Shown: positions 1-64,000 of the stretch, one piece after another
Numbering within the stretch: position 1 is the first letter of the stretch
Layout: each line of letters starts with the position of its first letter
Assembly (NCBI GenBank): GCA_012862575.1
Contig: BLSF01000008.1
Location: 719,871 to 783,870, forward strand
Source: Parietichytrium sp. I65-24A
Lineage: Eukaryota; Sar; Bigyra; Thraustochytrida; Thraustochytriidae
Direction of reading: 5' to 3'
Length of the DNA: 64,000 nucleotides
Translations under genes and position numbers: made by a program
The notes under the pieces: model-generated
The model's database searches: none
What the model was told of the DNA's origin: nothing
The model's input: the letters and a program-made list of their open reading frames with translations, nothing else

Positions 1-1064
1 GCGATAAGGACGGCACACAGCAGGAATCTCAAATAAACGCAAAGGATTCTCCGCTTCAGTTGGCTCCTCACGACGCGATGGATATGGAAGAAGACCAGGA
101 CGCATTTCAGTATGCCGTTCAGCGGGGCGGCAAGTCGTTGCGTCATTCAGCGATGGCTCACATCAAATACATTAAGGACGATCTCCTTAACACGTTCTCG
201 CGCTCGCGCTGGCATTCGAACGAGATCTGGATGACACTGTTTCTGTGGGCGCTGGCGTACTGGTTGCGGTTGTACATTCACTACTTTGCACAATTCTTCT
301 TCCTGCAGTACACGGGCCAAGCGACAATTTACGATCTGCAGCTCTTCCTTCACCGTTGCGTACTCAAGTATTCGACCGGCGCGCTGCCCATCATCACTCT
401 GGTGTCCACCATTCTGCTCGGCACGTTGTCCAACGTAGCATTCTTTTGCCTCCTGTGTCAATCCTGCATGCTGCTCTCTTGGGTTTTCGGCTTCATGCCC
501 GACGCTCTCCTCCACTTTTGCACAGTCTTCGGGGTCCTCACTGTCCTCGACCCGTTCCTCGTGCTCGCTTCTGACTCCATCTCCCAGGCGTACTTTTGCT
601 CCTCCGTCTGCTCCTCCGACCCGTTCCACCGCGACTGCCTCTGCACCCCCACCGACGTCTCGCGCATCTTCTCCGCCGTGGCCGCCACCGAGGGCTCCCT
701 CCTCAACGCCTGGTACCTGTCGCTCCTCGTGTACGCGCTCGTCTCCGCCGCCGCGGCTACCGTCCTCGCCGCGCACCTCGTGCTGCTCAACCGCAGTGGC
801 CGGGCGCAGGACCTCTTTCGCAGACTGCACCTCTCCGAGCCGGCCTTCTTCCTCCCCGCGGACAGCGAAGTGTCCGCGCAGTACGTCGCAGCAGCGCTTC
901 AGCGCGCGGACGCCTGGCGAGGACCCCGTGGGGAGACGCGCGTGGTGGACAGACAAGTGTCCGCGGACGCTGAGAAGGTACAGGTCCTCGAGGACGGCAG
1001 GCTCTGGAGAGAGTTCCGACGCTCGCCGGACGACGGGATGATACTGGAGACCACGCCGTTTTGA
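1..1064 (+). CDS. Multipass membrane protein, C-terminal part (5' end outside window)
   Basis: The reading frame is open from base 3 with no stop before the window edge, and the first candidate start at base 60 is only a TTG, so this is the C-terminal end of a longer protein. After a charged lead there are hydrophobic segments around the tryptophan-rich stretch at bases 225-320, then at about 370-460, 460-570 and 700-790, suggesting at least four membrane spans. A cysteine-rich loop (motif CSSVCSSDPF and further Cys) at about 595-650 probably lies outside the cytosol. The last 90 residues are polar and likely cytosolic. GC-rich third positions create long antisense frames over the same bases. 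I do not recognise the family. That it is a real gene is well supported by hydrophobic periodicity and codon bias. Confidence 0.75.
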   Translation, partial: DKDGTQQESQINAKDSPLQLAPHDAMDMEEDQDAFQYAVQRGGKSLRHSAMAHIKYIKDDLLNTFSRSRWHSNEIWMTLFLWALAYWLRLYIHYFAQFFFLQYTGQATIYDLQLFLHRCVLKYSTGALPIITLVSTILLGTLSNVAFFCLLCQSCMLLSWVFGFMPDALLHFCTVFGVLTVLDPFLVLASDSISQAYFCSSVCSSDPFHRDCLCTPTDVSRIFSAVAATEGSLLNAWYLSLLVYALVSAAAATVLAAHLVLLNRSGRAQDLFRRLHLSEPAFFLPADSEVSAQYVAAALQRADAWRGPRGETRVVDRQVSADAEKVQVLEDGRLWREFRRSPDDGMILETTPF

Positions 1065-1335
1065 GTACAGCGGGGGTGCGCGCCGGGGACCCCGCGGACG
1101 CCGAGAACCACAGAACCGCAGAACCCGAGAGTGGTTTGCAGAAGAGCCCAAGAACCGGAGGGACCGTCACTCGCTGCAATGGAATTGAAGAACCGGAGAA
1201 CCGGAGAACCCGCTCTGCGCAAGTACAAAAAACCATGGTACCAGGTACTCGAGTACTACGGCATCGGTGCTGGTTAACACTCTCATACCGGTATAGCTAC
1301 TAGCTAGTAGTAGTAGTAATTAATAATTCTGAATC

Positions 1336-1435
1336 ATCCGTTGAGACTGCGGAACGCAATGACATTCTTGAAAATTTGTTCCAGTGATTTGTTCGTGAGA
1401 AAAAATGATAAAAAACATTAAAAGACATGGGCCTG
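1336..1435 (+). repeat. Interspersed repeat R, copy 1
   Basis: Bases 1336-1378 match 2024-2066 at all but two positions. Both copies then run through an A-rich stretch to a shared AAAAGACATGGG-like end. The copies lie 688 bases apart in the same orientation. The repeat has no recognisable coding content. Confidence 0.7.
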
Positions 1436-1870
1436 ACAGGCCAGACCTAATGAAAAGCCGGTCCGCTAGGGGAAGCTATCCTATGCAGAAAAAATATGAC
1501 ATAGGAGGTGGAGTCCGGTGTCGAGCACAATCTGGCGAAGACTGCTTGAAAACGATCCGTTGGGTATGAAATGTATGGCAAAAGTGCACTGACCTTGTAA
1601 GCACACAACGAAGCGCGCAGAGCGGACATTCCCCTTTACAAAAGGAATCAACGTCCCGAGCTTTATTCGCTCTAGATTAGCCTCTCTGGAGCGAAAGACG
1701 CGAAAGACGCCAGACGAGGTCGAGTCTGCACAATTGAGTTGAGTATCGGTAATTATGACTAAACGCTCATACGAGCCCATGGCAGTGCACTGATTTCGTG
1801 TACGCGCAGCGAGGCGCGCAGTGCGAGTGAGTCAACGGAAACGAGGTCCAAGACCCGAATGCTACTTCAA

Positions 1871-1924
1871 CTTCCGAATTCGTACTAGGTTATGGTACGC
1901 TGCACTTCGTGGCTTCACTTGCAT
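1871..1924 (+). repeat. Interspersed repeat S, copy 1
   Basis: Begins CTTCCGA and ends with the shared core TACGCTGCACTTCGTGGCTT. Related copies lie at 1940-1990 and 3090-3140 in the same orientation. Confidence 0.65.
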
Positions 1925-1939
1925 GTATTGAGCACCCCA

Positions 1940-1990
1940 CCTTCCGATAGGGTTTGTTTACGCACTCACTTCGTGGCTTCACTGCTCAAT
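1940..1990 (+). repeat. Interspersed repeat S, copy 2
   Basis: Carries CCTTCCGATAGGGTTTGTTT followed by a diverged spacer and the CTTCGTGGCTTCACTGC core. It is closest to the copy at 3090-3140. Confidence 0.65.
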
Positions 1991-2023
1991 GCAGTGTGTG
2001 TATTGACAGTGAGTTATCGAGTT

Positions 2024-2108
2024 ATCCGTTGAGACTGCGAAACGCAATGACATTCTTGAAATTTTGATTGACTGTGAAAAAAAAAAGAAAAGACATAAAA
2101 AGACATGG
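2024..2108 (+). repeat. Interspersed repeat R, copy 2
   Basis: Second copy of the 1336-1435 repeat. It ends directly before the undetermined base at 2112 and the tandem-repeat coding fragment. An assembly join or an ancient duplication could both explain this placement. Confidence 0.7.
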
Positions 2109-2112
2109 GACN

Positions 2113-2381
2113 GCACCATGGCACCAACCATGAACAACACCACCATGGCACCAACCATGAACAACACCACCATGGCACCAACCATGAACAACACCACCAT
2201 GGCACCAACCATGAACAACACCACCAACGTCACCGTTTCACCAACCGCTGCACAGACCATGCAACCAACCGCCAGCAACAGCACCAACACCACTGCACCA
2301 ACTTCTGCGCCAAGTGATGCATCTAGCACTGCAGTTATTCTGACCGCTTCTGCTGCTGCCCTTCTTGCACGCTACATGTAA
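2113..2381 (+). CDS. Tandem-repeat surface protein, 3' fragment (GPI-type tail)
   Basis: An in-frame stretch encodes four exact copies of the 9-residue unit TMAPTMNNT (27-base DNA unit), then a Thr/Ser/Asn-rich region with NVT and NTT sequons. It ends in a small-residue stretch and a short hydrophobic tail (AVILTASAAALLARYM) directly before the stop. This layout is typical of GPI-anchored, heavily glycosylated cell-surface proteins. The first in-frame ATG is at 2118, but no signal peptide is present. Base 2112 is an N directly before the array, so the true 5' part is probably missing or collapsed in the assembly. It could also be a decayed gene. The function cannot be named; a cell-surface location is an inference. 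Confidence 0.55.
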
Positions 2382-2445
2382 ATCGGTATTTTTCGCCTCC
2401 GTTTGAGAAGCTGTTCTTTCTCTGCTCTTTCACGAGATGTCGCTA

Positions 2446-2451
2446 AATAAA
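2446..2451 (+). promoter_or_regulatory. Possible AATAAA polyadenylation signal
   Basis: A canonical AATAAA hexamer lies 65 bases after the stop codon of the tandem-repeat fragment. The position is plausible for a 3' end, but the motif is short. Confidence 0.3.
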
Positions 2452-3089
2452 GCTACCTTTCATGAATTATGAATTAAGAGCGCGCACTTTGTCCACTCAT
2501 ACATAAATGTTTTCGTCTGCTACTGTCTTTCATTGTCCAAGAAATTGGAGACCCAACCTTTCAGCTCGTTCGTTTAGCTCTCCTTTCTGGCCTTGAAATA
2601 ATCATGAAAAGTACGGACGCCAGAAAGGACCTCCGTCGTTAGCGTCTTGAGCGTTGAGGAGCACAAAACTCTGAAGAGTCCAGGGTCTGGAACACTCGTC
2701 TACGTTACGCAACAACGAGGAGGCGCAGCTCTCCTGTACGAAGAGAGCCGGAACCGGGTGCGCTTGCGTTGGCAATGTACTAACAGTCACCACACATACG
2801 CATTCGTACGTACGCGAGAAAGAAGAAGACAAACTTGGGAGGGTCTCGGTGCGGGACCACAACCCCTTGGACGATTCTAGTTTGTGGAGACCAGGCAGAC
2901 GTGCAATGCGGACCTCTAGAAATTTATCGCCGAGACGGGTTAATCGGTTTGACGCTGTAATCGAGACGCTGCATGGAACAGGAGACTCCACAGACACCCA
3001 CGGACACCACGGACTCGACTCTTGCATGGATGATCGATTCGGTTCCGCAGTCGTCGGGATCGCCAAGATGACAAGATGACACCGCACCT

Positions 3090-3140
3090 TCCTTCCGATA
3101 GGATTAGTTTACGCTGCACTTCGTGGCTTCACTGCCAAGA
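3090..3140 (+). repeat. Interspersed repeat S, copy 3
   Basis: Carries CCTTCCGATAGGATTAGTTT and the full TGCACTTCGTGGCTTCACTG core, about 1.1 kb downstream of the other two copies. Confidence 0.65.
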
Positions 3141-3788
3141 TGACTCTGCTCTGTGTTTGCATTCTATGTTATTCGCCCTTCATGGGGAAGGAAGCGCAAG
3201 ACCCTTCGAATCCTTCGTTTTAATTTTAAGGATCTCGAATCGAGCAAATAGTTTAATGCACTAACCTGAGCGCAATTGACTTTGTCAAGCCATGATTCGT
3301 CGTGAGAAGCGAACTCGCTCAAGACTGTTGTTGTGATAAGGGTTTCCTCAGGCTATCGCAGCTCCCTAACGGCATCGCTACCTTTATTCTTCTCTCCCAG
3401 TTCTCCCAGTCGTGTCTTCCGACTAAGGATGTCAGGGCGACCTTCACAGTCGTGTCTGCCGACTAACCAACTTAGGCCGCCATTGAAATGGAGCACCGTG
3501 ACTATAATAGTGGGTGCGCGATTGGCAACGATGTACAACGCGTACTGACTGTGAAATAAAAAAGAAGAGGGAAGAGGGAAGAGGAAAGAGGAAAGAGGAG
3601 AGTGCAAGCGCTTGTTGCAAACTGCACATGTACACTGAGACAACTAACTCCACCTCACGCTCTGTGCCTACAAGAAAAGAAAAGGAAGGAAATCAGTCAC
3701 TTTCGGAGGGTGGTCGGGCGCCAAAAGAAAAAAAAGAGGCGGCAGTGAAAGCAGAGACCGGAGGAATCGGAAGAGGACGGCGGACGAA

Positions 3789-4730
3789 ATGAGCGAACTT
3801 CAGCTGCAGACGCTGTTGCATAGCTCAGTTCACGGTACTGACGCCGTCAACATTGTGGACCGCATTGTGCGCACGAGGATTACGGAGTCAAGCTACTGGA
3901 GGCAAGAGTGCTTCGCTCTGGACGCGGCGGGGCTAGTGGACAAAGGCGCCAAACTGGAGGCACTAGGAGGCTCGTATACAGAGACCGGAAAGCCCACGGC
4001 TTTCTTATGCCTGGTGCTCAAGCTGCTTCAGCTTAAACCAGAGGAAGAGATCGTTGATGAGTTACTGGAAAATTGCGAGTTCAAGTATCTGCGAGCACTG
4101 GCCGCCTTTTACGTGCGGCTGACAGGGTCTCCCAAGCAAATCTACGCCAAGTTAGAACCCCTTTACATGGATTACTCCAAGCTGCGCGTTCGTAGCAAGG
4201 CAGGCTGGAGCATTATCACCATGGACGAATTTGTGGACAACTTACTCTCAGAAGAGTTTGCCTGTGACATTTCGCTTCCGCGGCTGGTTGGGAGGCACGT
4301 CCTTGAGGCCAACGGGCTCATCGAGCCCTACGTTTCCCCCGTCCTTGCCAAGCTGGCACAAGGCGACACGGAGAGTCTAGGGTCGATTTCTGAACCGAGT
4401 GATACAGCGGACGAGGACGAATTCGATGCTGAGAAAGAAGGCGTAACGGAGAAACCAGCAGTGAGGCTCAAGGACTCGAGTAAAACTTCGGAGAAAGACA
4501 CGGGAAGAACCACAGGCACCAAGCCCGAAGACACGGGTGCTGTGGGTCTGAAAGTTGGAAAGAAACGTGAGCGTTCCCACGATGATGGGAACGTTTCTGA
4601 GAGCGCTGAAAGCCAAGAGCATCATAAGAGAGAGAGAAAATCAAAGAAAGAAAGGAAGAAGGAAAAAAAGGCAAAAAAAGAAAAGAAAGAGAAAAAGAAA
4701 CCGCGACTTTTCATCAAAGGTCTCAAGTAG
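3789..4730 (+). CDS. PRP38: Pre-mRNA-splicing factor PRP38
   Basis: PRP38 is a structural subunit of the U4/U6.U5 tri-snRNP needed to activate the spliceosome. The N-terminal 180 residues match the PRP38 fold closely: an initial segment with VHGTDAVNIVDRIVRTRI, then SYWRQECFALDAAGLVDKG, GKPTAFLCLVLKLLQL, FKYLRALAAFYVRLTG and EPLYMDYSKLR, ending near CDISLPRLVGRHVLE. From about residue 195 the protein becomes acidic and then Lys/Glu-rich, ending in repeated KKEKK blocks. This replaces the Arg/Ser-rich tail of animal PRPF38A and probably serves as nuclear localisation or RNA-contact tail. The ATG at 3789 follows a purine-rich leader and starts at the expected conserved position. The frame is intronless. 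The tail composition resembles that of algal and yeast homologues. Confidence 0.97.
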   Translation: MSELQLQTLLHSSVHGTDAVNIVDRIVRTRITESSYWRQECFALDAAGLVDKGAKLEALGGSYTETGKPTAFLCLVLKLLQLKPEEEIVDELLENCEFKYLRALAAFYVRLTGSPKQIYAKLEPLYMDYSKLRVRSKAGWSIITMDEFVDNLLSEEFACDISLPRLVGRHVLEANGLIEPYVSPVLAKLAQGDTESLGSISEPSDTADEDEFDAEKEGVTEKPAVRLKDSSKTSEKDTGRTTGTKPEDTGAVGLKVGKKRERSHDDGNVSESAESQEHHKRERKSKKERKKEKKAKKEKKEKKKPRLFIKGLK

Positions 4731-4981
4731 AATTGCTATTGATATTAACTCTTCTTGTAAATTGAAAAAACGAACTGCCATTGATACGCTCCAAGGCTGT
4801 CAGCTCGCACCCTCCCGTTTCGAACGAGATGGCGCTGCATTTTTCAACGCTTAAAACACAAACTCCAAAACAAAACCTACAGGGATTGTCTTCTCTGATA
4901 CAATACAGGTAAACACGTCACGTGCTTTGTCAGACATTTGCTGCAAAGCTGAGATCGGACGCGATAAAAGGAACTTTTGAA

Positions 4982-5734
4982 TTAAACTTGAGCACTCGCG
5001 GCTTTCGTGTCCGCATCGCTCTTAGCAGCCGTGATTTGCGCCGCAGGGCCAGGGGACTCAACAACCGCATCTGGAGGGTTGCTTTCCGCGTTGCCCCCTC
5101 GACGAGGTATTCTCCCTGTTCTGACGATGTTCTTGCAAAACCCAAATGCAACCATGTATCCCCCCAAATGTACTGCCACGTAGATAGCTATTGCAACCCC
5201 TGTTCCGAGAGAATAGCTCACTCGTTCAAACATGGTTGCAAATGGCCAAGATGTGATCACCGCAGCCAGGATCGTCAACTTCAAATAACGCCATGAGCTC
5301 CTGCCCCTAAACTCCCTCTCTCCGCCGGCGATGGCAATTAGGTCCCCAAAAACCTCTATCAGTGCCCACCATGTTGTTGTGAAGATTGCAAGCAGCACGA
5401 AGCACAAAGCTTCAATAAGCCTTTTGGTGATGGCGCCTTTCGGGTCGATTGGGTGATGAAAGTAAATATGAAAAAGGTTGATCCCCACCGTCTCCACCAC
5501 ACCCAATACCAGCCAGCTCTTGTTATCTGGCGCGAACTGGCTACCGGAGTATGAGCCCGACGCAGACGCTCGCGCCTGTATACCTTGGGCCACCTCCTTG
5601 ATGCCCAGCTTCTGAACACTGTACGTCACCACCGCAGCTACACACGCGACCCCCAAGATGCCGACCACAGCCCCTGCAACGCGTCTTCCAACCGCCCTTT
5701 TCGTCACCTCGGCGTCGAGTCGCGGATCCTCCAT
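4982..5734 (-). CDS. Uncharacterised five-span membrane protein
   Basis: From the ATG at 5734 this encodes 250 residues. Hydrophobic segments follow a basic N-terminus: one near residues 18-40 (AGAVVGILGVACVAAVVTY), one near 70-90, a long double segment near 105-140 containing TTTWWALIEVFGD, one near 155-175 and one near 185-210. The C-terminus is hydrophilic, Ala/Ser/Asp-rich and likely cytosolic. The frame runs 42 codons further upstream, but that part is Arg/Cys-rich and unlike a protein N-terminus, so I prefer the ATG at 5734. No family is recognised. The gene is first in a run of three minus-strand genes with separate spacers. Confidence 0.75.
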   Translation of the reverse strand: MEDPRLDAEVTKRAVGRRVAGAVVGILGVACVAAVVTYSVQKLGIKEVAQGIQARASASGSYSGSQFAPDNKSWLVLGVVETVGINLFHIYFHHPIDPKGAITKRLIEALCFVLLAIFTTTWWALIEVFGDLIAIAGGEREFRGRSSWRYLKLTILAAVITSWPFATMFERVSYSLGTGVAIAIYVAVHLGGYMVAFGFCKNIVRTGRIPRRGGNAESNPPDAVVESPGPAAQITAAKSDADTKAASAQV

Positions 5735-6076
5735 CGCCCTCTGCTCCCCAGCGTCTCGGTCTCTCTGCGCGCACGTTCGGTCTCGTGCGCACAAACATGT
5801 CGTCACCTTAGTGTTTCGGGTATCAGCTCTCAAGAGACGAAAACTGAACGGGGTGTGCACGCTGGCGATTCATATAGGCACTCTGGCACTCTGGCTCTCA
5901 GTGGGGTTAGAGGTGATACTGAGTACCTTTTTCAATCAATCAATCAATCAATCAATCAAGACGAAGACGAAGACGAAGCGGGAAAAAGTTGCGAAGGAGA
6001 ACACAGGTTTTACATGTATCAGGGCTAGAAACGAAAGCGTCGATGGGACAGACCACATTGCGACATCAAGGTCTGA
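5735..6076. other. Spacer with AATC and ACGAAG microsatellites
   Basis: It lies upstream of the membrane protein and downstream of the acidic coiled-coil gene. Bases 5935-5958 are about six AATC units and 5959-5977 are GACGAA units. No gene is seen. Confidence 0.5.
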
Positions 6077-6512
6077 TCAAATCATGTCGGAGTGGTTGTT
6101 GAGGATGGCGTTAACATCGTCTTGGGAGGCGCCGGCTTGGAGCATGCGTTGCCGGAGGACGTGGGATTGCACGTTTGCGGCCCATTTGCTTAGGCCGTCT
6201 CCCATGAGCGAGAGAATGTATCCTTCTTCCTCGCTTCCTTGGGCGGTGTCGGGAACCGCCTCCAGTGCCTTCAAAGTGTTGGCGTTGAGTGTCTTCTTGG
6301 TCTCCTCGGGGACAGCGTACTTCTCCGCAAGCTCGTCAAAGAGTGTTTCCTCATGGCCTGAGTACTCTGTGAGAAGATCGTCAATATCTGCCAACCTTTC
6401 AGGCGCGAGTTCAGTGAAGAACGCGGTCAGAATCGCGTGATTGATATCATATGCTTCCTGGCTCTCTAGAGCCTTGGCGAGAGCACCCAGCCACATGACT
6501 ACCTCTTCCTCT

Positions 6513-6544
<32 letters not shown>

Positions 6545-7033
6545 AGCCGAGTCATCAGGTTCCCTTTGAATTCTGCTCTCTGCTTTTGAGCCAATCTCCT
6601 CAATCACTGAGTTGGCCTGGTCAGATTCATCCTCAACATCGGCCTGGTAGCCAGTGCCGCTTGCAGGCTGTATTAGTGACTCGCTGTCCTGCGGCAGGCT
6701 CTCCTCTTGCGTCTCCCCATCCTTCGAAAGAGGCGGCGGTGGGGAATTGACTGACGACTTCCTTCTAAGAACGGCACTCGTTCGCTTCGATATAGACTTC
6801 CGCGCTGCAGAGAACCTCAGAGCAAGATTTTTTACGATGGACTTTCTCTTTGCCTCCAACTCCAGGGCTTCCTCTTTCGCCTTCTTCAGATCCTTCGCGC
6901 GCAGTGTCAAGTTGTACCTGGCTGCCCGTGCTTTCGCCACTTTGGCTGCGTTCACCAACTCTCGCTCTTTATATCTGCGCTGCTGAGCCATAAACGCCTC
7001 TGGCGTGCCAGTGAACACCCATTCCGTCGCCAT
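6077..7033 (-). CDS. Acidic coiled-coil protein with C-terminal KYxGxEExLF-type motif
   Basis: 318 residues from the ATG at 7033. Residues 15-100 are Lys/Arg/Ala/Glu-rich and predicted helical, probably a coiled coil. The middle is Ser/Glu-rich and contains an uninterrupted run of about 15 glutamates near residue 165, encoded by a GAG/GAA microsatellite. The segment ADIDDLLTEYSGHEETLF followed by DELAEKYAV resembles a short helical motif seen at the C-terminus of many stramenopile PH, FYVE and kinesin proteins. The family link is from memory and is an inference. The last 60 residues are helical. No enzyme motif is present. It may be an adaptor or cytoskeletal protein, but no function can be assigned. 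Confidence 0.75.
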
Positions 7034-7759
7034 TTTCTGCTCCTCTCTCCCTTTCTCTCGCCCGACGTCGCTCTTTTAATACCTTTTCGTCGCACTTTTC
7101 TCGCGCTGTCTCCCTTCTGCCGAGGACACTTCTCGCGCCAATTCTTACTCCTATATGGAAAATGTATCGACTGCTAGAGGACACGTGTGAGAAAGTGAGC
7201 GAGAGCGGACTATTAAAAATAGTAAATCGAGGGCTAAGCTGGCACACACCTACACTTAAACAGACTCCTATTGATTGTTATAAAAGCGGGATAATGCTCG
7301 GTATAATAGTACTATATTATGTGTTAGCTATTCAGATGATGTCACCACAGCTTAGTGATTGCTGATAATCAGTGGTAGGTGTATGGAAAGGTGCTAACGA
7401 ATGGGTAGCTTTAAAAATAGAACTGGAATGGTCGTGGGCGGTACAGTAGTATAGCATAGTATTTCTTAGCGGTGATGCGAAATGCGGATTGATGAGAAAA
7501 AACGTGCCGCAAGAAAATGTTGAGCAAATGTTTCGCAGAGTCGCCGGATGAATGCAGCGCAGCGTCTTGTCGACCGTTGCAAGACGACGAAGGTAGGCAA
7601 GAACTCTACCGATACAGCGCGACTGCTTGAAAGGGTTTCTGGTTATGTTGCCGATGGATGCGAAGGGATGTCAACAGTTTTGTTTTCCTCTAGTTAGGGC
7701 TTCCCAACACAAAGTGTTTGGAGCAAGAATAGAAAGGATTGCTTCATGTGAATTTTTAT
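7034..7759. other. Spacer between coiled-coil gene and FATP gene
   Basis: AT-rich, containing the promoter of the acidic coiled-coil gene (pyrimidine-rich stretch 7034-7110) and the 3' side of the FATP gene. No coding region or repeat is seen. Confidence 0.45.
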
Positions 7760-9670
7760 TTATAGCTTTGAAGATCCATTGACAATGTTGCTAAAGTCGT
7801 GAGGAGTCAGGGGAAAGTACTTCTCTTGCGTGGCATCGTAAAAGTATAGGGGGTCAGTCACTTTTGAAGGGTCTACGCCTTCGTTTCGCATCCGGACCTT
7901 TTGGATTTTGAAGGTTCCTGTGGTGTCCATGGATTTCAGCACGCGAATGAAAAGAGGCATGGCGTACGATGGAAGCTGGTCTTTGCAAATCTTTTGGAAA
8001 TTCTGCAACGAAAAGGAGCTGTCGTCGAGAACACACGCTGCGCAGCAAGCCCTGCCATCCTTTCCAGGAAGTTGCACGCCATAAACGCACGCTTCTTGGA
8101 CGCCTGGAACGCTTCCCACGATACCAGCAACCTCGGTCGTTGAGACGTTCTCCGCCTTCCATCGAAAAGTGTCCCCAATTCGGTCTACAAAGTAGTAATA
8201 GCCGCGCTTATCCTTCATGAGAAGGTCTCCCGAGCGAAAATATCTGTCGCCTTTTCGGAAAACGTCTGTGAGAATTTTCTTTTTCGATTGTTCTTCATCG
8301 CCATAGTAGCCATCGAAGGTACCTGCAGGCCTGTTTTTTATTTCTGCGACAGCCTCACCTGCCTCGCCATCAGCCGCTACGATGCAAAATCCGGTTTTCG
8401 GATCTCGTACCGGCTGCTCCGTCTCCGGGTCGAACTTGAGGATCGTGCAGAATCCGAGTTGGCGCATGAGAAGGCCCATGTGGCCAACTGCGCCTTGCGA
8501 AGACTTGTCAACAGAGTGATTGAACAGCGCGACATTGCCTTCTGATGATCCGAAAAACTCCCCGACTTCAGAGATGTTGAATCTCCTCTGAAACTCCGCC
8601 CATATTTCAGGACGCAGCCCGTTCCCCACCGCTAGTCTTACGCAGTGCGCCTTGTCTTTAGGAGAAGGAGGCGCTGCGAGCAGATATCTGCATAACTCTC
8701 CGATGTATTGGATCACGGTGCACCTGTACTTGGCACAGTCTTCCCAGAACGCAGATGCGCTAAACTTGGTTCGAATGACCAGTGTGCAACCGATGGTGAG
8801 GCAGAGCCCTCCTCCAATATTGGTTGCAGCAGAGTGGTACAAGGGAAGCCCAGAGTTATATATACGATCTTCAGGGCGAATGCCGAACTGCACCCCAAAG
8901 GCCGCCCCAGCCCCGAAAATTTTGGCATGCTTTAAGATTGCTGGTTTCGGCATCCCAGTGGTGCCACTCGTGTAGATGAGCAGACAATTGTCATCAAAGC
9001 CCACCCCGGCCCTCCATGACCGCGGAACGATGGCTTTGGAATACCCTTGAAAGCGCTGCGTCGCGGAGTCCACGAACGAAAAAGCATCGGCTCCAACTCC
9101 TTCGACATGTAGGTTAAAACCCAACGCCTTCATCTCTTCCACCGAGTCCTGAATGTTTTCCACGCACTCATGGCCAAAAAAAAGGTGTTTGGCCCCGGCA
9201 ACTTTAAGGCAATGCATCAGCGGCTTGTGCTTCAAGTTGTGGTTTATGAGCGCCCCGACAGCTCCAATCTTTGCGAGCCCGCTCCACGCAAAAATGAACT
9301 CCGGGCGGTTCGTCATATAGATCGCCACAACGTCCTTACTCTGAACGCCAAGCTTTCGAAAGTATCTTGCGGCTTGATTGGCATGTTCATCCCAGTCGCG
9401 GAACGAGTAAGCCTTATCTTCGAACACGATTGCCTCCTTCTCGTTGAATCTCACCGCAGCGCTCTCGATGCCGTCTGCGACCGTCCACTTGGTGAACATG
9501 TGATGCTGGATCTGCAGCCCCAGTTTGGTCAGTCCCATGAGGAGCTTTGCATCCTTGAGGATGTAATGCTCATCATCCAACTTTTTGGTCACCGCACCAA
9601 CGCCTGCAACGGCGGCAGCTGACACCGCCGCGATCGCCCCCACGGACGCCATGCCGGATCCTTTTCCCAT
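7760..9670 (-). CDS. Fatty-acid transport protein / very-long-chain acyl-CoA synthetase (SLC27 family)
   Basis: An ATP-dependent ligase that activates long and very-long-chain fatty acids to acyl-CoA, coupled in this family to uptake across a membrane. 636 residues, close to the 620-650 usual for FATPs. A hydrophobic Ala/Gly/Val segment at residues 8-27 is a likely membrane anchor. The AMP-binding P-loop YTSGTTGMPK is at 233-242 and the FATP feature EFFGSSEGNV at about 371-380. RSGDL follows near 479. The FATP signature near the end reads DTFRWKAENVSTTEV (500-514), where most members have Gly in place of the Ala. The start is the first ATG of the frame and precedes the hydrophobic anchor. The gene is intronless. 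Substrate range cannot be read from the sequence. The membrane could be plasma membrane, ER or peroxisome. Confidence 0.94.
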   Translation of the reverse strand: MGKGSGMASVGAIAAVSAAAVAGVGAVTKKLDDEHYILKDAKLLMGLTKLGLQIQHHMFTKWTVADGIESAAVRFNEKEAIVFEDKAYSFRDWDEHANQAARYFRKLGVQSKDVVAIYMTNRPEFIFAWSGLAKIGAVGALINHNLKHKPLMHCLKVAGAKHLFFGHECVENIQDSVEEMKALGFNLHVEGVGADAFSFVDSATQRFQGYSKAIVPRSWRAGVGFDDNCLLIYTSGTTGMPKPAILKHAKIFGAGAAFGVQFGIRPEDRIYNSGLPLYHSAATNIGGGLCLTIGCTLVIRTKFSASAFWEDCAKYRCTVIQYIGELCRYLLAAPPSPKDKAHCVRLAVGNGLRPEIWAEFQRRFNISEVGEFFGSSEGNVALFNHSVDKSSQGAVGHMGLLMRQLGFCTILKFDPETEQPVRDPKTGFCIVAADGEAGEAVAEIKNRPAGTFDGYYGDEEQSKKKILTDVFRKGDRYFRSGDLLMKDKRGYYYFVDRIGDTFRWKAENVSTTEVAGIVGSVPGVQEACVYGVQLPGKDGRACCAACVLDDSSFSLQNFQKICKDQLPSYAMPLFIRVLKSMDTTGTFKIQKVRMRNEGVDPSKVTDPLYFYDATQEKYFPLTPHDFSNIVNGSSKL

Positions 9671-10854
9671 CTCTCGCTTCTTTCCACCCCCGACAAACTC
9701 TTTGCAATCAATCGCCTCGATGAATGGCTTTCACTCGCGTGTAAAAGTCTCCTGCTTCAAACCAACGCAAAAATCGCACGTCTGCGTCAACGCTGTCATC
9801 ACCCGCCTCCCAAAACCTCCCGACACCCAAGACGAATCAAGACAACAAGACGATAGGACAAACAAACTATCGCCGGAAAAGGGTTCCCGAACGGATACGC
9901 AGTTACAATAGCGGTGTGATAGCACGTAGTGCTCTACACCACTAATAGTAAGGGCCACTGGCTAGCTCTCTAGCTAGTCGCGAAGGTACTACTTTGGACG
10001 TCGCATTCTACGGAGAGGTATAGAGCTGCCGTAAGCCTCCTGTTAGGCGATTAAAAGATGAAAAACATGAATGAAAAACATGAACTGCGAACGCAACGAG
10101 TAAGCCTGCTGGAGGCTTGTAGCTACATATTCAAAGGGATAGACAATGCTGACAATGCATTACCGGTAATTATTCCTTTTCTTGAGAAGAGCTCACAGTC
10201 GCACGATGGCACTCAGGTGAAGTGTGCGCAAACCTATCTCCACTACCTCCACTTTCACCACTTGAACGAAAAAAAAAACAAGCAAGTTCAAATTTCGGTT
10301 TCGAATTCAACTTACCGGTGCGTGTACGTACTACTCGTCCCGAGACTGCAATTGAGTCTGCAAGAAGCTCACAGGGCTCGAAGTTGCTTGAAGAGATCGA
10401 CTTGACTGTCAACTGACCTGGCCCAATCCATCCAAGAAGCTGACATACACACCACACAGTTCAGTCTAATAGCACTAGAGCGCACTACTAGTAGCCCGCA
10501 CGGCAACCTAGCTCGTGGGCTTACCGCACCACTATCCACGCTCACTAAGAGGCTGAGAGGGAGAGGCCTACTCTCCGTTAGCGCCAGGGAGTAGCTAAGC
10601 GATATGTGCTGAGTATACGTGAGAAGAAAAAGAAGAGAAATACTAAGAGATGATAAGAGAGTGAGTGCACTTGCACTTGCACTTCACTTGGACTTGGTCA
10701 CTTTGTCACTTTGTCACTTTGTCACTTGCACAATTGGAAGCAGAGAACGAGGAGCTGATTTGGGTTCAAACTGCGAAAGCAAAGAGTGGCGAAGGGACAG
10801 AGGCATAGAGAGGGAAGGGAGAAAAGCGAAGAATAACTCGTTGGAGAGGAGAGG
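9671..10854. other. Divergent promoter region between FATP and TIR-TPR genes
   Basis: The two genes diverge from this 1.2 kb spacer. It contains the short palindrome AGCACGTAGTGCT at 9919-9931, CTAG-rich stretches near 9960-9985 and 10485-10515, and tandem CACTTG and TCACTTTG units at 10667-10730, 125-190 bases before the downstream ATG. No gene is seen. Confidence 0.5.
10667..10730 (+). repeat. Promoter-proximal tandem repeat (CACTTG / TCACTTTG units)
   Basis: Several CACTTG units are followed by three TCACTTTG units, ending about 125 bases upstream of the TIR-TPR start codon. It is comparable to other short tandem arrays upstream of genes in this window. Confidence 0.7.
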
Positions 10855-13272
10855 ATGAGTTTGACGAAGCGAGTGAGCGCCGCGCGGGAGAGCTTGAAGC
10901 GCAAAAGTCTCAAGCTGCTGGGCCTCGCAGGGAGCAAGAAAGGGCCGGACGACAATGTGGTGGTGAGGTACAGCGGAGTGTCGGTGAGGTTTCTGAAGCA
11001 GCTGAAAGAAGAGCTGCTCAGCGGCAGCCTGGTCTCTGACGTGGAGCTGTGTACGGCAGACGAGAGCTTGACCGTGAAGACTATTGATGGCAGCACCAAG
11101 ACAGTGTGGGCAGGGTGCACGGTGCGCGTCAAAAGAAAGCTCGGGAACGGCAAGTTAAAGTGCCGTGCGGCGTATGTGGGCCTGTTTGACGCTCCAGCCA
11201 GCGTCAAGCTCACCCCAAAGGAGCGCAAGGATTGGACCATCGAAGACGTCTGCGAGTATGTAGTGCTCGAGGATACGCGCGATGAGAAGCTGTTTTATTT
11301 GGACCTGATGGACGAAGCCGATGTCGGCAAGAGGTTCCAAGGAGCCTTCTTGAGTCAAGCGCGCAAGAGCTGCTTCTCGGAGCTTGTGGACTCACTGGTT
11401 GACTATTACGGCGAAAGTAACATTGCAAAGCAGTTCGTGTGGTTCGACGTGTTTTGCGCTAACCAGCCCTTGCTGACGATGCGGGACTATGGACTAGACG
11501 ACAGTGTCCAGAAGGAGAGGGAAGCGCTCCTGTCCAAAGGTCTGCACGATGCAATCAACGAATTTGATGACCGATTAATATATTTTAACTCGTGGCTGGA
11601 TCCGTACCCGATCCAGCGCGCGTGGTGCGTGTGGGAAATATTTGGCTGCGTAAAGACCAGCAAATCGCTAGACATTATCTACAAGCCGGGGGAGGAGGAC
11701 GTCTTTCTGAAAACTCTCATGGGGGACAGACAGCTGATAGTCAAGCACATTATGGACATGAAGCTAGAAGAGGCTGAGTGTCATGCACAGGCGGATAAGG
11801 ACGCAATCGATCAGGCTGTGGATAAAGAGGTTGGCTACCACAAGCTCAATGTGACAATCAATCATCTGGTGGTTCGATGGATGCGCATATTTCTCGAAAA
11901 GCTCATCACCCGCGAAAGAAACGCCCGAACAGACGGCATGGAGCTTGCGCAATTCCTGTTCCAAGCTGGGTACCTGTTTCGTGAGACACTGGCAGACGGT
12001 GACCGGGCGATCGAGATATACAAGGAGATTGTCGAAGTCCTAATAAAGGTGTGCGGGAAGCGAAACCACATCAGCGTGGCATCAGTGCTGGCGGAGCTTG
12101 GAACCGTCTACTTTACTCAAGGAGATCATCAGAAAGCTTTGGAATTGTTCAAAGAGGTCCTGCCCATACAGGTGGAGGCTATTGGAACTCGGGACCACCC
12201 TCTAGTAGCGGCTACACTCCATAACATCGCGAGCGTACATCTTGTGATGGGAAACCTCAAACCCGCACTAGAAGAATTCAGTGATGTTGCATCGATATTC
12301 AGAAGCATCTACGGACGGGAAGACCACCCTGATATGATAACAACGTACCAAGCTATCGCGTCGGTTCTCCAAGCCCAGGGCAAGTATGATGATGCACTCA
12401 AAGTCTATAACGGTGAGCTCAAGATCGAAGAAGCCTTGTACGGAACCCGAGACCACCCCAGCGTGGCAGTGACCTTGCAATGCATTGCAACAGTTCTGAT
12501 CGACAAGGGCGAGTACGACCTTGCGCTCGAAAAGAGTGAAGAAGTGCTCATGATAAAGGAGAAGGCGTACGGTGGTCGCCAGCACGCTTTAGTGGCGGTG
12601 ACCCTGCACTCAATTGGGTTGGCGCTTGAGGGCAAAGGGGAATATGCGGAAGCACTGGAAGCCTTCAACGAGGTTCTCCAAATAAACGAAGCCGTGTTTG
12701 GCGTGAGCGATCATGCAGGGTCTCTGGCTTCACTAATCGAAATCGCTGACATTAAGACCATACAGGGCGGCGAAGCTGCAGCAGAGGCATTCGGCATCTA
12801 CGAACGCGTGCTGAAATCGGTGGAGAAGTTGTACGGAGGCCGAACGCACCCAGGCGCGGCGCTGGTTCTCATTGGGATGGCGGAGTGGTACAACCTCAAG
12901 TCAGATGCAAAGCATGCTCGCGCTGTTCTCTCCGACGCGGAGCGCGCGCTAAAGGACAAAGGCTTCCAGAACCACTGGGCGCGCCTGCTTGCTGCGCAGG
13001 GCGTAACGTGCCGCCTCGAAGGAGATTTGACGCGCAGCTTAGAACTGCTCCAACAGTCTGCTGCATTGCGAGAGTCCATGGGGCAAACGCGCGCCCACTT
13101 CCTGGCTCAAAGGACGTTCCTTGAGATATTCAAGACGGTTGCCATGGAGGGCGACAAGACACGCGCCTCAAAAGCCTTCGACGAGCTCATGGAGATCCGC
13201 CTCCAGCTGTTTGGCGCCGACCACCCGCTCGTGGAGCAAGCCCGCGCCGCCAGAGCCGCCTACCTCTCATAG
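10855..13272 (+). CDS. TIR-like domain protein with kinesin-light-chain-type TPR array
   Basis: 805 residues from the ATG at 10855. After a basic N-terminus and a region of about 150 residues without a recognised fold, residues 162-275 have the order of a TIR-like domain: AFLSQARKS as box-1-like segment, FVWFDVFCANQ as a buried strand, a helix LHDAINEFD, then AWCVWEIF with Glu261 at the position of the catalytic glutamate in TIR NAD hydrolases. Residues about 405-760 form some seven 42-residue TPRs of kinesin-light-chain type, with recurring Ala-x-x-x-x-x-x-A-L and Y-G-x-x-x-H-P turns. The FVWFDVFCANQ-type module with TPRs is known in algal and oomycete proteins of unknown role. There is no nucleotide-binding STAND domain between them. 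Possible roles are NAD cleavage or a scaffolding receptor; both are inference. Confidence 0.85.
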   Translation: MSLTKRVSAARESLKRKSLKLLGLAGSKKGPDDNVVVRYSGVSVRFLKQLKEELLSGSLVSDVELCTADESLTVKTIDGSTKTVWAGCTVRVKRKLGNGKLKCRAAYVGLFDAPASVKLTPKERKDWTIEDVCEYVVLEDTRDEKLFYLDLMDEADVGKRFQGAFLSQARKSCFSELVDSLVDYYGESNIAKQFVWFDVFCANQPLLTMRDYGLDDSVQKEREALLSKGLHDAINEFDDRLIYFNSWLDPYPIQRAWCVWEIFGCVKTSKSLDIIYKPGEEDVFLKTLMGDRQLIVKHIMDMKLEEAECHAQADKDAIDQAVDKEVGYHKLNVTINHLVVRWMRIFLEKLITRERNARTDGMELAQFLFQAGYLFRETLADGDRAIEIYKEIVEVLIKVCGKRNHISVASVLAELGTVYFTQGDHQKALELFKEVLPIQVEAIGTRDHPLVAATLHNIASVHLVMGNLKPALEEFSDVASIFRSIYGREDHPDMITTYQAIASVLQAQGKYDDALKVYNGELKIEEALYGTRDHPSVAVTLQCIATVLIDKGEYDLALEKSEEVLMIKEKAYGGRQHALVAVTLHSIGLALEGKGEYAEALEAFNEVLQINEAVFGVSDHAGSLASLIEIADIKTIQGGEAAAEAFGIYERVLKSVEKLYGGRTHPGAALVLIGMAEWYNLKSDAKHARAVLSDAERALKDKGFQNHWARLLAAQGVTCRLEGDLTRSLELLQQSAALRESMGQTRAHFLAQRTFLEIFKTVAMEGDKTRASKAFDELMEIRLQLFGADHPLVEQARAARAAYLS

Positions 13273-13523
13273 GACTGACAGTCGACTGGACTCACGTGCG
13301 AAGAACAACTCCGGCGGTAACACAAAACAATGCGAGCGACGACTGCCACGATACCAGCACCATCCGTCGTCACCGATACCGATACCGATACCGATATCGA
13401 TACCGTTGCCTGCCAAAGTCGTCACATCTTGTTGTTCTTCTTTTCCTATTCTCCACTCAGCTCTGAAACACACGTTGACTTTCTTCCTTGCTTCCGTCTT
13501 TCGCAGCTCTCTCGCAGCGCCGT

Positions 13524-13552
13524 CAGTCCCCACTGTCCCCACTGTCCCCACC
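13524..13552 (+). repeat. CCCCACTGT 9-mer tandem repeat
   Basis: Two full CCCCACTGT units are flanked by partial ones, 148-176 bases before the ATG of the deaminase fusion. A near-identical array (GCCCACTGT units) lies upstream of the Ku80 gene at 33013-33039. Confidence 0.75.
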
Positions 13553-13609
13553 GCGCACCCCGTTCCGCACAGCTGCAAACGTCCCTTTCCAACTACTGCG
13601 TCCCAGGAG

Positions 13610-13680
13610 TCCCAGGAGTCCAAGGAGTTTCAGGAGTCCCAAAGTGTCCCAAAGCGTCCCAAAGCGTCCCAAAGTGTCCT
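13610..13680 (+). repeat. TCCCAGGAG / TCCCAAAGYG tandem repeat
   Basis: Four 9-base units of TCCCAGGAG type are followed by four 10-base TCCCAAAGYG units, ending about 20 bases before the ATG at 13700. Confidence 0.75.
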
Positions 13681-13699
13681 CGGAAGAGCGGCGGGAAGC

Positions 13700-15067
13700 A
13701 TGGTGCCGAGCCGCGCGGGACAGCTGGCAGCGCTGCAGCACGCGCGTCTTGCGTACGCGCTGGGCCACGTGCCGGTGGGCGCGTCCGTAGTGTCCTCGGG
13801 CGGGCGGCTGGTGTCCTCGGCGCGCAACCACGGCCCTCTCCACGCCGAGGTCGCCGCCCTGCTCCGCGCCAGGACGCCCCGCGCCCATCTCCGCGCGGAG
13901 GACACCGGGAACCCGACCCCGGAGCGCGGGGAGCGCGGGAACCGGCGGCGAGGCGGGTTCCTGGCGGCCGGCGCGAAGCTCTTCGCCACGCTGGAACCCT
14001 GCGACGCGTGCCTCGCCAGCGCGCTCAACGACCGCGTCGCGGCGGTGTACTTTGCCGCAAGGAGCCCCAGATGCGGCGCCTTCCGCCTTCCGCAGATTCC
14101 GCAGCCCGACAGAAAGGACGCGGAACACGCGGAACATGCGGAACACGCGGAGAACGCACTGGGCGAGGACACGTCACTGGGTGCGCGCATGCTCAGCGAG
14201 AGCCCGGCGTACGGGCGCGACAGGCGACCCGAAATCAGATGCACTGCCGGCGATGATGCGGGAGAGAGTGCGCGAGACGAGAGCGGAAGCGAGGAGGCCG
14301 AAGCCATTGCGCGAGAGAGTGCCAGCCTCATGCGCAGCTTCTTCGCCCGTCGCCGCGACAAGGACGGTCCGGTCAAGGGAGAAGTCGGAAAGATGGACAA
14401 GGCGGAGAAGCACGAGAAGCACGGGCAACGCGCAAGAGAATCGCAGGCAGTGATCATTGCGCAGGCGCTGGTGCTGTCCAAGGACCGGGGACATGTGCTG
14501 CTGAGGCGGCACGTGGACGGCGCATACGTGGGAAGGTACACGGGATTTCTGGATGTGGTGGACTCGGTGGACGTGTTGGAAACAGCGGACATGGCTGACG
14601 ACGGGGCCGCCAATTCGGACATCGGCGATAGCTTTAGCGACCACGTGCCGGTGCCAGCCAAGTCCGTTTTGCAAGACATCGTGGCCAGGCAGAGCGCGGG
14701 CAAGGTATGCGATGGAGCATGGGAGAACATGCGGCACCTCGGCACCCTCGAATTCCTGGAGGTGGGCAAGGACGCTGGTGTGGAAACGAGGCCGAGCCTA
14801 GAGTTCCAGTTCGTGGTGGAGACCAGCCTCTCGCCAGGGCCAACTGGCGACGATTCGCTTGAGTGGTTCCCGAGGAGTGAGCTCCCATTCCACGCTATGC
14901 CGGCAGACGACCAGTTCTGGTACAACGACGTTTTGCAGCTCTCGGACGTCCAGGCCAGCCCATACCCAGCCACGTCATTCGATCACTTGAGTGGCTATTT
15001 TGTGTTTGACGGAAAGGAGCTCTTGTGCTGGGAGACAAAGCTGGGCCGTTGGGCCGAGTGGATTTAG
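13700..15067 (+). CDS. TadA-like tRNA adenosine deaminase fused to MTH1-like domain lacking the Nudix box
   Basis: 455 residues. Residues 5-225 follow bacterial TadA: the VPVGASVV strand, HAEVAAL with zinc ligand His48 and proton-shuttle Glu50, TLEPCDAC with zinc ligands Cys101 and Cys104, AARSPRCGA, and the closing helix ASLMRSFFARRR, which matches the C-terminal TadA helix. An Ala/Glu/His-rich insertion (about 135-200) separates the last two. Residues 248-455 follow the MTH1/NUDT1 fold: ALVLSKDRGHVLLRR, GRYTGFLDVV, a 30-residue insertion, LEWFPRSELPFHAMPADDQF and HLSGYFVFDG near the end. The Nudix box should read G-x5-E-x7-REUxEExGU. Here that place holds VLQDIVARQSAG, with no catalytic glutamates. 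The ATG at 13700 precedes the first TadA helix; upstream frame is repeat sequence. TadA enzymes make inosine at the tRNA wobble position. The C-terminal domain could be a binding module. Confidence 0.88.
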   Translation: MVPSRAGQLAALQHARLAYALGHVPVGASVVSSGGRLVSSARNHGPLHAEVAALLRARTPRAHLRAEDTGNPTPERGERGNRRRGGFLAAGAKLFATLEPCDACLASALNDRVAAVYFAARSPRCGAFRLPQIPQPDRKDAEHAEHAEHAENALGEDTSLGARMLSESPAYGRDRRPEIRCTAGDDAGESARDESGSEEAEAIARESASLMRSFFARRRDKDGPVKGEVGKMDKAEKHEKHGQRARESQAVIIAQALVLSKDRGHVLLRRHVDGAYVGRYTGFLDVVDSVDVLETADMADDGAANSDIGDSFSDHVPVPAKSVLQDIVARQSAGKVCDGAWENMRHLGTLEFLEVGKDAGVETRPSLEFQFVVETSLSPGPTGDDSLEWFPRSELPFHAMPADDQFWYNDVLQLSDVQASPYPATSFDHLSGYFVFDGKELLCWETKLGRWAEWI

Positions 15068-15518
15068 TTCCTGACAGCATGCAAATGCGGGTGCTTTTGT
15101 GCCTTTGTTCCTTTCTCTCAACTCGGGCTCTTCTTGCTGCTCTCCTCTCGTGTATTGCAAATCACTGCAAACGCAGATGCTCCATTTTCGCCGAAGGCTC
15201 AGCTCTGCGTCATATTTATGTTGTATTCACAATGGGTACTTGATGTGCACATTCGTTTATTTGAAGTGCTTGATCATCACGATAGCAAAAATGAAAAATA
15301 GATGGGCAAACTTGTGTTGCTGAACTGATCGTTTAACCCTTGAACCCAATCGCCAACCCGCGACTTGCGCAAGGAGGTATCTGACAAATAACGAGAGAGA
15401 AAGAGAGAGAGAGAGAACGAGCTCACAAGACACGACACACAAAGATGAAGATCTTAAGTAGTAAAGCAAAACAAATACAAGTTCAAGACCGAGAAATAAA
15501 AATCCATTCGACTCTCCA
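15068..15518. other. Convergent 3' spacer
   Basis: Lies between the deaminase fusion (+) and the lectin-like gene (-), both ending here. It contains a GA microsatellite at 15392-15417. No gene is seen. Confidence 0.5.
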
Positions 15519-17681
15519 CTACCATGTGTTACATGGGGGGTTGCTGCACCACGGATCATTCCAGATTTTGTTTCCGTACACCTCAGGTTGCAGCAGCCGG
15601 TCGGGCGGAATCGTTGCGCGTTGCCCATTATCCCACGGAGTTCGTAAGTCCTCGTCAATGGTCAGCGCGATTCCAAAGAGCTTGTCCTCAGCGCAATCCA
15701 GTCGGCATTTTTTCACGTTCAAATTGATGGTCCCTATAATGGTCCCAGGGATATTTCCGGTGTTGATGCGGTATGTGAAAGAGTCTGTTCCTCGGAAAGA
15801 AGAGTTTGGGACATACACAACTTGTCGCTCGTTGCGAATGACGTTGGCCATTGCTTTTGACCCATCCAAGTTTGTGGTGAGGATATTGCCGAGCCCGTAT
15901 TTGTGATTGCAGTCCATCGGGCCACAAATGGACGTGAAAATTTCCTCTCCGGCTTGCGCTTCGATCAGCTCCCCTTTCAAGTATGATTCAGCTTTGTACA
16001 GCTTGCCGTACTTTGGTAGGGTCAAGACTGTCGCAGACATGTCCACGTAATAGACCAAGTCAGAGCCCTCAATCGCCTCGCCAGTGGATCGATTGCGAGG
16101 GGTTATTTCCAGGACCCAGTCACTGATCGATCCGAGCCCATTTTCCACGCTTCGGCGCTTGGATGTCTTTTCGTCCTTGACGGTCTGCTTGACAGAGTCG
16201 GTGATCGCGAGCATCCACGGCCCGTAGATCTCCGTTCCACCAAACACGTCTGAAAATGCTTGCTCAGGCACGTAGTTCCCCGCAGGGATGGGGGAGCCGC
16301 CGTCATATACCTGCAACGAGTACAGCTGATCGGTAAAAAGCAAAATCTCGGAGATGCTGAGGTAAGAGGACTGACGAAGGCCCACGCGAACGTATCTACC
16401 GCGCGCACCAGTTGGCAGAGGGACGTTGATCTGTCGTTGACGATACTCGATTGGAAAATTTTTCTTGTAGGGCGCACTGGCCATGGCGTCCTCCAAAGAA
16501 ATGCTACCAAACGGCACGTCGGACACCAGCACGACGCCGCTCTCCATGTTGGCATTGTAGTACGTGTTGCGAGTACCATTTTGGGCGGTTATAACGCTCA
16601 CGCTCGCTACTTGGTCTTCTGGCAAGCGCTTCGGCCCGGCTGTCAACTCATTCGCAGTTACTTCAAGTGGATTGACGTCCGAGTTTTCGGTGATGAAGGT
16701 AATTGTCCACTCGTACCCACCTGTCACGTCCGCCTCATTTCGAGTGACCGATACGAGCCCAACGTTTGAAAGCGCTTGAAGTTTGGACTGCATCGACTCG
16801 CCTTTGCCAACCCCCGCATCTGTGCTGGTTGGGTCTTCATAAGCCACCGACGGTACTGCGTCGAAGCTAATGTCGGTGGTTTCCGAGACCAAACCATTGT
16901 GTTCCAGCGTCAGCCTGAAAGTTCCAGCGAGGGTGACGATGCCTTTGGTCTTTACGATCTGAATTTCTTTGATTTGATTTTCCGGATCGGGCGTCCACAG
17001 CACCATAGTGCCGAGGTCGTAGCTGGCCCCGAGATCGATTTGATACCAAGGGTTGGTTTCTGTTCTGGTAGCCATCCCTGAGGTGACAATGTCCCCGTCC
17101 GTCGCTCGCCATGCCGCAGTGTTATCGCCAGACATGGTGCTGCTCTGCTCTCCAGGCCGCCCAGAGGCAAGATTGTCCCCAGTCATGTCCGCAAAGGTGT
17201 AGTCGAAACCTGTCCCTAACGCAGTTTGGCTTTCGGATTTGGCCAAGCGCTTCTGCACCTTGGACACAACTGTCTCATACTTGCGCTCGGCCGGGATACC
17301 AAATGTTTTCGTACCACAACGGTTTCCAGAAAGTACCGAAGATTGTTCCTCGTGGAGTATCCTGATGTCGAGATCTCCAGCGGACTCGTGATGTAGGCCG
17401 CGCATCCGAACCTTGATATTGTCCACGACGAGGTCGCTAAACTTGCCCACGTTCCCAAATGTATCGGGGCTTATATATATTGGCCAGTTCAGTTGGCCTC
17501 CCTTGCGTCCCGGCTCCGGCAACAAGGTGGACGACGACAGAGGTACGAACGCCTCTCCATTAATATTGACATCCACTGTCTGGTTCACGGGTAAGCTCAG
17601 AGGCTTCCATTTGTTTTCCACCGCCACACACGTCTCAATCGCCAACGCGGCAGCCGCAGCTGCCCACGCAAGCCCCTTCAT
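15519..17681 (-). CDS. Secreted protein with an interrupted F5/8C (F-type lectin) domain and cadherin/Big-like repeat
   Basis: 720 residues from the ATG at 17681; the frame extends only to a GTG upstream. A signal peptide follows (MKGLAWAAAAAALAIE). Residues about 169-240 carry the first half of an F5/8C or F-type lectin domain: NLASGRPGEQSS, then ATDGD, then NPWYQIDLGASYDLGTMVLW. The second half appears at about 380-450 (VVLVSDVPFGS, then ARGRYVRVGLRQSSYLSISE). Between them sits an insertion of some 125 residues with GTFRLTLEHNG and GGYEWTITF, like the immunoglobulin-type repeats of protist surface proteins. Further on, VVYVPNSSFRGTDSFTYRI near residue 650 resembles bacterial Ig-like/cadherin-like domains. 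It probably binds cell-surface carbohydrate; the ligand is unknown. There is no transmembrane segment or GPI tail, so it is likely secreted or wall-bound. Confidence 0.85.
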   Translation of the reverse strand: MKGLAWAAAAAALAIETCVAVENKWKPLSLPVNQTVDVNINGEAFVPLSSSTLLPEPGRKGGQLNWPIYISPDTFGNVGKFSDLVVDNIKVRMRGLHHESAGDLDIRILHEEQSSVLSGNRCGTKTFGIPAERKYETVVSKVQKRLAKSESQTALGTGFDYTFADMTGDNLASGRPGEQSSTMSGDNTAAWRATDGDIVTSGMATRTETNPWYQIDLGASYDLGTMVLWTPDPENQIKEIQIVKTKGIVTLAGTFRLTLEHNGLVSETTDISFDAVPSVAYEDPTSTDAGVGKGESMQSKLQALSNVGLVSVTRNEADVTGGYEWTITFITENSDVNPLEVTANELTAGPKRLPEDQVASVSVITAQNGTRNTYYNANMESGVVLVSDVPFGSISLEDAMASAPYKKNFPIEYRQRQINVPLPTGARGRYVRVGLRQSSYLSISEILLFTDQLYSLQVYDGGSPIPAGNYVPEQAFSDVFGGTEIYGPWMLAITDSVKQTVKDEKTSKRRSVENGLGSISDWVLEITPRNRSTGEAIEGSDLVYYVDMSATVLTLPKYGKLYKAESYLKGELIEAQAGEEIFTSICGPMDCNHKYGLGNILTTNLDGSKAMANVIRNERQVVYVPNSSFRGTDSFTYRINTGNIPGTIIGTINLNVKKCRLDCAEDKLFGIALTIDEDLRTPWDNGQRATIPPDRLLQPEVYGNKIWNDPWCSNPPCNTW

Positions 17682-18899
17682 CCCGAGAGCGGCAATACTC
17701 AGGCCCACCTTTCCAGACCCGCGAACTAACTGTTCTTGGCCGCTGACTCTGCCGGTCCAAGCCAGCAGCGCAAGCTGGACGTTGGCTTGACGATCCCTAA
17801 GTGCGAAAACTACGGGTTATATTTTATGCGAAATCCTCGACACGATCGCAATTGTTCGTGAGGAAGCCGCTACGTCCTGTCCAGAATTATGCTTTTGCCG
17901 GTGTTACTTTAACGCGCTCATCCAGTCTATTCAGCGCGGTCGTTCTGGCATCGAATCAATCATCAAAACAATATATAAAAATGTGTCTTTGCTCAACCTT
18001 TGGACGCTATTCGACGGCCGTCAAACGCTTTTGCACTGACGTTCATGTTTTGTTCCATGGCTCCATTCTATATTCTTTGTCTTCGGCCCGGTACACTTGC
18101 GTCAACGGCTACAAAGTTCTCCCACTCCAAAGCGAACTCATGTACAACGCGAAGTTCTTTGAATAACTGCTAGCGAGGGTAGGGACGAATAGAATCTCGA
18201 AGGTGCGACAATTTATGCACCAAAATCTCGCCAGCGAATCTAGACCATTGACAATTCTTACGGCGTCGTACCGTGTTAAGGGACTCGAAAGTCACGGCAA
18301 TAACAAGAAGAGGGAACTGGGTCCGCCGTTAGAATGTATCAAGACACGCTTACGCGCGTGCCTGGCGCCATCGAAGGACTCCGCTGTGCTTGGTATTATC
18401 AGTTGAGCCCCAACTTTTGCACCAACCAGTCAAGAAATCGAAGTTGTTGCGAGAAGTCGAGCTTGATAGGCCATCGTTCACATAGACCAAAGAAAAGACT
18501 GCAAATTGCTCTCGAGAACAGATATGGAGCATATGTGCGCCATCTCTTGGTGAAAGCCAAATGTTTATCTCGCTCGACATGTTCGACGACATTCCACCTC
18601 CACCTTGCACTGTATTCTGTAGTTTTACCCGTGTCACCTATGCGCCGATTAGCGTTTGTGTCTCCGTGATGCAAACCAACAAACAAACCTACAAATAAAC
18701 AAACGCACGAACAAAACTGGGTCGGTTCTCACTTGTCTGCCTCACATTTCTCAGATCTGGCTTTCAAATGTGTCCTGCGTGGCTTTCCTTCCATTCCCTT
18801 GGAAGGTTCCAGTACTGAGTAGTACTTGTACTCGCACTTGTACTCGCACAGTGTAGGCGGAAATTGTTCACCCACTTGGCCAGCATCCACCTCTTACGC

Positions 18900-18950
18900 A
18901 CCACAGAGGGAGAGAGAAAGAGAAAGAGAGAGAGAGAGAGAAAGAGAGAG
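18900..18950 (+). repeat. GA microsatellite
   Basis: About 50 bases of GA/GAAA dinucleotide repeat in the gene-poor region. Confidence 0.9.
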
Positions 18951-19704
18951 GCGAAGATCCTCTGCACACAATAAATTCTACAAGTGTGGTCCGGGTCCTT
19001 CCGGATCTTCGGCTTTAGAGTCTGTTTATAATCTCACATTTAGAGATGTCGCCTTTACTTATCTCTCCCTGTGATACTTAAGATACTCACGAGTTGAATA
19101 CTCTGTAGTGCTGGTAAGTACCCCGAACATCGGGGTCACAAATATTCTTTTTTCCCCGCTCTCCTGCTCTTGCTACTAGTGAGTTCTGAATTCTGAATTC
19201 TGCACACTTGCCACTGAGCAGCAGCTCCTCGCGTCGTGAAGGTCCACCGAGAATTCGAAGGATAAGCACTCAGATCATCCGAGAATCCCGCGACGAGTTC
19301 TGGACTTGCAAACTAACTGAATTCTGAGTCCTGAAAAACGTCTCTAGTACGTCCTGTGATAGCGAAAGTAAAAGCTGGGAATTCTGGAAGACTGGAGAAT
19401 TAGATTCTTGAGATTAGTCGCTCACGATCTCCGGACCCGGTGAACCAAAGCCGCATCCCCGCTATGGCTCCCTTCCAGGGGTTTTGCTCTTACGAGTTCA
19501 CTAAGAAAAAGTTAGTTCTTGATGTTCTCGATGCTTGTAGGTCTCGAATACGCAACACTTTGCGCTTTTGTAAACTCAGAGCTCTTGGAAGGAGGTCAGA
19601 CGAGCCGCTGCCGGGGATGGAACGTATTGCTCTGCACTTTTTTATTGCCTGCCATCTAAGCCATCTAAAGGGGGTCCTCTCCTCATCCCGCCCTTGCAGT
19701 CATA

Positions 19705-19730
19705 CCTTTCTTTCTTTCTTTCTTTCTTAC
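19705..19730 (+). repeat. TTTC microsatellite
   Basis: About six CTTT tetranucleotide units. Confidence 0.85.
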
Positions 19731-21990
19731 GTTCGTTCTATGCCTGCAAAGCTCTCAGTCAATTCCCTCCAATGGAAACTTCAGAGCAGGAATTGCAATT
19801 TGCATACTATTCGTTTTTAGTTTAGATAGATCATAGATTGTTGCTGAGTATGAGACTCGAGACTTGCGCACTTGCTTCAGTCTCTCTCTCTCTATCTATC
19901 TATTCATCTCTCCCCCTTTCTGATGTTGATGATTGATTGGTACTGTATAAATGTAGCATTTACTCTGACTGTGAGTAAAGCTGAGACTCCAGAATCTCTC
20001 GACATCTCTGAACTCATTTCATCATGTTGAGCAACTCAATTCCACGCATTGTTCAGTAAGCTCGGCCGATCAAACCCTTCATTGAATCAGCTCTCAAAAG
20101 AGGCTCTTCAAGCGAACGTTTTTGGAAGGTACTGAAACTAGTATTCGAGTACTGGCACTCTCGGCATGATTTCAATGAGCATTTCAAATGGTTTGATTGT
20201 ACATCCACACAGCCACAACACAGCCACAGCCACCGTAGCGCCAAGCACTTTTTGGACTTGCTAGATGTACCGCTCCAAAACCAAAGATGACGAGCACACT
20301 GTCCAAACATATTCTTGCTCACCAGAATCCGGGATTCAGTATGGCTTGTTGACGCTGACACACAGAAATATCGCCATCGCCATCGTCATCTCATTCGAGG
20401 ACCACACAAGCGACAAGCAATGCTGACTAACTTACCCGGCAAAGTACTCGTGGCTGGTACGGGTGGTACCGTGGCGAGATGAAACGAGCAATTGGTACTA
20501 GTACCCGCACCATCACAGCTTACAACATTCGCAAAGCCAACAGGAAATCAGAAGGATGATCTCGACAGGCTGGCTGACACAAGACCTCGACCTCTACAAT
20601 CTCTACAACACTACAATCACGCATTAGTGGCGAGAGCAATTCTACTAGTCGCAGGCATCGAGTAGAGCGAGCGCACACTGTGGCTTCACGGAGGCTTGGG
20701 GTCACTTATCGAGCCGGGTAGAGCCCTTTCGCAGATCTCGAGCTTGGCAAAGCTCACAAAACGCAATGGCGCTGAGCGGGGCTGTGAACCAGCTTTCGCG
20801 AACGCCTCACAAGGAGGCCTCTCGGTAGCCTCGCAGCAGTGGGTACGGCGAGGGGGCGAGTGAGAGTGAGAGAGTGAGTGTGAGGGTGGCAACGGCAGTT
20901 GTAACATTTTGCCAAACCACCCTCCTCCGCAACCTCCGCAGGCAGCTCCGTGGCCCCAGCCCACCTGCTCATGACACAAATCGGCTGGAGGAATTGTTAC
21001 TTTGACATGCTCGTGATTGTCGCGATTCGTGGCTTTTCGAAAAGCCCACTGCCAGCTGCGCCTTGTTTCATTTGCCACTAACAAGAACGGGCCATGAGAT
21101 ACAGAAGGGGGGAGGGGGATGGATGAAAGGATGAATGAGTAGAAGAAGGAAACGAGCTGGTCTCCCCTTGAGTGCTGATGGTGTTGCTCGAGAGAGAGTG
21201 ACAGAGAGAAATGAACGTATGCCATAAAAGTGTCGTGCCACACGGGTTTCTTTCGCGGGTGGGCTGTGCCACTTGGTGTGTTCACTCGAACTTTCGCATG
21301 AGGTCTGTGCACGGAGAGTGTTGGAAATGGCCTTTCATCGCCACACTAGTTAACTTCCCCTGAGTTGCTGTGATCTCCCAGAATCAGACTCGCACTCGCA
21401 CACTTGCACTCGCAGGGATGTTAATTTCCAACTACCACGCTCGCCAGCTGTGAACTGCAGAGTTCACGATGTAACTCAAGTTCTCTTGTTGTTCAACTTT
21501 CATTCTTAGCGTTCGAAAGAAAAAATCTACTGCAACTTATTTATTTGCTATATAGAGTATGCCCTGTCGCTCCAGTAGTTGAGAATAGCACGGGAGGAGG
21601 AAGGAGAGGTGGGATGTAGAGCATTTGTGTTGTTAGTTTACAGCGAGGTTCTTATTAACAACAGTGGTTCTGTTGGATGACTCGTCAGGCTCTCAAAATG
21701 TACTTGTGGTTTTACTTTCAATTTTGAGTTAGGCTAGTTTATTATGTAGAAATTGCGTGGATTAGCTTGCTGATGGTATTCTTCCCTCTCTCAATTGTCC
21801 CGTTACTACCTTGGCGAAAATGCAGAGTTCCCGGTTTTCTTTTTATTCTTGTGATAGTAAAGTCGAAAGAACATTAAAATTTTTCATTTCTTCTGAGCCG
21901 GAAACACCCTGTTTAGAATTTCCTCTGTCTCTCGCTAAAAGAGCCACAACACAGACACGCGCTTTGGATTGAAGAAATCACACAAGATCT

Positions 21991-22024
21991 AGATTCAGAA
22001 TTCAGAATTCAGAATTCAGAATTC
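21991..22024 (+). repeat. AGAATTC 7-mer tandem repeat
   Basis: Four to five head-to-tail AGAATTC units. Each contains the GAATTC palindrome, so the array is highly self-complementary. Confidence 0.85.
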
Positions 22025-25000
22025 GGATGTCAGAGAGTTCCAGCGATCGCCTCTTGACGTGCATACATTCCCTTGTGCGTGCCTTGTGGCTTGCTTCTGA
22101 ATCGACATTTGACTAATTGACTGGCCGCATCGCGCTCCTGTGAGTCACTTGGAAAGTACGATTAAAACTCTGCTGAATTCTGAATCAGAATATTTGGTCT
22201 TCCCTCCCTGCCCAGCGCGGAGTCTTGAAAGTCTTGAAGGCAAGTAAGTACTCAGAGGAACAACGAAACCACGTGAAAAGAGCATCTGAAGCATGCTAAA
22301 GCCGCCCTGAGGTTCCTGAGGTATTTGTTCGAATTGAAAGTTAGAAGTTTGCGGGGCACAATCTACATCCCGACTACATACTTCCAGATTTGGAAAGAGG
22401 CGACAAGAAGCCCTGACCCAAGAGCACTCCGCTCCGTAGCATTCGCACATGTAAAGTGAGAAACCGTGAGAGAAAGGCGAGGGCTGTATGAGGCTGTTTC
22501 AAAACTTGCTGCCACGGTCATGCACGGGAAACGATTTCCAAGTTCCAAATTTTTCCCTTGCCAAACTTTCCAAGGCTTCTCTCCGGGCTGGAGATAGTAT
22601 AGCACTTCCACTGGCACCCTATCCATCACATGACGGTTCATTACAGTAAACTCCAAGTTTACTTTAGAGTCTAAGCTTTGGTTAACTATAATAACACACA
22701 GACAACACGTAATACCTCTGGGTACACACCTCGGCGAGTTTATAGGAAGGGTAAGTCCGCCCTAGTGCTAGTGTGTTCCCTTGAGCTCCCTTACTTTCAT
22801 TCTTCAACTACCTGTTATATATAATTTCAACTAGCTCACTGCTTGGAGGGTAGTAGTGGCTGGGAGAAAAATCTCAGACCTCTCAGACCTCCGGTTTTTT
22901 GCTATGGCACAGGAAAGGGAAGAAAGGAAAAAGGAAGGATGGAAGGAAGGATGAAGAAGGAAACATCAACTTGAACAAGCAAAGAAAAACAGCGAGTTGG
23001 TTGAGTTGGTAGTCGAGAACGCCCCGCTCTCGGACAATCGTACTCAGCACTGCATGAGCTAAGGTCGAGGCAGGGGTAAGCTTTCCTTCCCTTCAACCTT
23101 GGAGGAAGATTGTCGATTTCGAAATCGAGAGCAGCTATTTCGTACTGCCCGTTCCCTGCAAGTTTGTGCCTGTCAGCTCCAACCTTCTTCCTGTTCGCGT
23201 TGTGACGATCCGAATTTCGAACTGCTGTGAATTACCATACCGTACTTTCATGATTCCCTCTTTCAAGAGTGAACGAGCGCTAAAGCGTACATCTCCCCCG
23301 ATCGAGCGACAGTGATACGGATATGGTGATACTAGATGGCGCGTTGCGTTGCGTTGAGGTGCTGCCTGCTTGGTGCGCCCATCAGCCCGCCACGGGGCTG
23401 CCATGATGAAGGTCCACCCACGATGCTCTACTTGGAAAGGGGGGAAAGTACGACGATTTGCTGCTTTCGGCCAGTCTGACGTGCTTCGTGGGGCAAGCCA
23501 GTAGATAGGCCCGTGCGGGGTGGGGTGGTCGACTTGGCGTAATCGTTTTCACGATGTTCCTGGCAGGCTGGCACGGTCCTGGGAGAAGGTAGTTGTGAGG
23601 ATTCGAGCCGGGTGTCCAGTAGAACCTACAACTAGCCGGGAACGCAGAGACGTAGAGACTTGGAGTGGTGGCAGCCTGGCAGCGCTTGTAAAAAGCTCTC
23701 ACGGATGTGAACCCAATTCACTGCAACTTTACGAAAGAGTGTTTCGTTTGGAAGTTGGAGCACAGACGCGCACTAGGCGAACACCGCATTCTGTGTATGC
23801 TAACTGGCCAGTATCAAAACTCCTAGCCACTCCTGCCCAACTCACGAACAACACACACTTTGAGCGAGCTGTTTTGGCAGACTGGCACTGCACAACTGTC
23901 TGCCAGTGAGACTGACTGTGCATGAGCTCTACATTCTACTGTTTCATTTCTTGGGTGATTGATTTTTTTTATCCACACCGCTCGAACTTTTGCACGTCAT
24001 GGTGCCTCGCATGGCACTTGTGTAATTTATGTTCCCGGTTTCTCTTTTCCCTTCACGGTTGCACTCGCCAAAAGCCAAAAGACCGACTTGGAGAACTTTT
24101 AGCGAATTCCGCCTTACCTTGTTCGTGTTCACTGTTCATAAAATAGAAATAGAAATAGAAAAATAATTAGAAATGCACATTGACTGCGCGAATTCATTAT
24201 TTCGATCCTCTCCCCCGTTTACCTCGTTTTCCCCCTCCCCCCTCAGGGCGTCGCGAGATGAAAATCTCAAGCCCGAACCAAAATTGGTGAGATTCAGAGT
24301 TCACTTCAATCACGACAAAGATGGAGGAAGGCAAGTCTCTGCTAGTCTAGAACACGCTCATTTCGAGACTTGCTGTTCTGTTTTTAAATCAGATGCTTCG
24401 AAACCACTGTTAGATTCAGTGAAATTTGAAGACAGTCAGTCTGAATGAAAAAATTAGCTAGATTTTGTAAAAACAGATGTTGGCTGGGTGGGTGCTTCAG
24501 ACGGTAGTTTGAGCTTTCCTTGATCGCTTTGGCCCTCGCCCCACTGGACCATCTGCTAGCGCGGAGAGTAGGCGCTTCGTTTGCAGACGAGGTGTCGAGA
24601 AGAAGAGGAGGAAAGAGAAATCAAAAACTAAAGTTGTTAAAATTAAAACTAAGAACTGAAATCCTCCGTCTCTCAACATCGACGTGAAAGTACAGAGAGC
24701 GCACACCTTTCCTGCAGTCATCTTGATTGAACTATCGAACTGCCAAGAAGGAGGCTAATACGACTTTCCTAAACGCGCATTAATAGGTACTACAGCAACC
24801 TGGAAGTGCATAGAGGCGCAAAAACGTTCGTTCCTCTTCCTGTTCCCTCCCTGCCAGTCTCAGTGTGCGGCAGTGCTTTCTTTCTCCCGCCTGTCTGCAC
24901 TGTCCACACTATTACTCCACATCTATGTTATTCCGAAAGTCGCGATGCTCGATGCTATGAGGAGCGCTATATGCCGAGTAGCTTTATGGTTAAATCCACC

Positions 25001-25782
25001 CTTTCCTTTCCTCTTCCCAAGCAAACCTCCGTTAGTTCTTCATTCATCTCCTCTTCCTCTGTCGACTTGAACGTTGCCCTGCCCCGCCCCGCCCGTGGCA
25101 AGAGCTTGGTGTAAATAAAAAAGGGAGATGACACCTCCGCTTTACGGTTCAAATCTGTTCAGAGAACAGAACAGTCGTGCTCACAACTCCCAATGCAACA
25201 TCAAACTGTCTCACAGTCGTCACAACTCACAGAATAGTACACACCTTTGGTAGCATTGGGGTTAGACTTCCACTAGCCGCTGTAGTAGTCGAGCGCCGCG
25301 AAAGTGAAAGTATATGCCTTGAGTAGAAAGAGTACTAGCGGCAAGTACCCTGTGCCAGTGGTTGTGGGTGGATGAGATAGAGAGGGATGTAGGAGAGGGG
25401 GCAGTGGCGGTGAGTCACGGCAAAAAGATGAAAGTACAAATTCCAATTTACTATTGATTTTAATCAACAGTAAAACAGCATACAGTTCGTTCTGTGTCGC
25501 CGTTGGCTGACAGAGAAAGTCAGTGACGCAAATTCCCGGAATCATAAAAAGAGAGCAACAACTAGAATTTGAGTTTGGAAACTCAAAGTAGTTTCTTACC
25601 AGTAGCGAGATTGCTTCCATTGCTTCTAGCGAAAGCCAACCGATTTGTACCTTGCGCCGCCGAGATTTGCTGCTCGTGCGCTCGTTCCAGTCTAGTTGAT
25701 GCATTTGGAAGCTTCTGCGAGACCAACTAACCAAACTGACCAAACCACCTCTCTGACATTCCCTGACGCACAGCTCACCCTT

Positions 25783-25806
25783 CTTCTCTCTCTCTCTCTC
25801 TCTCTT
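25783..25806 (+). repeat. CT microsatellite
   Basis: About twelve CT units within a larger pyrimidine-rich tract that extends, with breaks, to about 26160. Confidence 0.85.
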
Positions 25807-26122
25807 TTTATTTTCTCTGGCTCTTGCTTCCTTGCTTTCTTGCGTTGTCTCCCTCACACCCTTGTGTTGCCCTCCCAGCAGCCTCCCATGCCTCTCTCTC
25901 ACTCACTCAAGTCGCAGTACTCAGTGTGAAAGAAAGTACACTTTCTTGGCTTCCACTCTCTCACTTTCTCACTCTCTCTCTCTGTCTGTCAGTGATTCTG
26001 CCTTCTCCTTCTTGTCTCGGTGTGTACTTGTGCGGCTCTGTCATCCCTTCTTCCTCTTCATTCTCCAGATTTCTCTCGCTCTCTCTTTGTCTGCACCTCA
26101 CCTTCCCTCCTTTCTTTCTTCC

Positions 26123-26146
26123 TTTTTCTTTCTTTCTTTCTTTCTC
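26123..26146 (+). repeat. TTTC microsatellite
   Basis: CTTT tetranucleotide run at the 3' side of the pyrimidine-rich tract, followed after 20-30 bases by a purine-rich A/G stretch that could pair with it. Confidence 0.8.
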
Positions 26147-26295
26147 CTCTTTCGCTTTGATTTCATGACTTGGCGACTTACTTAAAAAAAAAGGAGGGAA
26201 AGAAAGCCAAGTCGCTCCTTCAAGCAACAGGAGCTGAGAGTCACGAACTAACAACATGCAAAAAGTAAAAAAGGACCTCTGAAATCCTGACAACG

Positions 26296-26360
26296 CGAAA
26301 GTGAATGTGAATGTGAATGTGAATGTGCTAGTGAAAGTGAAAGTGAATGTGAATGTGGAG
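26296..26360 (+). repeat. GTGAAT / GTGAAA hexamer tandem repeat
   Basis: About ten units alternating between GTGAAT and GTGAAA, 380-445 bases before the zinc-finger gene start. Confidence 0.85.
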
Positions 26361-26392
26361 CCGCGAAAGTGACTGCAGACCGTGAGAGCAAG

Positions 26393-26440
26393 AGAGAAGA
26401 GGAGAAGAGGAGAAGAGGAGAAGGAAGGAAGGAAGGCAAG
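26393..26440 (+). repeat. GAGAAGAG and GGAA tandem repeat
   Basis: Purine-only run made of GAGGAGAA units then GGAA units, about 300 bases upstream of the zinc-finger gene. Confidence 0.85.
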
Positions 26441-26740
26441 TAGGAATTTGTGTTTGGCTGGTGAGTCCAGACCGAGCAGTTGAACAAACAGAACCAGAAA
26501 AGCCTTCAGAGGAAGCGCACTTGGCACACGCTTTCTTAGTAGCGCACAGATTGCGAGCTGAGTGATCTTGCTCAAGATCTGTAGTTACGACTGCCAATTG
26601 CCGACTGCCGAGTCCGCAAAAGCCCAAGAGGCGAGCAGACACCTTTTTCCAAGTTTCGAGCCCGACGGAGTCTCGAAAGCTAAAAGGTCGCTGGTGTGCC
26701 GCTCGTCCAGGCGACACATCGTTCCAAGAGCGCTCTTTCA

Positions 26741-28117
26741 ATGGGTGAAGGACACCTCTTGCTGCTTTCGCTGACCAACGAACTTGCCCAGGGGAACGCA
26801 GAGACGCTGCTTCGCCTCGGGTACCCAGGGTCGCTCTTGAAAGCAAGATCAGCTACAATGTCCTCCAATGACGCAACCATATCGTGCGCCTCCTCGGTGG
26901 CCTCCAACTCCTCGGAAACCATGCAACAGTACAAGCAGCCTCGTCGCACCGAAAGCGCGGGCAGCGACGGAAGCGGCGCAGCTGCTCTTGGACAGAACAA
27001 AGGCCGCTTCTCCAAAAGTGAAAAGAAGATGCTCTTCGGGATCATCCGCGAGGACGCCGGCCTATTCCACGCCTTCTTACACCAGCGCAAAGAGCGGATG
27101 TACGGGACCAAGTCGTGGATGCACGAGATCTCGCAGCGCTACAACCAAAAGGCGAGTGACAAGCGCTCGTTGGAGGCAATCAGACATCATCTCATGTTCC
27201 GCAAGAGCTCAGGAAAGGGCGATCGCAACAACGAAAAGCTCCTCTTGGAGCACGCAAGGTCCTGCCAGCAAGGCGATACATGCACAAAGTGCTTGATTTT
27301 TCAGCGAGTATGCGTGCAGTCTGGCTACGCAAAATGCGGTTATGAGCTCTGCTCTGAGTGCGACAAGACGAGGCCACACGTTCGTTCAATGATTCAGGGT
27401 GGCCTTCCTAGCACCAGCAGCAGGACTCACTCCGAGCCTGCAATCTCCCCAGCCCCACATCATGGTCTGAGCCTAAAGACCCATGAGTCCTCCCACAGCG
27501 CGGATTTCTCAACCATTTCTCCATCAAACGCTTGGCTGTCAAGTACTGGATCTGCAGCCGCAGCTGCATCCCAGCAAATTGACATGGTCAAGCTTTTGCA
27601 GCTTTCCGCTCTTTTGCAGCACCAGGAGCTCCAATCCAAGCAGTCAAGGGAACTCAAGGAACAGCAGCTTCTTGCCGAGCTTGCAAAGTTGAACCCTGGT
27701 CTCGTGTCCTCGCTGCTCAACTCGAGCCCAGTGGCAGGACTGGCCAACGGGGGACGCCCACTGTCCGCACCAGCTCCATTGAACACTCGGGACCTTCTCT
27801 CGAAGCCACTCCTCTCTTTGCTGGCCCGCAACCAAACGACCGCTGCAACAGCGATTCCTCCGAGTCTAGATATGAACACTCTGAGTCTGCTAAGCAAGCT
27901 CCAAGGCCACTCTGGTATCGACACGCCAAAGTCCAACTCGTCGAGCATGCCCTCGTCGCCTACTATGCAGCTACAGCGCTTTGGCTCGGATCAGTCGTCC
28001 AGAAAGAGATCATCGGACTGGTCTTCGTTCGACTTCAATCTCGATCGTCCGATGCCAAAGAGATTCAACAGTGGTGGTCCAAATGGAGCCCCGGACTACA
28101 CCAACTTTCAACAGTAG
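26741..28117 (+). CDS. Putative transcription regulator with SANT-like and TAZ-like zinc-binding segments
   Basis: The frame opens at a GTG; the first ATG is at 26741 (458 residues), and a second at 26858 starts the Ser-rich part and may be the real one. Residues about 88-155 form a basic helical region with FSKSEKKMLFGIIRE and RSLEAIRHHLMFRKS, loosely like a Myb/SANT or homeodomain-like fold. Residues about 171-215 have His-x3-Cys-x5-Cys-x2-Cys (HARSCQQGDTCTKC) and more Cys pairs (CGYELCSEC). That spacing matches the TAZ zinc fingers of CBP/p300-type coactivators. The rest is Ser/Gln/Leu-rich low complexity, typical of activation regions, with a basic RKRSS segment near the end. Nuclear function is an inference. 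Without a search I cannot exclude a different zinc fold. Confidence 0.72.
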   Translation: MGEGHLLLLSLTNELAQGNAETLLRLGYPGSLLKARSATMSSNDATISCASSVASNSSETMQQYKQPRRTESAGSDGSGAAALGQNKGRFSKSEKKMLFGIIREDAGLFHAFLHQRKERMYGTKSWMHEISQRYNQKASDKRSLEAIRHHLMFRKSSGKGDRNNEKLLLEHARSCQQGDTCTKCLIFQRVCVQSGYAKCGYELCSECDKTRPHVRSMIQGGLPSTSSRTHSEPAISPAPHHGLSLKTHESSHSADFSTISPSNAWLSSTGSAAAAASQQIDMVKLLQLSALLQHQELQSKQSRELKEQQLLAELAKLNPGLVSSLLNSSPVAGLANGGRPLSAPAPLNTRDLLSKPLLSLLARNQTTAATAIPPSLDMNTLSLLSKLQGHSGIDTPKSNSSSMPSSPTMQLQRFGSDQSSRKRSSDWSSFDFNLDRPMPKRFNSGGPNGAPDYTNFQQ

Positions 28118-28845
28118 ATGAAAGCGGCTTGCCATTCACCCACCTCCGCGGCGGTTCATGAGCGCATGAGTAAATCCCCGCGTGCCTGTGCCTGTACCTG
28201 CTCTAGTCTTATCCTGCGCTGTGTTGTTTCCTGTGTCTACTTGTTGACTCGGAAGGGCTACGAAGCTCTGCAAAAGTTGGTGTGTTTGAGTTGAACGAAG
28301 GAAAAACACTCTTGCTCTGCGAGTCTCTCCCCCTCCGATGTCTCCTGAAAAGCGGTGCATTCGGCTCACAATGTGTCTTCTTGTGTTAATGTGACCGAAT
28401 TTGAATCACCACCACCACCCTACCCTCTGTACCTACCAACCTACATGCTGTCCTCTCGGTTTGTTAAATCAAACGTATGTGTTTCCACTTTCTATTCACA
28501 CCTTCTGGTCCCCGCAACATTTGTTTCGCGGATAGAGCCTCTCTTTCCTTCGCCGTTTTCGCTCCAACACGCCAAATGAGGCACTCTCGCGTTGTTTCCC
28601 TCCACACTCGCTTCATTAAATATAATTTTAGACAGGAGCTCTGGAAGATACTTTCACGCTTGCGGACTCAATCAGTCAGAACCTCATAAAGGCATGTTCG
28701 CCTTGGGCTTCGAAGATGTTGAGTAAAGAGAAGAGAACAGTGTCGTCTTTGCGGTTACAGTGCGCAAAGCAGAAAAAAGAAACAAAAAAGTGTTTATGAT
28801 TACAAAAGCCGGCCCTTTACACATTGCGTGACAATCTAATCATAC
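28118..28845. other. Convergent 3' spacer
   Basis: Lies between the zinc-finger gene (+) and the coiled-coil gene (-). It contains short CACCAC/CTACC runs near 28408-28445. No gene is seen. Confidence 0.5.
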
Positions 28846-29622
28846 TCAAGTGAAGAGATCGTCGTGCTCCAGGATCTCCCTCAGCCGCTCTTCCATCTTT
28901 TTGTCCAGAGAAGATCGGATAGTAGCGTACTCTTGTTCGAGCCGAGGCGAAATTAGCCTTGCAAGCACAAGGGCATCAATAGACGTTTGCTGCATGCCAA
29001 TCAGGTTCTCAATGTCTTGATATTTTCCAGTGAGCTCTCGGCTGATTCGAGCCGTGATACGCTCTTCAGCTTTGCGAGGATTTTCGAGCGCCGCGCTCTC
29101 GTTACGCTTTTGGAGCTGGTCTTTCAGCTCCTTGTCGCGCCGCTTCTCTCTGAGAACTTTCAGTTTCCTCTCCAATACCCTGCGTTGCGAAGCCTCTCGC
29201 GCTTTCAGTATCTGACTTGCTGACTTGGCTTTTGAGCTTTCAGGGGTCATAAAGTTTTCCTCGGATGCCATGGCTTCCGCAATAAGTTCATCACTGGGAA
29301 TTGACAATCGCGAACCTTGCTGCTTCGTACTCCGCATCAAGTCCTGCCTGTCAAGTTGTGATTCATCAAGGCGTGTCGCAACGGAGTCAAACCGTGCTGT
29401 TCTCCTTTTACCGGGTTGCCGCGATTTGGCGCCATCAGCCCCGCCGCCTCCGTTCATGCTCCACGGGCGCCGCGGCGCAAGTGCTCTCTTGGCTGAGACG
29501 ATGCCAAGGTGCTCTATCCACTTGCCGTCTGGCCCAGTGCCATTCTTGAAAAGCTCGGCAGCAGGATTTATCTGATTCCTGCGCTTTGCCACGACATTTT
29601 GCCTCGGCGACGACCCTCGCAT
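28846..29622 (-). CDS. Uncharacterised basic coiled-coil protein
   Basis: 258 residues from the first ATG (29622); the frame is closed by a TGA a little upstream. The N-terminal third is basic and Gly/Arg-rich. Residues 133-200 are strongly charged helix (ASQILKAREASQRRVLERK, then repeated K/E/L patterns), a likely coiled coil. A second helical region at 205-258 contains YQDIENLIGMQQTSIDALVL and an acidic end (EHDDLFT). No catalytic motif or family is recognised. Reasonable possibilities include a cytoskeletal, ciliary or RNA-associated protein; the sequence does not decide between them. Confidence 0.65.
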   Translation of the reverse strand: MRGSSPRQNVVAKRRNQINPAAELFKNGTGPDGKWIEHLGIVSAKRALAPRRPWSMNGGGGADGAKSRQPGKRRTARFDSVATRLDESQLDRQDLMRSTKQQGSRLSIPSDELIAEAMASEENFMTPESSKAKSASQILKAREASQRRVLERKLKVLREKRRDKELKDQLQKRNESAALENPRKAEERITARISRELTGKYQDIENLIGMQQTSIDALVLARLISPRLEQEYATIRSSLDKKMEERLREILEHDDLFT

Positions 29623-30583
29623 TCGAGTGGTGATGAGGCGAACACGCAAGCGCCAGCAGCACTCGAGGTGGGGCAGATACGTTCAACTTTCTCCAAAAGC
29701 CAACGCAGTTGCCACTTCGATGTGCTGCTGATGAGCAAAGCCGTCCCGCATTTGCACTTTGCGCATTGCAGTACATCGTTCAGCTTTCCACAGTCAAAGC
29801 TTGTCTCCCTACGATTACATCTAGCCCCTTACTGATCGACGAGTTTTCCCCCGGCGCAAGTGATGGCAACGCCAACGAAAGCATGCACCTGAAGTCTCTC
29901 CTCAGTTCATTCCAGCGCGGAGCTTGCGACTCGGATAGCACGCACTATGATTGCATGTATGCTGCCGTGGAGTGGTTTCGAAGGGCTTTTCCCACTAGAT
30001 ACTTTTCCAACTCACGGAGCATTCCTGCACTTCTAAAAGTCCTAGTGTTCTGGCTGCTTTCTGCTTCCTTTGATGCTCTCAAGCTTGGTCTGCCTGCTTC
30101 TCCTGACAAATTTGTGTAGAGTTCAATCAACCGAATGCTTTGTCGGACTAGCAGATCTCGCCATCGCACAGTTGAAGCTCGCTTTTCATGCCGACGCAAT
30201 GAGGATGAGCAACTCCCGGAAGCGTGAATGCTAAGTCATGAATTGGGTTTGGAAGGGAACACACTCGCCAGCCCCTTGTTTCTGACCTTGACGGATGTAT
30301 TCATTCACTCTGAACAGATATTTGACTCAAATCTGATGGTGAATTCGACTCGTTCAAAGTTCATCAAGTTCAACTTCAACTTCAAGTTTTGAGTCGGAGA
30401 AACGGATCTCTGACTCTCACCAGCCAAACTTCGTAGCGCAAAGTGCTAATTATAGGAATCTTCTAAATCCTTCCATAAGTTAGGGTGATGGGGAGCAGTT
30501 CGTTGTACGTGTACACTTGAAGGATAGTAGTAATACTAGCTAATTCGATGAGGGGTAGGATCCTCAAAATTAGAATAGGATTA
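29623..30583. other. Spacer between coiled-coil gene and Ku80
   Basis: A plus-strand frame at 29709-30119 and a minus frame at 29945-30199 overlap each other and show no domain features, so neither is called. Short AGTTCAACTTC-type units occur at 30358-30390. Confidence 0.4.
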
Positions 30584-32946
30584 CTAGTCCAACTCATCAA
30601 AGTCTTCCTCGTTTTCCATGATCATTGTGACGACCTGTTCTACTTTTGGAGCGGCAGGGGCGGCATCGGCCCGCAGGAACTTGGCGGATTCCTCAGGAGT
30701 TACGTCGGAAGATATGCATTCTTCGCTTGTGATGAGACTGATTCCGGCAGAAACTGCGAGATTCCAAAATTCTTTCACAGCGTTCGACTTCAGATTGCGA
30801 ATGTAGACATTGAACGGTTCGTCAGTGGAGTGCTTAATGGAACCATTGCGCAAGGCGCGCAGACAGGTGAGCGCCTTCTCGCACAACGCGTCATTTGTGG
30901 TCTCGGGGTCGATGAGAAGGTCGATCTGCTTGCACATTCCTTTAAAGGCCTCCTCGGACATGTCCTTATCTGTGCGTGCATTCATGGCTTCATAGTCTTT
31001 CACAGGATCCACGGAACCAACCGCGTCAACCAAGCGATTTGAGCCGAACCAAGAGGATGCAGTGGAGTCAGCGGAAGGCCCGGCTTCTTCTTTAGCAATC
31101 TTTCCGTCTCCATCTGAGACGCCGATCAGGCCAAGGGTTCGCGGCTTTTTGTTGTCTTCCTCCTTCACATCGGCCATCTCCTCATCGTCATCCTTGCCCC
31201 ACATATTGTCGCGCAGCTTGCGCTTCCCTTTCTGAGCCTCCACTTTCTTGAGCGGGAAGAGCGCTTTCACCCTCTCCGCGTACCGCTTGGTTCTCTCCAG
31301 GACCGCCGGATCGGGCTTGTATAATTTCTCTAGATCTTTTGAATCCTTCGGGGGGAGACAGCTGGGGTCTTTCATGCGCGCTTCAAGGAGCTGGTAGACT
31401 CTCTCCAAAACTGGGTTTAGGGTTTTCTCCGGGACGAACTGCTCTTCCCCCGTGCTCTTCACAGCCACGCCTTCCACTTTGACTTGATTTGGTCCGCCAA
31501 TATACATCGAATTGACGTAGTCCCGCATCGCGTCCAGCTGCTCCACTCCAGGCTGAAATTTCTGCTCGACAATGGAGTCAAACTCGAAGGACCGCAAGTC
31601 TTGCTCAAACGGAAGCGTGCGAGAGAAGAGGCACTCAATTTTGTCATCCTCGGTAACGTACGGTATAAGTGCGAGGATCTTTACCTTGCCGTTTTCGCGC
31701 ATAATAATGCGGCAGATAGCAGCTTTCTTGGTATCTATCAGAGCCCTAATGAAGGCCGATAGACCCAGGCGAGACTGCGCGAGGTCAGGGTTTGCTTCGA
31801 ATACGTACGTTTTCTCCATATTGTAGAAGGGTGGCACATGGTCCTGGGGAGCAAACCCAATGACCTCAAGTTTGCGAGAGCCTGTATCATAAGTTCGAAG
31901 AAAGTCGTCTGCTTGATTGAATGGAATTGTCTGCCTTCCAAAGCGAAACCCTTGGACAATCGAGTCCTTTTGCACCTCTTCGTCAGCGTTGTCGGGCTGA
32001 GAGTAGAATCTCGTCATGCTGACTTTGCCAACATCCATCGAAAAGCGACCCTCTGGATCTTGCTCGAGGGCGACTTTGGACGCTTTGGAGAGAGAAGGCA
32101 ACGCCTCCACCATTGTTTTCGGGAACGCCTGCACATAAAACTGCAGGTCATCAGAGATCTTCAAGGTGCCCTTGTACTGTGCGGTCTGCCGGGGCTCCTT
32201 GACGTGAGCAGCCATTAGTTCTTGTGCCATTTTTGCGTCCGAAAGCACTCTTACGTTTCTCTTCGCAAGCTTATCAGCAGCGTCGTAAAACGCTTGGGAT
32301 TTTTCGCTTGCCCCTTTTTCCGTTTCCACCAGAACCACATCGTATGTAAACGTTGCATTCAGGTCACCGACTTTTGCAGCCGACACGAGAGCCTTAGCAT
32401 CCACCCCTTGTCCGTTAGTAATCAGAATTATGCGCTTTTGATACTTTTTTGTGCCCACGTATTTGTGAATGCTCTCCTCCACCGACAAGAGCCCTGCCAT
32501 CATATCCGCATTCATCTCCGAGCTGGGGCAAGTCAGCACCTTCGCCTCTTCGAGACACATGAACGCCTCTCTCTCACAGACGGAAAGTGCCCGCACCATG
32601 ACATTCCCTTCCGAATCCGCGTCCTCCACATCGCCCGCACCGACTGCCATGATTTCCACCACGTCACGTTTCGCTTTCTTCCTAAACTACAAGCGCAAGC
32701 GCAGCGCCAACAACACCCACATCAGCATCAAACGATCCACCCCAACGACAATACGACAATACGACAATAAGACCAACAACAGCCAACTACCTGCTGCATA
32801 CCGCCAGCACTGTTCCCACTCACCATGTTGTGCATTACCATGGCCGCTATCTCGCGGGCTCTATCCAGGCACGAGCCTCCGCTCTCCGACGGCACCGCCA
32901 TCTCCGCGCACACATCCAGCACTACCCCGTACGCCAGCTGCGCCAT
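30584..32946 (-). CDS. XRCC5: Ku80 DNA end-binding subunit (two exons)
   Basis: Ku80 pairs with Ku70 to ring broken DNA ends in non-homologous end joining. Exon 1 is 32946-32824 (41 codons, MAQLAYGVVLDVCAE to MVMHNM). A 137-base intron (GTGAGT ... TTGTAG) follows, and exon 2 is 32686-30584, joining in phase 0 to read NMFRKKAKRDVVEIMAVG. The join restores the start of the vWA domain; without exon 1 the frame has only a GTG start. The total is 741 residues, near the human 732. Features in order: vWA (1-210), Ku core with IIQGFRFG-type segment VQGFRFGRQTIPF, YVFEANPDLAQSRLGLSAFI and KVKILALIPYV, the helical C-terminal arm, the Ku_PK_bind domain (about 590-710), and an acidic tail EEDFDELD corresponding to the DNA-PKcs-contact tail of vertebrate Ku80. 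The protein is nuclear. Confidence 0.95.
32687..32823 (-). other. Ku80 intron
   Basis: GTGAGT donor directly after codon 41 and TTGTAG acceptor, phase 0. The intron contains in-frame stops on the coding strand, so it must be removed to produce Ku80. Confidence 0.9.
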
Positions 32947-32949
32947 CTT

Positions 32950-32961
32950 CTCCCGTCTCTC

Positions 32962-32997
<36 letters not shown>

Positions 32998-33000
32998 GTT
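32950..33000 (+). repeat. CTCTCA hexamer repeat next to Ku80 start
   Basis: About seven CTCTCA/CTCTCG units end within a few bases of the Ku80 ATG on the opposite strand, so they lie in the Ku80 5' leader or core promoter. Confidence 0.8.
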
Positions 33001-33012
33001 GCTGGATTTAGC

Positions 33013-33039
33013 TGCCCACTGTGCCCACTGTGCCCACCG
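33013..33039 (+). repeat. GCCCACTGT 9-mer tandem repeat upstream of Ku80
   Basis: Three GCCCACTGT-type units 67-93 bases upstream of the Ku80 ATG, close in sequence to the array before the deaminase fusion at 13524-13552 but inverted relative to its gene. Confidence 0.75.
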
Positions 33040-33856
33040 CCTTTCTTTTCTCGCCGCAGACGACACCAACGTGGCCGCCCTTATCGCCAACTACACACTT
33101 TGATGACGTAAGCTGGATGGCCTCCTCCGCGCTCCTCTCGCACACAACTGTCTTCTGTCTTCTGTCTCGTGTGTCTTCTGCGCTCACTGAGACAACTGAG
33201 ACAACTGAGACTCTGAGATCTCTGAGACGCTGGGTTGCCCGCCGGTGCTTCAAGATATATCACACCATACTGTGTCTGTCTACACCGCACCTCGGCTACG
33301 GTTTGCGATAGACAGCGGTTACTGGTTCTTGGGAAGAACCTGAAAAGAGTCAGCACTGGGTTCCCGGGGTGTGTGTGTCACGGTTTACGTTAGTGCGAGT
33401 TATAGTACCAGTGGACGACTTTTGCGCGTGGTCGGGTGCGGAACTCCAATTGTTTTCCCCGGGTCTGGTACGATGAGCCGCCATGCCGCCTTCTCCCAAA
33501 TGACGCCACTCTCACTGCATCATGTCTCACATGACGTCATGCAGGACGGTGCACTCCTACCGCGACCCGTAATAGCCGGTAACGATAAGTGTAGCTGTAG
33601 TTGGGACAGAGAGAACAGTGAGATCATGATGATTCATGATGTGAAGTTAGAGCAGATTCTAACAATAGATTTGTGGACTTTGTCAATTTGTGAGTTATGT
33701 TTGCGAGGCATAGGAAGACCAAGATGGAGAAGGACAAAGAGCTTGCGTGCCATATCGTTTTGAGAATCACAAAAAAGGTACAGGTCCTCGGCGTCGCTTG
33801 GGTGTGAGCAGTGTGAGCGCAGGTGAGGCGGGAGAAAGCATAAAGGGGAGAGGATT

Positions 33857-35311
33857 ATGGCGTCCGCGCAGGTTGCGCAGAGTGCCAGCGACACTGAGGA
33901 GTCGTTGGCGCAGGAGCGAGAGCTGCGCGCTGCAGAGAAAGACCAGCCCACAGGAACTGTGTTGACCACCATCTTTGGGCTGAGCAATAATATCGTGGGA
34001 GCGGGGATCCTGGCTCTGCCATGGTGTTTTAAAGAAGCGAGCATCGTGGAGGGCGCGGGGTTGATGATTCTGGTTGGAACTCTAAGCTGCATGTCCATGA
34101 TACTGGTTGCGATTTGCTGCGAACTAACTCAGACGTTCTCGTTTAGAGAGATGGGCGAGAAGACCTTAGGCCTCCCTTTCGGATTGACTCTGCAGTTTAT
34201 CATGTTCGTGTATACCTACTTTAGCTGCGTAAGCTTTATGATTCTCGCAGGAGACTTTTGCAGCGGACCGCATGGAATCCCGCGTGACCTCTGTGGCGAA
34301 GATTGTCACAATGGCTTTGTAAAGCTCTTCGACAGCAGGTTCGTCTCAGTGCTGCTCATCACCGTTTGCATCCTTGCACCGCTGAGCAGCTTGCGCGACC
34401 TCACCGCGCTGAGATTCACGAGCTTGCTGTCCATTTTTGGCATGTTTTATTTGTTGGGCCTCCTGATCCAGCAGTACCTTACAGCTGACAACTTGCCAAG
34501 CTCTGAAGAGATCCATATCATCGCTCCAAAGGTTGGCATTTTCTCGGCAGCTCCCATCGTCAATGTCGCCTTTATTGCCCACTACAATGTGCCAAGGTTT
34601 TACGAGGAGATGAAGGACAGGAGTATTGCAAAGTTTTCGAAAGCGGTTATTATCTCGCTCGTGATGTGCGGTGCAGTGTACATTCTCGTCGGTATCATCG
34701 GATACTTGCGCGTAGGTGAAAAAGTGAGCAGTGACATTCTTGAGTATCTCCAGCGGACTGAGAAGGGAGTCATTTTTGCTATCGGTCGAGCTGCAATGGC
34801 TTGTGTGGTGATCTTCACGTATCCACTTGCATTTAACTCGCTTCGTGCTTCGGCTATCGCGCTGCTAAAGCACTTCAAGCCAGACCTGGAGATCCTCTCG
34901 TCCACCTCTCGGTTCCTCGGCCTCACTGCTTTTCTCGTGCTTTTCACTTTCTGCCTTGGTGGCTCGATTTCCTCCATCGGAGTGGTTCTGGATTACAAAG
35001 GCGCCGTCTTGGGAGGCTGCATCGGGTTCGCCTTCCCTGCATGGATATTTCTTGCCCGCGTGAACCCCACTAAGGTGAAGCATTGCTGCTTCAAGCCCCT
35101 TGCGCTCAAATCTGTCTCGGACGATGAGGAAAGAGGGTCTGAACTGCATGCGCCACTCGTTTCTCAGGAGATCAGTGAAAGCGATGCCAAGCTCGCAAAG
35201 TCTTGGACGAGGACCGCTCTGATGTTTTTTGTCTGGGCACTCATTTCTGGCATCATGGGAGTCATCATCACTACAAAGAAGGTAATTGATGGAGAGTACG
35301 CTTCAAAATAA
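33857..35311 (+). CDS. SLC38-type amino-acid transporter (AAAP family)
   Basis: A secondary transporter that moves neutral amino acids with Na+ or H+ across the plasma or vacuolar/lysosomal membrane. 484 residues, typical of the family, with eleven hydrophobic spans. The first contains the family hallmark in the unwound helix, GLSNNIVGAGILALPWCF (about residues 41-58). Other family-like segments are NVAFIAHYNVPRFYEEM around 235-250 and the proline-containing span VVIFTYPLAFNSLR near 320-330. The N-terminal 30 residues and the loop around 410-445 are charged and cytosolic. The start is the first ATG after an in-frame purine-rich leader, and the gene is intronless. Substrate and membrane cannot be decided from the sequence. 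Confidence 0.93.
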   Translation: MASAQVAQSASDTEESLAQERELRAAEKDQPTGTVLTTIFGLSNNIVGAGILALPWCFKEASIVEGAGLMILVGTLSCMSMILVAICCELTQTFSFREMGEKTLGLPFGLTLQFIMFVYTYFSCVSFMILAGDFCSGPHGIPRDLCGEDCHNGFVKLFDSRFVSVLLITVCILAPLSSLRDLTALRFTSLLSIFGMFYLLGLLIQQYLTADNLPSSEEIHIIAPKVGIFSAAPIVNVAFIAHYNVPRFYEEMKDRSIAKFSKAVIISLVMCGAVYILVGIIGYLRVGEKVSSDILEYLQRTEKGVIFAIGRAAMACVVIFTYPLAFNSLRASAIALLKHFKPDLEILSSTSRFLGLTAFLVLFTFCLGGSISSIGVVLDYKGAVLGGCIGFAFPAWIFLARVNPTKVKHCCFKPLALKSVSDDEERGSELHAPLVSQEISESDAKLAKSWTRTALMFFVWALISGIMGVIITTKKVIDGEYASK

Positions 35312-35664
35312 GTAAATCTTCACAGCGCAACGATATTTTTAGTTCACTTTTGCACCTGCTCCACAGTTCTTCCAATGCTAATTGGGATTTTGCAAACCAG
35401 ACCGAGGCCAAGTCAGTCACTGGGAAATGTCGACTCCTCTGACCTGAACTATGCTGTTGGAAATTTTGGAATCGAATTCGATGAGATGCCGTTTCGGTAG
35501 CTTAAATAGTATGTTACGGGCGGTACGTTATCGGTATCTCAGCAGCGCCGAAGGAGGCACAACTTTGAGCGATCATTATGCGAGCATGCGCCTCTTCAGA
35601 GTTGGCCGCACTCAAGCGTGTCGCAGAACCATATCTTACAAGCATGGAGAGACTTTTGGCTTCT
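35312..35664. other. Convergent 3' spacer
   Basis: Lies between the transporter (+) and the small membrane protein (-). No gene or repeat is seen. Confidence 0.4.
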
Positions 35665-35949
35665 TCACCAAAAAATGCTCTTGTTGGTCTCTGGCTCTCC
35701 GCGCAAAAACTTGTGGAACGCACGAACCTCCTCCTCGTCGACCTGAAACTCGGGCAAGATCTCGAGGGGCTGCATTCCCATGAAATATCCAGTCACCAAC
35801 CCGCAAGACCCCAGCTTGACGCAGTAGCTTCCGACGTTCTTGACAATACCTTCTCGCGCCACACTTCTCGGCGGCGCAGCAATCCTCCCGATAGGCTGTT
35901 GGAATGCGGCCGTGTGGCTCATGGCCTTTTGAAGCACTGCGCGGCGCAT
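35665..35949 (-). CDS. Small single-span protein A, related to protein B at 39883-40182
   Basis: 94 residues. The N-terminus is Arg/Lys/Ala-rich without acidic residues until past residue 30, like a mitochondrial targeting region. One hydrophobic segment follows (about 38-58, VGSYCVKLGSCGLVTGYFMG). The C-terminal part reads PLEILPEFQVDEEEVRAF. The span and following 20 residues align with protein B: V-x6-G-x-x-TGY-x-x-G-x-x-PL-x-x-x-P-x-F-x-V-x5-VR. No family is recognised; a small subunit of an inner-mitochondrial-membrane complex would fit, but that is an inference. Confidence 0.65.
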   Translation of the reverse strand: MRRAVLQKAMSHTAAFQQPIGRIAAPPRSVAREGIVKNVGSYCVKLGSCGLVTGYFMGMQPLEILPEFQVDEEEVRAFHKFLRGEPETNKSIFW

Positions 35950-37110
35950 CTTGGGACTCTACCTGTGTTCGTTTTCGCTTGCTCCCCTCTCACGCTTTGC
36001 CTCGTCTTGCTGCGATCGGTGATTGCTATCGAAAGTTGAACTTCAACTTTCAGCTCTCAGCACCGGTCTGCAAAAAAACAAAGAGACCGCTAAGCTATCA
36101 TATGAATTTCGATAACTTGCCGGTAGCTCCTCAGACTTTCAAGTTTATACAACCTCTAAGCTCACTGGACGCAACATCTTGATCAGCACAGACGACTAAC
36201 TTATATCAGCAAAGTGCCAACAGCGGCTGCCTTTTGCACTCGTTCTACCACTCCACCTTCACCGCCTGTTCAGAATGCTTTGCTGCTATTCTAATTCTCC
36301 AAATAAATCTATAAGAAAGAAGGGAGCAAGCCCGGGCCAAGACGTGGTCTTGCCGACCGGAAGCGTATCCAACTCTTTTTTTTTTAGAGGGAGAAATAAA
36401 AGGCAATAGAAGAAAACCATGATGAACTGGTCAAACTTGTCAAACGACTCGTTTTACTATGCGTGTCCCTTCGCGCACCATCTCGCTCGCCTATGATGCC
36501 TTACGGCACCCAAGCGAAAGGGCTACAAGGATCTCTATCGGAATGCTAGTACTTGAAGAAGCCAATTCGTTGCACAAGATCGCTCCATCTCCATCGTCCC
36601 GGAAATTTACTCACCCGCTTGATTTCGGGGGCCACCCCTTACGTGTGTGATGGCATTCGTAAGTAGGGTCCTGGCCCATGCCCCCCCGGGGTTCGCAAAG
36701 TGGATCTGTCTATGTAGACCATAATGCATTCTTACCGTCCGCTCGACAAGTGCCCTGGATACCAGTTATCTATTCAAAGCCCTAATTATTGTCCTCAATC
36801 CTACTATCCCTATTACGTCTTTATGAATAACATTAAGCACTCCTATGGGTGGTACGATCGAATAATGCCAAGTATGAGGCTGACGTATGATGACATCACT
36901 GTGATGACATCATCATCATCATCATCATCAGAAAGTGCAACACGAATCACACGAATAGTCATTTTTGTCCACTGTCACTTCTTTTTCCTTTTTCCTTTTT
37001 CCTAACGCCAAGAAAATCTTCTTGACAGTGAGTAAAATGTTCGTTTTAAAGACGGACAACTTGAAAAGCGGGAAAGAGCGAGGAAAGAAATGAAAGTAGT
37101 GCGGAGGCGT
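35950..37110. other. Spacer upstream of small protein A
   Basis: It contains a T10 run near 36377, a CAT trinucleotide array at 36908-36930 and CCTTTTTC units at 36983-37003. No coding region is supported. Confidence 0.45.
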
Positions 37111-39273
37111 CTACGAAATAATCTCGCACTTAGGAGACTCTGGAGAATGCGGAGCCAACTCTTCGTTCTTATTCGCATCCAAGAGAACAATCCGGAGCTT
37201 CAGAGTGTGGTGGGCGGGAACAGCACGATGTCGGGCAATTTCATCGCCACCTAAAGTCCTGAGCTTGGCGATGGTGAAGTCCGCCAAGAAGCTCGGGTGC
37301 TTGGAAATACTTACCGGAAAGGAAGCCAGATGTGCACATCTGGGGTACCCCTGAACACACAAAGTGTCGCTGCCATGACGACCCACGACCTCTTGCATCG
37401 ACGAGTATCCTCGAAACTGTACAGTGATTGTGTCATTGCTCAGTTCTACGTGTACCCAATCTGAGAGGCGAACACTGAACGCGGCCGCCCCTACAAATGA
37501 ACCTGGGGCCACCACAGCGAATCCTTCCGAGTCCACAGCACTGGCATATATTGTGGCCAGGATTGGCCCATGCGAAGGATTCACAAACCACTGTGGGTCT
37601 AAAAAATATGCGCTCCGTGTTTCGCCGGTGAGCATACACATAGACCTTGGGCTGATCCTTACACCCTCAATTATTGGATCCACTGAATAGCAAATGCGAA
37701 TGCAGCCAAACATGAGTCTATCGCCAAATTCATAATTTGCGGACTCTTTCAGTTGAATCTCGACCCGCACCGGTGAATCTGGCACGACCAATGACCCATT
37801 TACAGGCTCCAATATAACAACTTTCTCAACTAGCTCGGAAACGTCCATTTTCATGAAGCGATGGTACTCGGCGCTAGCGCAAACCTCCTCGGAGCCCCAC
37901 CGGAAAGCTTGATCGGTCGTAGATCGCGTCAACTGCTGCAGAATCAAGTGCGGTGCTGATTTATAAGCAAGTATGGTCCGGTGTGCCGTGAACGCGTCGA
38001 TTAAGAACCAGTCAATAGCACTCGAAACGCCATTTTGCCGTGCAAACTTCAAAAGCTCCATAGCTCCTCGCTTTCGGAGAATATAAGCGTGCGTGCCGCC
38101 ACCAAAGCTGCGCGGAGCACGAGAAAATGAGCGAACCTGAGACCACACCACGGCACTGACCAGGAACGGCTGGTCGTCAAGAAACCCAAGATAGAAGATG
38201 TCCCATCTCGGGTCCCATCTCACTGGCGAGTTCACCCACGAGGCTCTCCAGCGTTCTTCGAAATTTTCGGGGAGCTTGAAGTCATCCTCCAAAACTAAGA
38301 CAGCGTCTGTGTCGCCCAAGTTGATGTCGTTCTCTATCTCTGTCCATATTGCCAAGTGACTTAGAGCGCATCCAATTACGCCCTCCCGGAAGCCATGATC
38401 TTCGTACGGATTCGCTATGTTTCTACGGTCCACGCGAAAGAGGCGCCTGATGTCCTGTGTTAGATTCGCTGCTTTGCGACCATCAATTGCGTCAAAACGA
38501 GAGATCGGAAATGCTCTCTGCATACGAGACTCGAGGTCATCCAAACTCCTTGTCACGCTTTCCAATTGCTCCTCTGTACCTTTCAAGTGCACCGAAAGGC
38601 CTCTGGCGATCTCCGATGGGTGCTCCAAGCACCCTCGAAAGCTTTTAAAGAAACATATTCCCCTCGTCTCTCCGTTGCTTACCACGCAGGTGTCGCGAAG
38701 GGCTGTCGCGACTTTCCTCGCGGCCGCCAACACTTGCTCGACTCCGCTTACTGCCAAAACACCCGTCTCCAGATGTACGGACCGATCCAGGATCCGTCCA
38801 AGTGCATTCTCCCACATCCCATTCTCCACCGTCTCCCATCTATACAGCTCAACTCTTCCGAATCTCCTAATGGCGAACTCGCCGAGGCCGTTTTCGGCTT
38901 CAAAGTCCACGAGCCCTCTTCCCACTACCACGCACAGCCCGTACCCATCCACCTCCGCGACTTGGTACCTCACCGTGCACGCCTGCAGGATCAGAACACA
39001 GTCCACATCGTGGCGCCCTCGCAGTGAATCCGCCAGCTCTGCAGTCGTGAACTTCGCCGCAGTGACCTGCCTCCGCAGCCTCTCCGATATCATCGACTGA
39101 TGCGCCCAGTCGCTGTCCAGCGCGGACACGATGTCTGCCGCCACCTGCGCATCCTGTGCCACCGACCACGGCACGAGCACCTCCGCCCTTGCGCCATCCC
39201 ACACTGCACAAACGCCACCGGATACTAACCAAGGCAGAAGCGCTGCTAGCGCCAGCCACCGCAGCCCTCCCAT
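37111..39273 (-). CDS. Secretory-pathway glycosyltransferase family 25 protein
   Basis: GT25 enzymes transfer a sugar (galactose in collagen modification and bacterial LPS synthesis) from a nucleotide sugar. The frame opens at TTG; the first ATG (39273) begins a clear signal peptide (MGGLRWLALAALLPWLVSGG), giving 720 residues. Residues about 250-430 hold the GT25 core: RFDAIDGRKAANL, GVIGCALSHLAIWTEIE, DAVLVLEDDF with the metal-binding acidic motif at about 325-332, WDIFYLGFLDD, GGGTHAYILRKRGAMELL and IDWFLIDAF. The 220 residues before and 290 after the core match nothing I recognise. There is no C-terminal ER-retention signal or membrane anchor, so it is luminal or secreted. The acceptor is unknown. 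The gene is flanked by the two related small proteins. Confidence 0.9.
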   Translation of the reverse strand: MGGLRWLALAALLPWLVSGGVCAVWDGARAEVLVPWSVAQDAQVAADIVSALDSDWAHQSMISERLRRQVTAAKFTTAELADSLRGRHDVDCVLILQACTVRYQVAEVDGYGLCVVVGRGLVDFEAENGLGEFAIRRFGRVELYRWETVENGMWENALGRILDRSVHLETGVLAVSGVEQVLAAARKVATALRDTCVVSNGETRGICFFKSFRGCLEHPSEIARGLSVHLKGTEEQLESVTRSLDDLESRMQRAFPISRFDAIDGRKAANLTQDIRRLFRVDRRNIANPYEDHGFREGVIGCALSHLAIWTEIENDINLGDTDAVLVLEDDFKLPENFEERWRASWVNSPVRWDPRWDIFYLGFLDDQPFLVSAVVWSQVRSFSRAPRSFGGGTHAYILRKRGAMELLKFARQNGVSSAIDWFLIDAFTAHRTILAYKSAPHLILQQLTRSTTDQAFRWGSEEVCASAEYHRFMKMDVSELVEKVVILEPVNGSLVVPDSPVRVEIQLKESANYEFGDRLMFGCIRICYSVDPIIEGVRISPRSMCMLTGETRSAYFLDPQWFVNPSHGPILATIYASAVDSEGFAVVAPGSFVGAAAFSVRLSDWVHVELSNDTITVQFRGYSSMQEVVGRHGSDTLCVQGYPRCAHLASFPVSISKHPSFLADFTIAKLRTLGGDEIARHRAVPAHHTLKLRIVLLDANKNEELAPHSPESPKCEIIS

Positions 39274-39882
39274 CGCCGCCAAGAGCTCCTCGCGCAGCTC
39301 CTCAACTATGAACTAACCGTGCAATCCACGCACTCCGTAGTTGAACTTATGCTCTCAAGTTGAGAGAACTGGTAACGCTAGTGGCGGCGAGGCGTCCCCG
39401 GGGACCACAGTTCTTGAAGGGACCAATAGGACGGACGAGCGTTGGTGGGAGAGGCGGGAACCGGCTCGAAGCTGCGGAACTGGCACATTGGCAGTATTGG
39501 CAGATGGGGATCTACAGGATGGAACCGGAGATGGAAACCGGAGAGAGGATCTCCACGGCGGCGTTCAAGTGGGGCGGACCCATCCCGGCTGAGCGCGGCT
39601 GAGCGCAGTGGGCGCTCTCGCGGAATCTCGAGTCTACAGGGACGTGTCATTTTGGGCTGGGGAACAAGTGTCCGGAGAGCTCTTCTTTCTTTTATGTCGA
39701 CAATAACAATAAAAAGCCTGAGCCTGAGCCAGTGCAATTGCCGAAGGGCTGAGCTGCTTTGGCAGCGATTGTCAGGCACATTGAGAAAAGGATGTAGTTG
39801 TTCAATGAAAGGACAGGACGGTTGTGTGGAGTTATCTATTTACATCAGGGTGTCAAGCAGGCAAAGCGGTCAGGTTTAACGT
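39274..39882. other. Spacer between GT25 gene and small protein B
   Basis: Upstream of GT25 and downstream of protein B. GC-rich around 39390-39600 with frames on both strands, none supported. Confidence 0.4.
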
Positions 39883-40182
39883 TCAAGCAGACTCAAAGAG
39901 CTCGCGAACATCATCTGGATGCACTCGGAATGGAGGTGGCACGTACAGCGGCTCGAGGCCCAGCGCATACCCGGTGAGCACCCCTGTGACCGCAATTTGG
40001 ACGAGCCCGGTGGCGGAAATCCCATCCGAAGCGCTTGCCCTCGAAGCGTGCTGGAAGACGTGTTTTCTGTACGCTCCGGACTTGCCAAAGTGCTGCTTCA
40101 TTTGCCCAAGGCGCTCAGCTGGCTGCGCGAGCTGGGTCTTGGCGACTGCCATGGCCAATCGTCTGCTTCCGGCGCTGAGCAT
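39883..40182 (-). CDS. Small single-span protein B, related to protein A at 35665-35949
   Basis: 99 residues from the ATG at 40182. An ATG 12 codons upstream exists, but it sits in a TATA-like ATATATAAC stretch, so I prefer the inner one. The N-terminal 50 residues are basic and Ala/Gln/Ser-rich with no Asp or Glu except two, like a mitochondrial presequence. A hydrophobic segment (GLVQIAVTGVLTGYALGL, about 56-73) is followed by EPLYVPPPFRVHPDDVREL. The shared pattern with protein A covers the span and the C-terminal tail only. It may be a subunit of a membrane complex; function is unknown. Confidence 0.65.
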   Translation of the reverse strand: MLSAGSRRLAMAVAKTQLAQPAERLGQMKQHFGKSGAYRKHVFQHASRASASDGISATGLVQIAVTGVLTGYALGLEPLYVPPPFRVHPDDVRELFESA

Positions 40183-41183
40183 CTTCGCTTGCTTGCTTGC
40201 TTTGTTATATATGTGCACACAAAGGTGATTGACTGTGAATCTGCGGACTCTGAATTTTGATTGCTTTGCTCAAAAGGACGTGCTTGTTTGGGGTCTGCTT
40301 CTCGCACGAATCGTTTCTCTTCTTTCAATTGATTGAGACAGTGATGAATGAATGAATGAATGTGAAACTGTGCAAGTCTTTCGTCGGCAATTTAATTTCG
40401 GATCTGTTGCAGTGACGAAGGTAGCACCCACTACGCAGCCCGTACTGTGGACGCGTGAGGATTGTTTCTCTTGTTTCGGCTAATAGGCTCCAATGACGCG
40501 GACTGTTTCATTCTGTTCCGCTGTTCCGCATCAGATACTAATTGTCGCTCGATGCTCCCCAAATGAACCAATTACTAATAGCATTTGCGTATGTGATGGG
40601 GGTATAAGGCAATATTATCTAAATTGTGCTGGGATACTGTTGGCCCGAAAATGAAGTAAGGTTGTCCTCTGTTTCTTCAGAAACATTCTCCTAGACAATA
40701 GTTCCTTGATCGTTTAAATTCTTGTTCTTTTGTTCCCTCATTCGTCTTTTGTCTTTTGTCTTTTCTGTGCCGTTTTGTAACTCCAAAAGCCTTGAGAACG
40801 AGTCGAAATCGTTACGTCCACAAAGCTTCAACCACTATATATCGTTCAAAGTGGTCGGCTCCATTCACCATTTTCCCCCTCCTTTTTTTTCAAACACTTT
40901 CCAAATGATGACCGAGCACTTCGGCTAGCTAGCAGATCTACTACGAAGCGGGTGGGTTCTCCAGAGAAGAACCGAAATCCTCCGGGCTGGAGAACCCGAC
41001 CTCTAAAGACTCTTGAAATTCTTGATCAAGATCAAAATTCAACAATGAATTGGACAAGTGACAAAGTATGACCAAGTGACAGTAACACGAATACACGAAT
41101 ACACGAACACATGTTCTGAACGAATACTTGTGGCAACGCGGCCGAGGGAGGAGTAAATTGGGCGACTGAATAAGCGTGAGAAA
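40183..41183. other. Divergent spacer between small protein B and TFIIH p34
   Basis: It contains GAAT tetramers at 40345-40362 and TCTTTTG units at 40743-40765. No gene is supported. Confidence 0.45.
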
Positions 41184-42050
41184 ATGGAGCAGGCCAGCAG
41201 GCCCAGCATGGTGACGGTGGTGATGGACGTGGATGAAGAGTCGTGGGCGCAAGTGACGATGGCGTCAATGAAGTCGCTGAGCGAGATGGACCACGCCGAG
41301 CCGGAGGAAGCCATGTCGCTGGCGGCGGCACTGAAGAGCGTGGTAGTGTTCCTGAGCGCTGTGACGCTGATGGACAGGGAGAACCGCGTGGCGCTCTTCG
41401 CGCAATGCCCCGATGGCCGCGCAGAGCAGTGGTCGCAGGAAGGAGTGCCGCTCAAGCAAGCCGTGAATGCAAAAGTGAAGAAGTTTTGTGAGAGAATGGA
41501 GAATGCAGGTGCTTCGCGGGGTGCGTCGAGTCTTGCTGGGTCGCTGTCAATGGCGCTTTGTCACACACACAGAGTTGTGCAGGAGCAAAAGCTCAGATTC
41601 GGCGTTGAGCCACAGGCGAAAGTGGTGGTTGTTCAGGCGCGCCCTGACGATGCCTCGCAATACATCGCTTCAATGAACTCGGCCTTTGCTGCCCAAAAAA
41701 ATTCGATTTGTATAGACGTATGCGACTTTACGACGAAGCGATCGTCGATCCTTCAGCAAGTTGCCCACCTCTCGGGAGGGATTCTTCAGCACTTTTCAGG
41801 AATCTCTGCTGGCGCCTTCACGCAACACCTCCTGACAATCTACCTCCCGGACGTTTCGGAGCGCAAATCACTCTTAAAAGCACCACCTCAAGCACCTATA
41901 GTTTTAGAAGCAGCCTGCTTTTGCCACGGCGAGCTGAAATCAAGAGGCTTCGTTTGCTCGGTATGTCTATCCGTGTTCTGTAGAGACCCGAGCACATCAC
42001 AAGCAACTTGTCCAACTTGCAAGACCAGAATTCTGCTAAAACTGGCGTAG
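41184..42050 (+). CDS. TFB4: TFIIH core subunit p34 (Tfb4/GTF2H3)
   Basis: A subunit of the TFIIH core used in transcription initiation and nucleotide-excision repair; it binds the p44 subunit. 288 residues against about 300 in animals. The N-terminal 230 residues form the vWA-like domain (VTVVMDVDEESW at the first strand, VVVVQARPDDASQYIASMNS, then AAQKNSICIDVCDF and LLTIYLPD). The C-terminal C4 zinc domain is complete: CFCHGELKSRGFVCSVCLSV and a final CPTC pair (about residues 245-282). The ATG at 41184 is the first in frame and precedes the first strand. The gene is intronless and ends 87 bases before the opposing gene. Confidence 0.96.
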   Translation: MEQASRPSMVTVVMDVDEESWAQVTMASMKSLSEMDHAEPEEAMSLAAALKSVVVFLSAVTLMDRENRVALFAQCPDGRAEQWSQEGVPLKQAVNAKVKKFCERMENAGASRGASSLAGSLSMALCHTHRVVQEQKLRFGVEPQAKVVVVQARPDDASQYIASMNSAFAAQKNSICIDVCDFTTKRSSILQQVAHLSGGILQHFSGISAGAFTQHLLTIYLPDVSERKSLLKAPPQAPIVLEAACFCHGELKSRGFVCSVCLSVFCRDPSTSQATCPTCKTRILLKLA

Positions 42051-42090
42051 AACGTACATATACTTTTCAATTTTTCGAAACAAAACACAC

Positions 42091-42096
42091 AATAAA
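42091..42096 (+). promoter_or_regulatory. AATAAA polyadenylation signal of TFB4
   Basis: Canonical AATAAA 41 bases after the TFB4 stop, within the 87-base gap to the convergent gene. Confidence 0.4.
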
Positions 42097-42137
42097 CCTG
42101 GATTTAATCGCTCCTAAATATTTTGAGAGGTCTTCTC

Positions 42138-43820
42138 TCACAAGTTCCTCTTGCAGATTTGGCAGTACTGTTCTTGAACGTCGCCCTCACTAGCTTCCCC
42201 GTCCTCTGTTCTCTGATGAGACTTTTCTTGGCCTTCTCCGCTGTCCGTTTCCGCCTCTTTATCTGAGTCCCCCTCAGCGTCGTAAGAGAGGCCTTTCCCG
42301 TTCAATTTACGAACGAGGTATTTTTCATACTCCTGCTCATCTTCGTATGCACATTTGCAAAGTTGGTCGCGGAGGGGGTCGAGGCCGACAAGTCTGACGA
42401 ACGCAGTTACATTCGTGCATTTCGCGCACATGAGCGGTCCTCTATCGTCTCTGTTGCCGTTGCTGTTTGCTCCAGAAACTTGCGATTGGCTCTGTAAAAC
42501 GTAGTCAAAATTTCGTAAAGAGGCGGTGCTGTTCGATCTCCCTGCATCACTCGACGCCCACCTGCATGGAACGGCTAGCACAAGATGGCCAACTATCTCA
42601 GGCTTGGCCAATTGTCTCTGCCGCTTGCGCGTTGCGCGCTGTCTGGTTTTCTGAGCAGCGACAAGTGCCTTTTGACGTTCTTTCTTGTCGTAAAATTGCC
42701 CCTCTCCCGTTTGCCGAAGTTTGCGCTGCACCTGCCTCTCTTCCTCGCTCTCCCGAAGCAAAACCTCCACTTCGTGAGCTTCTCCATACGGATTACTACC
42801 TTCATGATATGTCGCTATTTGAAAGGAAAGGTAATCTTCAGAACCGCACTCAATTTCTCGCAGCACGTTGTTCACGGCCGCAATTTCGCCTCTCAAAGCC
42901 TCGATCGTCTTCTTCCATTGCTGCTTTCTCAGACGACTAAACATGCGCCTAACTTTTCGCCATAGCCAAATATTGCCAAGAACAGAAATGGAACCGATGG
43001 CGATCTGAGCAGGATCTCCAGAAACCATCAGAGCTGGGCTGAATCCGACTGCTCCAAACGCGATAGCAAACCAGACGCCTGTCACGAGCAAAGCCATGAA
43101 GGCGTACAGGGTGCCCATTCGCTTCTTGGGCACGTACTTTCTTAAAACTGTGTTGAACCTCTGATCGATGGCCGTACGAACCGTACGTTTCTGCACCTTG
43201 AAGTTTTGCAACAAGTTGGCGTACAAGGCATTGCCCTCGTCTAGCTGGAACAACATCGTCTTTGGGTCTAAAGGCAAGTAAAATTGCCGATAAGGCGTCC
43301 TGCCCACCTCCAATTTCAGACATTCGAATCGGCTTGGCTCGGGCAACTTAACTTTACGCATGAACCGGCAGCACAGAATGCTCTTCAGCGTTGCCCGTTG
43401 TTCCATCTGCAGCCTCCTTTTTAAAAAGGCTTGCTCACGCTCAATATCAACGTCATGCCTCGGAACAAACATGTATCTGGAGAACGTTGCTTCTGCCTGA
43501 ACCTTGGGTCTGGTAAGCTCCTGAGAACCGAATTCAGTGGCTATTAGATCCTGATCCACGTGCTCATGCGCGTTCATGGTAATCATATACCTTTCCTCCA
43601 AGTCCAAGTCAACCGCCTTGGGCATGAAAGACACCTCGATGGAGGTGGCGGTGTAGGTGATTTTCGATTTCTTCACCACACTTTCCTTGTCCGCTGCGTT
43701 GCCTTCCCACTCGCGCCGCACGCTTGCCCTGAGGACCTTCGACAGAAGCACGTCATCCTCGTGAACTAGGCTTTGCAAATAGGCTTTTGGTACGACGCCT
43801 CTTGCGTTTCGTTTGGCCAT
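42138..43820 (-). CDS. Uncharacterised two-span membrane protein with C-terminal cysteine pairs
   Basis: 560 residues from the ATG at 43820; the frame continues upstream only to a GTG. The N-terminal 235 residues are soluble, with the basic segment FMRKVKLPEPSRFECLKLEV and a pattern of beta strands. Two hydrophobic spans follow at about 237-260 and 271-288, separated by a short loop, so both ends are on the same side. After the spans comes a long Arg/Gln/Glu-rich coiled-coil region (300-400). Near the end there are Cys pairs CAKC and CKC, then an acidic stretch and a terminal CQIC, possibly a split zinc ribbon. No family is recognised. It is convergent with TFB4, and the two 3' ends are close together. 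Confidence 0.75.
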   Translation of the reverse strand: MAKRNARGVVPKAYLQSLVHEDDVLLSKVLRASVRREWEGNAADKESVVKKSKITYTATSIEVSFMPKAVDLDLEERYMITMNAHEHVDQDLIATEFGSQELTRPKVQAEATFSRYMFVPRHDVDIEREQAFLKRRLQMEQRATLKSILCCRFMRKVKLPEPSRFECLKLEVGRTPYRQFYLPLDPKTMLFQLDEGNALYANLLQNFKVQKRTVRTAIDQRFNTVLRKYVPKKRMGTLYAFMALLVTGVWFAIAFGAVGFSPALMVSGDPAQIAIGSISVLGNIWLWRKVRRMFSRLRKQQWKKTIEALRGEIAAVNNVLREIECGSEDYLSFQIATYHEGSNPYGEAHEVEVLLRESEEERQVQRKLRQTGEGQFYDKKERQKALVAAQKTRQRATRKRQRQLAKPEIVGHLVLAVPCRWASSDAGRSNSTASLRNFDYVLQSQSQVSGANSNGNRDDRGPLMCAKCTNVTAFVRLVGLDPLRDQLCKCAYEDEQEYEKYLVRKLNGKGLSYDAEGDSDKEAETDSGEGQEKSHQRTEDGEASEGDVQEQYCQICKRNL

Positions 43821-45216
43821 GCCATAGCTTTGCGGCGGCTCGGCGAACCCAAGTCCCCCGCGCGACCGCACTCAACACGTCTCGAGACGCCTCGCTTCAG
43901 GTCCTTCACGTGGCAAGCGCCAACCCAGTCTTCGAGGAACGAAAAGTTGAGCCTCTACTAGCCCCATTACACTTACAAAGGCCATACAAATTGACAGTGA
44001 TCTCTTCTACACGAGCTCTGCTCAAGAATTGAATGAGAACAAGTTGAACAAGTGCTTTATTTTTTCGCTTTTTGCTGTCAATCATTGTTGTCGAAATAGA
44101 GTTTGGGAGTTTGGTTTCGACCGATCGCTTCACTTGGCGAAACAGAGTGCTTTCTTCTCTTTCTTCTCTTCTTTCACCGAGTTTGGACAATCACACCCAA
44201 CTGTGCATGTTCACATCATTCACGTCCTCCTCATCAATTGAAAAAGACGATAGGTCAACGTCTGCGGAACGCAATCATTTAACGGACACTGATCAGAGGA
44301 ACAGTTCTCTCAGTCGGGAACGGTCATATCGGACTTTCACTATCTGCCTATACTCTTACAATTTTAAACCCCATGGTTGCTCCGGGGTCCGGTATTAGAA
44401 GTATTTGAGGAGTTAGATGGTCAGTCGGACTTGAACATAATAACAGCTCTGCTGTTCATTTTGAGACTGTGAAACAACAAGAGAGAGCAGCGAAACCACA
44501 CGGAGACAAACAGAACAGAACGAGAGAGGAAGAAAGAAAGGAAAAGAGAGAGAGAGAGAGAGAGAGAGAAAGAAACCGACTTGGCATTTCCAATACAGCG
44601 GAGTGGTACCGCCCTGAAAATCTAACGGCGTCAAGTACGAGGGGCTACTGAAACTCGACATTGAGTTTTCAACAATGAACGACCTTTGTCTGAGGCTCGA
44701 GGGTAGAGAGATGTATAGGGAGAGGAAAAGAACTAGCTTGCTACTGAGTACCGTGTGCAAAGAGGCTGAGATGAACGTACACTCGCAGGTACTGAGAGTA
44801 CACCACGTAGGTTGCAAAGAGACGGGGTTGTGAACTGTTTGGCAGTACTCGCGTCCTCTGGCAATGCACGTTACATTGCACAGGAATCCGGCTGCTGTAC
44901 CTGGCCAGGCAAACCAGACAGCGGAATAGAGCAAGTGAAGAGACAGAGGTTCGCAGCCGCGTTAATATCGCCTCGACTTGGCGCGTCAAGGGGCTTGGCA
45001 GCGCCCGTGCATGGTGAGACGAAGCAAACCTCTGCCCTTGTGTCTTCTTCGATCGCAGAGGTTTCTTTGCTTTTCTTGTTAAGGAGGAAGGGAGGGTAAG
45101 GCAGCAGCGAAACGTCTCACAAGGAGTCTCCTCAAGCGGAAGCTAGCATTTTCTGCTGGCGTATCACACAGGTTCGCCTCGCGGCGCAGAAATAGTTGCG
45201 CCGCACGCTCTCAAGC
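43821..45216. other. Spacer between membrane protein and SPT/EGF gene
   Basis: Divergent intergenic region with a GA microsatellite at 44546-44571. No coding region is supported, including the short frames around 44812-45099. Confidence 0.5.
44546..44571 (+). repeat. GA microsatellite
   Basis: About 13 GA units, 645 bases upstream of the SPT/EGF gene. Confidence 0.85.
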
Positions 45217-48200
45217 ATGCGTATGCGGGGGCCGCAGCTCTTGCTTGGGCTGCTCTCCTTGGCTCTTCATGTGCTAAACACCAATGCAGTGATACATCGG
45301 GATTGTTCGAAGACGTACCAGCTGGCGTACTATTGCAGACACTATGACAATTGTTATTGGGACTCGTCGACCGCAACATGTCGAAATGTCGAAAATTTCG
45401 TGTACCCAACTCAATCGCCTACATATGCTCCGACCCAGGTGTTGTCTCCAGTAGATGGAGGCTGCGCAAGTGCAAGCTCAAAGGCAGTTTGTTTAACATA
45501 TATGGACTGCGTCTGGAAGAATTCACAATGTAAAGATGGCCCGCCGACAAGCAGACCAACGACCTCACCGACAAAGTCTCCGAGCCGATCGCCAACGAGT
45601 TCACCCACGAATGCACCTTCGAAATCGCCAACCCCCAAGCCAACAAGGAGTCCGACACAGTCCCCGACTAAGCTCCCGACGTTCGCGCCTTCCAAAGCAC
45701 CTTCGCAGGCGCCGAGTAAGGCCCCAACTTCGTCGCCTACGAATGCACCAACTTCAACACCCACGAAGTCGCCTTCAGGTGCTCCCACAAACGAACCGAC
45801 CTTCACTCCGTCGAGATCACCTACGACTTCCAAGCCGACAAAATCCCCCGTTTCGTTTATGCCCACGGCATCTCCGACCCAAGCTCCGACTGATATCCCG
45901 ACATCAACTCCGACAACGGCCGCCCCTTCTTCTTCGCCAACTTCGACGCCTACGGAGCAACCGACTCTTGATCCAACTCGGAGCCCGTCGTATGCACCGT
46001 CAAAGTCTCCGACATCTACCCCGACCTCGTCACCAACGACAGCAGCTCCAACGAAAGCGCCTACTTCGTCGCCTACGCAACCTACGGCGACCCCGACCAC
46101 GAAGCCAACTACCATGAGTCCAAGCGCATCACCAAGCCAAACTCCTACGCTTTCACCTTCGTTTGCGCCAACGGAGGCACCTACGTCGCCAGATTCGATC
46201 GCATCCATAATTCGAGTGCAGGACATTTTGTCCCCGGATGAGAATGCCACCTTCAATCTCTTTTACACCCCGCACAAGGCCTTGCAAGTCAAGGAGGTCC
46301 TGGAATTCATGACTATGCAGCTCGTGGGAGATGAGTACTTTGGAGACCTTGAGGAGAGAACGTTTCACGAGCAGGTCATGACTCAAACAGCCATAAATAT
46401 ATCCAAAGTCGATGACTTGAATTCCACAGAAAGAGCGGGCCTGTTGGCAAACTTGACAATTGCACATTGCAGCGAAGCAATAGATGGACTTACTCACTGC
46501 CACATTGCAGACTGGAATAGCTCCGACTTTGACGAGGCGTCAGCAGCACGACAGCTTCTTGTGAGCGATGCCGAAGGATCGCTTTTGTATCCGTTCTACA
46601 TCGTCCGAGCCTTCCGGGCTGTCGGCTTTGATAACCTCTACAAGATCTCTGATGCTCAAACGGGTTCTGGAAGTAATGCTGGGCTGCTGCCTACGCGGGT
46701 CAGTGGAGGGATGGTGAGCCTCTATGACACCTCCACCCGGAGCAAAAGTGAGCAAATTAGTGCAATCCACAGCTCAATCGACCGGATCGAAGAGACCTAC
46801 GCCGAAAACTTCAATGAGATCTTGGAGTATAATAGAACCTTCGACTCGAATCCTTGCGCAATCGACCCCTGTTCTGGGCACGGCTCTTGTTACGTAAACT
46901 CCACCACGAGCCTTGAAGAATGTGTATGCGAGAGCGGATACATCGGCACCTCCTGTGAAACGTACACCCCTAAGCCGACAGAGAGTCCAACGGCTGGGCC
47001 AACTGCAGGTCCAACCATGCCAGGATCTTCCATCGCGTTTAGCGCCTTTCAATCTTTCCTTTCAGCGGATTACGATGCCGAGTTTTCGTTATCCTTTGGA
47101 TTTGAGCCTCCACTTGACATTGCAGCTCTTGAGTTTTGGGACAATCTGATGACTTCTGACTCCTTCTTAAGCAACGAAACAGAGAGAAACGTCGACCAGA
47201 TTGTTTTGGTACAGACTGGCATCATGGTGGAGGAGTATTACAGAATGACACATGATGAACTTGAAAGTATTCGGACTCAAGTGGACGAGTATTTTTGTGA
47301 TAGAAACCTGGAAGGCATGCGCTATTGTCAGGCGTGGAATACCGATAACCTTGCAAACGCGTCTCTCTCCAGGCTTCTCTCCACAAACGCATTGGACATC
47401 CCTTTCATCTTAATTCGGTCTTACAACACATCAACTGCCATTGATATTCTTGAGGAATGTCAGCAAAGCCCGACGTTGCAGTCATCAGGGGCAACTCTTT
47501 TGGATTGTCAGATCTTAGGTGGCATAGCCAACATTTTCGAAGCCAATGTAGACACAACCGCGGAGAAATCATCCCAGTTGCAGTCTTTGATCTTGGCATC
47601 CATGGAGAGTTTGAAAACCACTTTGTGGGATGTCCGTGGTACAAATTTGATTCTCCCTGACACTTTAGCACCAAACCCGTGCCACTTTAACACATGTTCA
47701 GGACACGGGACCTGTAGCTTCGATAGCAGCGGCGAGGAGAGTTGTACTTGTGACAACGGACATTATGGCTCCACATGTGACCAGAGCATAGGCTATGATA
47801 CAGGATCTGACGATGACAATAAAGACGACAAGGACGATAGTTGGATCGGTGCTGCTATCGCTGGAACGTTCTGCGGTGTAGCTGCTGTATGCTTTGGTGC
47901 TCTCTTTTTGGTGAAGCGCCGCCGTGCAAAGAAGCCCACGGCCGTGGAGCCAGAGAAGGAAAATAACAAAGACGGCCCTGAAGCAAACGATAAATTTAGC
48001 AACTCGAGAAAACCTGGAGATACAGCCATGCCTCCTACAGACGATGCTTTGGCAACGAGAAATTCGAGTAAAATGGACAACATATCTGCCACTTGGTCCT
48101 CCACCGCGCTGGACACCAAAAAGCTTCGAGCCCTAGCTCCGAAGGTAAGCCCCGTGCCTCCGCGTATGCCACAACTTTCCGAGATCCACCGAATATCTGC

Positions 48201-49380
48201 AATTGCAAGCCCAACGCAACAACAGATGGAAAATTCACGCAAGGATGGCGGTCCCTCAGCACCACCTGCTCCGATGTTACCAAGAGGGTTTTTGAGCCCG
48301 ACTAGTCCAAATGGCCCATACGCGTTCGGTGTGGGATCCCCTGGTGCAGTCATCGCGATGCAGGGGAGCGAAAACGGCCTGGCGCCTGTGTCCATCAGCA
48401 CTGTTGGGGATTACAAGAGGAGTCCAGCGCTGGAGCTTGTAAGCGCTGGCAGCCTTCAAGAATCAAGTCCAGCTGTTCCATCTATCAATTCGCTCAGCAC
48501 CATTAGCAGACATTCTCTTCAGCACGTTTCAAAGGAAAGCCTGCACACCGCGAGTGGAAATCTCATTCAGACCCCTCACAGCAATCCTTACGAGGTTCGA
48601 ACGCCCGTTTCACCGGACGACGGATCAGAACTTTTGTCACCAGGTTCTTCAGTGTTTTCAGGTTCTCCTGGTAACAAGAGTAAGAAGAATGACAGCAAGA
48701 AGAAGAAGAAGAAGAAAGGCAAAGGAAAAAAGAAGCTGCAGAGCGGAGATGTCGAAAGCCCTACTGACGACATCGAAGCATTCGACCTCGAGGGCAGCAG
48801 CCCAAAGTCACAAACGAAGAAACGCGGCAAAAAGGAAAGTCCCAAGACACCAACTAGTCCGCCTCTTCATAGCCCTGGCTCGATCGAGGAGATCGATGTT
48901 GATGCTCCATTGGCAAAATTGATCAAAGAAACTCCAGCGATGCCAAAAACACCGACAGACGATCCACCGGGACCGAAGAAAAAGAAGAAGAAGCAAGGAA
49001 AGGGCAAAGGTAACAAAGTTCTTCCATACGATAATGACTTGGAAGACAGACGGGCTGGGATTCAGGTGATTCAGCTCCAATCAGACGGCCCTAGTCCAGG
49101 AAACGGCACTCCAAAAAGAGACAAGATCAAAAAGGCATTTGGAGAGCAGGAACGACTGAGAGTAGCACAGGGCAAAGCAGAACACGTTCTCGATTTCGAC
49201 GCGAAGAATGAGCTTCAGGTAAACATCCCTTCCCTGCTGCACACTCCAAGAACGCCTCTGGATCCCAAGACTCCAGACATTATATCGCCGAAAACTCCAA
49301 AAACCCCGCACACTCCTGACGGGGAAGCACCAAAACGGAAGAAGAAAGCGAAGAAGAAAAAACAGAGCCCAAGCAAGTGA
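45217..49380 (+). CDS. Receptor-like protein: SPT-repeat stalk, duplicated ectodomain with EGF modules, one membrane span
   Basis: 1387 residues from the ATG at 45217, which starts a signal peptide (MRMRGPQLLLGLLSLALHVL). The order is a Cys-containing N-terminal region (about 30-105), and a 220-residue stalk of SPT/PT repeats (109-327). Then come ectodomain unit 1 (330-540), EGF-like module 1 (NPCAIDPCSGHGSC start), a short PT linker, ectodomain unit 2 (about 605-815) and EGF-like module 2 (NPCHFNTCSGHGTC start). A transmembrane span IGAAIAGTFCGVAAVCFGAL lies at about 877-898 with a KRRRAKK stop-transfer. The cytosolic tail of almost 490 residues is Ser/Pro/Lys-rich with KKKKKK blocks and TPKTPKTP-type repeats, and has no kinase or other enzyme motif. 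It is probably a cell-surface adhesion or sensing protein. SPT stalks are common in stramenopile wall proteins. Confidence 0.88.
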   Translation: MRMRGPQLLLGLLSLALHVLNTNAVIHRDCSKTYQLAYYCRHYDNCYWDSSTATCRNVENFVYPTQSPTYAPTQVLSPVDGGCASASSKAVCLTYMDCVWKNSQCKDGPPTSRPTTSPTKSPSRSPTSSPTNAPSKSPTPKPTRSPTQSPTKLPTFAPSKAPSQAPSKAPTSSPTNAPTSTPTKSPSGAPTNEPTFTPSRSPTTSKPTKSPVSFMPTASPTQAPTDIPTSTPTTAAPSSSPTSTPTEQPTLDPTRSPSYAPSKSPTSTPTSSPTTAAPTKAPTSSPTQPTATPTTKPTTMSPSASPSQTPTLSPSFAPTEAPTSPDSIASIIRVQDILSPDENATFNLFYTPHKALQVKEVLEFMTMQLVGDEYFGDLEERTFHEQVMTQTAINISKVDDLNSTERAGLLANLTIAHCSEAIDGLTHCHIADWNSSDFDEASAARQLLVSDAEGSLLYPFYIVRAFRAVGFDNLYKISDAQTGSGSNAGLLPTRVSGGMVSLYDTSTRSKSEQISAIHSSIDRIEETYAENFNEILEYNRTFDSNPCAIDPCSGHGSCYVNSTTSLEECVCESGYIGTSCETYTPKPTESPTAGPTAGPTMPGSSIAFSAFQSFLSADYDAEFSLSFGFEPPLDIAALEFWDNLMTSDSFLSNETERNVDQIVLVQTGIMVEEYYRMTHDELESIRTQVDEYFCDRNLEGMRYCQAWNTDNLANASLSRLLSTNALDIPFILIRSYNTSTAIDILEECQQSPTLQSSGATLLDCQILGGIANIFEANVDTTAEKSSQLQSLILASMESLKTTLWDVRGTNLILPDTLAPNPCHFNTCSGHGTCSFDSSGEESCTCDNGHYGSTCDQSIGYDTGSDDDNKDDKDDSWIGAAIAGTFCGVAAVCFGALFLVKRRRAKKPTAVEPEKENNKDGPEANDKFSNSRKPGDTAMPPTDDALATRNSSKMDNISATWSSTALDTKKLRALAPKVSPVPPRMPQLSEIHRISAIASPTQQQMENSRKDGGPSAPPAPMLPRGFLSPTSPNGPYAFGVGSPGAVIAMQGSENGLAPVSISTVGDYKRSPALELVSAGSLQESSPAVPSINSLSTISRHSLQHVSKESLHTASGNLIQTPHSNPYEVRTPVSPDDGSELLSPGSSVFSGSPGNKSKKNDSKKKKKKKGKGKKKLQSGDVESPTDDIEAFDLEGSSPKSQTKKRGKKESPKTPTSPPLHSPGSIEEIDVDAPLAKLIKETPAMPKTPTDDPPGPKKKKKKQGKGKGNKVLPYDNDLEDRRAGIQVIQLQSDGPSPGNGTPKRDKIKKAFGEQERLRVAQGKAEHVLDFDAKNELQVNIPSLLHTPRTPLDPKTPDIISPKTPKTPHTPDGEAPKRKKKAKKKKQSPSK
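45541..46195 (+). repeat. SPT/APT codon repeat region
   Basis: Imperfect in-frame repeats of three- to four-residue units (SPT, APS, APT, KSPT) over about 215 codons. They produce a long open antisense frame of Gly/Val/Asp composition that is not a gene. Confidence 0.85.
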
Positions 49381-50008
49381 GCGGGGGCCTCCGCTGATGA
49401 GAAATAGTTTGGGGCGAATTATTGCTCCGAGGCGAGAGAAGACCGCACTGCATAACATATTGTGAAAGCACTTCGTTAGTAGGTTCACGGTGTACGAAAC
49501 AATGGCGCCGTTGTAGCGTTTGAACTACAGCTATATACATAGCAGATTAATGTCGGGGTTGTAAACTTCTCATGAAATTATTGCAGGGTGACTCTCGCAA
49601 TCGGAAACCTTGGCAACCCCTCCACAGACTTAATGTCGCGCCGCAATATCCGCCCGACACAGGTAAGCAGATGTTATGTACATGTAAAATATTAGGAACG
49701 GAAGCAAATGAAATAATTATGACCACGAATCACTCTATCTGTTTCACTTGATTGGCCGCAGAGTCTCCCATTGTTCGCTAATAATGCACATCACACAGTC
49801 GGGCGGATTTCTCGCAAGGACGCAGTATAAAAAAGCTCTCGATTCGATCCATTCAAATTGACTTCTCACGACGCCTTACCTTTCTCGCTTGAAAAGACCT
49901 CGTTCACCGCATATGTGCAACCCATTTCCACCACATATTTTATAACAAGAGCCAGCAAAGACAAGCGCAATGGCAGCTGGAAACAATGACATCAAAAAGA
50001 TTGGACTC
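49381..50008. other. Convergent 3' spacer
   Basis: Lies between the SPT/EGF gene (+) and PEX12 (-). No gene or notable repeat is seen. Confidence 0.4.
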
Positions 50009-51215
50009 TCAAGACTCAAAGAGTCTTCGGATCGCATGTGGCGGGCATATAGATCCCGCAACAGGGCACTGCCCGTGCTCACTAGCAAAGCGGTGTATAC
50101 AGTTGTAGCAGAATGCAACACCGCTGGTCGAGATAGCGGGATTAACTCGAACCTCGTGACATAGAGGGCACAATTTCGGGTCTCGAGGCATCCTGATGCC
50201 TGAGGATCGGATCTTTGGTGGGATCGGAGCGGGGGGGATCACAGCCGGTCCTTGCAGGCTCTCCCTCTGGCTCTGGTTTTCTGGAGAATAATACCACTCT
50301 ACGAGCTTGAAAACGAGAGCACTTGTCACGAGCATCGTCTTTAAGAGCCCAAAAGTTCTGTGTAGAATTTTTCCCACAAGGCCACGTTTTGCTGCTGCCT
50401 GCGCCTCTCTGTCAGCATGCTTTCGCATATCGTCTCCGTTGATCCGGCTCAAAACTATGCCTTGAGCCCAAAGCAACGGAGAGTAGTATTTGGACTTGTG
50501 AAATAGAAATGAGATCTTCGTGAAAAAAGATGAGAATTCCAGAAGGGCCAGAACGTAAGGCACGCCTCTTGCGAATAGGATTCTCAAATGGGACTCAAAA
50601 ACACTCGTCTTTTGCTGCTCATCCGGTTGGGTGCCTGCGTTCCGAATTACCGCGTTGTTCTTCTCGTGCAGCCTGAGAATTTTCGATTTGAAGTAAGGCA
50701 AAAGTGCGATGCTGAGAAGTGATACTGCTTTGTGCCTATTGTCCAGATCTACCAGATGCCCTGTTGCCCTGTCCACGCGCATTCGTTTGAGTGCATAAAA
50801 GTTCTCCGCAAACGATCCGTCGTACATGCTGAGATAGTGTTTCTCGACAACAGCGACAAGGACAGCGTAGATCTCATCCTAGTTCGCACAGCAAAGTGTC
50901 AGTCTTTCCGCCTTTCGCTCTCCTTCTTACTTTCTCTCTCTCCATCTCTGCACAGGGTACCGACCGTCCTCGCAGCAACTTACCTTCCACGGGAAAATAT
51001 TAAAAGCTCCCTCATATCGCTCTCCAAACGTGCGGAGCAAGAACTCAAACGCTGGCTACCAAACAAAACCCCATCTCATCAGCTGCGATAAAAGCCAGAG
51101 AGCGTCGCCCCTATCTCAACCAACTTACCTGCAGTCCCGCTGACAGGTTCCCAGCCATCGAAAGCTCAAAGATCGTAGGATCTGGCGTGTTATTCAAGAG
51201 GCTGGAGAGCATCAT
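50009..51215 (-). CDS. PEX12: Peroxin-12, peroxisomal RING E3 ligase subunit (three exons)
   Basis: PEX12 forms, with PEX2 and PEX10, the peroxisomal membrane ubiquitin ligase that recycles PEX5. Exons are 51215-51129 (29 codons), 51055-50984 (24 codons) and 50878-50009, all joined in phase 0 through GTAAGT...AG introns of 73 and 105 bases. The product has 342 residues, close to the family's 350-400. The spliced reading PDPTIFELSMAGNLSAGLQ, then PAFEFLLRTFGERYEGAF, then DEIYAVLVAVVEKHYLS, SFAENFYALKRM follows other PEX12 proteins. The C-terminal degenerate RING (290-342) has CPLC, CYNC and a single later CP, the five-cysteine pattern that binds one zinc. A hydrophobic span lies near LLKTMLVTSALVFKLVEWYY. 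The intron-less third exon alone lacks the conserved N-terminus. Confidence 0.95.
50879..50983 (-). other. PEX12 intron 2
   Basis: 105 bases, GTAAGT donor and CTAG acceptor, phase 0. Confidence 0.9.
51056..51128 (-). other. PEX12 intron 1
   Basis: 73 bases, GTAAGT donor and GGTAG acceptor, phase 0. Confidence 0.9.
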
Positions 51216-51997
51216 CTTTCTGTCGCGTCTTTTCCTGCTCCCAGCCAGCGCAGCACCAAACTGGAGTCAGTACTCAACTCGCCGATCTCGCTTGACTCCG
51301 AGCTGCGCGCAAATCCGACCGCGGGCCTCTGTGAAGCAGACAACGGCCGCCGAAGGAAGCTTGTGAGGGAGTCAATCGGATCGAAAGAGAAGACCGAGCA
51401 AGCACTTGCGGTCGTGCTCACGCGAGGTTTGAGTTGGGATTGTTGATGTAAGCGAATGTAAGCTCGCGCATTCGCCAATTCCCAAAATTCCCAAAGCCCA
51501 AGGTAAGGGAAGCTAGCCGCTACTGTAATAGTAAGGAGCAAGAGTTAGGGAGGTAGGTGCCAATTAATGTGTCTCTTTGGATGTCTCAGGTTCAGGTGAG
51601 AGCGGTGTGGGGTCACGGGTAGGTGGTTGGGATGGCTGGGAAACAGAGAAATACGGAATAACATCGTTTGGTGTGTCTACAATAAGTACTGCTTGTTGTG
51701 GGTTCCACACGGCAAAAACAACTTTGAAAAGCCAGAATTATTGTGTGGGCTGGTAATTTTCATCTAGGCTTATCGCGCAGGTGTGTGTGCCTGAGTGCTC
51801 CAATGTTTTGGCTTAAAAGCAAAGCTCGCAAAGGCATGCATGGGATCCACGGACAGATAACCACAGCTCGCGATCCTAGATTCCAAGACATATCATTTGT
51901 GTCGTGAGCAACGTCGCCAAATCCGATGACCGAACTGTGACACCGGCCATTTCGCAAGCAGTAGAGCAAAGGCGGAACCGAAAAGGAGGACGAGCGT
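51216..51997. other. Spacer upstream of PEX12
   Basis: Contains the PEX12 promoter side and the 3' side of the following minus-strand gene. The frame at 51212-51541 overlaps the PEX12 start in another phase and is not called. Confidence 0.4.
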
Positions 51998-54679
51998 TCA
52001 CTCTCGGTGAGCATGCTGGGTGACGCGGCCCATCTCCAAGTATGAGTCGGAAGTGGGGTCCAGAAGCTCAAGGATGACGATAGAATGCAGAATGGTACGA
52101 TCTCTGCTCACCCAGTGTATTCTTGACACCCTCTGTTCCCCGATCATGTGTGAGAGAATAACCTTGTTGTCCTCGATCCAAGCGCGGTAAGTCCAACCTT
52201 GAGAGAGCTGAGAAAACGGACCAGGAAGAGAGATACCCCAATGGTGCAAATCACCATCCAAGAGAATTTTCGTGGTTGTATTCGAAATCCACTTGCGGTT
52301 CAAGCGGGTTGTCAACTCTATGCCATGTTGTTCGATTTCAAACCTCGACTCCATGAATTCAAACATTTTGCTTAAAATCCAAGGTGTTCCCATTTTGCGG
52401 CGCATCTCTTGCATGGCATGCTCCGACTCCTCCGTCTGTCTCCAACGGCCCTGAATATTTGGAATTCGCATATACCCTGGACCGTCGAGGTACTGAGAAG
52501 TGACGAGCTCCATCTCTGAGGTCGGGGCGGACGAGGGGTTTGAGGCGCTACTGTTGCTACTACTGTTACTGCTAACGAGAGATGTGAAAGCACCAATAGC
52601 AGAAGAGATGAGATTGGTTGGCTTCTTGGCTTTCGCAGAGACTTGGTTTTCGGCGGCAGAGACCGATTCTTTTGCAAAATTATTCGAGTCTGCCTCGTTT
52701 GATGCGCCCAACTTTTCGCCGCGGAGACTCAACTTGTTTGTGTATTTGCTGAAAACGCGATCAAAGTCTACCCTGCTGATGTTCCGGTTGCGACGGAACG
52801 ACTCCAAGTGCTCCTGCACAAGGCGAAGAAACCCCTGATAATTTGGCGTTCCATTATTTGATTGCTTTGTAAGCTGCTCAACCGCGCGGGCAAATGCAAC
52901 TTCGTGTCGCAAGTAAGACGCCACATCTTCCATCATCTGGTCGCTGGTTGTTCTCTTCAGCTCCTTGGGAGCGGCAAAGCCGTACCCTTCTTCGTCGATT
53001 GGCCCGACCGCCTCCTGTTTGATTTTTGCGCTGCTGTCCTCTGGCACTGCTGGCCACCAATCGTTTTGTGACGCTTCATCTTCCCCGTCCCCGGAAAACA
53101 TCTGAAATATAGCCCCGAAATCCATGTCTTGACCCAGACCGTCATACGGTACGTCTGTCGCGCCGGATTCAAAAGGTACGGGTAGAAAGGGAGGGTTTGA
53201 GTGACGCCGTCTGCTCAGACTCGATTCGCGCTCCTGCTGTTGCTGTATACGGCCCATCAGAAGAGCTAGTCTCTTCATCACGCCTTCTAGACGAGACGAC
53301 TCTCCACTAACTAGAGAGAGTTGTTGCTTGCGAGCAGGAGAAACAAGCACAGCAGGGCCCAATGTCACAGTTGCTGTGATCCCGGCCGTCTTGATCGGAT
53401 CTTTGCTAACTACTTGGATGTTTTCTGGAGCATCCACCAAGCGCTTTTTGCGAGGGGGATCTGATTCCAGATCCCTTCCGACCGAAGGGTCTGCATTGCT
53501 TTGCGAATTTGCATCTTCCTCATCTTCTTCATCACTGCCTTCTTCCTCTTTTTTAAGATCGTCTTGTAAAGATGTGGACGACTTTGAGCGCTTCATAGGA
53601 ACGGCGACCGGCGCAGAGGGAGCGAGCGTAAACCTCCGGCGCCTTCTGCAAAAGAGCATAAAACTAGGGGATTGGAATACAACCTTGCACACCATCTCGT
53701 CAGAGCCTGGCGAAACAGGCTCAAACATGTAACACTGTAGGGCGTGCTCTGCGTCACAAGTGTGTTTATTCGAGGTCCACCCGTAATGCCAGCCACGGCG
53801 CTCCCTGTTGTACTCAAAGGCAGACACTGTGTCAGTGCATTTTTCGTCCAGCCTTTCGCCACGAACCCAAGGCTTGATGGGTTCGTCCTTGGACCTCTCC
53901 ATCTCCGCCGCCCGTCTTAATGACATGCGATCCCCAACTGCGAAAGGTGGGGGGTCTTTCTTCTTGACAAACTCAACCCAGGTGAGGTAGGATTTTGTTG
54001 AAAGACCCTCAGGATGGCTGAGCTCCACCTCCACAGACCTGCCGCAAAATCCGCGCTCCTTATGTCTGAAACCACACGACGGGAAACACCGCAGATTCTT
54101 CAAGCCACCCCGTTTATTGTTTCGCTGATACATAGACTGGAAAATCTCGTTTTGAAAGTTCCCCGCCAAACTTGTGTTATGATGCTGAGTATTGTGCCCG
54201 TACGCATTCTCCGATTGAGCAGCCTTTTGCTTGCCCGGCCCAGGGGGATAAGCTACATAAGTTTCATCAAGGGGGAACTCGCTATGCTCTACATAGGAGC
54301 CTGCTCGAGCGTTTCCTGGGAACTGTAAACTATGCCCAGGTCTTCCCTGGTGATCTCCGGGGTAGGCTTGTTCGTCAACGACGTGCCGAAAGCCATGCAT
54401 CTCTGTCAAAACAGGTCCCGCCATGGAGTCGTAATAGTAATCTTGGGAGCGAGAGCTGTCGTAGAACTGACCATCAGCAGTCATCCCTTGCGTTTCGGAG
54501 TGGTAATAATACATGTTTGAGGAAGCTTGCGGACCATGATGTCCAGCTACACTGCCAGTGTGGTGCTGTTGCGGGGCATCATGCCGTGGGTGCTGCAAAT
54601 GATGCTGCGGCGGTGGCGGCGGCGACTGAGACGAATACGCATGTTGCTGACCAGGTGCGTACATTTGCCGCGACTCCAT
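51998..54679 (-). CDS. Large uncharacterised protein with Cys/His N-terminal segment and possible lipid-binding C-terminal barrel
   Basis: 893 residues from the ATG at 54679. Residues 1-190 are Gln/His/Tyr/Pro-rich low complexity. Residues about 193-330 form a compact region with LRCFPSCGFRHKERGFCGRS, spaced like a small zinc site, and strand-rich YLTWVEFVKKKDPPPFAVGD. The middle is Ser/Glu-rich with KKEEE and RKKR basic/acidic patches, suggesting a nuclear protein. A helical segment around 600-680 contains FRRNRNISRVDFDRVFSKY. The last 140 residues (from GRWRQTEESEHAMQEM) have the order of a calycin barrel: initial G-x-W, two helices, then alternating strands ending RVSRIHWVSRD and ILELL. 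That fold assignment is an inference from pattern only. No enzyme motif is seen. The gene is intronless. Confidence 0.75.
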   Translation of the reverse strand: MESRQMYAPGQQHAYSSQSPPPPPQHHLQHPRHDAPQQHHTGSVAGHHGPQASSNMYYYHSETQGMTADGQFYDSSRSQDYYYDSMAGPVLTEMHGFRHVVDEQAYPGDHQGRPGHSLQFPGNARAGSYVEHSEFPLDETYVAYPPGPGKQKAAQSENAYGHNTQHHNTSLAGNFQNEIFQSMYQRNNKRGGLKNLRCFPSCGFRHKERGFCGRSVEVELSHPEGLSTKSYLTWVEFVKKKDPPPFAVGDRMSLRRAAEMERSKDEPIKPWVRGERLDEKCTDTVSAFEYNRERRGWHYGWTSNKHTCDAEHALQCYMFEPVSPGSDEMVCKVVFQSPSFMLFCRRRRRFTLAPSAPVAVPMKRSKSSTSLQDDLKKEEEGSDEEDEEDANSQSNADPSVGRDLESDPPRKKRLVDAPENIQVVSKDPIKTAGITATVTLGPAVLVSPARKQQLSLVSGESSRLEGVMKRLALLMGRIQQQQERESSLSRRRHSNPPFLPVPFESGATDVPYDGLGQDMDFGAIFQMFSGDGEDEASQNDWWPAVPEDSSAKIKQEAVGPIDEEGYGFAAPKELKRTTSDQMMEDVASYLRHEVAFARAVEQLTKQSNNGTPNYQGFLRLVQEHLESFRRNRNISRVDFDRVFSKYTNKLSLRGEKLGASNEADSNNFAKESVSAAENQVSAKAKKPTNLISSAIGAFTSLVSSNSSSNSSASNPSSAPTSEMELVTSQYLDGPGYMRIPNIQGRWRQTEESEHAMQEMRRKMGTPWILSKMFEFMESRFEIEQHGIELTTRLNRKWISNTTTKILLDGDLHHWGISLPGPFSQLSQGWTYRAWIEDNKVILSHMIGEQRVSRIHWVSRDRTILHSIVILELLDPTSDSYLEMGRVTQHAHRE

Positions 54680-54748
54680 GCCACCTGACCTTGTTCACCT
54701 CTTAGCTTCCTGGGCGCTCCATACACCGCCCGACCCCTAGCAAACTTT

Positions 54749-54788
54749 ACCGCTTTCACTTTCACTGTCTCACTGTCACTTTCACTTT
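54749..54788 (+). repeat. TTTCAC / CACTGT tandem repeat
   Basis: Alternating CTTTCA and CACTGT hexamer units, 70-110 bases upstream of the start of the 51998-54679 gene. Confidence 0.75.
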
Positions 54789-54895
54789 GCCAAGATCGCT
54801 ATCTTCCTTCGCTCTTTCCTTCCCAAGCACACAAGCACACAAGCACCAAGCAGCCAGCCTTCCCTCCAAGGCGCCAGGTGCACCCGGCTTTGAGC

Positions 54896-54937
54896 GAGTA
54901 TTGAACGAGTATTGACCGAGTATTGACCGAGTGTTCG
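54896..54937 (+). repeat. GAGTATTGACC 11-mer tandem repeat
   Basis: Three to four GAGTATTGAMC units, about 220-260 bases upstream of the same gene. Confidence 0.8.
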
Positions 54938-54971
54938 AGCACGGGAAGAGCACGATACTTGTTCCCTTTCC

Positions 54972-55020
54972 CCGACAACTGTGACAACTGTGACGACTGT
55001 GACGACTGTGACAACTGTGA
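54972..55020 (+). repeat. CAACTGTGA 9-mer tandem repeat
   Basis: Five units alternating CAACTGTGA and CGACTGTGA, about 295-340 bases upstream of the same gene. Confidence 0.85.
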
Positions 55021-56246
55021 GTGGTCTTACCGAGGCGCCAGGAAAGAAAATGTGAAACGGTCGGCCACCGCGCCGGCTCCCTTCGTATCTCCGGTCCCTT
55101 ATGGTCCGCACCGCGTACCACTAGCTACTCGAGGACGCTAACAGGTCCGCGTACGCACACTGCGGACGTACGGGACTATAGACGCAGCTACGCGTGGTAA
55201 GCCAAGGTGGAGTGTGCTAGGGCCTTGCGTTAAGGGTCGCTAGGCGCTTGTCTCCAGATCGGTAAGGGTGCAGTAGCGCCTCTTAGCACCTGAGGATGGG
55301 AGATGACATTTACGGTAGTGGCGTGGTAATTGAATTTGGTGGATAACAGGGATAGGAGGAAACAATAGCACTGAATTCTGATACAGCGTATTACAGCGTA
55401 TTCGACTTGGCAAGTACTCTAGCCACACGCTATAGCCACCATAGGCAAGTGGCTTTTGGAAAGGTGGTACTGAGTACTCCGTAGCACTTGGTATGGACTG
55501 GGTGGTAGAATGGAGTCAGCCACACTGGTAAGAAAAGAATGTCTTTAAGGTAACCCTACCGCTAACTATAGTCCGTACGCCCTTGGTTTTGGCCAGCTGA
55601 TGTGTGAGCAAGGATTAGCAAATCTCGTAAGGAAATCCACAAGAGCGGGTTAGCACTATATAGCCTAGCTTAGCATGGGGGAGTTTGACAGAGAAAACTG
55701 TTCACTAGCAATATTTATTTGTTCACAAGTCAGGAGAACCAAACAAACCCCACCGCTGTCGGTACTCAGTACTCATCAGTTCACTCGACATATTTCGAGA
55801 TTCTCAACTCTGACAATTCGGGCGATCTGTGAAATGTCAAAGCGGAACGGAGGTTTTCGAATTCTCCATTGTCTCGTGCTCCCTTTGCATCCCTTTGCTC
55901 ACTTTCGGTGGGGAGTTCACTATAACAGCTTTAGCTCTAGCTAGTACAATCTCGTTTTCAGGGTGTGCACATATGAATGAGCCAAGCGAAACGATCTCGT
56001 CACAGAGGTTCCTCTGTTACTCGTATAGCGGCTGCGTTACTGCACTGGGGCCCTGCGTGACGCGATTATCTGAGCAAGTATCAGGTTTGCACGTCACTGC
56101 CTGCAGTTGGAGTGTGAATGAGAGTGCGATGGTAGTGATGGTAACGAAATGTAACGTAAGTATAACGAAGTGAAAGTTTTTTCTTATCAGACGAGAGCGT
56201 TGCAAGTCATGCGTTAATCATACAACAACCGTGACGCGAGCGGGGC

Positions 56247-56284
56247 CACAGTGCCACAGTGCCACAGTGCCACAGTGCCACGTT
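56247..56284 (+). repeat. CCACAGTGC 9-mer tandem repeat
   Basis: Four CCACAGTGC units, 470-505 bases upstream of the deoxyribosyltransferase-like gene. Confidence 0.85.
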
Positions 56285-56751
56285 GCCATTTTCGGTCAAA
56301 CAGCAACGGCTCCTCCAAAGAAAAGAGGCCAATCAGGACAGGAGAAAGAACGGTGCGGCGCAGAAAAACGTCGAAATCTCACAGTTTGGGGATATACTGG
56401 ACTTCAAAAGCGGTGTTCACGACGAAGTGTCGGTTGATTGAGGTTGAGGAAGAGAACGGAGGCTCAAAGCACGTTTTGAAACGAGCTCTTCGTTGAATCA
56501 AGAGCTGGGGCATCGTATGTGCACTTTTGGAGCCGCTTCATCTCACGTAGAGGAACTTGGCTGACACACGAACTGAAGCCTCCACCCGTGCTGGCTCGAC
56601 CGGTGGATGGGTTGTGAACGCAAGCTCAAGTATTGTAGGAAGTAGTCACGTTGCTTGATCAATATTTTGCAATCTGCAGATATTCTTCAATCAAGGCGAA
56701 AACGGGCTTGGCCTGCGCGGTTGAGGACAAACGTCGAAAATACCCGCCAGA

Positions 56752-58046
56752 ATGCAAACGCGAGCAAAGTTGAGGCAAACAGAAGATATATCACAAGACA
56801 AGGAGCAGAGGGGGGCGAAGGAGATCAAGACACCTCAAAGCGCGCAAAAGCGCAAGCGCGGCGCAGAAGATACAATGGAAGGAAGTGCCGTGGGAACCGC
56901 GGCGAAGAGTACACAGCGGCGAACGTGGTCTTTACGGAAAAGTGCTCAAGTGAGTTCCTCCCACGCGCTGCCAAACTCGGGCTCTGATGCTGGCGACGCA
57001 AAGGATGCTGATGTGCCGAAGGACCAGGTGCCGCAAGGTGAGGATTCCCCCGATGGTGACCCGCAGACGGGTAACGAGGAGGGACTGCTGAGAGCGTCAT
57101 CAAATATCGAAGCATCGAGGTCCAGAAACCAACTTCCGCTTCCCGAGGATATGAAGGTCAGGATGAGTCTTCGCGATCTGTTTGATTTGATGTCTGAAGT
57201 CGAGGCGCTTCGAAATATGAGGTCAAAGTCCAGAAGCAGAGCTATCTCTAGGCAGCAAGGCGGTGATTCGGGTGGGGACTCTGAATCTTTTGAAAACCCG
57301 CTGATCAGCAAAAAAGCAGCTCTCCGGGCGCTCTTGGGTTTTGGGTTCAGCAAAAGTGCCATTTTGCAGGCTGAAGAATTTCTCAAGTCGGATATTATTA
57401 CGTACGAAAATTTCAGCGAAGCTTGTGCATTAGAACCCAGACAAGTGCAGTTGGGGAGAATAAGTCAGAACGTATGTGTACAGGTGTTTCTGGTAAGTTC
57501 TCGTCACAAAGATGGTAATGGCCAATTTGCAACGTACAAAGTGTATTTTAGCTAATGACCCAGAATTTGTTCCACGTGACTCTCGCCATCTAGGGTGGCG
57601 CATGCAACCCAACGACGTGGCGCGAGGATGCTGCCGTGCCACTCCTCGAGAAAGAGGGAATAAGTTATTACAATCCTCAGGTGAAAGAGTGGAGCCCTGA
57701 TTTGGTTCCTCTGGAAGCCAAGATGAAGGCAGGGGCTGCCTTCCTTTTCTTCGTCATCAGCGCACAGACACGATCGATCGCCTCCATGATTGAGGCTGCC
57801 GAGCTCATCTCCACAGGGCGCAATCTCGTCCTCGTCATTGAACCGCTTCCTGAAGCCTTGAGCTCGGATGGCGAGGCGGCTTCAACAGAGCCATTATCTG
57901 CCTCAGAGTTTTCTCCGGCCGAGCTCAAAGACCTCTCGCGAGCACGAAGCTACCTTGCCGACGTTGCCCAGCGACACGGCATTCCAATTCACAACTCAAT
58001 TTCGTCTGGTCTTTCCGGACTCCTCGCGTCATTGCGCCAGAATTAA
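56752..58046 (+). CDS. Nucleoside 2-deoxyribosyltransferase-like protein with basic N-terminal extension (two exons)
   Basis: Exon 1 is 56752-57492 (247 codons) and exon 2 is 57594-58046 (150 codons plus stop), joined in phase 0 across a 101-base GTAAGT...TAG intron. The join restores VFLGGACNPTTWREDAAVPL, the first strand and nucleotide-binding loop of the nucleoside 2-deoxyribosyltransferase-like family. It continues as GISYYNPQVKEWSPDL, LEAKMKAGAAFLFFVISAQT and SMIEAAELISTGRNLVLVIE, giving 397 residues. The enzymes swap bases between deoxynucleosides; eukaryotic members are largely untested. Residues 1-150 are charged low complexity with KRKRGAED as a possible nuclear signal. Residues 120-240 contain a helical segment (SLRDLFDLMSEVEALRNM) and a small helical region with LLGFGFSKSAILQAEEFL. 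Activity is inferred only from family resemblance. Confidence 0.88.
57493..57593 (+). other. Intron of the deoxyribosyltransferase-like gene
   Basis: 101 bases, GTAAGT donor and ATCTAG acceptor, phase 0, splitting the first strand of the catalytic domain after VFL. Confidence 0.9.
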
Positions 58047-58501
58047 AAAATTTTCCACTCTATACTCATTCAACAATCTACGATCTCTCATCCATCTCCT
58101 ATCTTCCTTCCGCCAATCGCGACCAGATCAATATCAATACAGAGAAAGAAATACACTCACTCAGATCCGACTTTCTCAGTCACTCGTGATGAATCCCTGT
58201 CGCCTGGCTCTGTGCATTGGAATCTGCGCCTCTCGCTTCCACTGTCATCGATGTCATGCGGGGTCATAGTCCCCTGCCACAGACTTGGCCAAATCCATCA
58301 ATCACTGTGACATTGCATTCACTACCGGTAAGGGGTAGGTGAACGAGCATGGAGGACTAGGAGGGCGTCGTGGAAGATGCTGTGCGCGAGTCTGCAGTGA
58401 CCCTTGCCCGTGCCTCGATCGAGTGGGGATTCGCTGTGTGAAGTTCTTGGTGGAGTGAAGCAACGAGGCGGAACGGATTGGAGCGGAACGACGACTTGAG
58501 A
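58047..58501. other. Spacer upstream of leucyl-tRNA synthetase
   Basis: Tandem arrangement of two plus-strand genes. No repeat or gene is seen. A missing first exon of the synthetase could lie here. Confidence 0.4.
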
Positions 58502-60994
58502 ATGTTGGCGTCGCTGAGGCGAACGAGTGGATTAGGCGCTCGTCACGGGCAACTGCGTTTGCAGGGATGGCATAGGTGCGTGGCGTCGGGACGAAGCCTG
58601 GAGACCTCGGAGCGCAGACCAGCGGCAAATAATGAGAGCTACGTACTGTGCATGTTTCCGTATCCGTCGGGGAAACTGCACTTGGGCCACGTGCGGGTGT
58701 ACGCACTGGGAGACACCTATGCTAGAACACAGAGAATGATGGGGCAGAAGGTGCTGTTCCCAATGGGATGGGATGCCTTCGGACTACCTGCAGAAAACGC
58801 GGCACGCGAGAGAGGCGTGGATCCGAAGGAGTGGACGATGACTAATATTGCGCATATGAAGAACCAGTTGAAAGGGCTCAACCTATCATTCAATTGGGAG
58901 CGCGAGCTAGCTACGTGCGATCCAGAGTACTTTCGCTGGACACAATGGATCTTCTTACAGATGCACAAGCAAGGGCTGGTGTACCGGGATGAAGCTATGG
59001 TGAACTGGGATCCGGTCGATCAAACAGTTCTAGCAAATGAGCAAGTCGACAACGACGGCCGCTCGTGGCGTTCCGGAGCAGTGGTGGAGAAGAAGATGTT
59101 GAAACAATGGTTCATCAAGATCACCGCCTACGCCGACCAACTCTTAGATGCACTGAAGGATATGAAAGGGGCTTGGCCAGACACTGTGTTGCAGCTCCAG
59201 GAGAGCTGGATCGGTAAATCGCAAGGGGCTTTCGTAGACTTTGCTTTGCAAGCAGACGGAGAACCCCTCGACGAGAACCAAACTTTAACAGTCTTCACGA
59301 CCAAACCAGAGACCTTATTTGGGGTGACTTTCTTAGCGCTGAGCCCCTCACATCCCTTGAGTGTCAAATACCTATCGTCTTCCACCACGTCCAATGAAGG
59401 TGCCAAATTGGACATCATGGCAATCCACCCACTGACTAAGACGCCCATCCCATGTTTCGTGGCGCCATATGTTCTCGACGGTTATGGCACCGGCGCAGTG
59501 ATGGGCGTCCCTGCGCATGATGAGAGGGATGAGCAATTCGCCACCCGCATGGATATCTCGTCGAAAACTGTAATTGATGCAGAGTCTCAGCTCCTCATAA
59601 ATAGCACGCCGGAATACGATGGTTTGTGCGCTGAAGGAGCTGGAAGGCTGAAGATTATCGATACCCTCGCTTCCAAGCAAGTCGGACGCGCAAAGACTCT
59701 ATACAAAATCAGGGATTGGCTTGTCTCTAGGCAGAGATCTTGGGGGACACCAATTCCGATGATCCACTGTGGTGAATGCTCGACTGAACCAATTCCAGTC
59801 CCGGAATCGCAGCTGCCTTTTACGCCTGTTGCTGGAGAGCGTTGCACGTGCCCAAAATGTGGAAACAAGAACGCCCTCCCAGAGACAGACACTCTCGACA
59901 CCTTTGTGGACTCGGCGTGGTACTACTTGAGATTTTGTGATCCTCACAACCAAACGCAGCTTGCTTCTAAAGATTCGTTGCAGCAGTGGATGGGTGAAAA
60001 GGGGGTCGGAACCTATATTGGGGGAATAGAGCACGCCATCCTACACCTTCTGTATGCACGTTTCACGAACCGTTTTCTCCACGACATTGGACTGGCCCCG
60101 ACTCCCGAGCCCTTTCACGAACTTCTTACCCAAGGCATGGTGCTTGGCTACACTGCCAAATGCCGCGCCACCGGAAGGTACTTCACTCCTGCAGAACGCG
60201 CGATGCCAGACTTTGAGCAGGAGAACGAAGTGGACTTTGTTTGGGAAAAGATGTCCAAATCAAAGCACAACGGCGTTGATCCAGATGAGGTCATAGGTGA
60301 GCATGGCGCCGACGCAGTACGGCTTGCAATGCTATTTGCTGCTCCACCCGAGCAAGCTGTTGAGTGGGACCAAGCAGCCCTTCAGGGACAAAAGCGGTTT
60401 CTAGGTAGAGTTCGGAGTCAGATACAGCAAGAATTAAGCTCTTCTTCTTCTGGTGAGCGCGGCGAGTCCACCAAACGTTCAAGCGAACTCCGCGCACAGC
60501 TCCATGCGACGATTAAGGAAGTTACTTTTCTCATTACCGTGAAGCGCGCATTCAACGTTGCAATTGCCAGGTTAATGGAGCTATCCAACTACATTTCAAA
60601 GTCAGATGAGGCTTCGAATTTGATTCGGCGAGAAGCGCTGCGGGATTTGACATTAATGCTCGCGCCATTCGCGCCGCAGCACGCAGAAGAATTCTGGGAA
60701 CTACTTCACACGAACGAGGGGGGTTCTGTTCATCAACAAAGTTGGCCTCGCTACGACGAGTCCGCACTCGTCAGTACAAGCGCGCTTGTGATCGTACAGG
60801 TAAATGGCAAGCGAAGAGCGTCCTTTGAAATCCCTCTTGATGCTAACGGCCTCCCAAGCGAAGAACTCGTCGCAAGCATAGCTCTGGAACACGAAGGTGC
60901 CAAAAAATTTGTTCAAGGGGGCACGCTCACGCGCTCCATTGTGAAGCTAAACGAGAAGACAGGAAGCTTTTTAGTAAACTTTGTGGTAAGATAG
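58502..60994 (+). CDS. LARS2: Leucyl-tRNA synthetase, organellar (bacterial-type)
   Basis: It charges organellar tRNA-Leu with leucine. 830 residues from the ATG at 58502; the frame begins earlier only with TTG. Residues 1-45 are Arg/Ser/Leu-rich with no acidic run, fitting a mitochondrial or plastid presequence. The HIGH motif appears as [20 protein letters not shown] (HLGH at about 60-63). [32 protein letters not shown] and [16 protein letters not shown] follow closely the mitochondrial LARS2 type. The editing domain keeps [11 protein letters not shown] and [16 protein letters not shown] CxxC zinc segment ([12 protein letters not shown]) precedes [11 protein letters not shown], and [12 protein letters not shown] is at about 583. 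The C-terminal domain ends at the stop. The usual helix with a conserved Trp before YVLxMFPYPSG is shortened, so a small upstream exon is possible. Confidence 0.95.
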
Positions 60995-61294
60995 CGCCTC
61001 CTTTCGAGCAGCTGCTGTCGTTGCGCATCTTGTTGTCAGAGACACTGCAAGGTTCTCTGTGCCAAGGGAGGTGCTGTAGCACCATGCGCATACATTTCCA
61101 TACATGCGAAAAAAGCCTTTTTGCTTCTCTGTGCAGCTAGGCAAATCAGGGAGGGGAAAAACAACGAAAACTAAGTGGATAGAATGGAGAACAATTCTTT
61201 CACTCCTTTCTCAGTTTTTTCCTCTTTTGGTTATGATTGGGCTTGATGATTGATTAATCTATGAACGATTTTGCCATGAATGCCTTCAACGAGT
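60995..61294. other. Convergent 3' spacer
   Basis: Lies between leucyl-tRNA synthetase (+) and the parvulin gene (-). No gene is seen. Confidence 0.4.
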
Positions 61295-61755
61295 CTACTC
61301 GGAGCGGTCGGTGATGAGGATCAAGTGATATCCGAACTGAGTTTTTACCGGACCATGCACAGTGCCAACTGGAGAATGAATGACATATCAAGATTAGTGA
61401 CACAGGCTTGAAGACTATCACACAGAAGGGCCCGGGCGAACCAGATCGGCTCAACCAAACATGCTCACTTACTCTCTTCGCTAAACACTACGTCGTTGAA
61501 CTCCTTCACCATCTGACCTGGGCCAAACTGTCCCAGAGAGCCTCCGCGCTTCCCGGAAGGGCAGGTGCTGTATCGCTTCGCGAGGTCCTCAAACTCCTCT
61601 CCATTCGCGATCCTCTCCTTGAGCTCCTCCGCCTGATTCTTGGTCCCCACGAGGATGTGGCTGGCCGAGGCACGCGGCGCTGCCTCTGCGCTGCCTGCGA
61701 GCAACAGTGCCAGCACAGCACACAGCGCCACGCTCAACCACGAAAACACCTTCAT
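61295..61755 (-). CDS. Secreted parvulin-type peptidyl-prolyl isomerase (two exons)
   Basis: Parvulins catalyse cis-trans isomerisation of Xaa-Pro bonds. Exon 1 is 61755-61473 and exon 2 is 61368-61295, joined in phase 1 across a 104-base GTAAGT...CCAG intron. The product has 118 residues. A signal peptide (MKVFSWLSVALCAVLALLLA, AGSAEA end) is followed directly by the complete domain: ASHILVGTKNQAEELKERI, FEDLAKRYSTCPSGKRGGSL, GQFGPGQMVKEFNDVVFSEE, then exon 2 IGTVHGPVKTQFGYHLILIT. Both conserved His positions and the GxLGxF segment are present. The frame upstream of the ATG at 61755 is Glu/Arg-rich and unlike a leader. It probably acts in the ER or secretory pathway; no KDEL-type end is seen (ends TDRSE). 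Confidence 0.92.
61369..61472 (-). other. Parvulin gene intron
   Basis: 104 bases, GTAAGT donor, CTCCAG acceptor, phase 1. Exon 2 supplies the conserved last strand of the domain. Confidence 0.9.
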
Positions 61756-61886
61756 CCTACTCTCTCTATAACCCTCTGTCTCTCTGTCTCTCTGCCTCTC
61801 TGGCTCCGCTTCCTTCGTTCCTTCCGGGACTTGCTTAGGGTACTCCAAAGTTCTGCTCAAACGCGAGGATCCCTTTGCGTATGCTC

Positions 61887-61915
61887 ACTTCTTTCTTTCT
61901 TTCTTTCTTTCTTTC
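61887..61915 (+). repeat. TTTC microsatellite
   Basis: About seven CTTT units, 130-160 bases upstream of the parvulin ATG. Confidence 0.85.
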
Positions 61916-62965
61916 TCTGTCTACTCTGTCTACCCTACAGCAAGTCGTAATCATCGTAATCACTCCTCTTTCCACGGTGGATTTCCACAGTTTCCACTGT
62001 TTGTCTCCACAGTCTCCACGGAGCAACGAAAATCCCTAGCTCAAACAACTACAACATACTCTCCCAGAAAGATAGTCGTACAGGTACCTGTACACTAAAG
62101 TGCTGCGTTTATCTGAACTGTCAAGCTTAGTGAATAATTTAATAGATTCATTCTCTGATGTTATCTTCTGATGTTCACTGCTTCTGACTAAGTTAGTATT
62201 AGAAGTCTGACTCGTGAAAGTTACAAGTTACTAAGTTACTAAGATACCAGTACTGTGTACACAAGCCTTAGTGATAGAATGATCGACAGATGAGTTTAGC
62301 GTGCTTAGCGACTAAAATAGTGAGCTTAGTGAGCTTTAAATGATTTAATAGAGAATCTAGCTAGAGCTATAGGATAGAGTATAGATAGAGCTACTCTACT
62401 AGTCTAGCCAGCTAGAGAGCGCCACTACCGTACTTGGCCCAAAACGGTTCTGAATTACTAGTATCACGTACACATATTTTTAGCTCCACTCAGGCTAGGA
62501 CCCCATCCAGCGGCTCTACAGTCTCCAACACAGGAACCTGAATTCTGAAGAGCGTGCAGCTTGTGCATTGATTGATTGTGAATGAAAACGCTTATTACTT
62601 TCTTTCTCACAGATGGATTTCTCAAGTTTCTCCTTCCCGGGAAGGAGCTAAGCCAAGCCATCAAGTTTAAAGCGCGAAGGGGATTCTCTAAACCAACATA
62701 CAAACACCGACTCATACAACTTGGGAGTTACAGTTCGATTCTGTCAAGACTGACTTGACTCCGTCAAAAAAAATCGTGACTATCCGTGACTTAAACCTTG
62801 GCTGCATATGTGCGTGCCTTCTTCCGTCTCGCGCTGCGCAGCGTGCGTGTACGTACGTCCTCCCACACATACAACTAACTAGGTCTAGCTACTAGAGAGG
62901 AAGGTGCCTTGGAGAAGCGCCATGCGAATCACGAGCCGGAACTATTATGGCAACATGTCGCCTAG

Positions 62966-62996
62966 ATCATGATCATCATCATGATGATGATGATAC
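62966..62996 (+). repeat. CATCAT/ATGATG inverted repeat
   Basis: GATCATGATCATCATCATGA followed by more GAT units: the CAT and ATG trinucleotide runs are complementary and could form a short hairpin. Confidence 0.7.
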
Positions 62997-63291
62997 AACA
63001 GAAAGAAATAAAAATTGTAATTCTGAGAGATTTTCTGTAATCGAAGTGTGTTTCGCTTCAGAACCAACTGTGATGTGGAACGTAAAGTCATATACAGCAA
63101 CCAGGACCGACTGATCCAGGCTGGCGACACAGAGTCCAAGCGAGTTCGGCTCCAGCTTTCACTCTTTATATAGGAATCCGAACCTCCCGTTTAATGTTGA
63201 AATTTGAATTCAAGATTGGGAAATGTTAATTGGTTGGAAATATATGAATATTCGTTGTTTGTTTTTAGTTTGAATTAATAAGGAACTTATT

Positions 63292-64000
63292 TTAACATGC
63301 GCCATCCGCAGTAAATACGAAGACAACGTATGGCCAGGCCCCGTTTCCGTTAAAGGCAGTCGTAGCATGCAAGTTCGCCACCCGAACAGATATGCCCCCA
63401 GCGGTTCCCCAAGCTGACCACAAGATATCCGATATTGTTGCTTCGGAGTCTGACGGCGGAGTTACCAGGACAATGTCACCCTCACTTGCGCCAGTGACAG
63501 TCGCTGTGTAAACAGCCTCAGCCGCAGCCGCAATTGTGGTTGAAGATGCGTCAATAGTGATCGTTCCCTTTATTACCTTTTGTAGCACTGAACAGGCACT
63601 TCCTCCGATCTGAAGTCCTGTGGAAGTAAACCGTGCTACCTCAACTGTGTCGCTTTTGACAATTACATTGCCGCTTGCTGCACCTGCGCCAGCTACCAAA
63701 TTGATGTCACCACCAGACGTCGAGGTTCCTGCTCCTGAAGTAATGGTTACAGCACCGCCAATATCCGTGCCAGCTCCACCAGTGATGCTCACAGCGCCTC
63801 CGGTTGAAGTTGCAGCAGTCGATTGCCCAGCCACAATCGAAACTGCACCTCCTGCGCCTGTATCCCCGGTACCGACTGCGATTGATACATCGCCTCCTGC
63901 ACCTCCTGTTGCGCCACCAGACGATATTGTTATCGAGCCTGACGCTCCAGCCGTAGAGGCTCCCGAGGCAAACGTTAGAGCGCCAGTAGTTGCGCCTCCC
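63292..64000 (-). CDS. Glycine-rich repeat protein with fibre-like C-terminal domain (5' end outside window)
   Basis: The minus-strand frame is open from the window edge (base 63999) to the TAA at 63292, so at least 235 codons are present and the N-terminus lies beyond the window. About 140 residues consist of 14-16 residue repeats with Gly-Gly-x-h-x-h-x-x-Gly-x-Gly patterns (for example GGAVSITGGAGTDI and GGDINLVAGAGAAS), predicted to stack as a beta-solenoid. A transition (VEVARFTSTGLQIGG) leads to a C-terminal domain of about 95 residues with KGTITIDASSTTIAAAAEAV and GISVRVANLHATTAF. Its strand order resembles the end domains of fibre or tail proteins found in large DNA viruses, phages and algae. 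That comparison is from memory. Ser/Thr/Gly/Ala composition and one late Cys suggest an extracellular structural protein. Confidence 0.8.
   Translation of the reverse strand, partial: GGATTGALTFASGASTAGASGSITISSGGATGGAGGDVSIAVGTGDTGAGGAVSIVAGQSTAATSTGGAVSITGGAGTDIGGAVTITSGAGTSTSGGDINLVAGAGAASGNVIVKSDTVEVARFTSTGLQIGGSACSVLQKVIKGTITIDASSTTIAAAAEAVYTATVTGASEGDIVLVTPPSDSEATISDILWSAWGTAGGISVRVANLHATTAFNGNGAWPYVVFVFTADGAC

Follow-up and report, generated by a model that had tools for sequence, protein, structure and literature searches.

A putative TadA/ADAT2-clade deaminase joined to an MTH1-type domain lacking the Nudix box in the nuclear genome of a thraustochytrid

What use could a zinc-dependent deaminase make of an attached Nudix-type domain that is predicted to be noncatalytic? 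The question is raised by an open reading frame (ORF) in the genome of Parietichytrium sp. I65-24A (42.5 Mb, 172 contigs), which lies in the 64,000-nucleotide stretch analyzed here (the window), the terminal part of contig C8 (719871-783870). An earlier note had described a fusion of a TadA-like deaminase with an MTH1-like domain, 455 aa in all, at positions 13700-15067 of the window, and these coordinates proved exact: on the forward strand, a single frame runs from an ATG at 13700 to a stop codon ending at 15067, and its start is the first in-frame ATG within an open frame of 674 codons. The antisense strand at the locus also holds an ORF of 447 aa. Because such long chance ORFs occur here, the length of the fusion ORF is no evidence, and the case for a gene is therefore made by homology and codon signal. 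The codon signal, trained on ten neighboring genes, is positive in the fusion frame over the linker and the MTH1-type domain, with a peak at 14390-14700 that spans the degenerate Nudix region, and is weaker over the GC-rich deaminase part. The locus is most probably a real single-ORF nuclear gene in which two homologies are joined in one frame (Table 1), and no second copy of the fusion was found in the same genome. The upstream neighbor is a TPR-repeat gene, and the downstream one, on the other strand, is an F5/8-type-C gene; neither hints at function. At positions 13372-13679, in the presumed 5' UTR directly before the ATG, there are several short tandem repeats, with periods of 6, 9, 10, and 18. 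Elsewhere in the window, a 1394-aa frame (45196-49380) combines long PT-rich repeats and EGF-like domains with a tail rich in lysine and has the appearance of a surface protein.

Table 1. Features of the fusion gene, in window coordinates
Feature	Position	Strand	Basis
Single-exon ORF, putative TadA/ADAT2-clade deaminase plus Nudix-box-less MTH1-type domain	13700..15067	+	homology, codon signal
Predicted deaminase domain, aa 1-225 (PF00383 at aa 10-119)	13700..14374	+	Pfam, NCBIfam, PDB matches, alignment
V26 and G27 of PVGA; V26 aligns with the adenine-stacking residue of TadA/ADAT2	13775..13780	+	alignment, PMC8216470
N43, aligned to TadA N42 / ADAT2 N60 (adenine contact)	13826..13828	+	alignment, PMC8216470
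HAE: predicted zinc ligand H48, A49, predicted proton-shuttle E50	13841..13849	+	alignment
PCDAC (aa 100-104): predicted zinc ligands C101 and C104	13997..14011	+	alignment
Low-complexity insert (aa 125-205, with EHAEHAEHAEN), core to last helix	14072..14314	+	alignment, model
TadA-type C-terminal helix ESASLMRSFFARRR (aa 206-219)	14315..14356	+	alignment, model
Charged linker, aa 220-247, stop-free	14357..14440	+	frame, codon signal
Predicted MTH1-type Nudix-fold domain, aa 248-455	14441..15064	+	profile, PDB matches, models
GRYTGFLDVV (aa 278-287), equivalent of MTH1 GRWNGFGGKV	14531..14560	+	alignment
Degenerate Nudix-box region, about 32-aa insert, ending in VLQDIVARQSAG (aa 323-334)	14561..14701	+	alignment, frame scan
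LEWFPRSELPFHAMPADDQFW (aa 387-407), keeping D403, D404, and W407	14858..14920	+	alignment
HLSGYFVFDG (aa 429-438), MTH1 C-terminal strand	14984..15013	+	alignment

The N-terminal half matches PF00383 in Pfam with an E value of 5e-8. In NCBIfam, TadA ranks ahead of RibD, both far under the cutoff. Among PDB sequences, T. brucei ADAT2 and bacterial TadA match best (E values of 6e-5 to 2e-4), and the matches listed to an E value of 10 include no eukaryotic cytosine deaminase and no guanine deaminase. The fusion was aligned with TadA, ADAT2, ADAT3, and paralogs encoded in its own genome; the query sequences of E. coli TadA, B. subtilis TadA, and human MTH1 matched as expected. The zinc site of the CDA fold, HxE...PCxxC, is present. 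The TadA residues H53, E55, C83, C86, A54, N42, and I26, which serve in zinc binding, proton shuttling, and contact with or stacking on the wobble adenine (PMC8216470), align with H48, E50, C101, C104, A49, N43, and V26 of the fusion, the last three being the equivalents of the adenine pocket (A54, N42, and I/V26 in TadA). The C-terminal helix of this half, modeled as aa 194-222, has FF and RR that align to those of E. coli TadA, and the TadA helix is required for anticodon stem-loop binding (PMC8216470). The "full TadA set" of the earlier note thus stands for HAE, PCDAC, and this helix and is overstated otherwise: PCDAC replaces PC[VIT]MC, so that the Met is missing, the "NH" loop of TadA is not recognizable, the stretch before HAE is shortened, and low-complexity inserts interrupt the domain at aa about 60-90 and 125-205. 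In a maximum-likelihood tree, the deaminase half forms a very long branch outside TadA and ADAT2, with a support of 66 to 71 at the neighboring nodes, and the tree gives it no firm place among TadA, ADAT2, and guanine-deaminase-like proteins. Judged by its residues, the N-terminal domain is probably a divergent zinc deaminase of the TadA/ADAT2 clade, in which the catalytic residues are apparently intact.

The C-terminal half has no match in Pfam or NCBIfam. A phmmer search against PDB returned almost only MTH1 (E values of 0.14 to 3), and, the fusion itself aside, the top match within its own genome is the MTH1 encoded there (E value of 0.06). An MTH1-family HMM, built from 80 bacterial MTH1 relatives together with the own-genome and human MTH1 proteins, gives this half 24.4 bits (E value of 1e-6 at Z=1000), compared with a maximum of 5.6 bits when the same 208 aa were shuffled 2000 times, which indicates that the MTH1 resemblance exceeds chance. 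Two segments that the earlier note had singled out, LEWFPRSELPFHAMPADDQF and HLSGYFVFDG, begin at aa 387 and 429. Structure prediction, one of the checks that the earlier note had proposed, gave AlphaFold2 models of modest confidence (pLDDT of 67 and 63), for which every Foldseek top match listed is MTH1; VIA-align superposes them on MTH1 with Z scores of 16.3 and 19.1 over about 150 residues, and on other Nudix proteins with about 12 to 14. These fold matches are partly circular and show compatibility more than discovery, because the alignments behind the models contained MTH1s. A structure search with the full-length protein listed MTH1-domain matches only and says little on the deaminase half. 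By profile and by model, the C-terminal half is assigned to the MTH1-type Nudix domains in both descent and fold.

The proposal that this half aligns with MTH1 outside the active site holds for the general resemblance, but the loss extends beyond the Nudix box into the base pocket. The Nudix box, GX5EX7REUXEEXGU, is absent from the C-terminal half. As had been claimed, VLQDIVARQSAG occupies the place of the Nudix helix without the catalytic glutamates: E52, E55, and E56 of MTH1 align with S, K, and V, and an alternative direct alignment of VLQDIVARQSAG puts V323, D326, and I327 at these positions, so that the glutamates are lost under either plausible alignment. Upstream of it, GFGGK is changed to GFLDV (G36-G37-K38 to L-D-V). 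RExxEE does not occur in any of the six frames at the locus, and therefore no intron can restore a Nudix box, an explanation that the earlier note had named as fatal to its own reading. Of the MTH1 positions kept in at least 80% of a ten-member bacterial sample, the fusion retains 3 of the 12 that lie in the box and 20 of the 37 that lie outside it, a contrast that is suggestive only (Fisher p of 0.10). In the base pocket, the equivalents of D119 (D403), D120 (D404), F72, and W123 (W407) are kept, while N33 is replaced by T, F27 by A, and W117 by P (P401), and K23 is changed; within the 8-oxo-dGTP pocket set of N33, F27, W117, D119, and D120, only the two aspartates are kept. The MTH1-type domain has lost the residues of nucleotide hydrolysis and is predicted to be noncatalytic. 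Noncatalytic Nudix domains typically occur in multidomain proteins, where they bind small molecules or protein domains (PMC5389931).

The same genome encodes a canonical ADAT2, spliced with one intron (E value of 2e-37 to human ADAT2), an ADAT3 in which HAA replaces HAE, a separate MTH1 whose Nudix box is intact and which shares 46% identity with human MTH1, and a MutY. The ADAT2/ADAT3 pair and the MTH1 had been suggested as a check, and their presence together with MutY indicates that the fusion is an additional protein. Relatives of the fusion were absent from viral contigs when the whole protein, its C-terminal domain, and TadA and MTH1 alignments were used as queries, no TadA was found near MTH1 in the stored flanks of 80 bacterial MTH1 loci, PADLOC returned nothing on the fusion, and PHROGs gave only a dCMP deaminase match at chance level. 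The earlier note knew of no described protein with this architecture, and none was found in the open-access literature searched or in non-eukaryotic collections. Other architectures that pair a deaminase with a Nudix domain may be listed in domain databases. Our best call is that the deaminase-MTH1 architecture, known from one genome and searched for in non-eukaryotic collections, is new and is built from known families.

The fusion shares with TadA and ADAT2 the zinc site, the adenine pocket, and the FF..RR helix, but it is very divergent, has the altered PCDAC and large low-complexity inserts, and carries a C-terminal Nudix-type domain. With the 8-oxo-dGTPase MTH1 (NUDT1) it shares the sequence profile, the modeled fold, the WF..PF..M.(A)DD..W segment, and the C-terminal strand, whereas its Nudix box is erased, a 32-aa insert is present, N33, F27, K23, and W117 are replaced, and the domain is not free-standing. 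A functional parallel is provided by the ADAT2/ADAT3 heterodimer, in which a noncatalytic module, the tRNA-binding N-terminal domain of ADAT3, serves as an accessory for TadA-type catalysis (PMC8216470); however, that domain is not of the Nudix type, is N-terminal, and lies on a separate subunit. DBC1-type Nudix domains likewise have lost catalysis and are retained in a multidomain protein (PMC5389931), although they belong to another Nudix lineage and have another partner domain.

The best, if still tentative, explanation, to which we give somewhat less than an even chance, is that the fusion deaminates adenosine in RNA and that its dead Nudix domain acts as a noncatalytic binding module, by analogy with the tRNA-binding domain of ADAT3. 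The deaminase half would convert adenosine to inosine in RNA, with activity and specificity for adenosine and RNA read from its residues, and the default guess at its substrate would be a tRNA anticodon loop. The C-terminal domain, which would no longer hydrolyze nucleotides, might present the substrate, bind a partner, or sense a nucleotide, a role suggested by the binding functions of noncatalytic Nudix domains (PMC5389931) and by the ADAT3 precedent (PMC8216470). The presence of the zinc, proton-shuttle, and adenine-pocket residues and of the C-terminal helix argues for this explanation. Counting against it are the single genome with no homologue of the fusion found, the very long branch with its atypical PCDAC and large inserts, the box-versus-rest contrast that is not significant alone, and the modest confidence of models made from MTH1-containing alignments.

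Possible but distinctly less probable is that the MTH1-type domain is a structural or dimerization relic with no ligand role, or that the whole gene is decaying, so that any function would be that of the deaminase only. The inserts and the long branch, the loss of the Nudix box and of a large part of the base pocket, and the occurrence in a single genome would fit such decay, but the frame is unbroken over 455 codons with a positive codon signal that peaks over the degenerate Nudix region itself, the deaminase catalytic and adenine-pocket residues are all present, and more than half of the conserved MTH1 positions outside the box are retained. About as doubtful is the view that the protein deaminates free nucleosides, nucleotides, or bases in pool sanitation or salvage, with the dead MTH1 domain holding or sensing a nucleotide. 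MTH1 itself acts on nucleotide pools, the D119/D120, F72, and W123 equivalents of its pocket are present, and the tree leaves the N-terminal domain without a firm place, next to guanine-deaminase-like paralogs; against this, the PDB sequence matches are of the ADAT2/TadA type, the RNA-binding helix of TadA is present with its FF and RR, and the other pocket residues, N33, F27, K23, and W117, are replaced.

DNA base editors are built on TadA-type deaminases, and it is still asked how such enzymes acquire new targets. Joined to a nucleotide-recognition fold that is dead, and encoded beside a normal tRNA deaminase pair, MTH1, and MutY, the deaminase of the fusion would be an example from nature of retargeting, and the fusion would be a second case, after MutY, of a base-acting enzyme with a noncatalytic Nudix domain. 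It is rather improbable that the fusion is a new kind of guided base editor, in which an active TadA-type deaminase would be directed by the dead MTH1-type domain to a modified nucleotide or a particular RNA, or would be switched on and off by a bound nucleotide. An artifact, in which two adjacent genes or an unrecognized intron lie in a fortuitously open frame, is very unlikely: both strands of this GC-rich region carry long chance ORFs, the genome has introns (including the one in ADAT2), and the fusion is known from genomic sequence, but no stop separates the domains, the codon signal continues through the linker, and no frame holds an RExxEE for an intron to restore.

The earlier note had further proposed that the deaminase is guided to 8-oxoguanine or damaged nucleic acid in the manner of MutY. 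In MutY, an FSH motif in a noncatalytic Nudix-fold domain reads 8-oxoG (PMC13261098), and the MutY of this genome carries FSH. The likeness of the fusion to MutY/MUTYH, a noncatalytic C-terminal Nudix fold on a base-acting enzyme, is one of concept, as the C-terminal half has no detectable sequence similarity to the MutY C-terminal domain and no FSH in the equivalent place. A MutY-type C-terminal domain was rejected, since neither PF14815 (NUDIX_4) in Pfam nor the MutY C-terminal domain matched. FSDH at aa 312-315 was given no weight, as it differs from FSH and falls within an insert modeled with low confidence (pLDDT mostly below 50). With N33, F27, K23, and W117 changed and FSH absent, the proposal is not supported and has no positive evidence in its favor. 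A base editor aimed at 8-oxoguanine or damaged bases, for which the MutY precedent and an MTH1-type domain that is noncatalytic by sequence could be cited, is the least probable explanation of all, given the loss of N33, F27, and W117, the missing FSH, and the dissimilarity to the MutY domain.

Other deaminase domains were observed in this genome. A THADA/Trm732 protein of 2264 aa (L130:524-7315, minus strand; G000:C39:387523-394314; PF10350, E value of 1.5e-32; PF25151, 3e-22) has a deaminase domain inserted at about aa 1000-1149 (PF18785 Inv-AAD, E value of 1e-24; PF00383, 9e-11), with the motifs HAE and PCSVRLSGNRPC. THADA acts with FTSJ1 to form Nm32 in the anticodon loop of tRNA (PMC12145424), and the inserted deaminase may therefore be tRNA directed and a second deaminase fusion of the same genome. 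One open frame (L003:979-2652; G000:C9:149453-150427) encodes two tandem CDA-fold deaminase domains, the second of which, with SE for HAE and PCVMS for PCxxC, looks catalytically dead. A partial CDA-type deaminase match also lies inside a 2238-codon open frame on the reverse strand of another locus (L010; G000:C16:72521-72739), where the stretch examined also looks, by eye, SAM-like and EF-hand-like.
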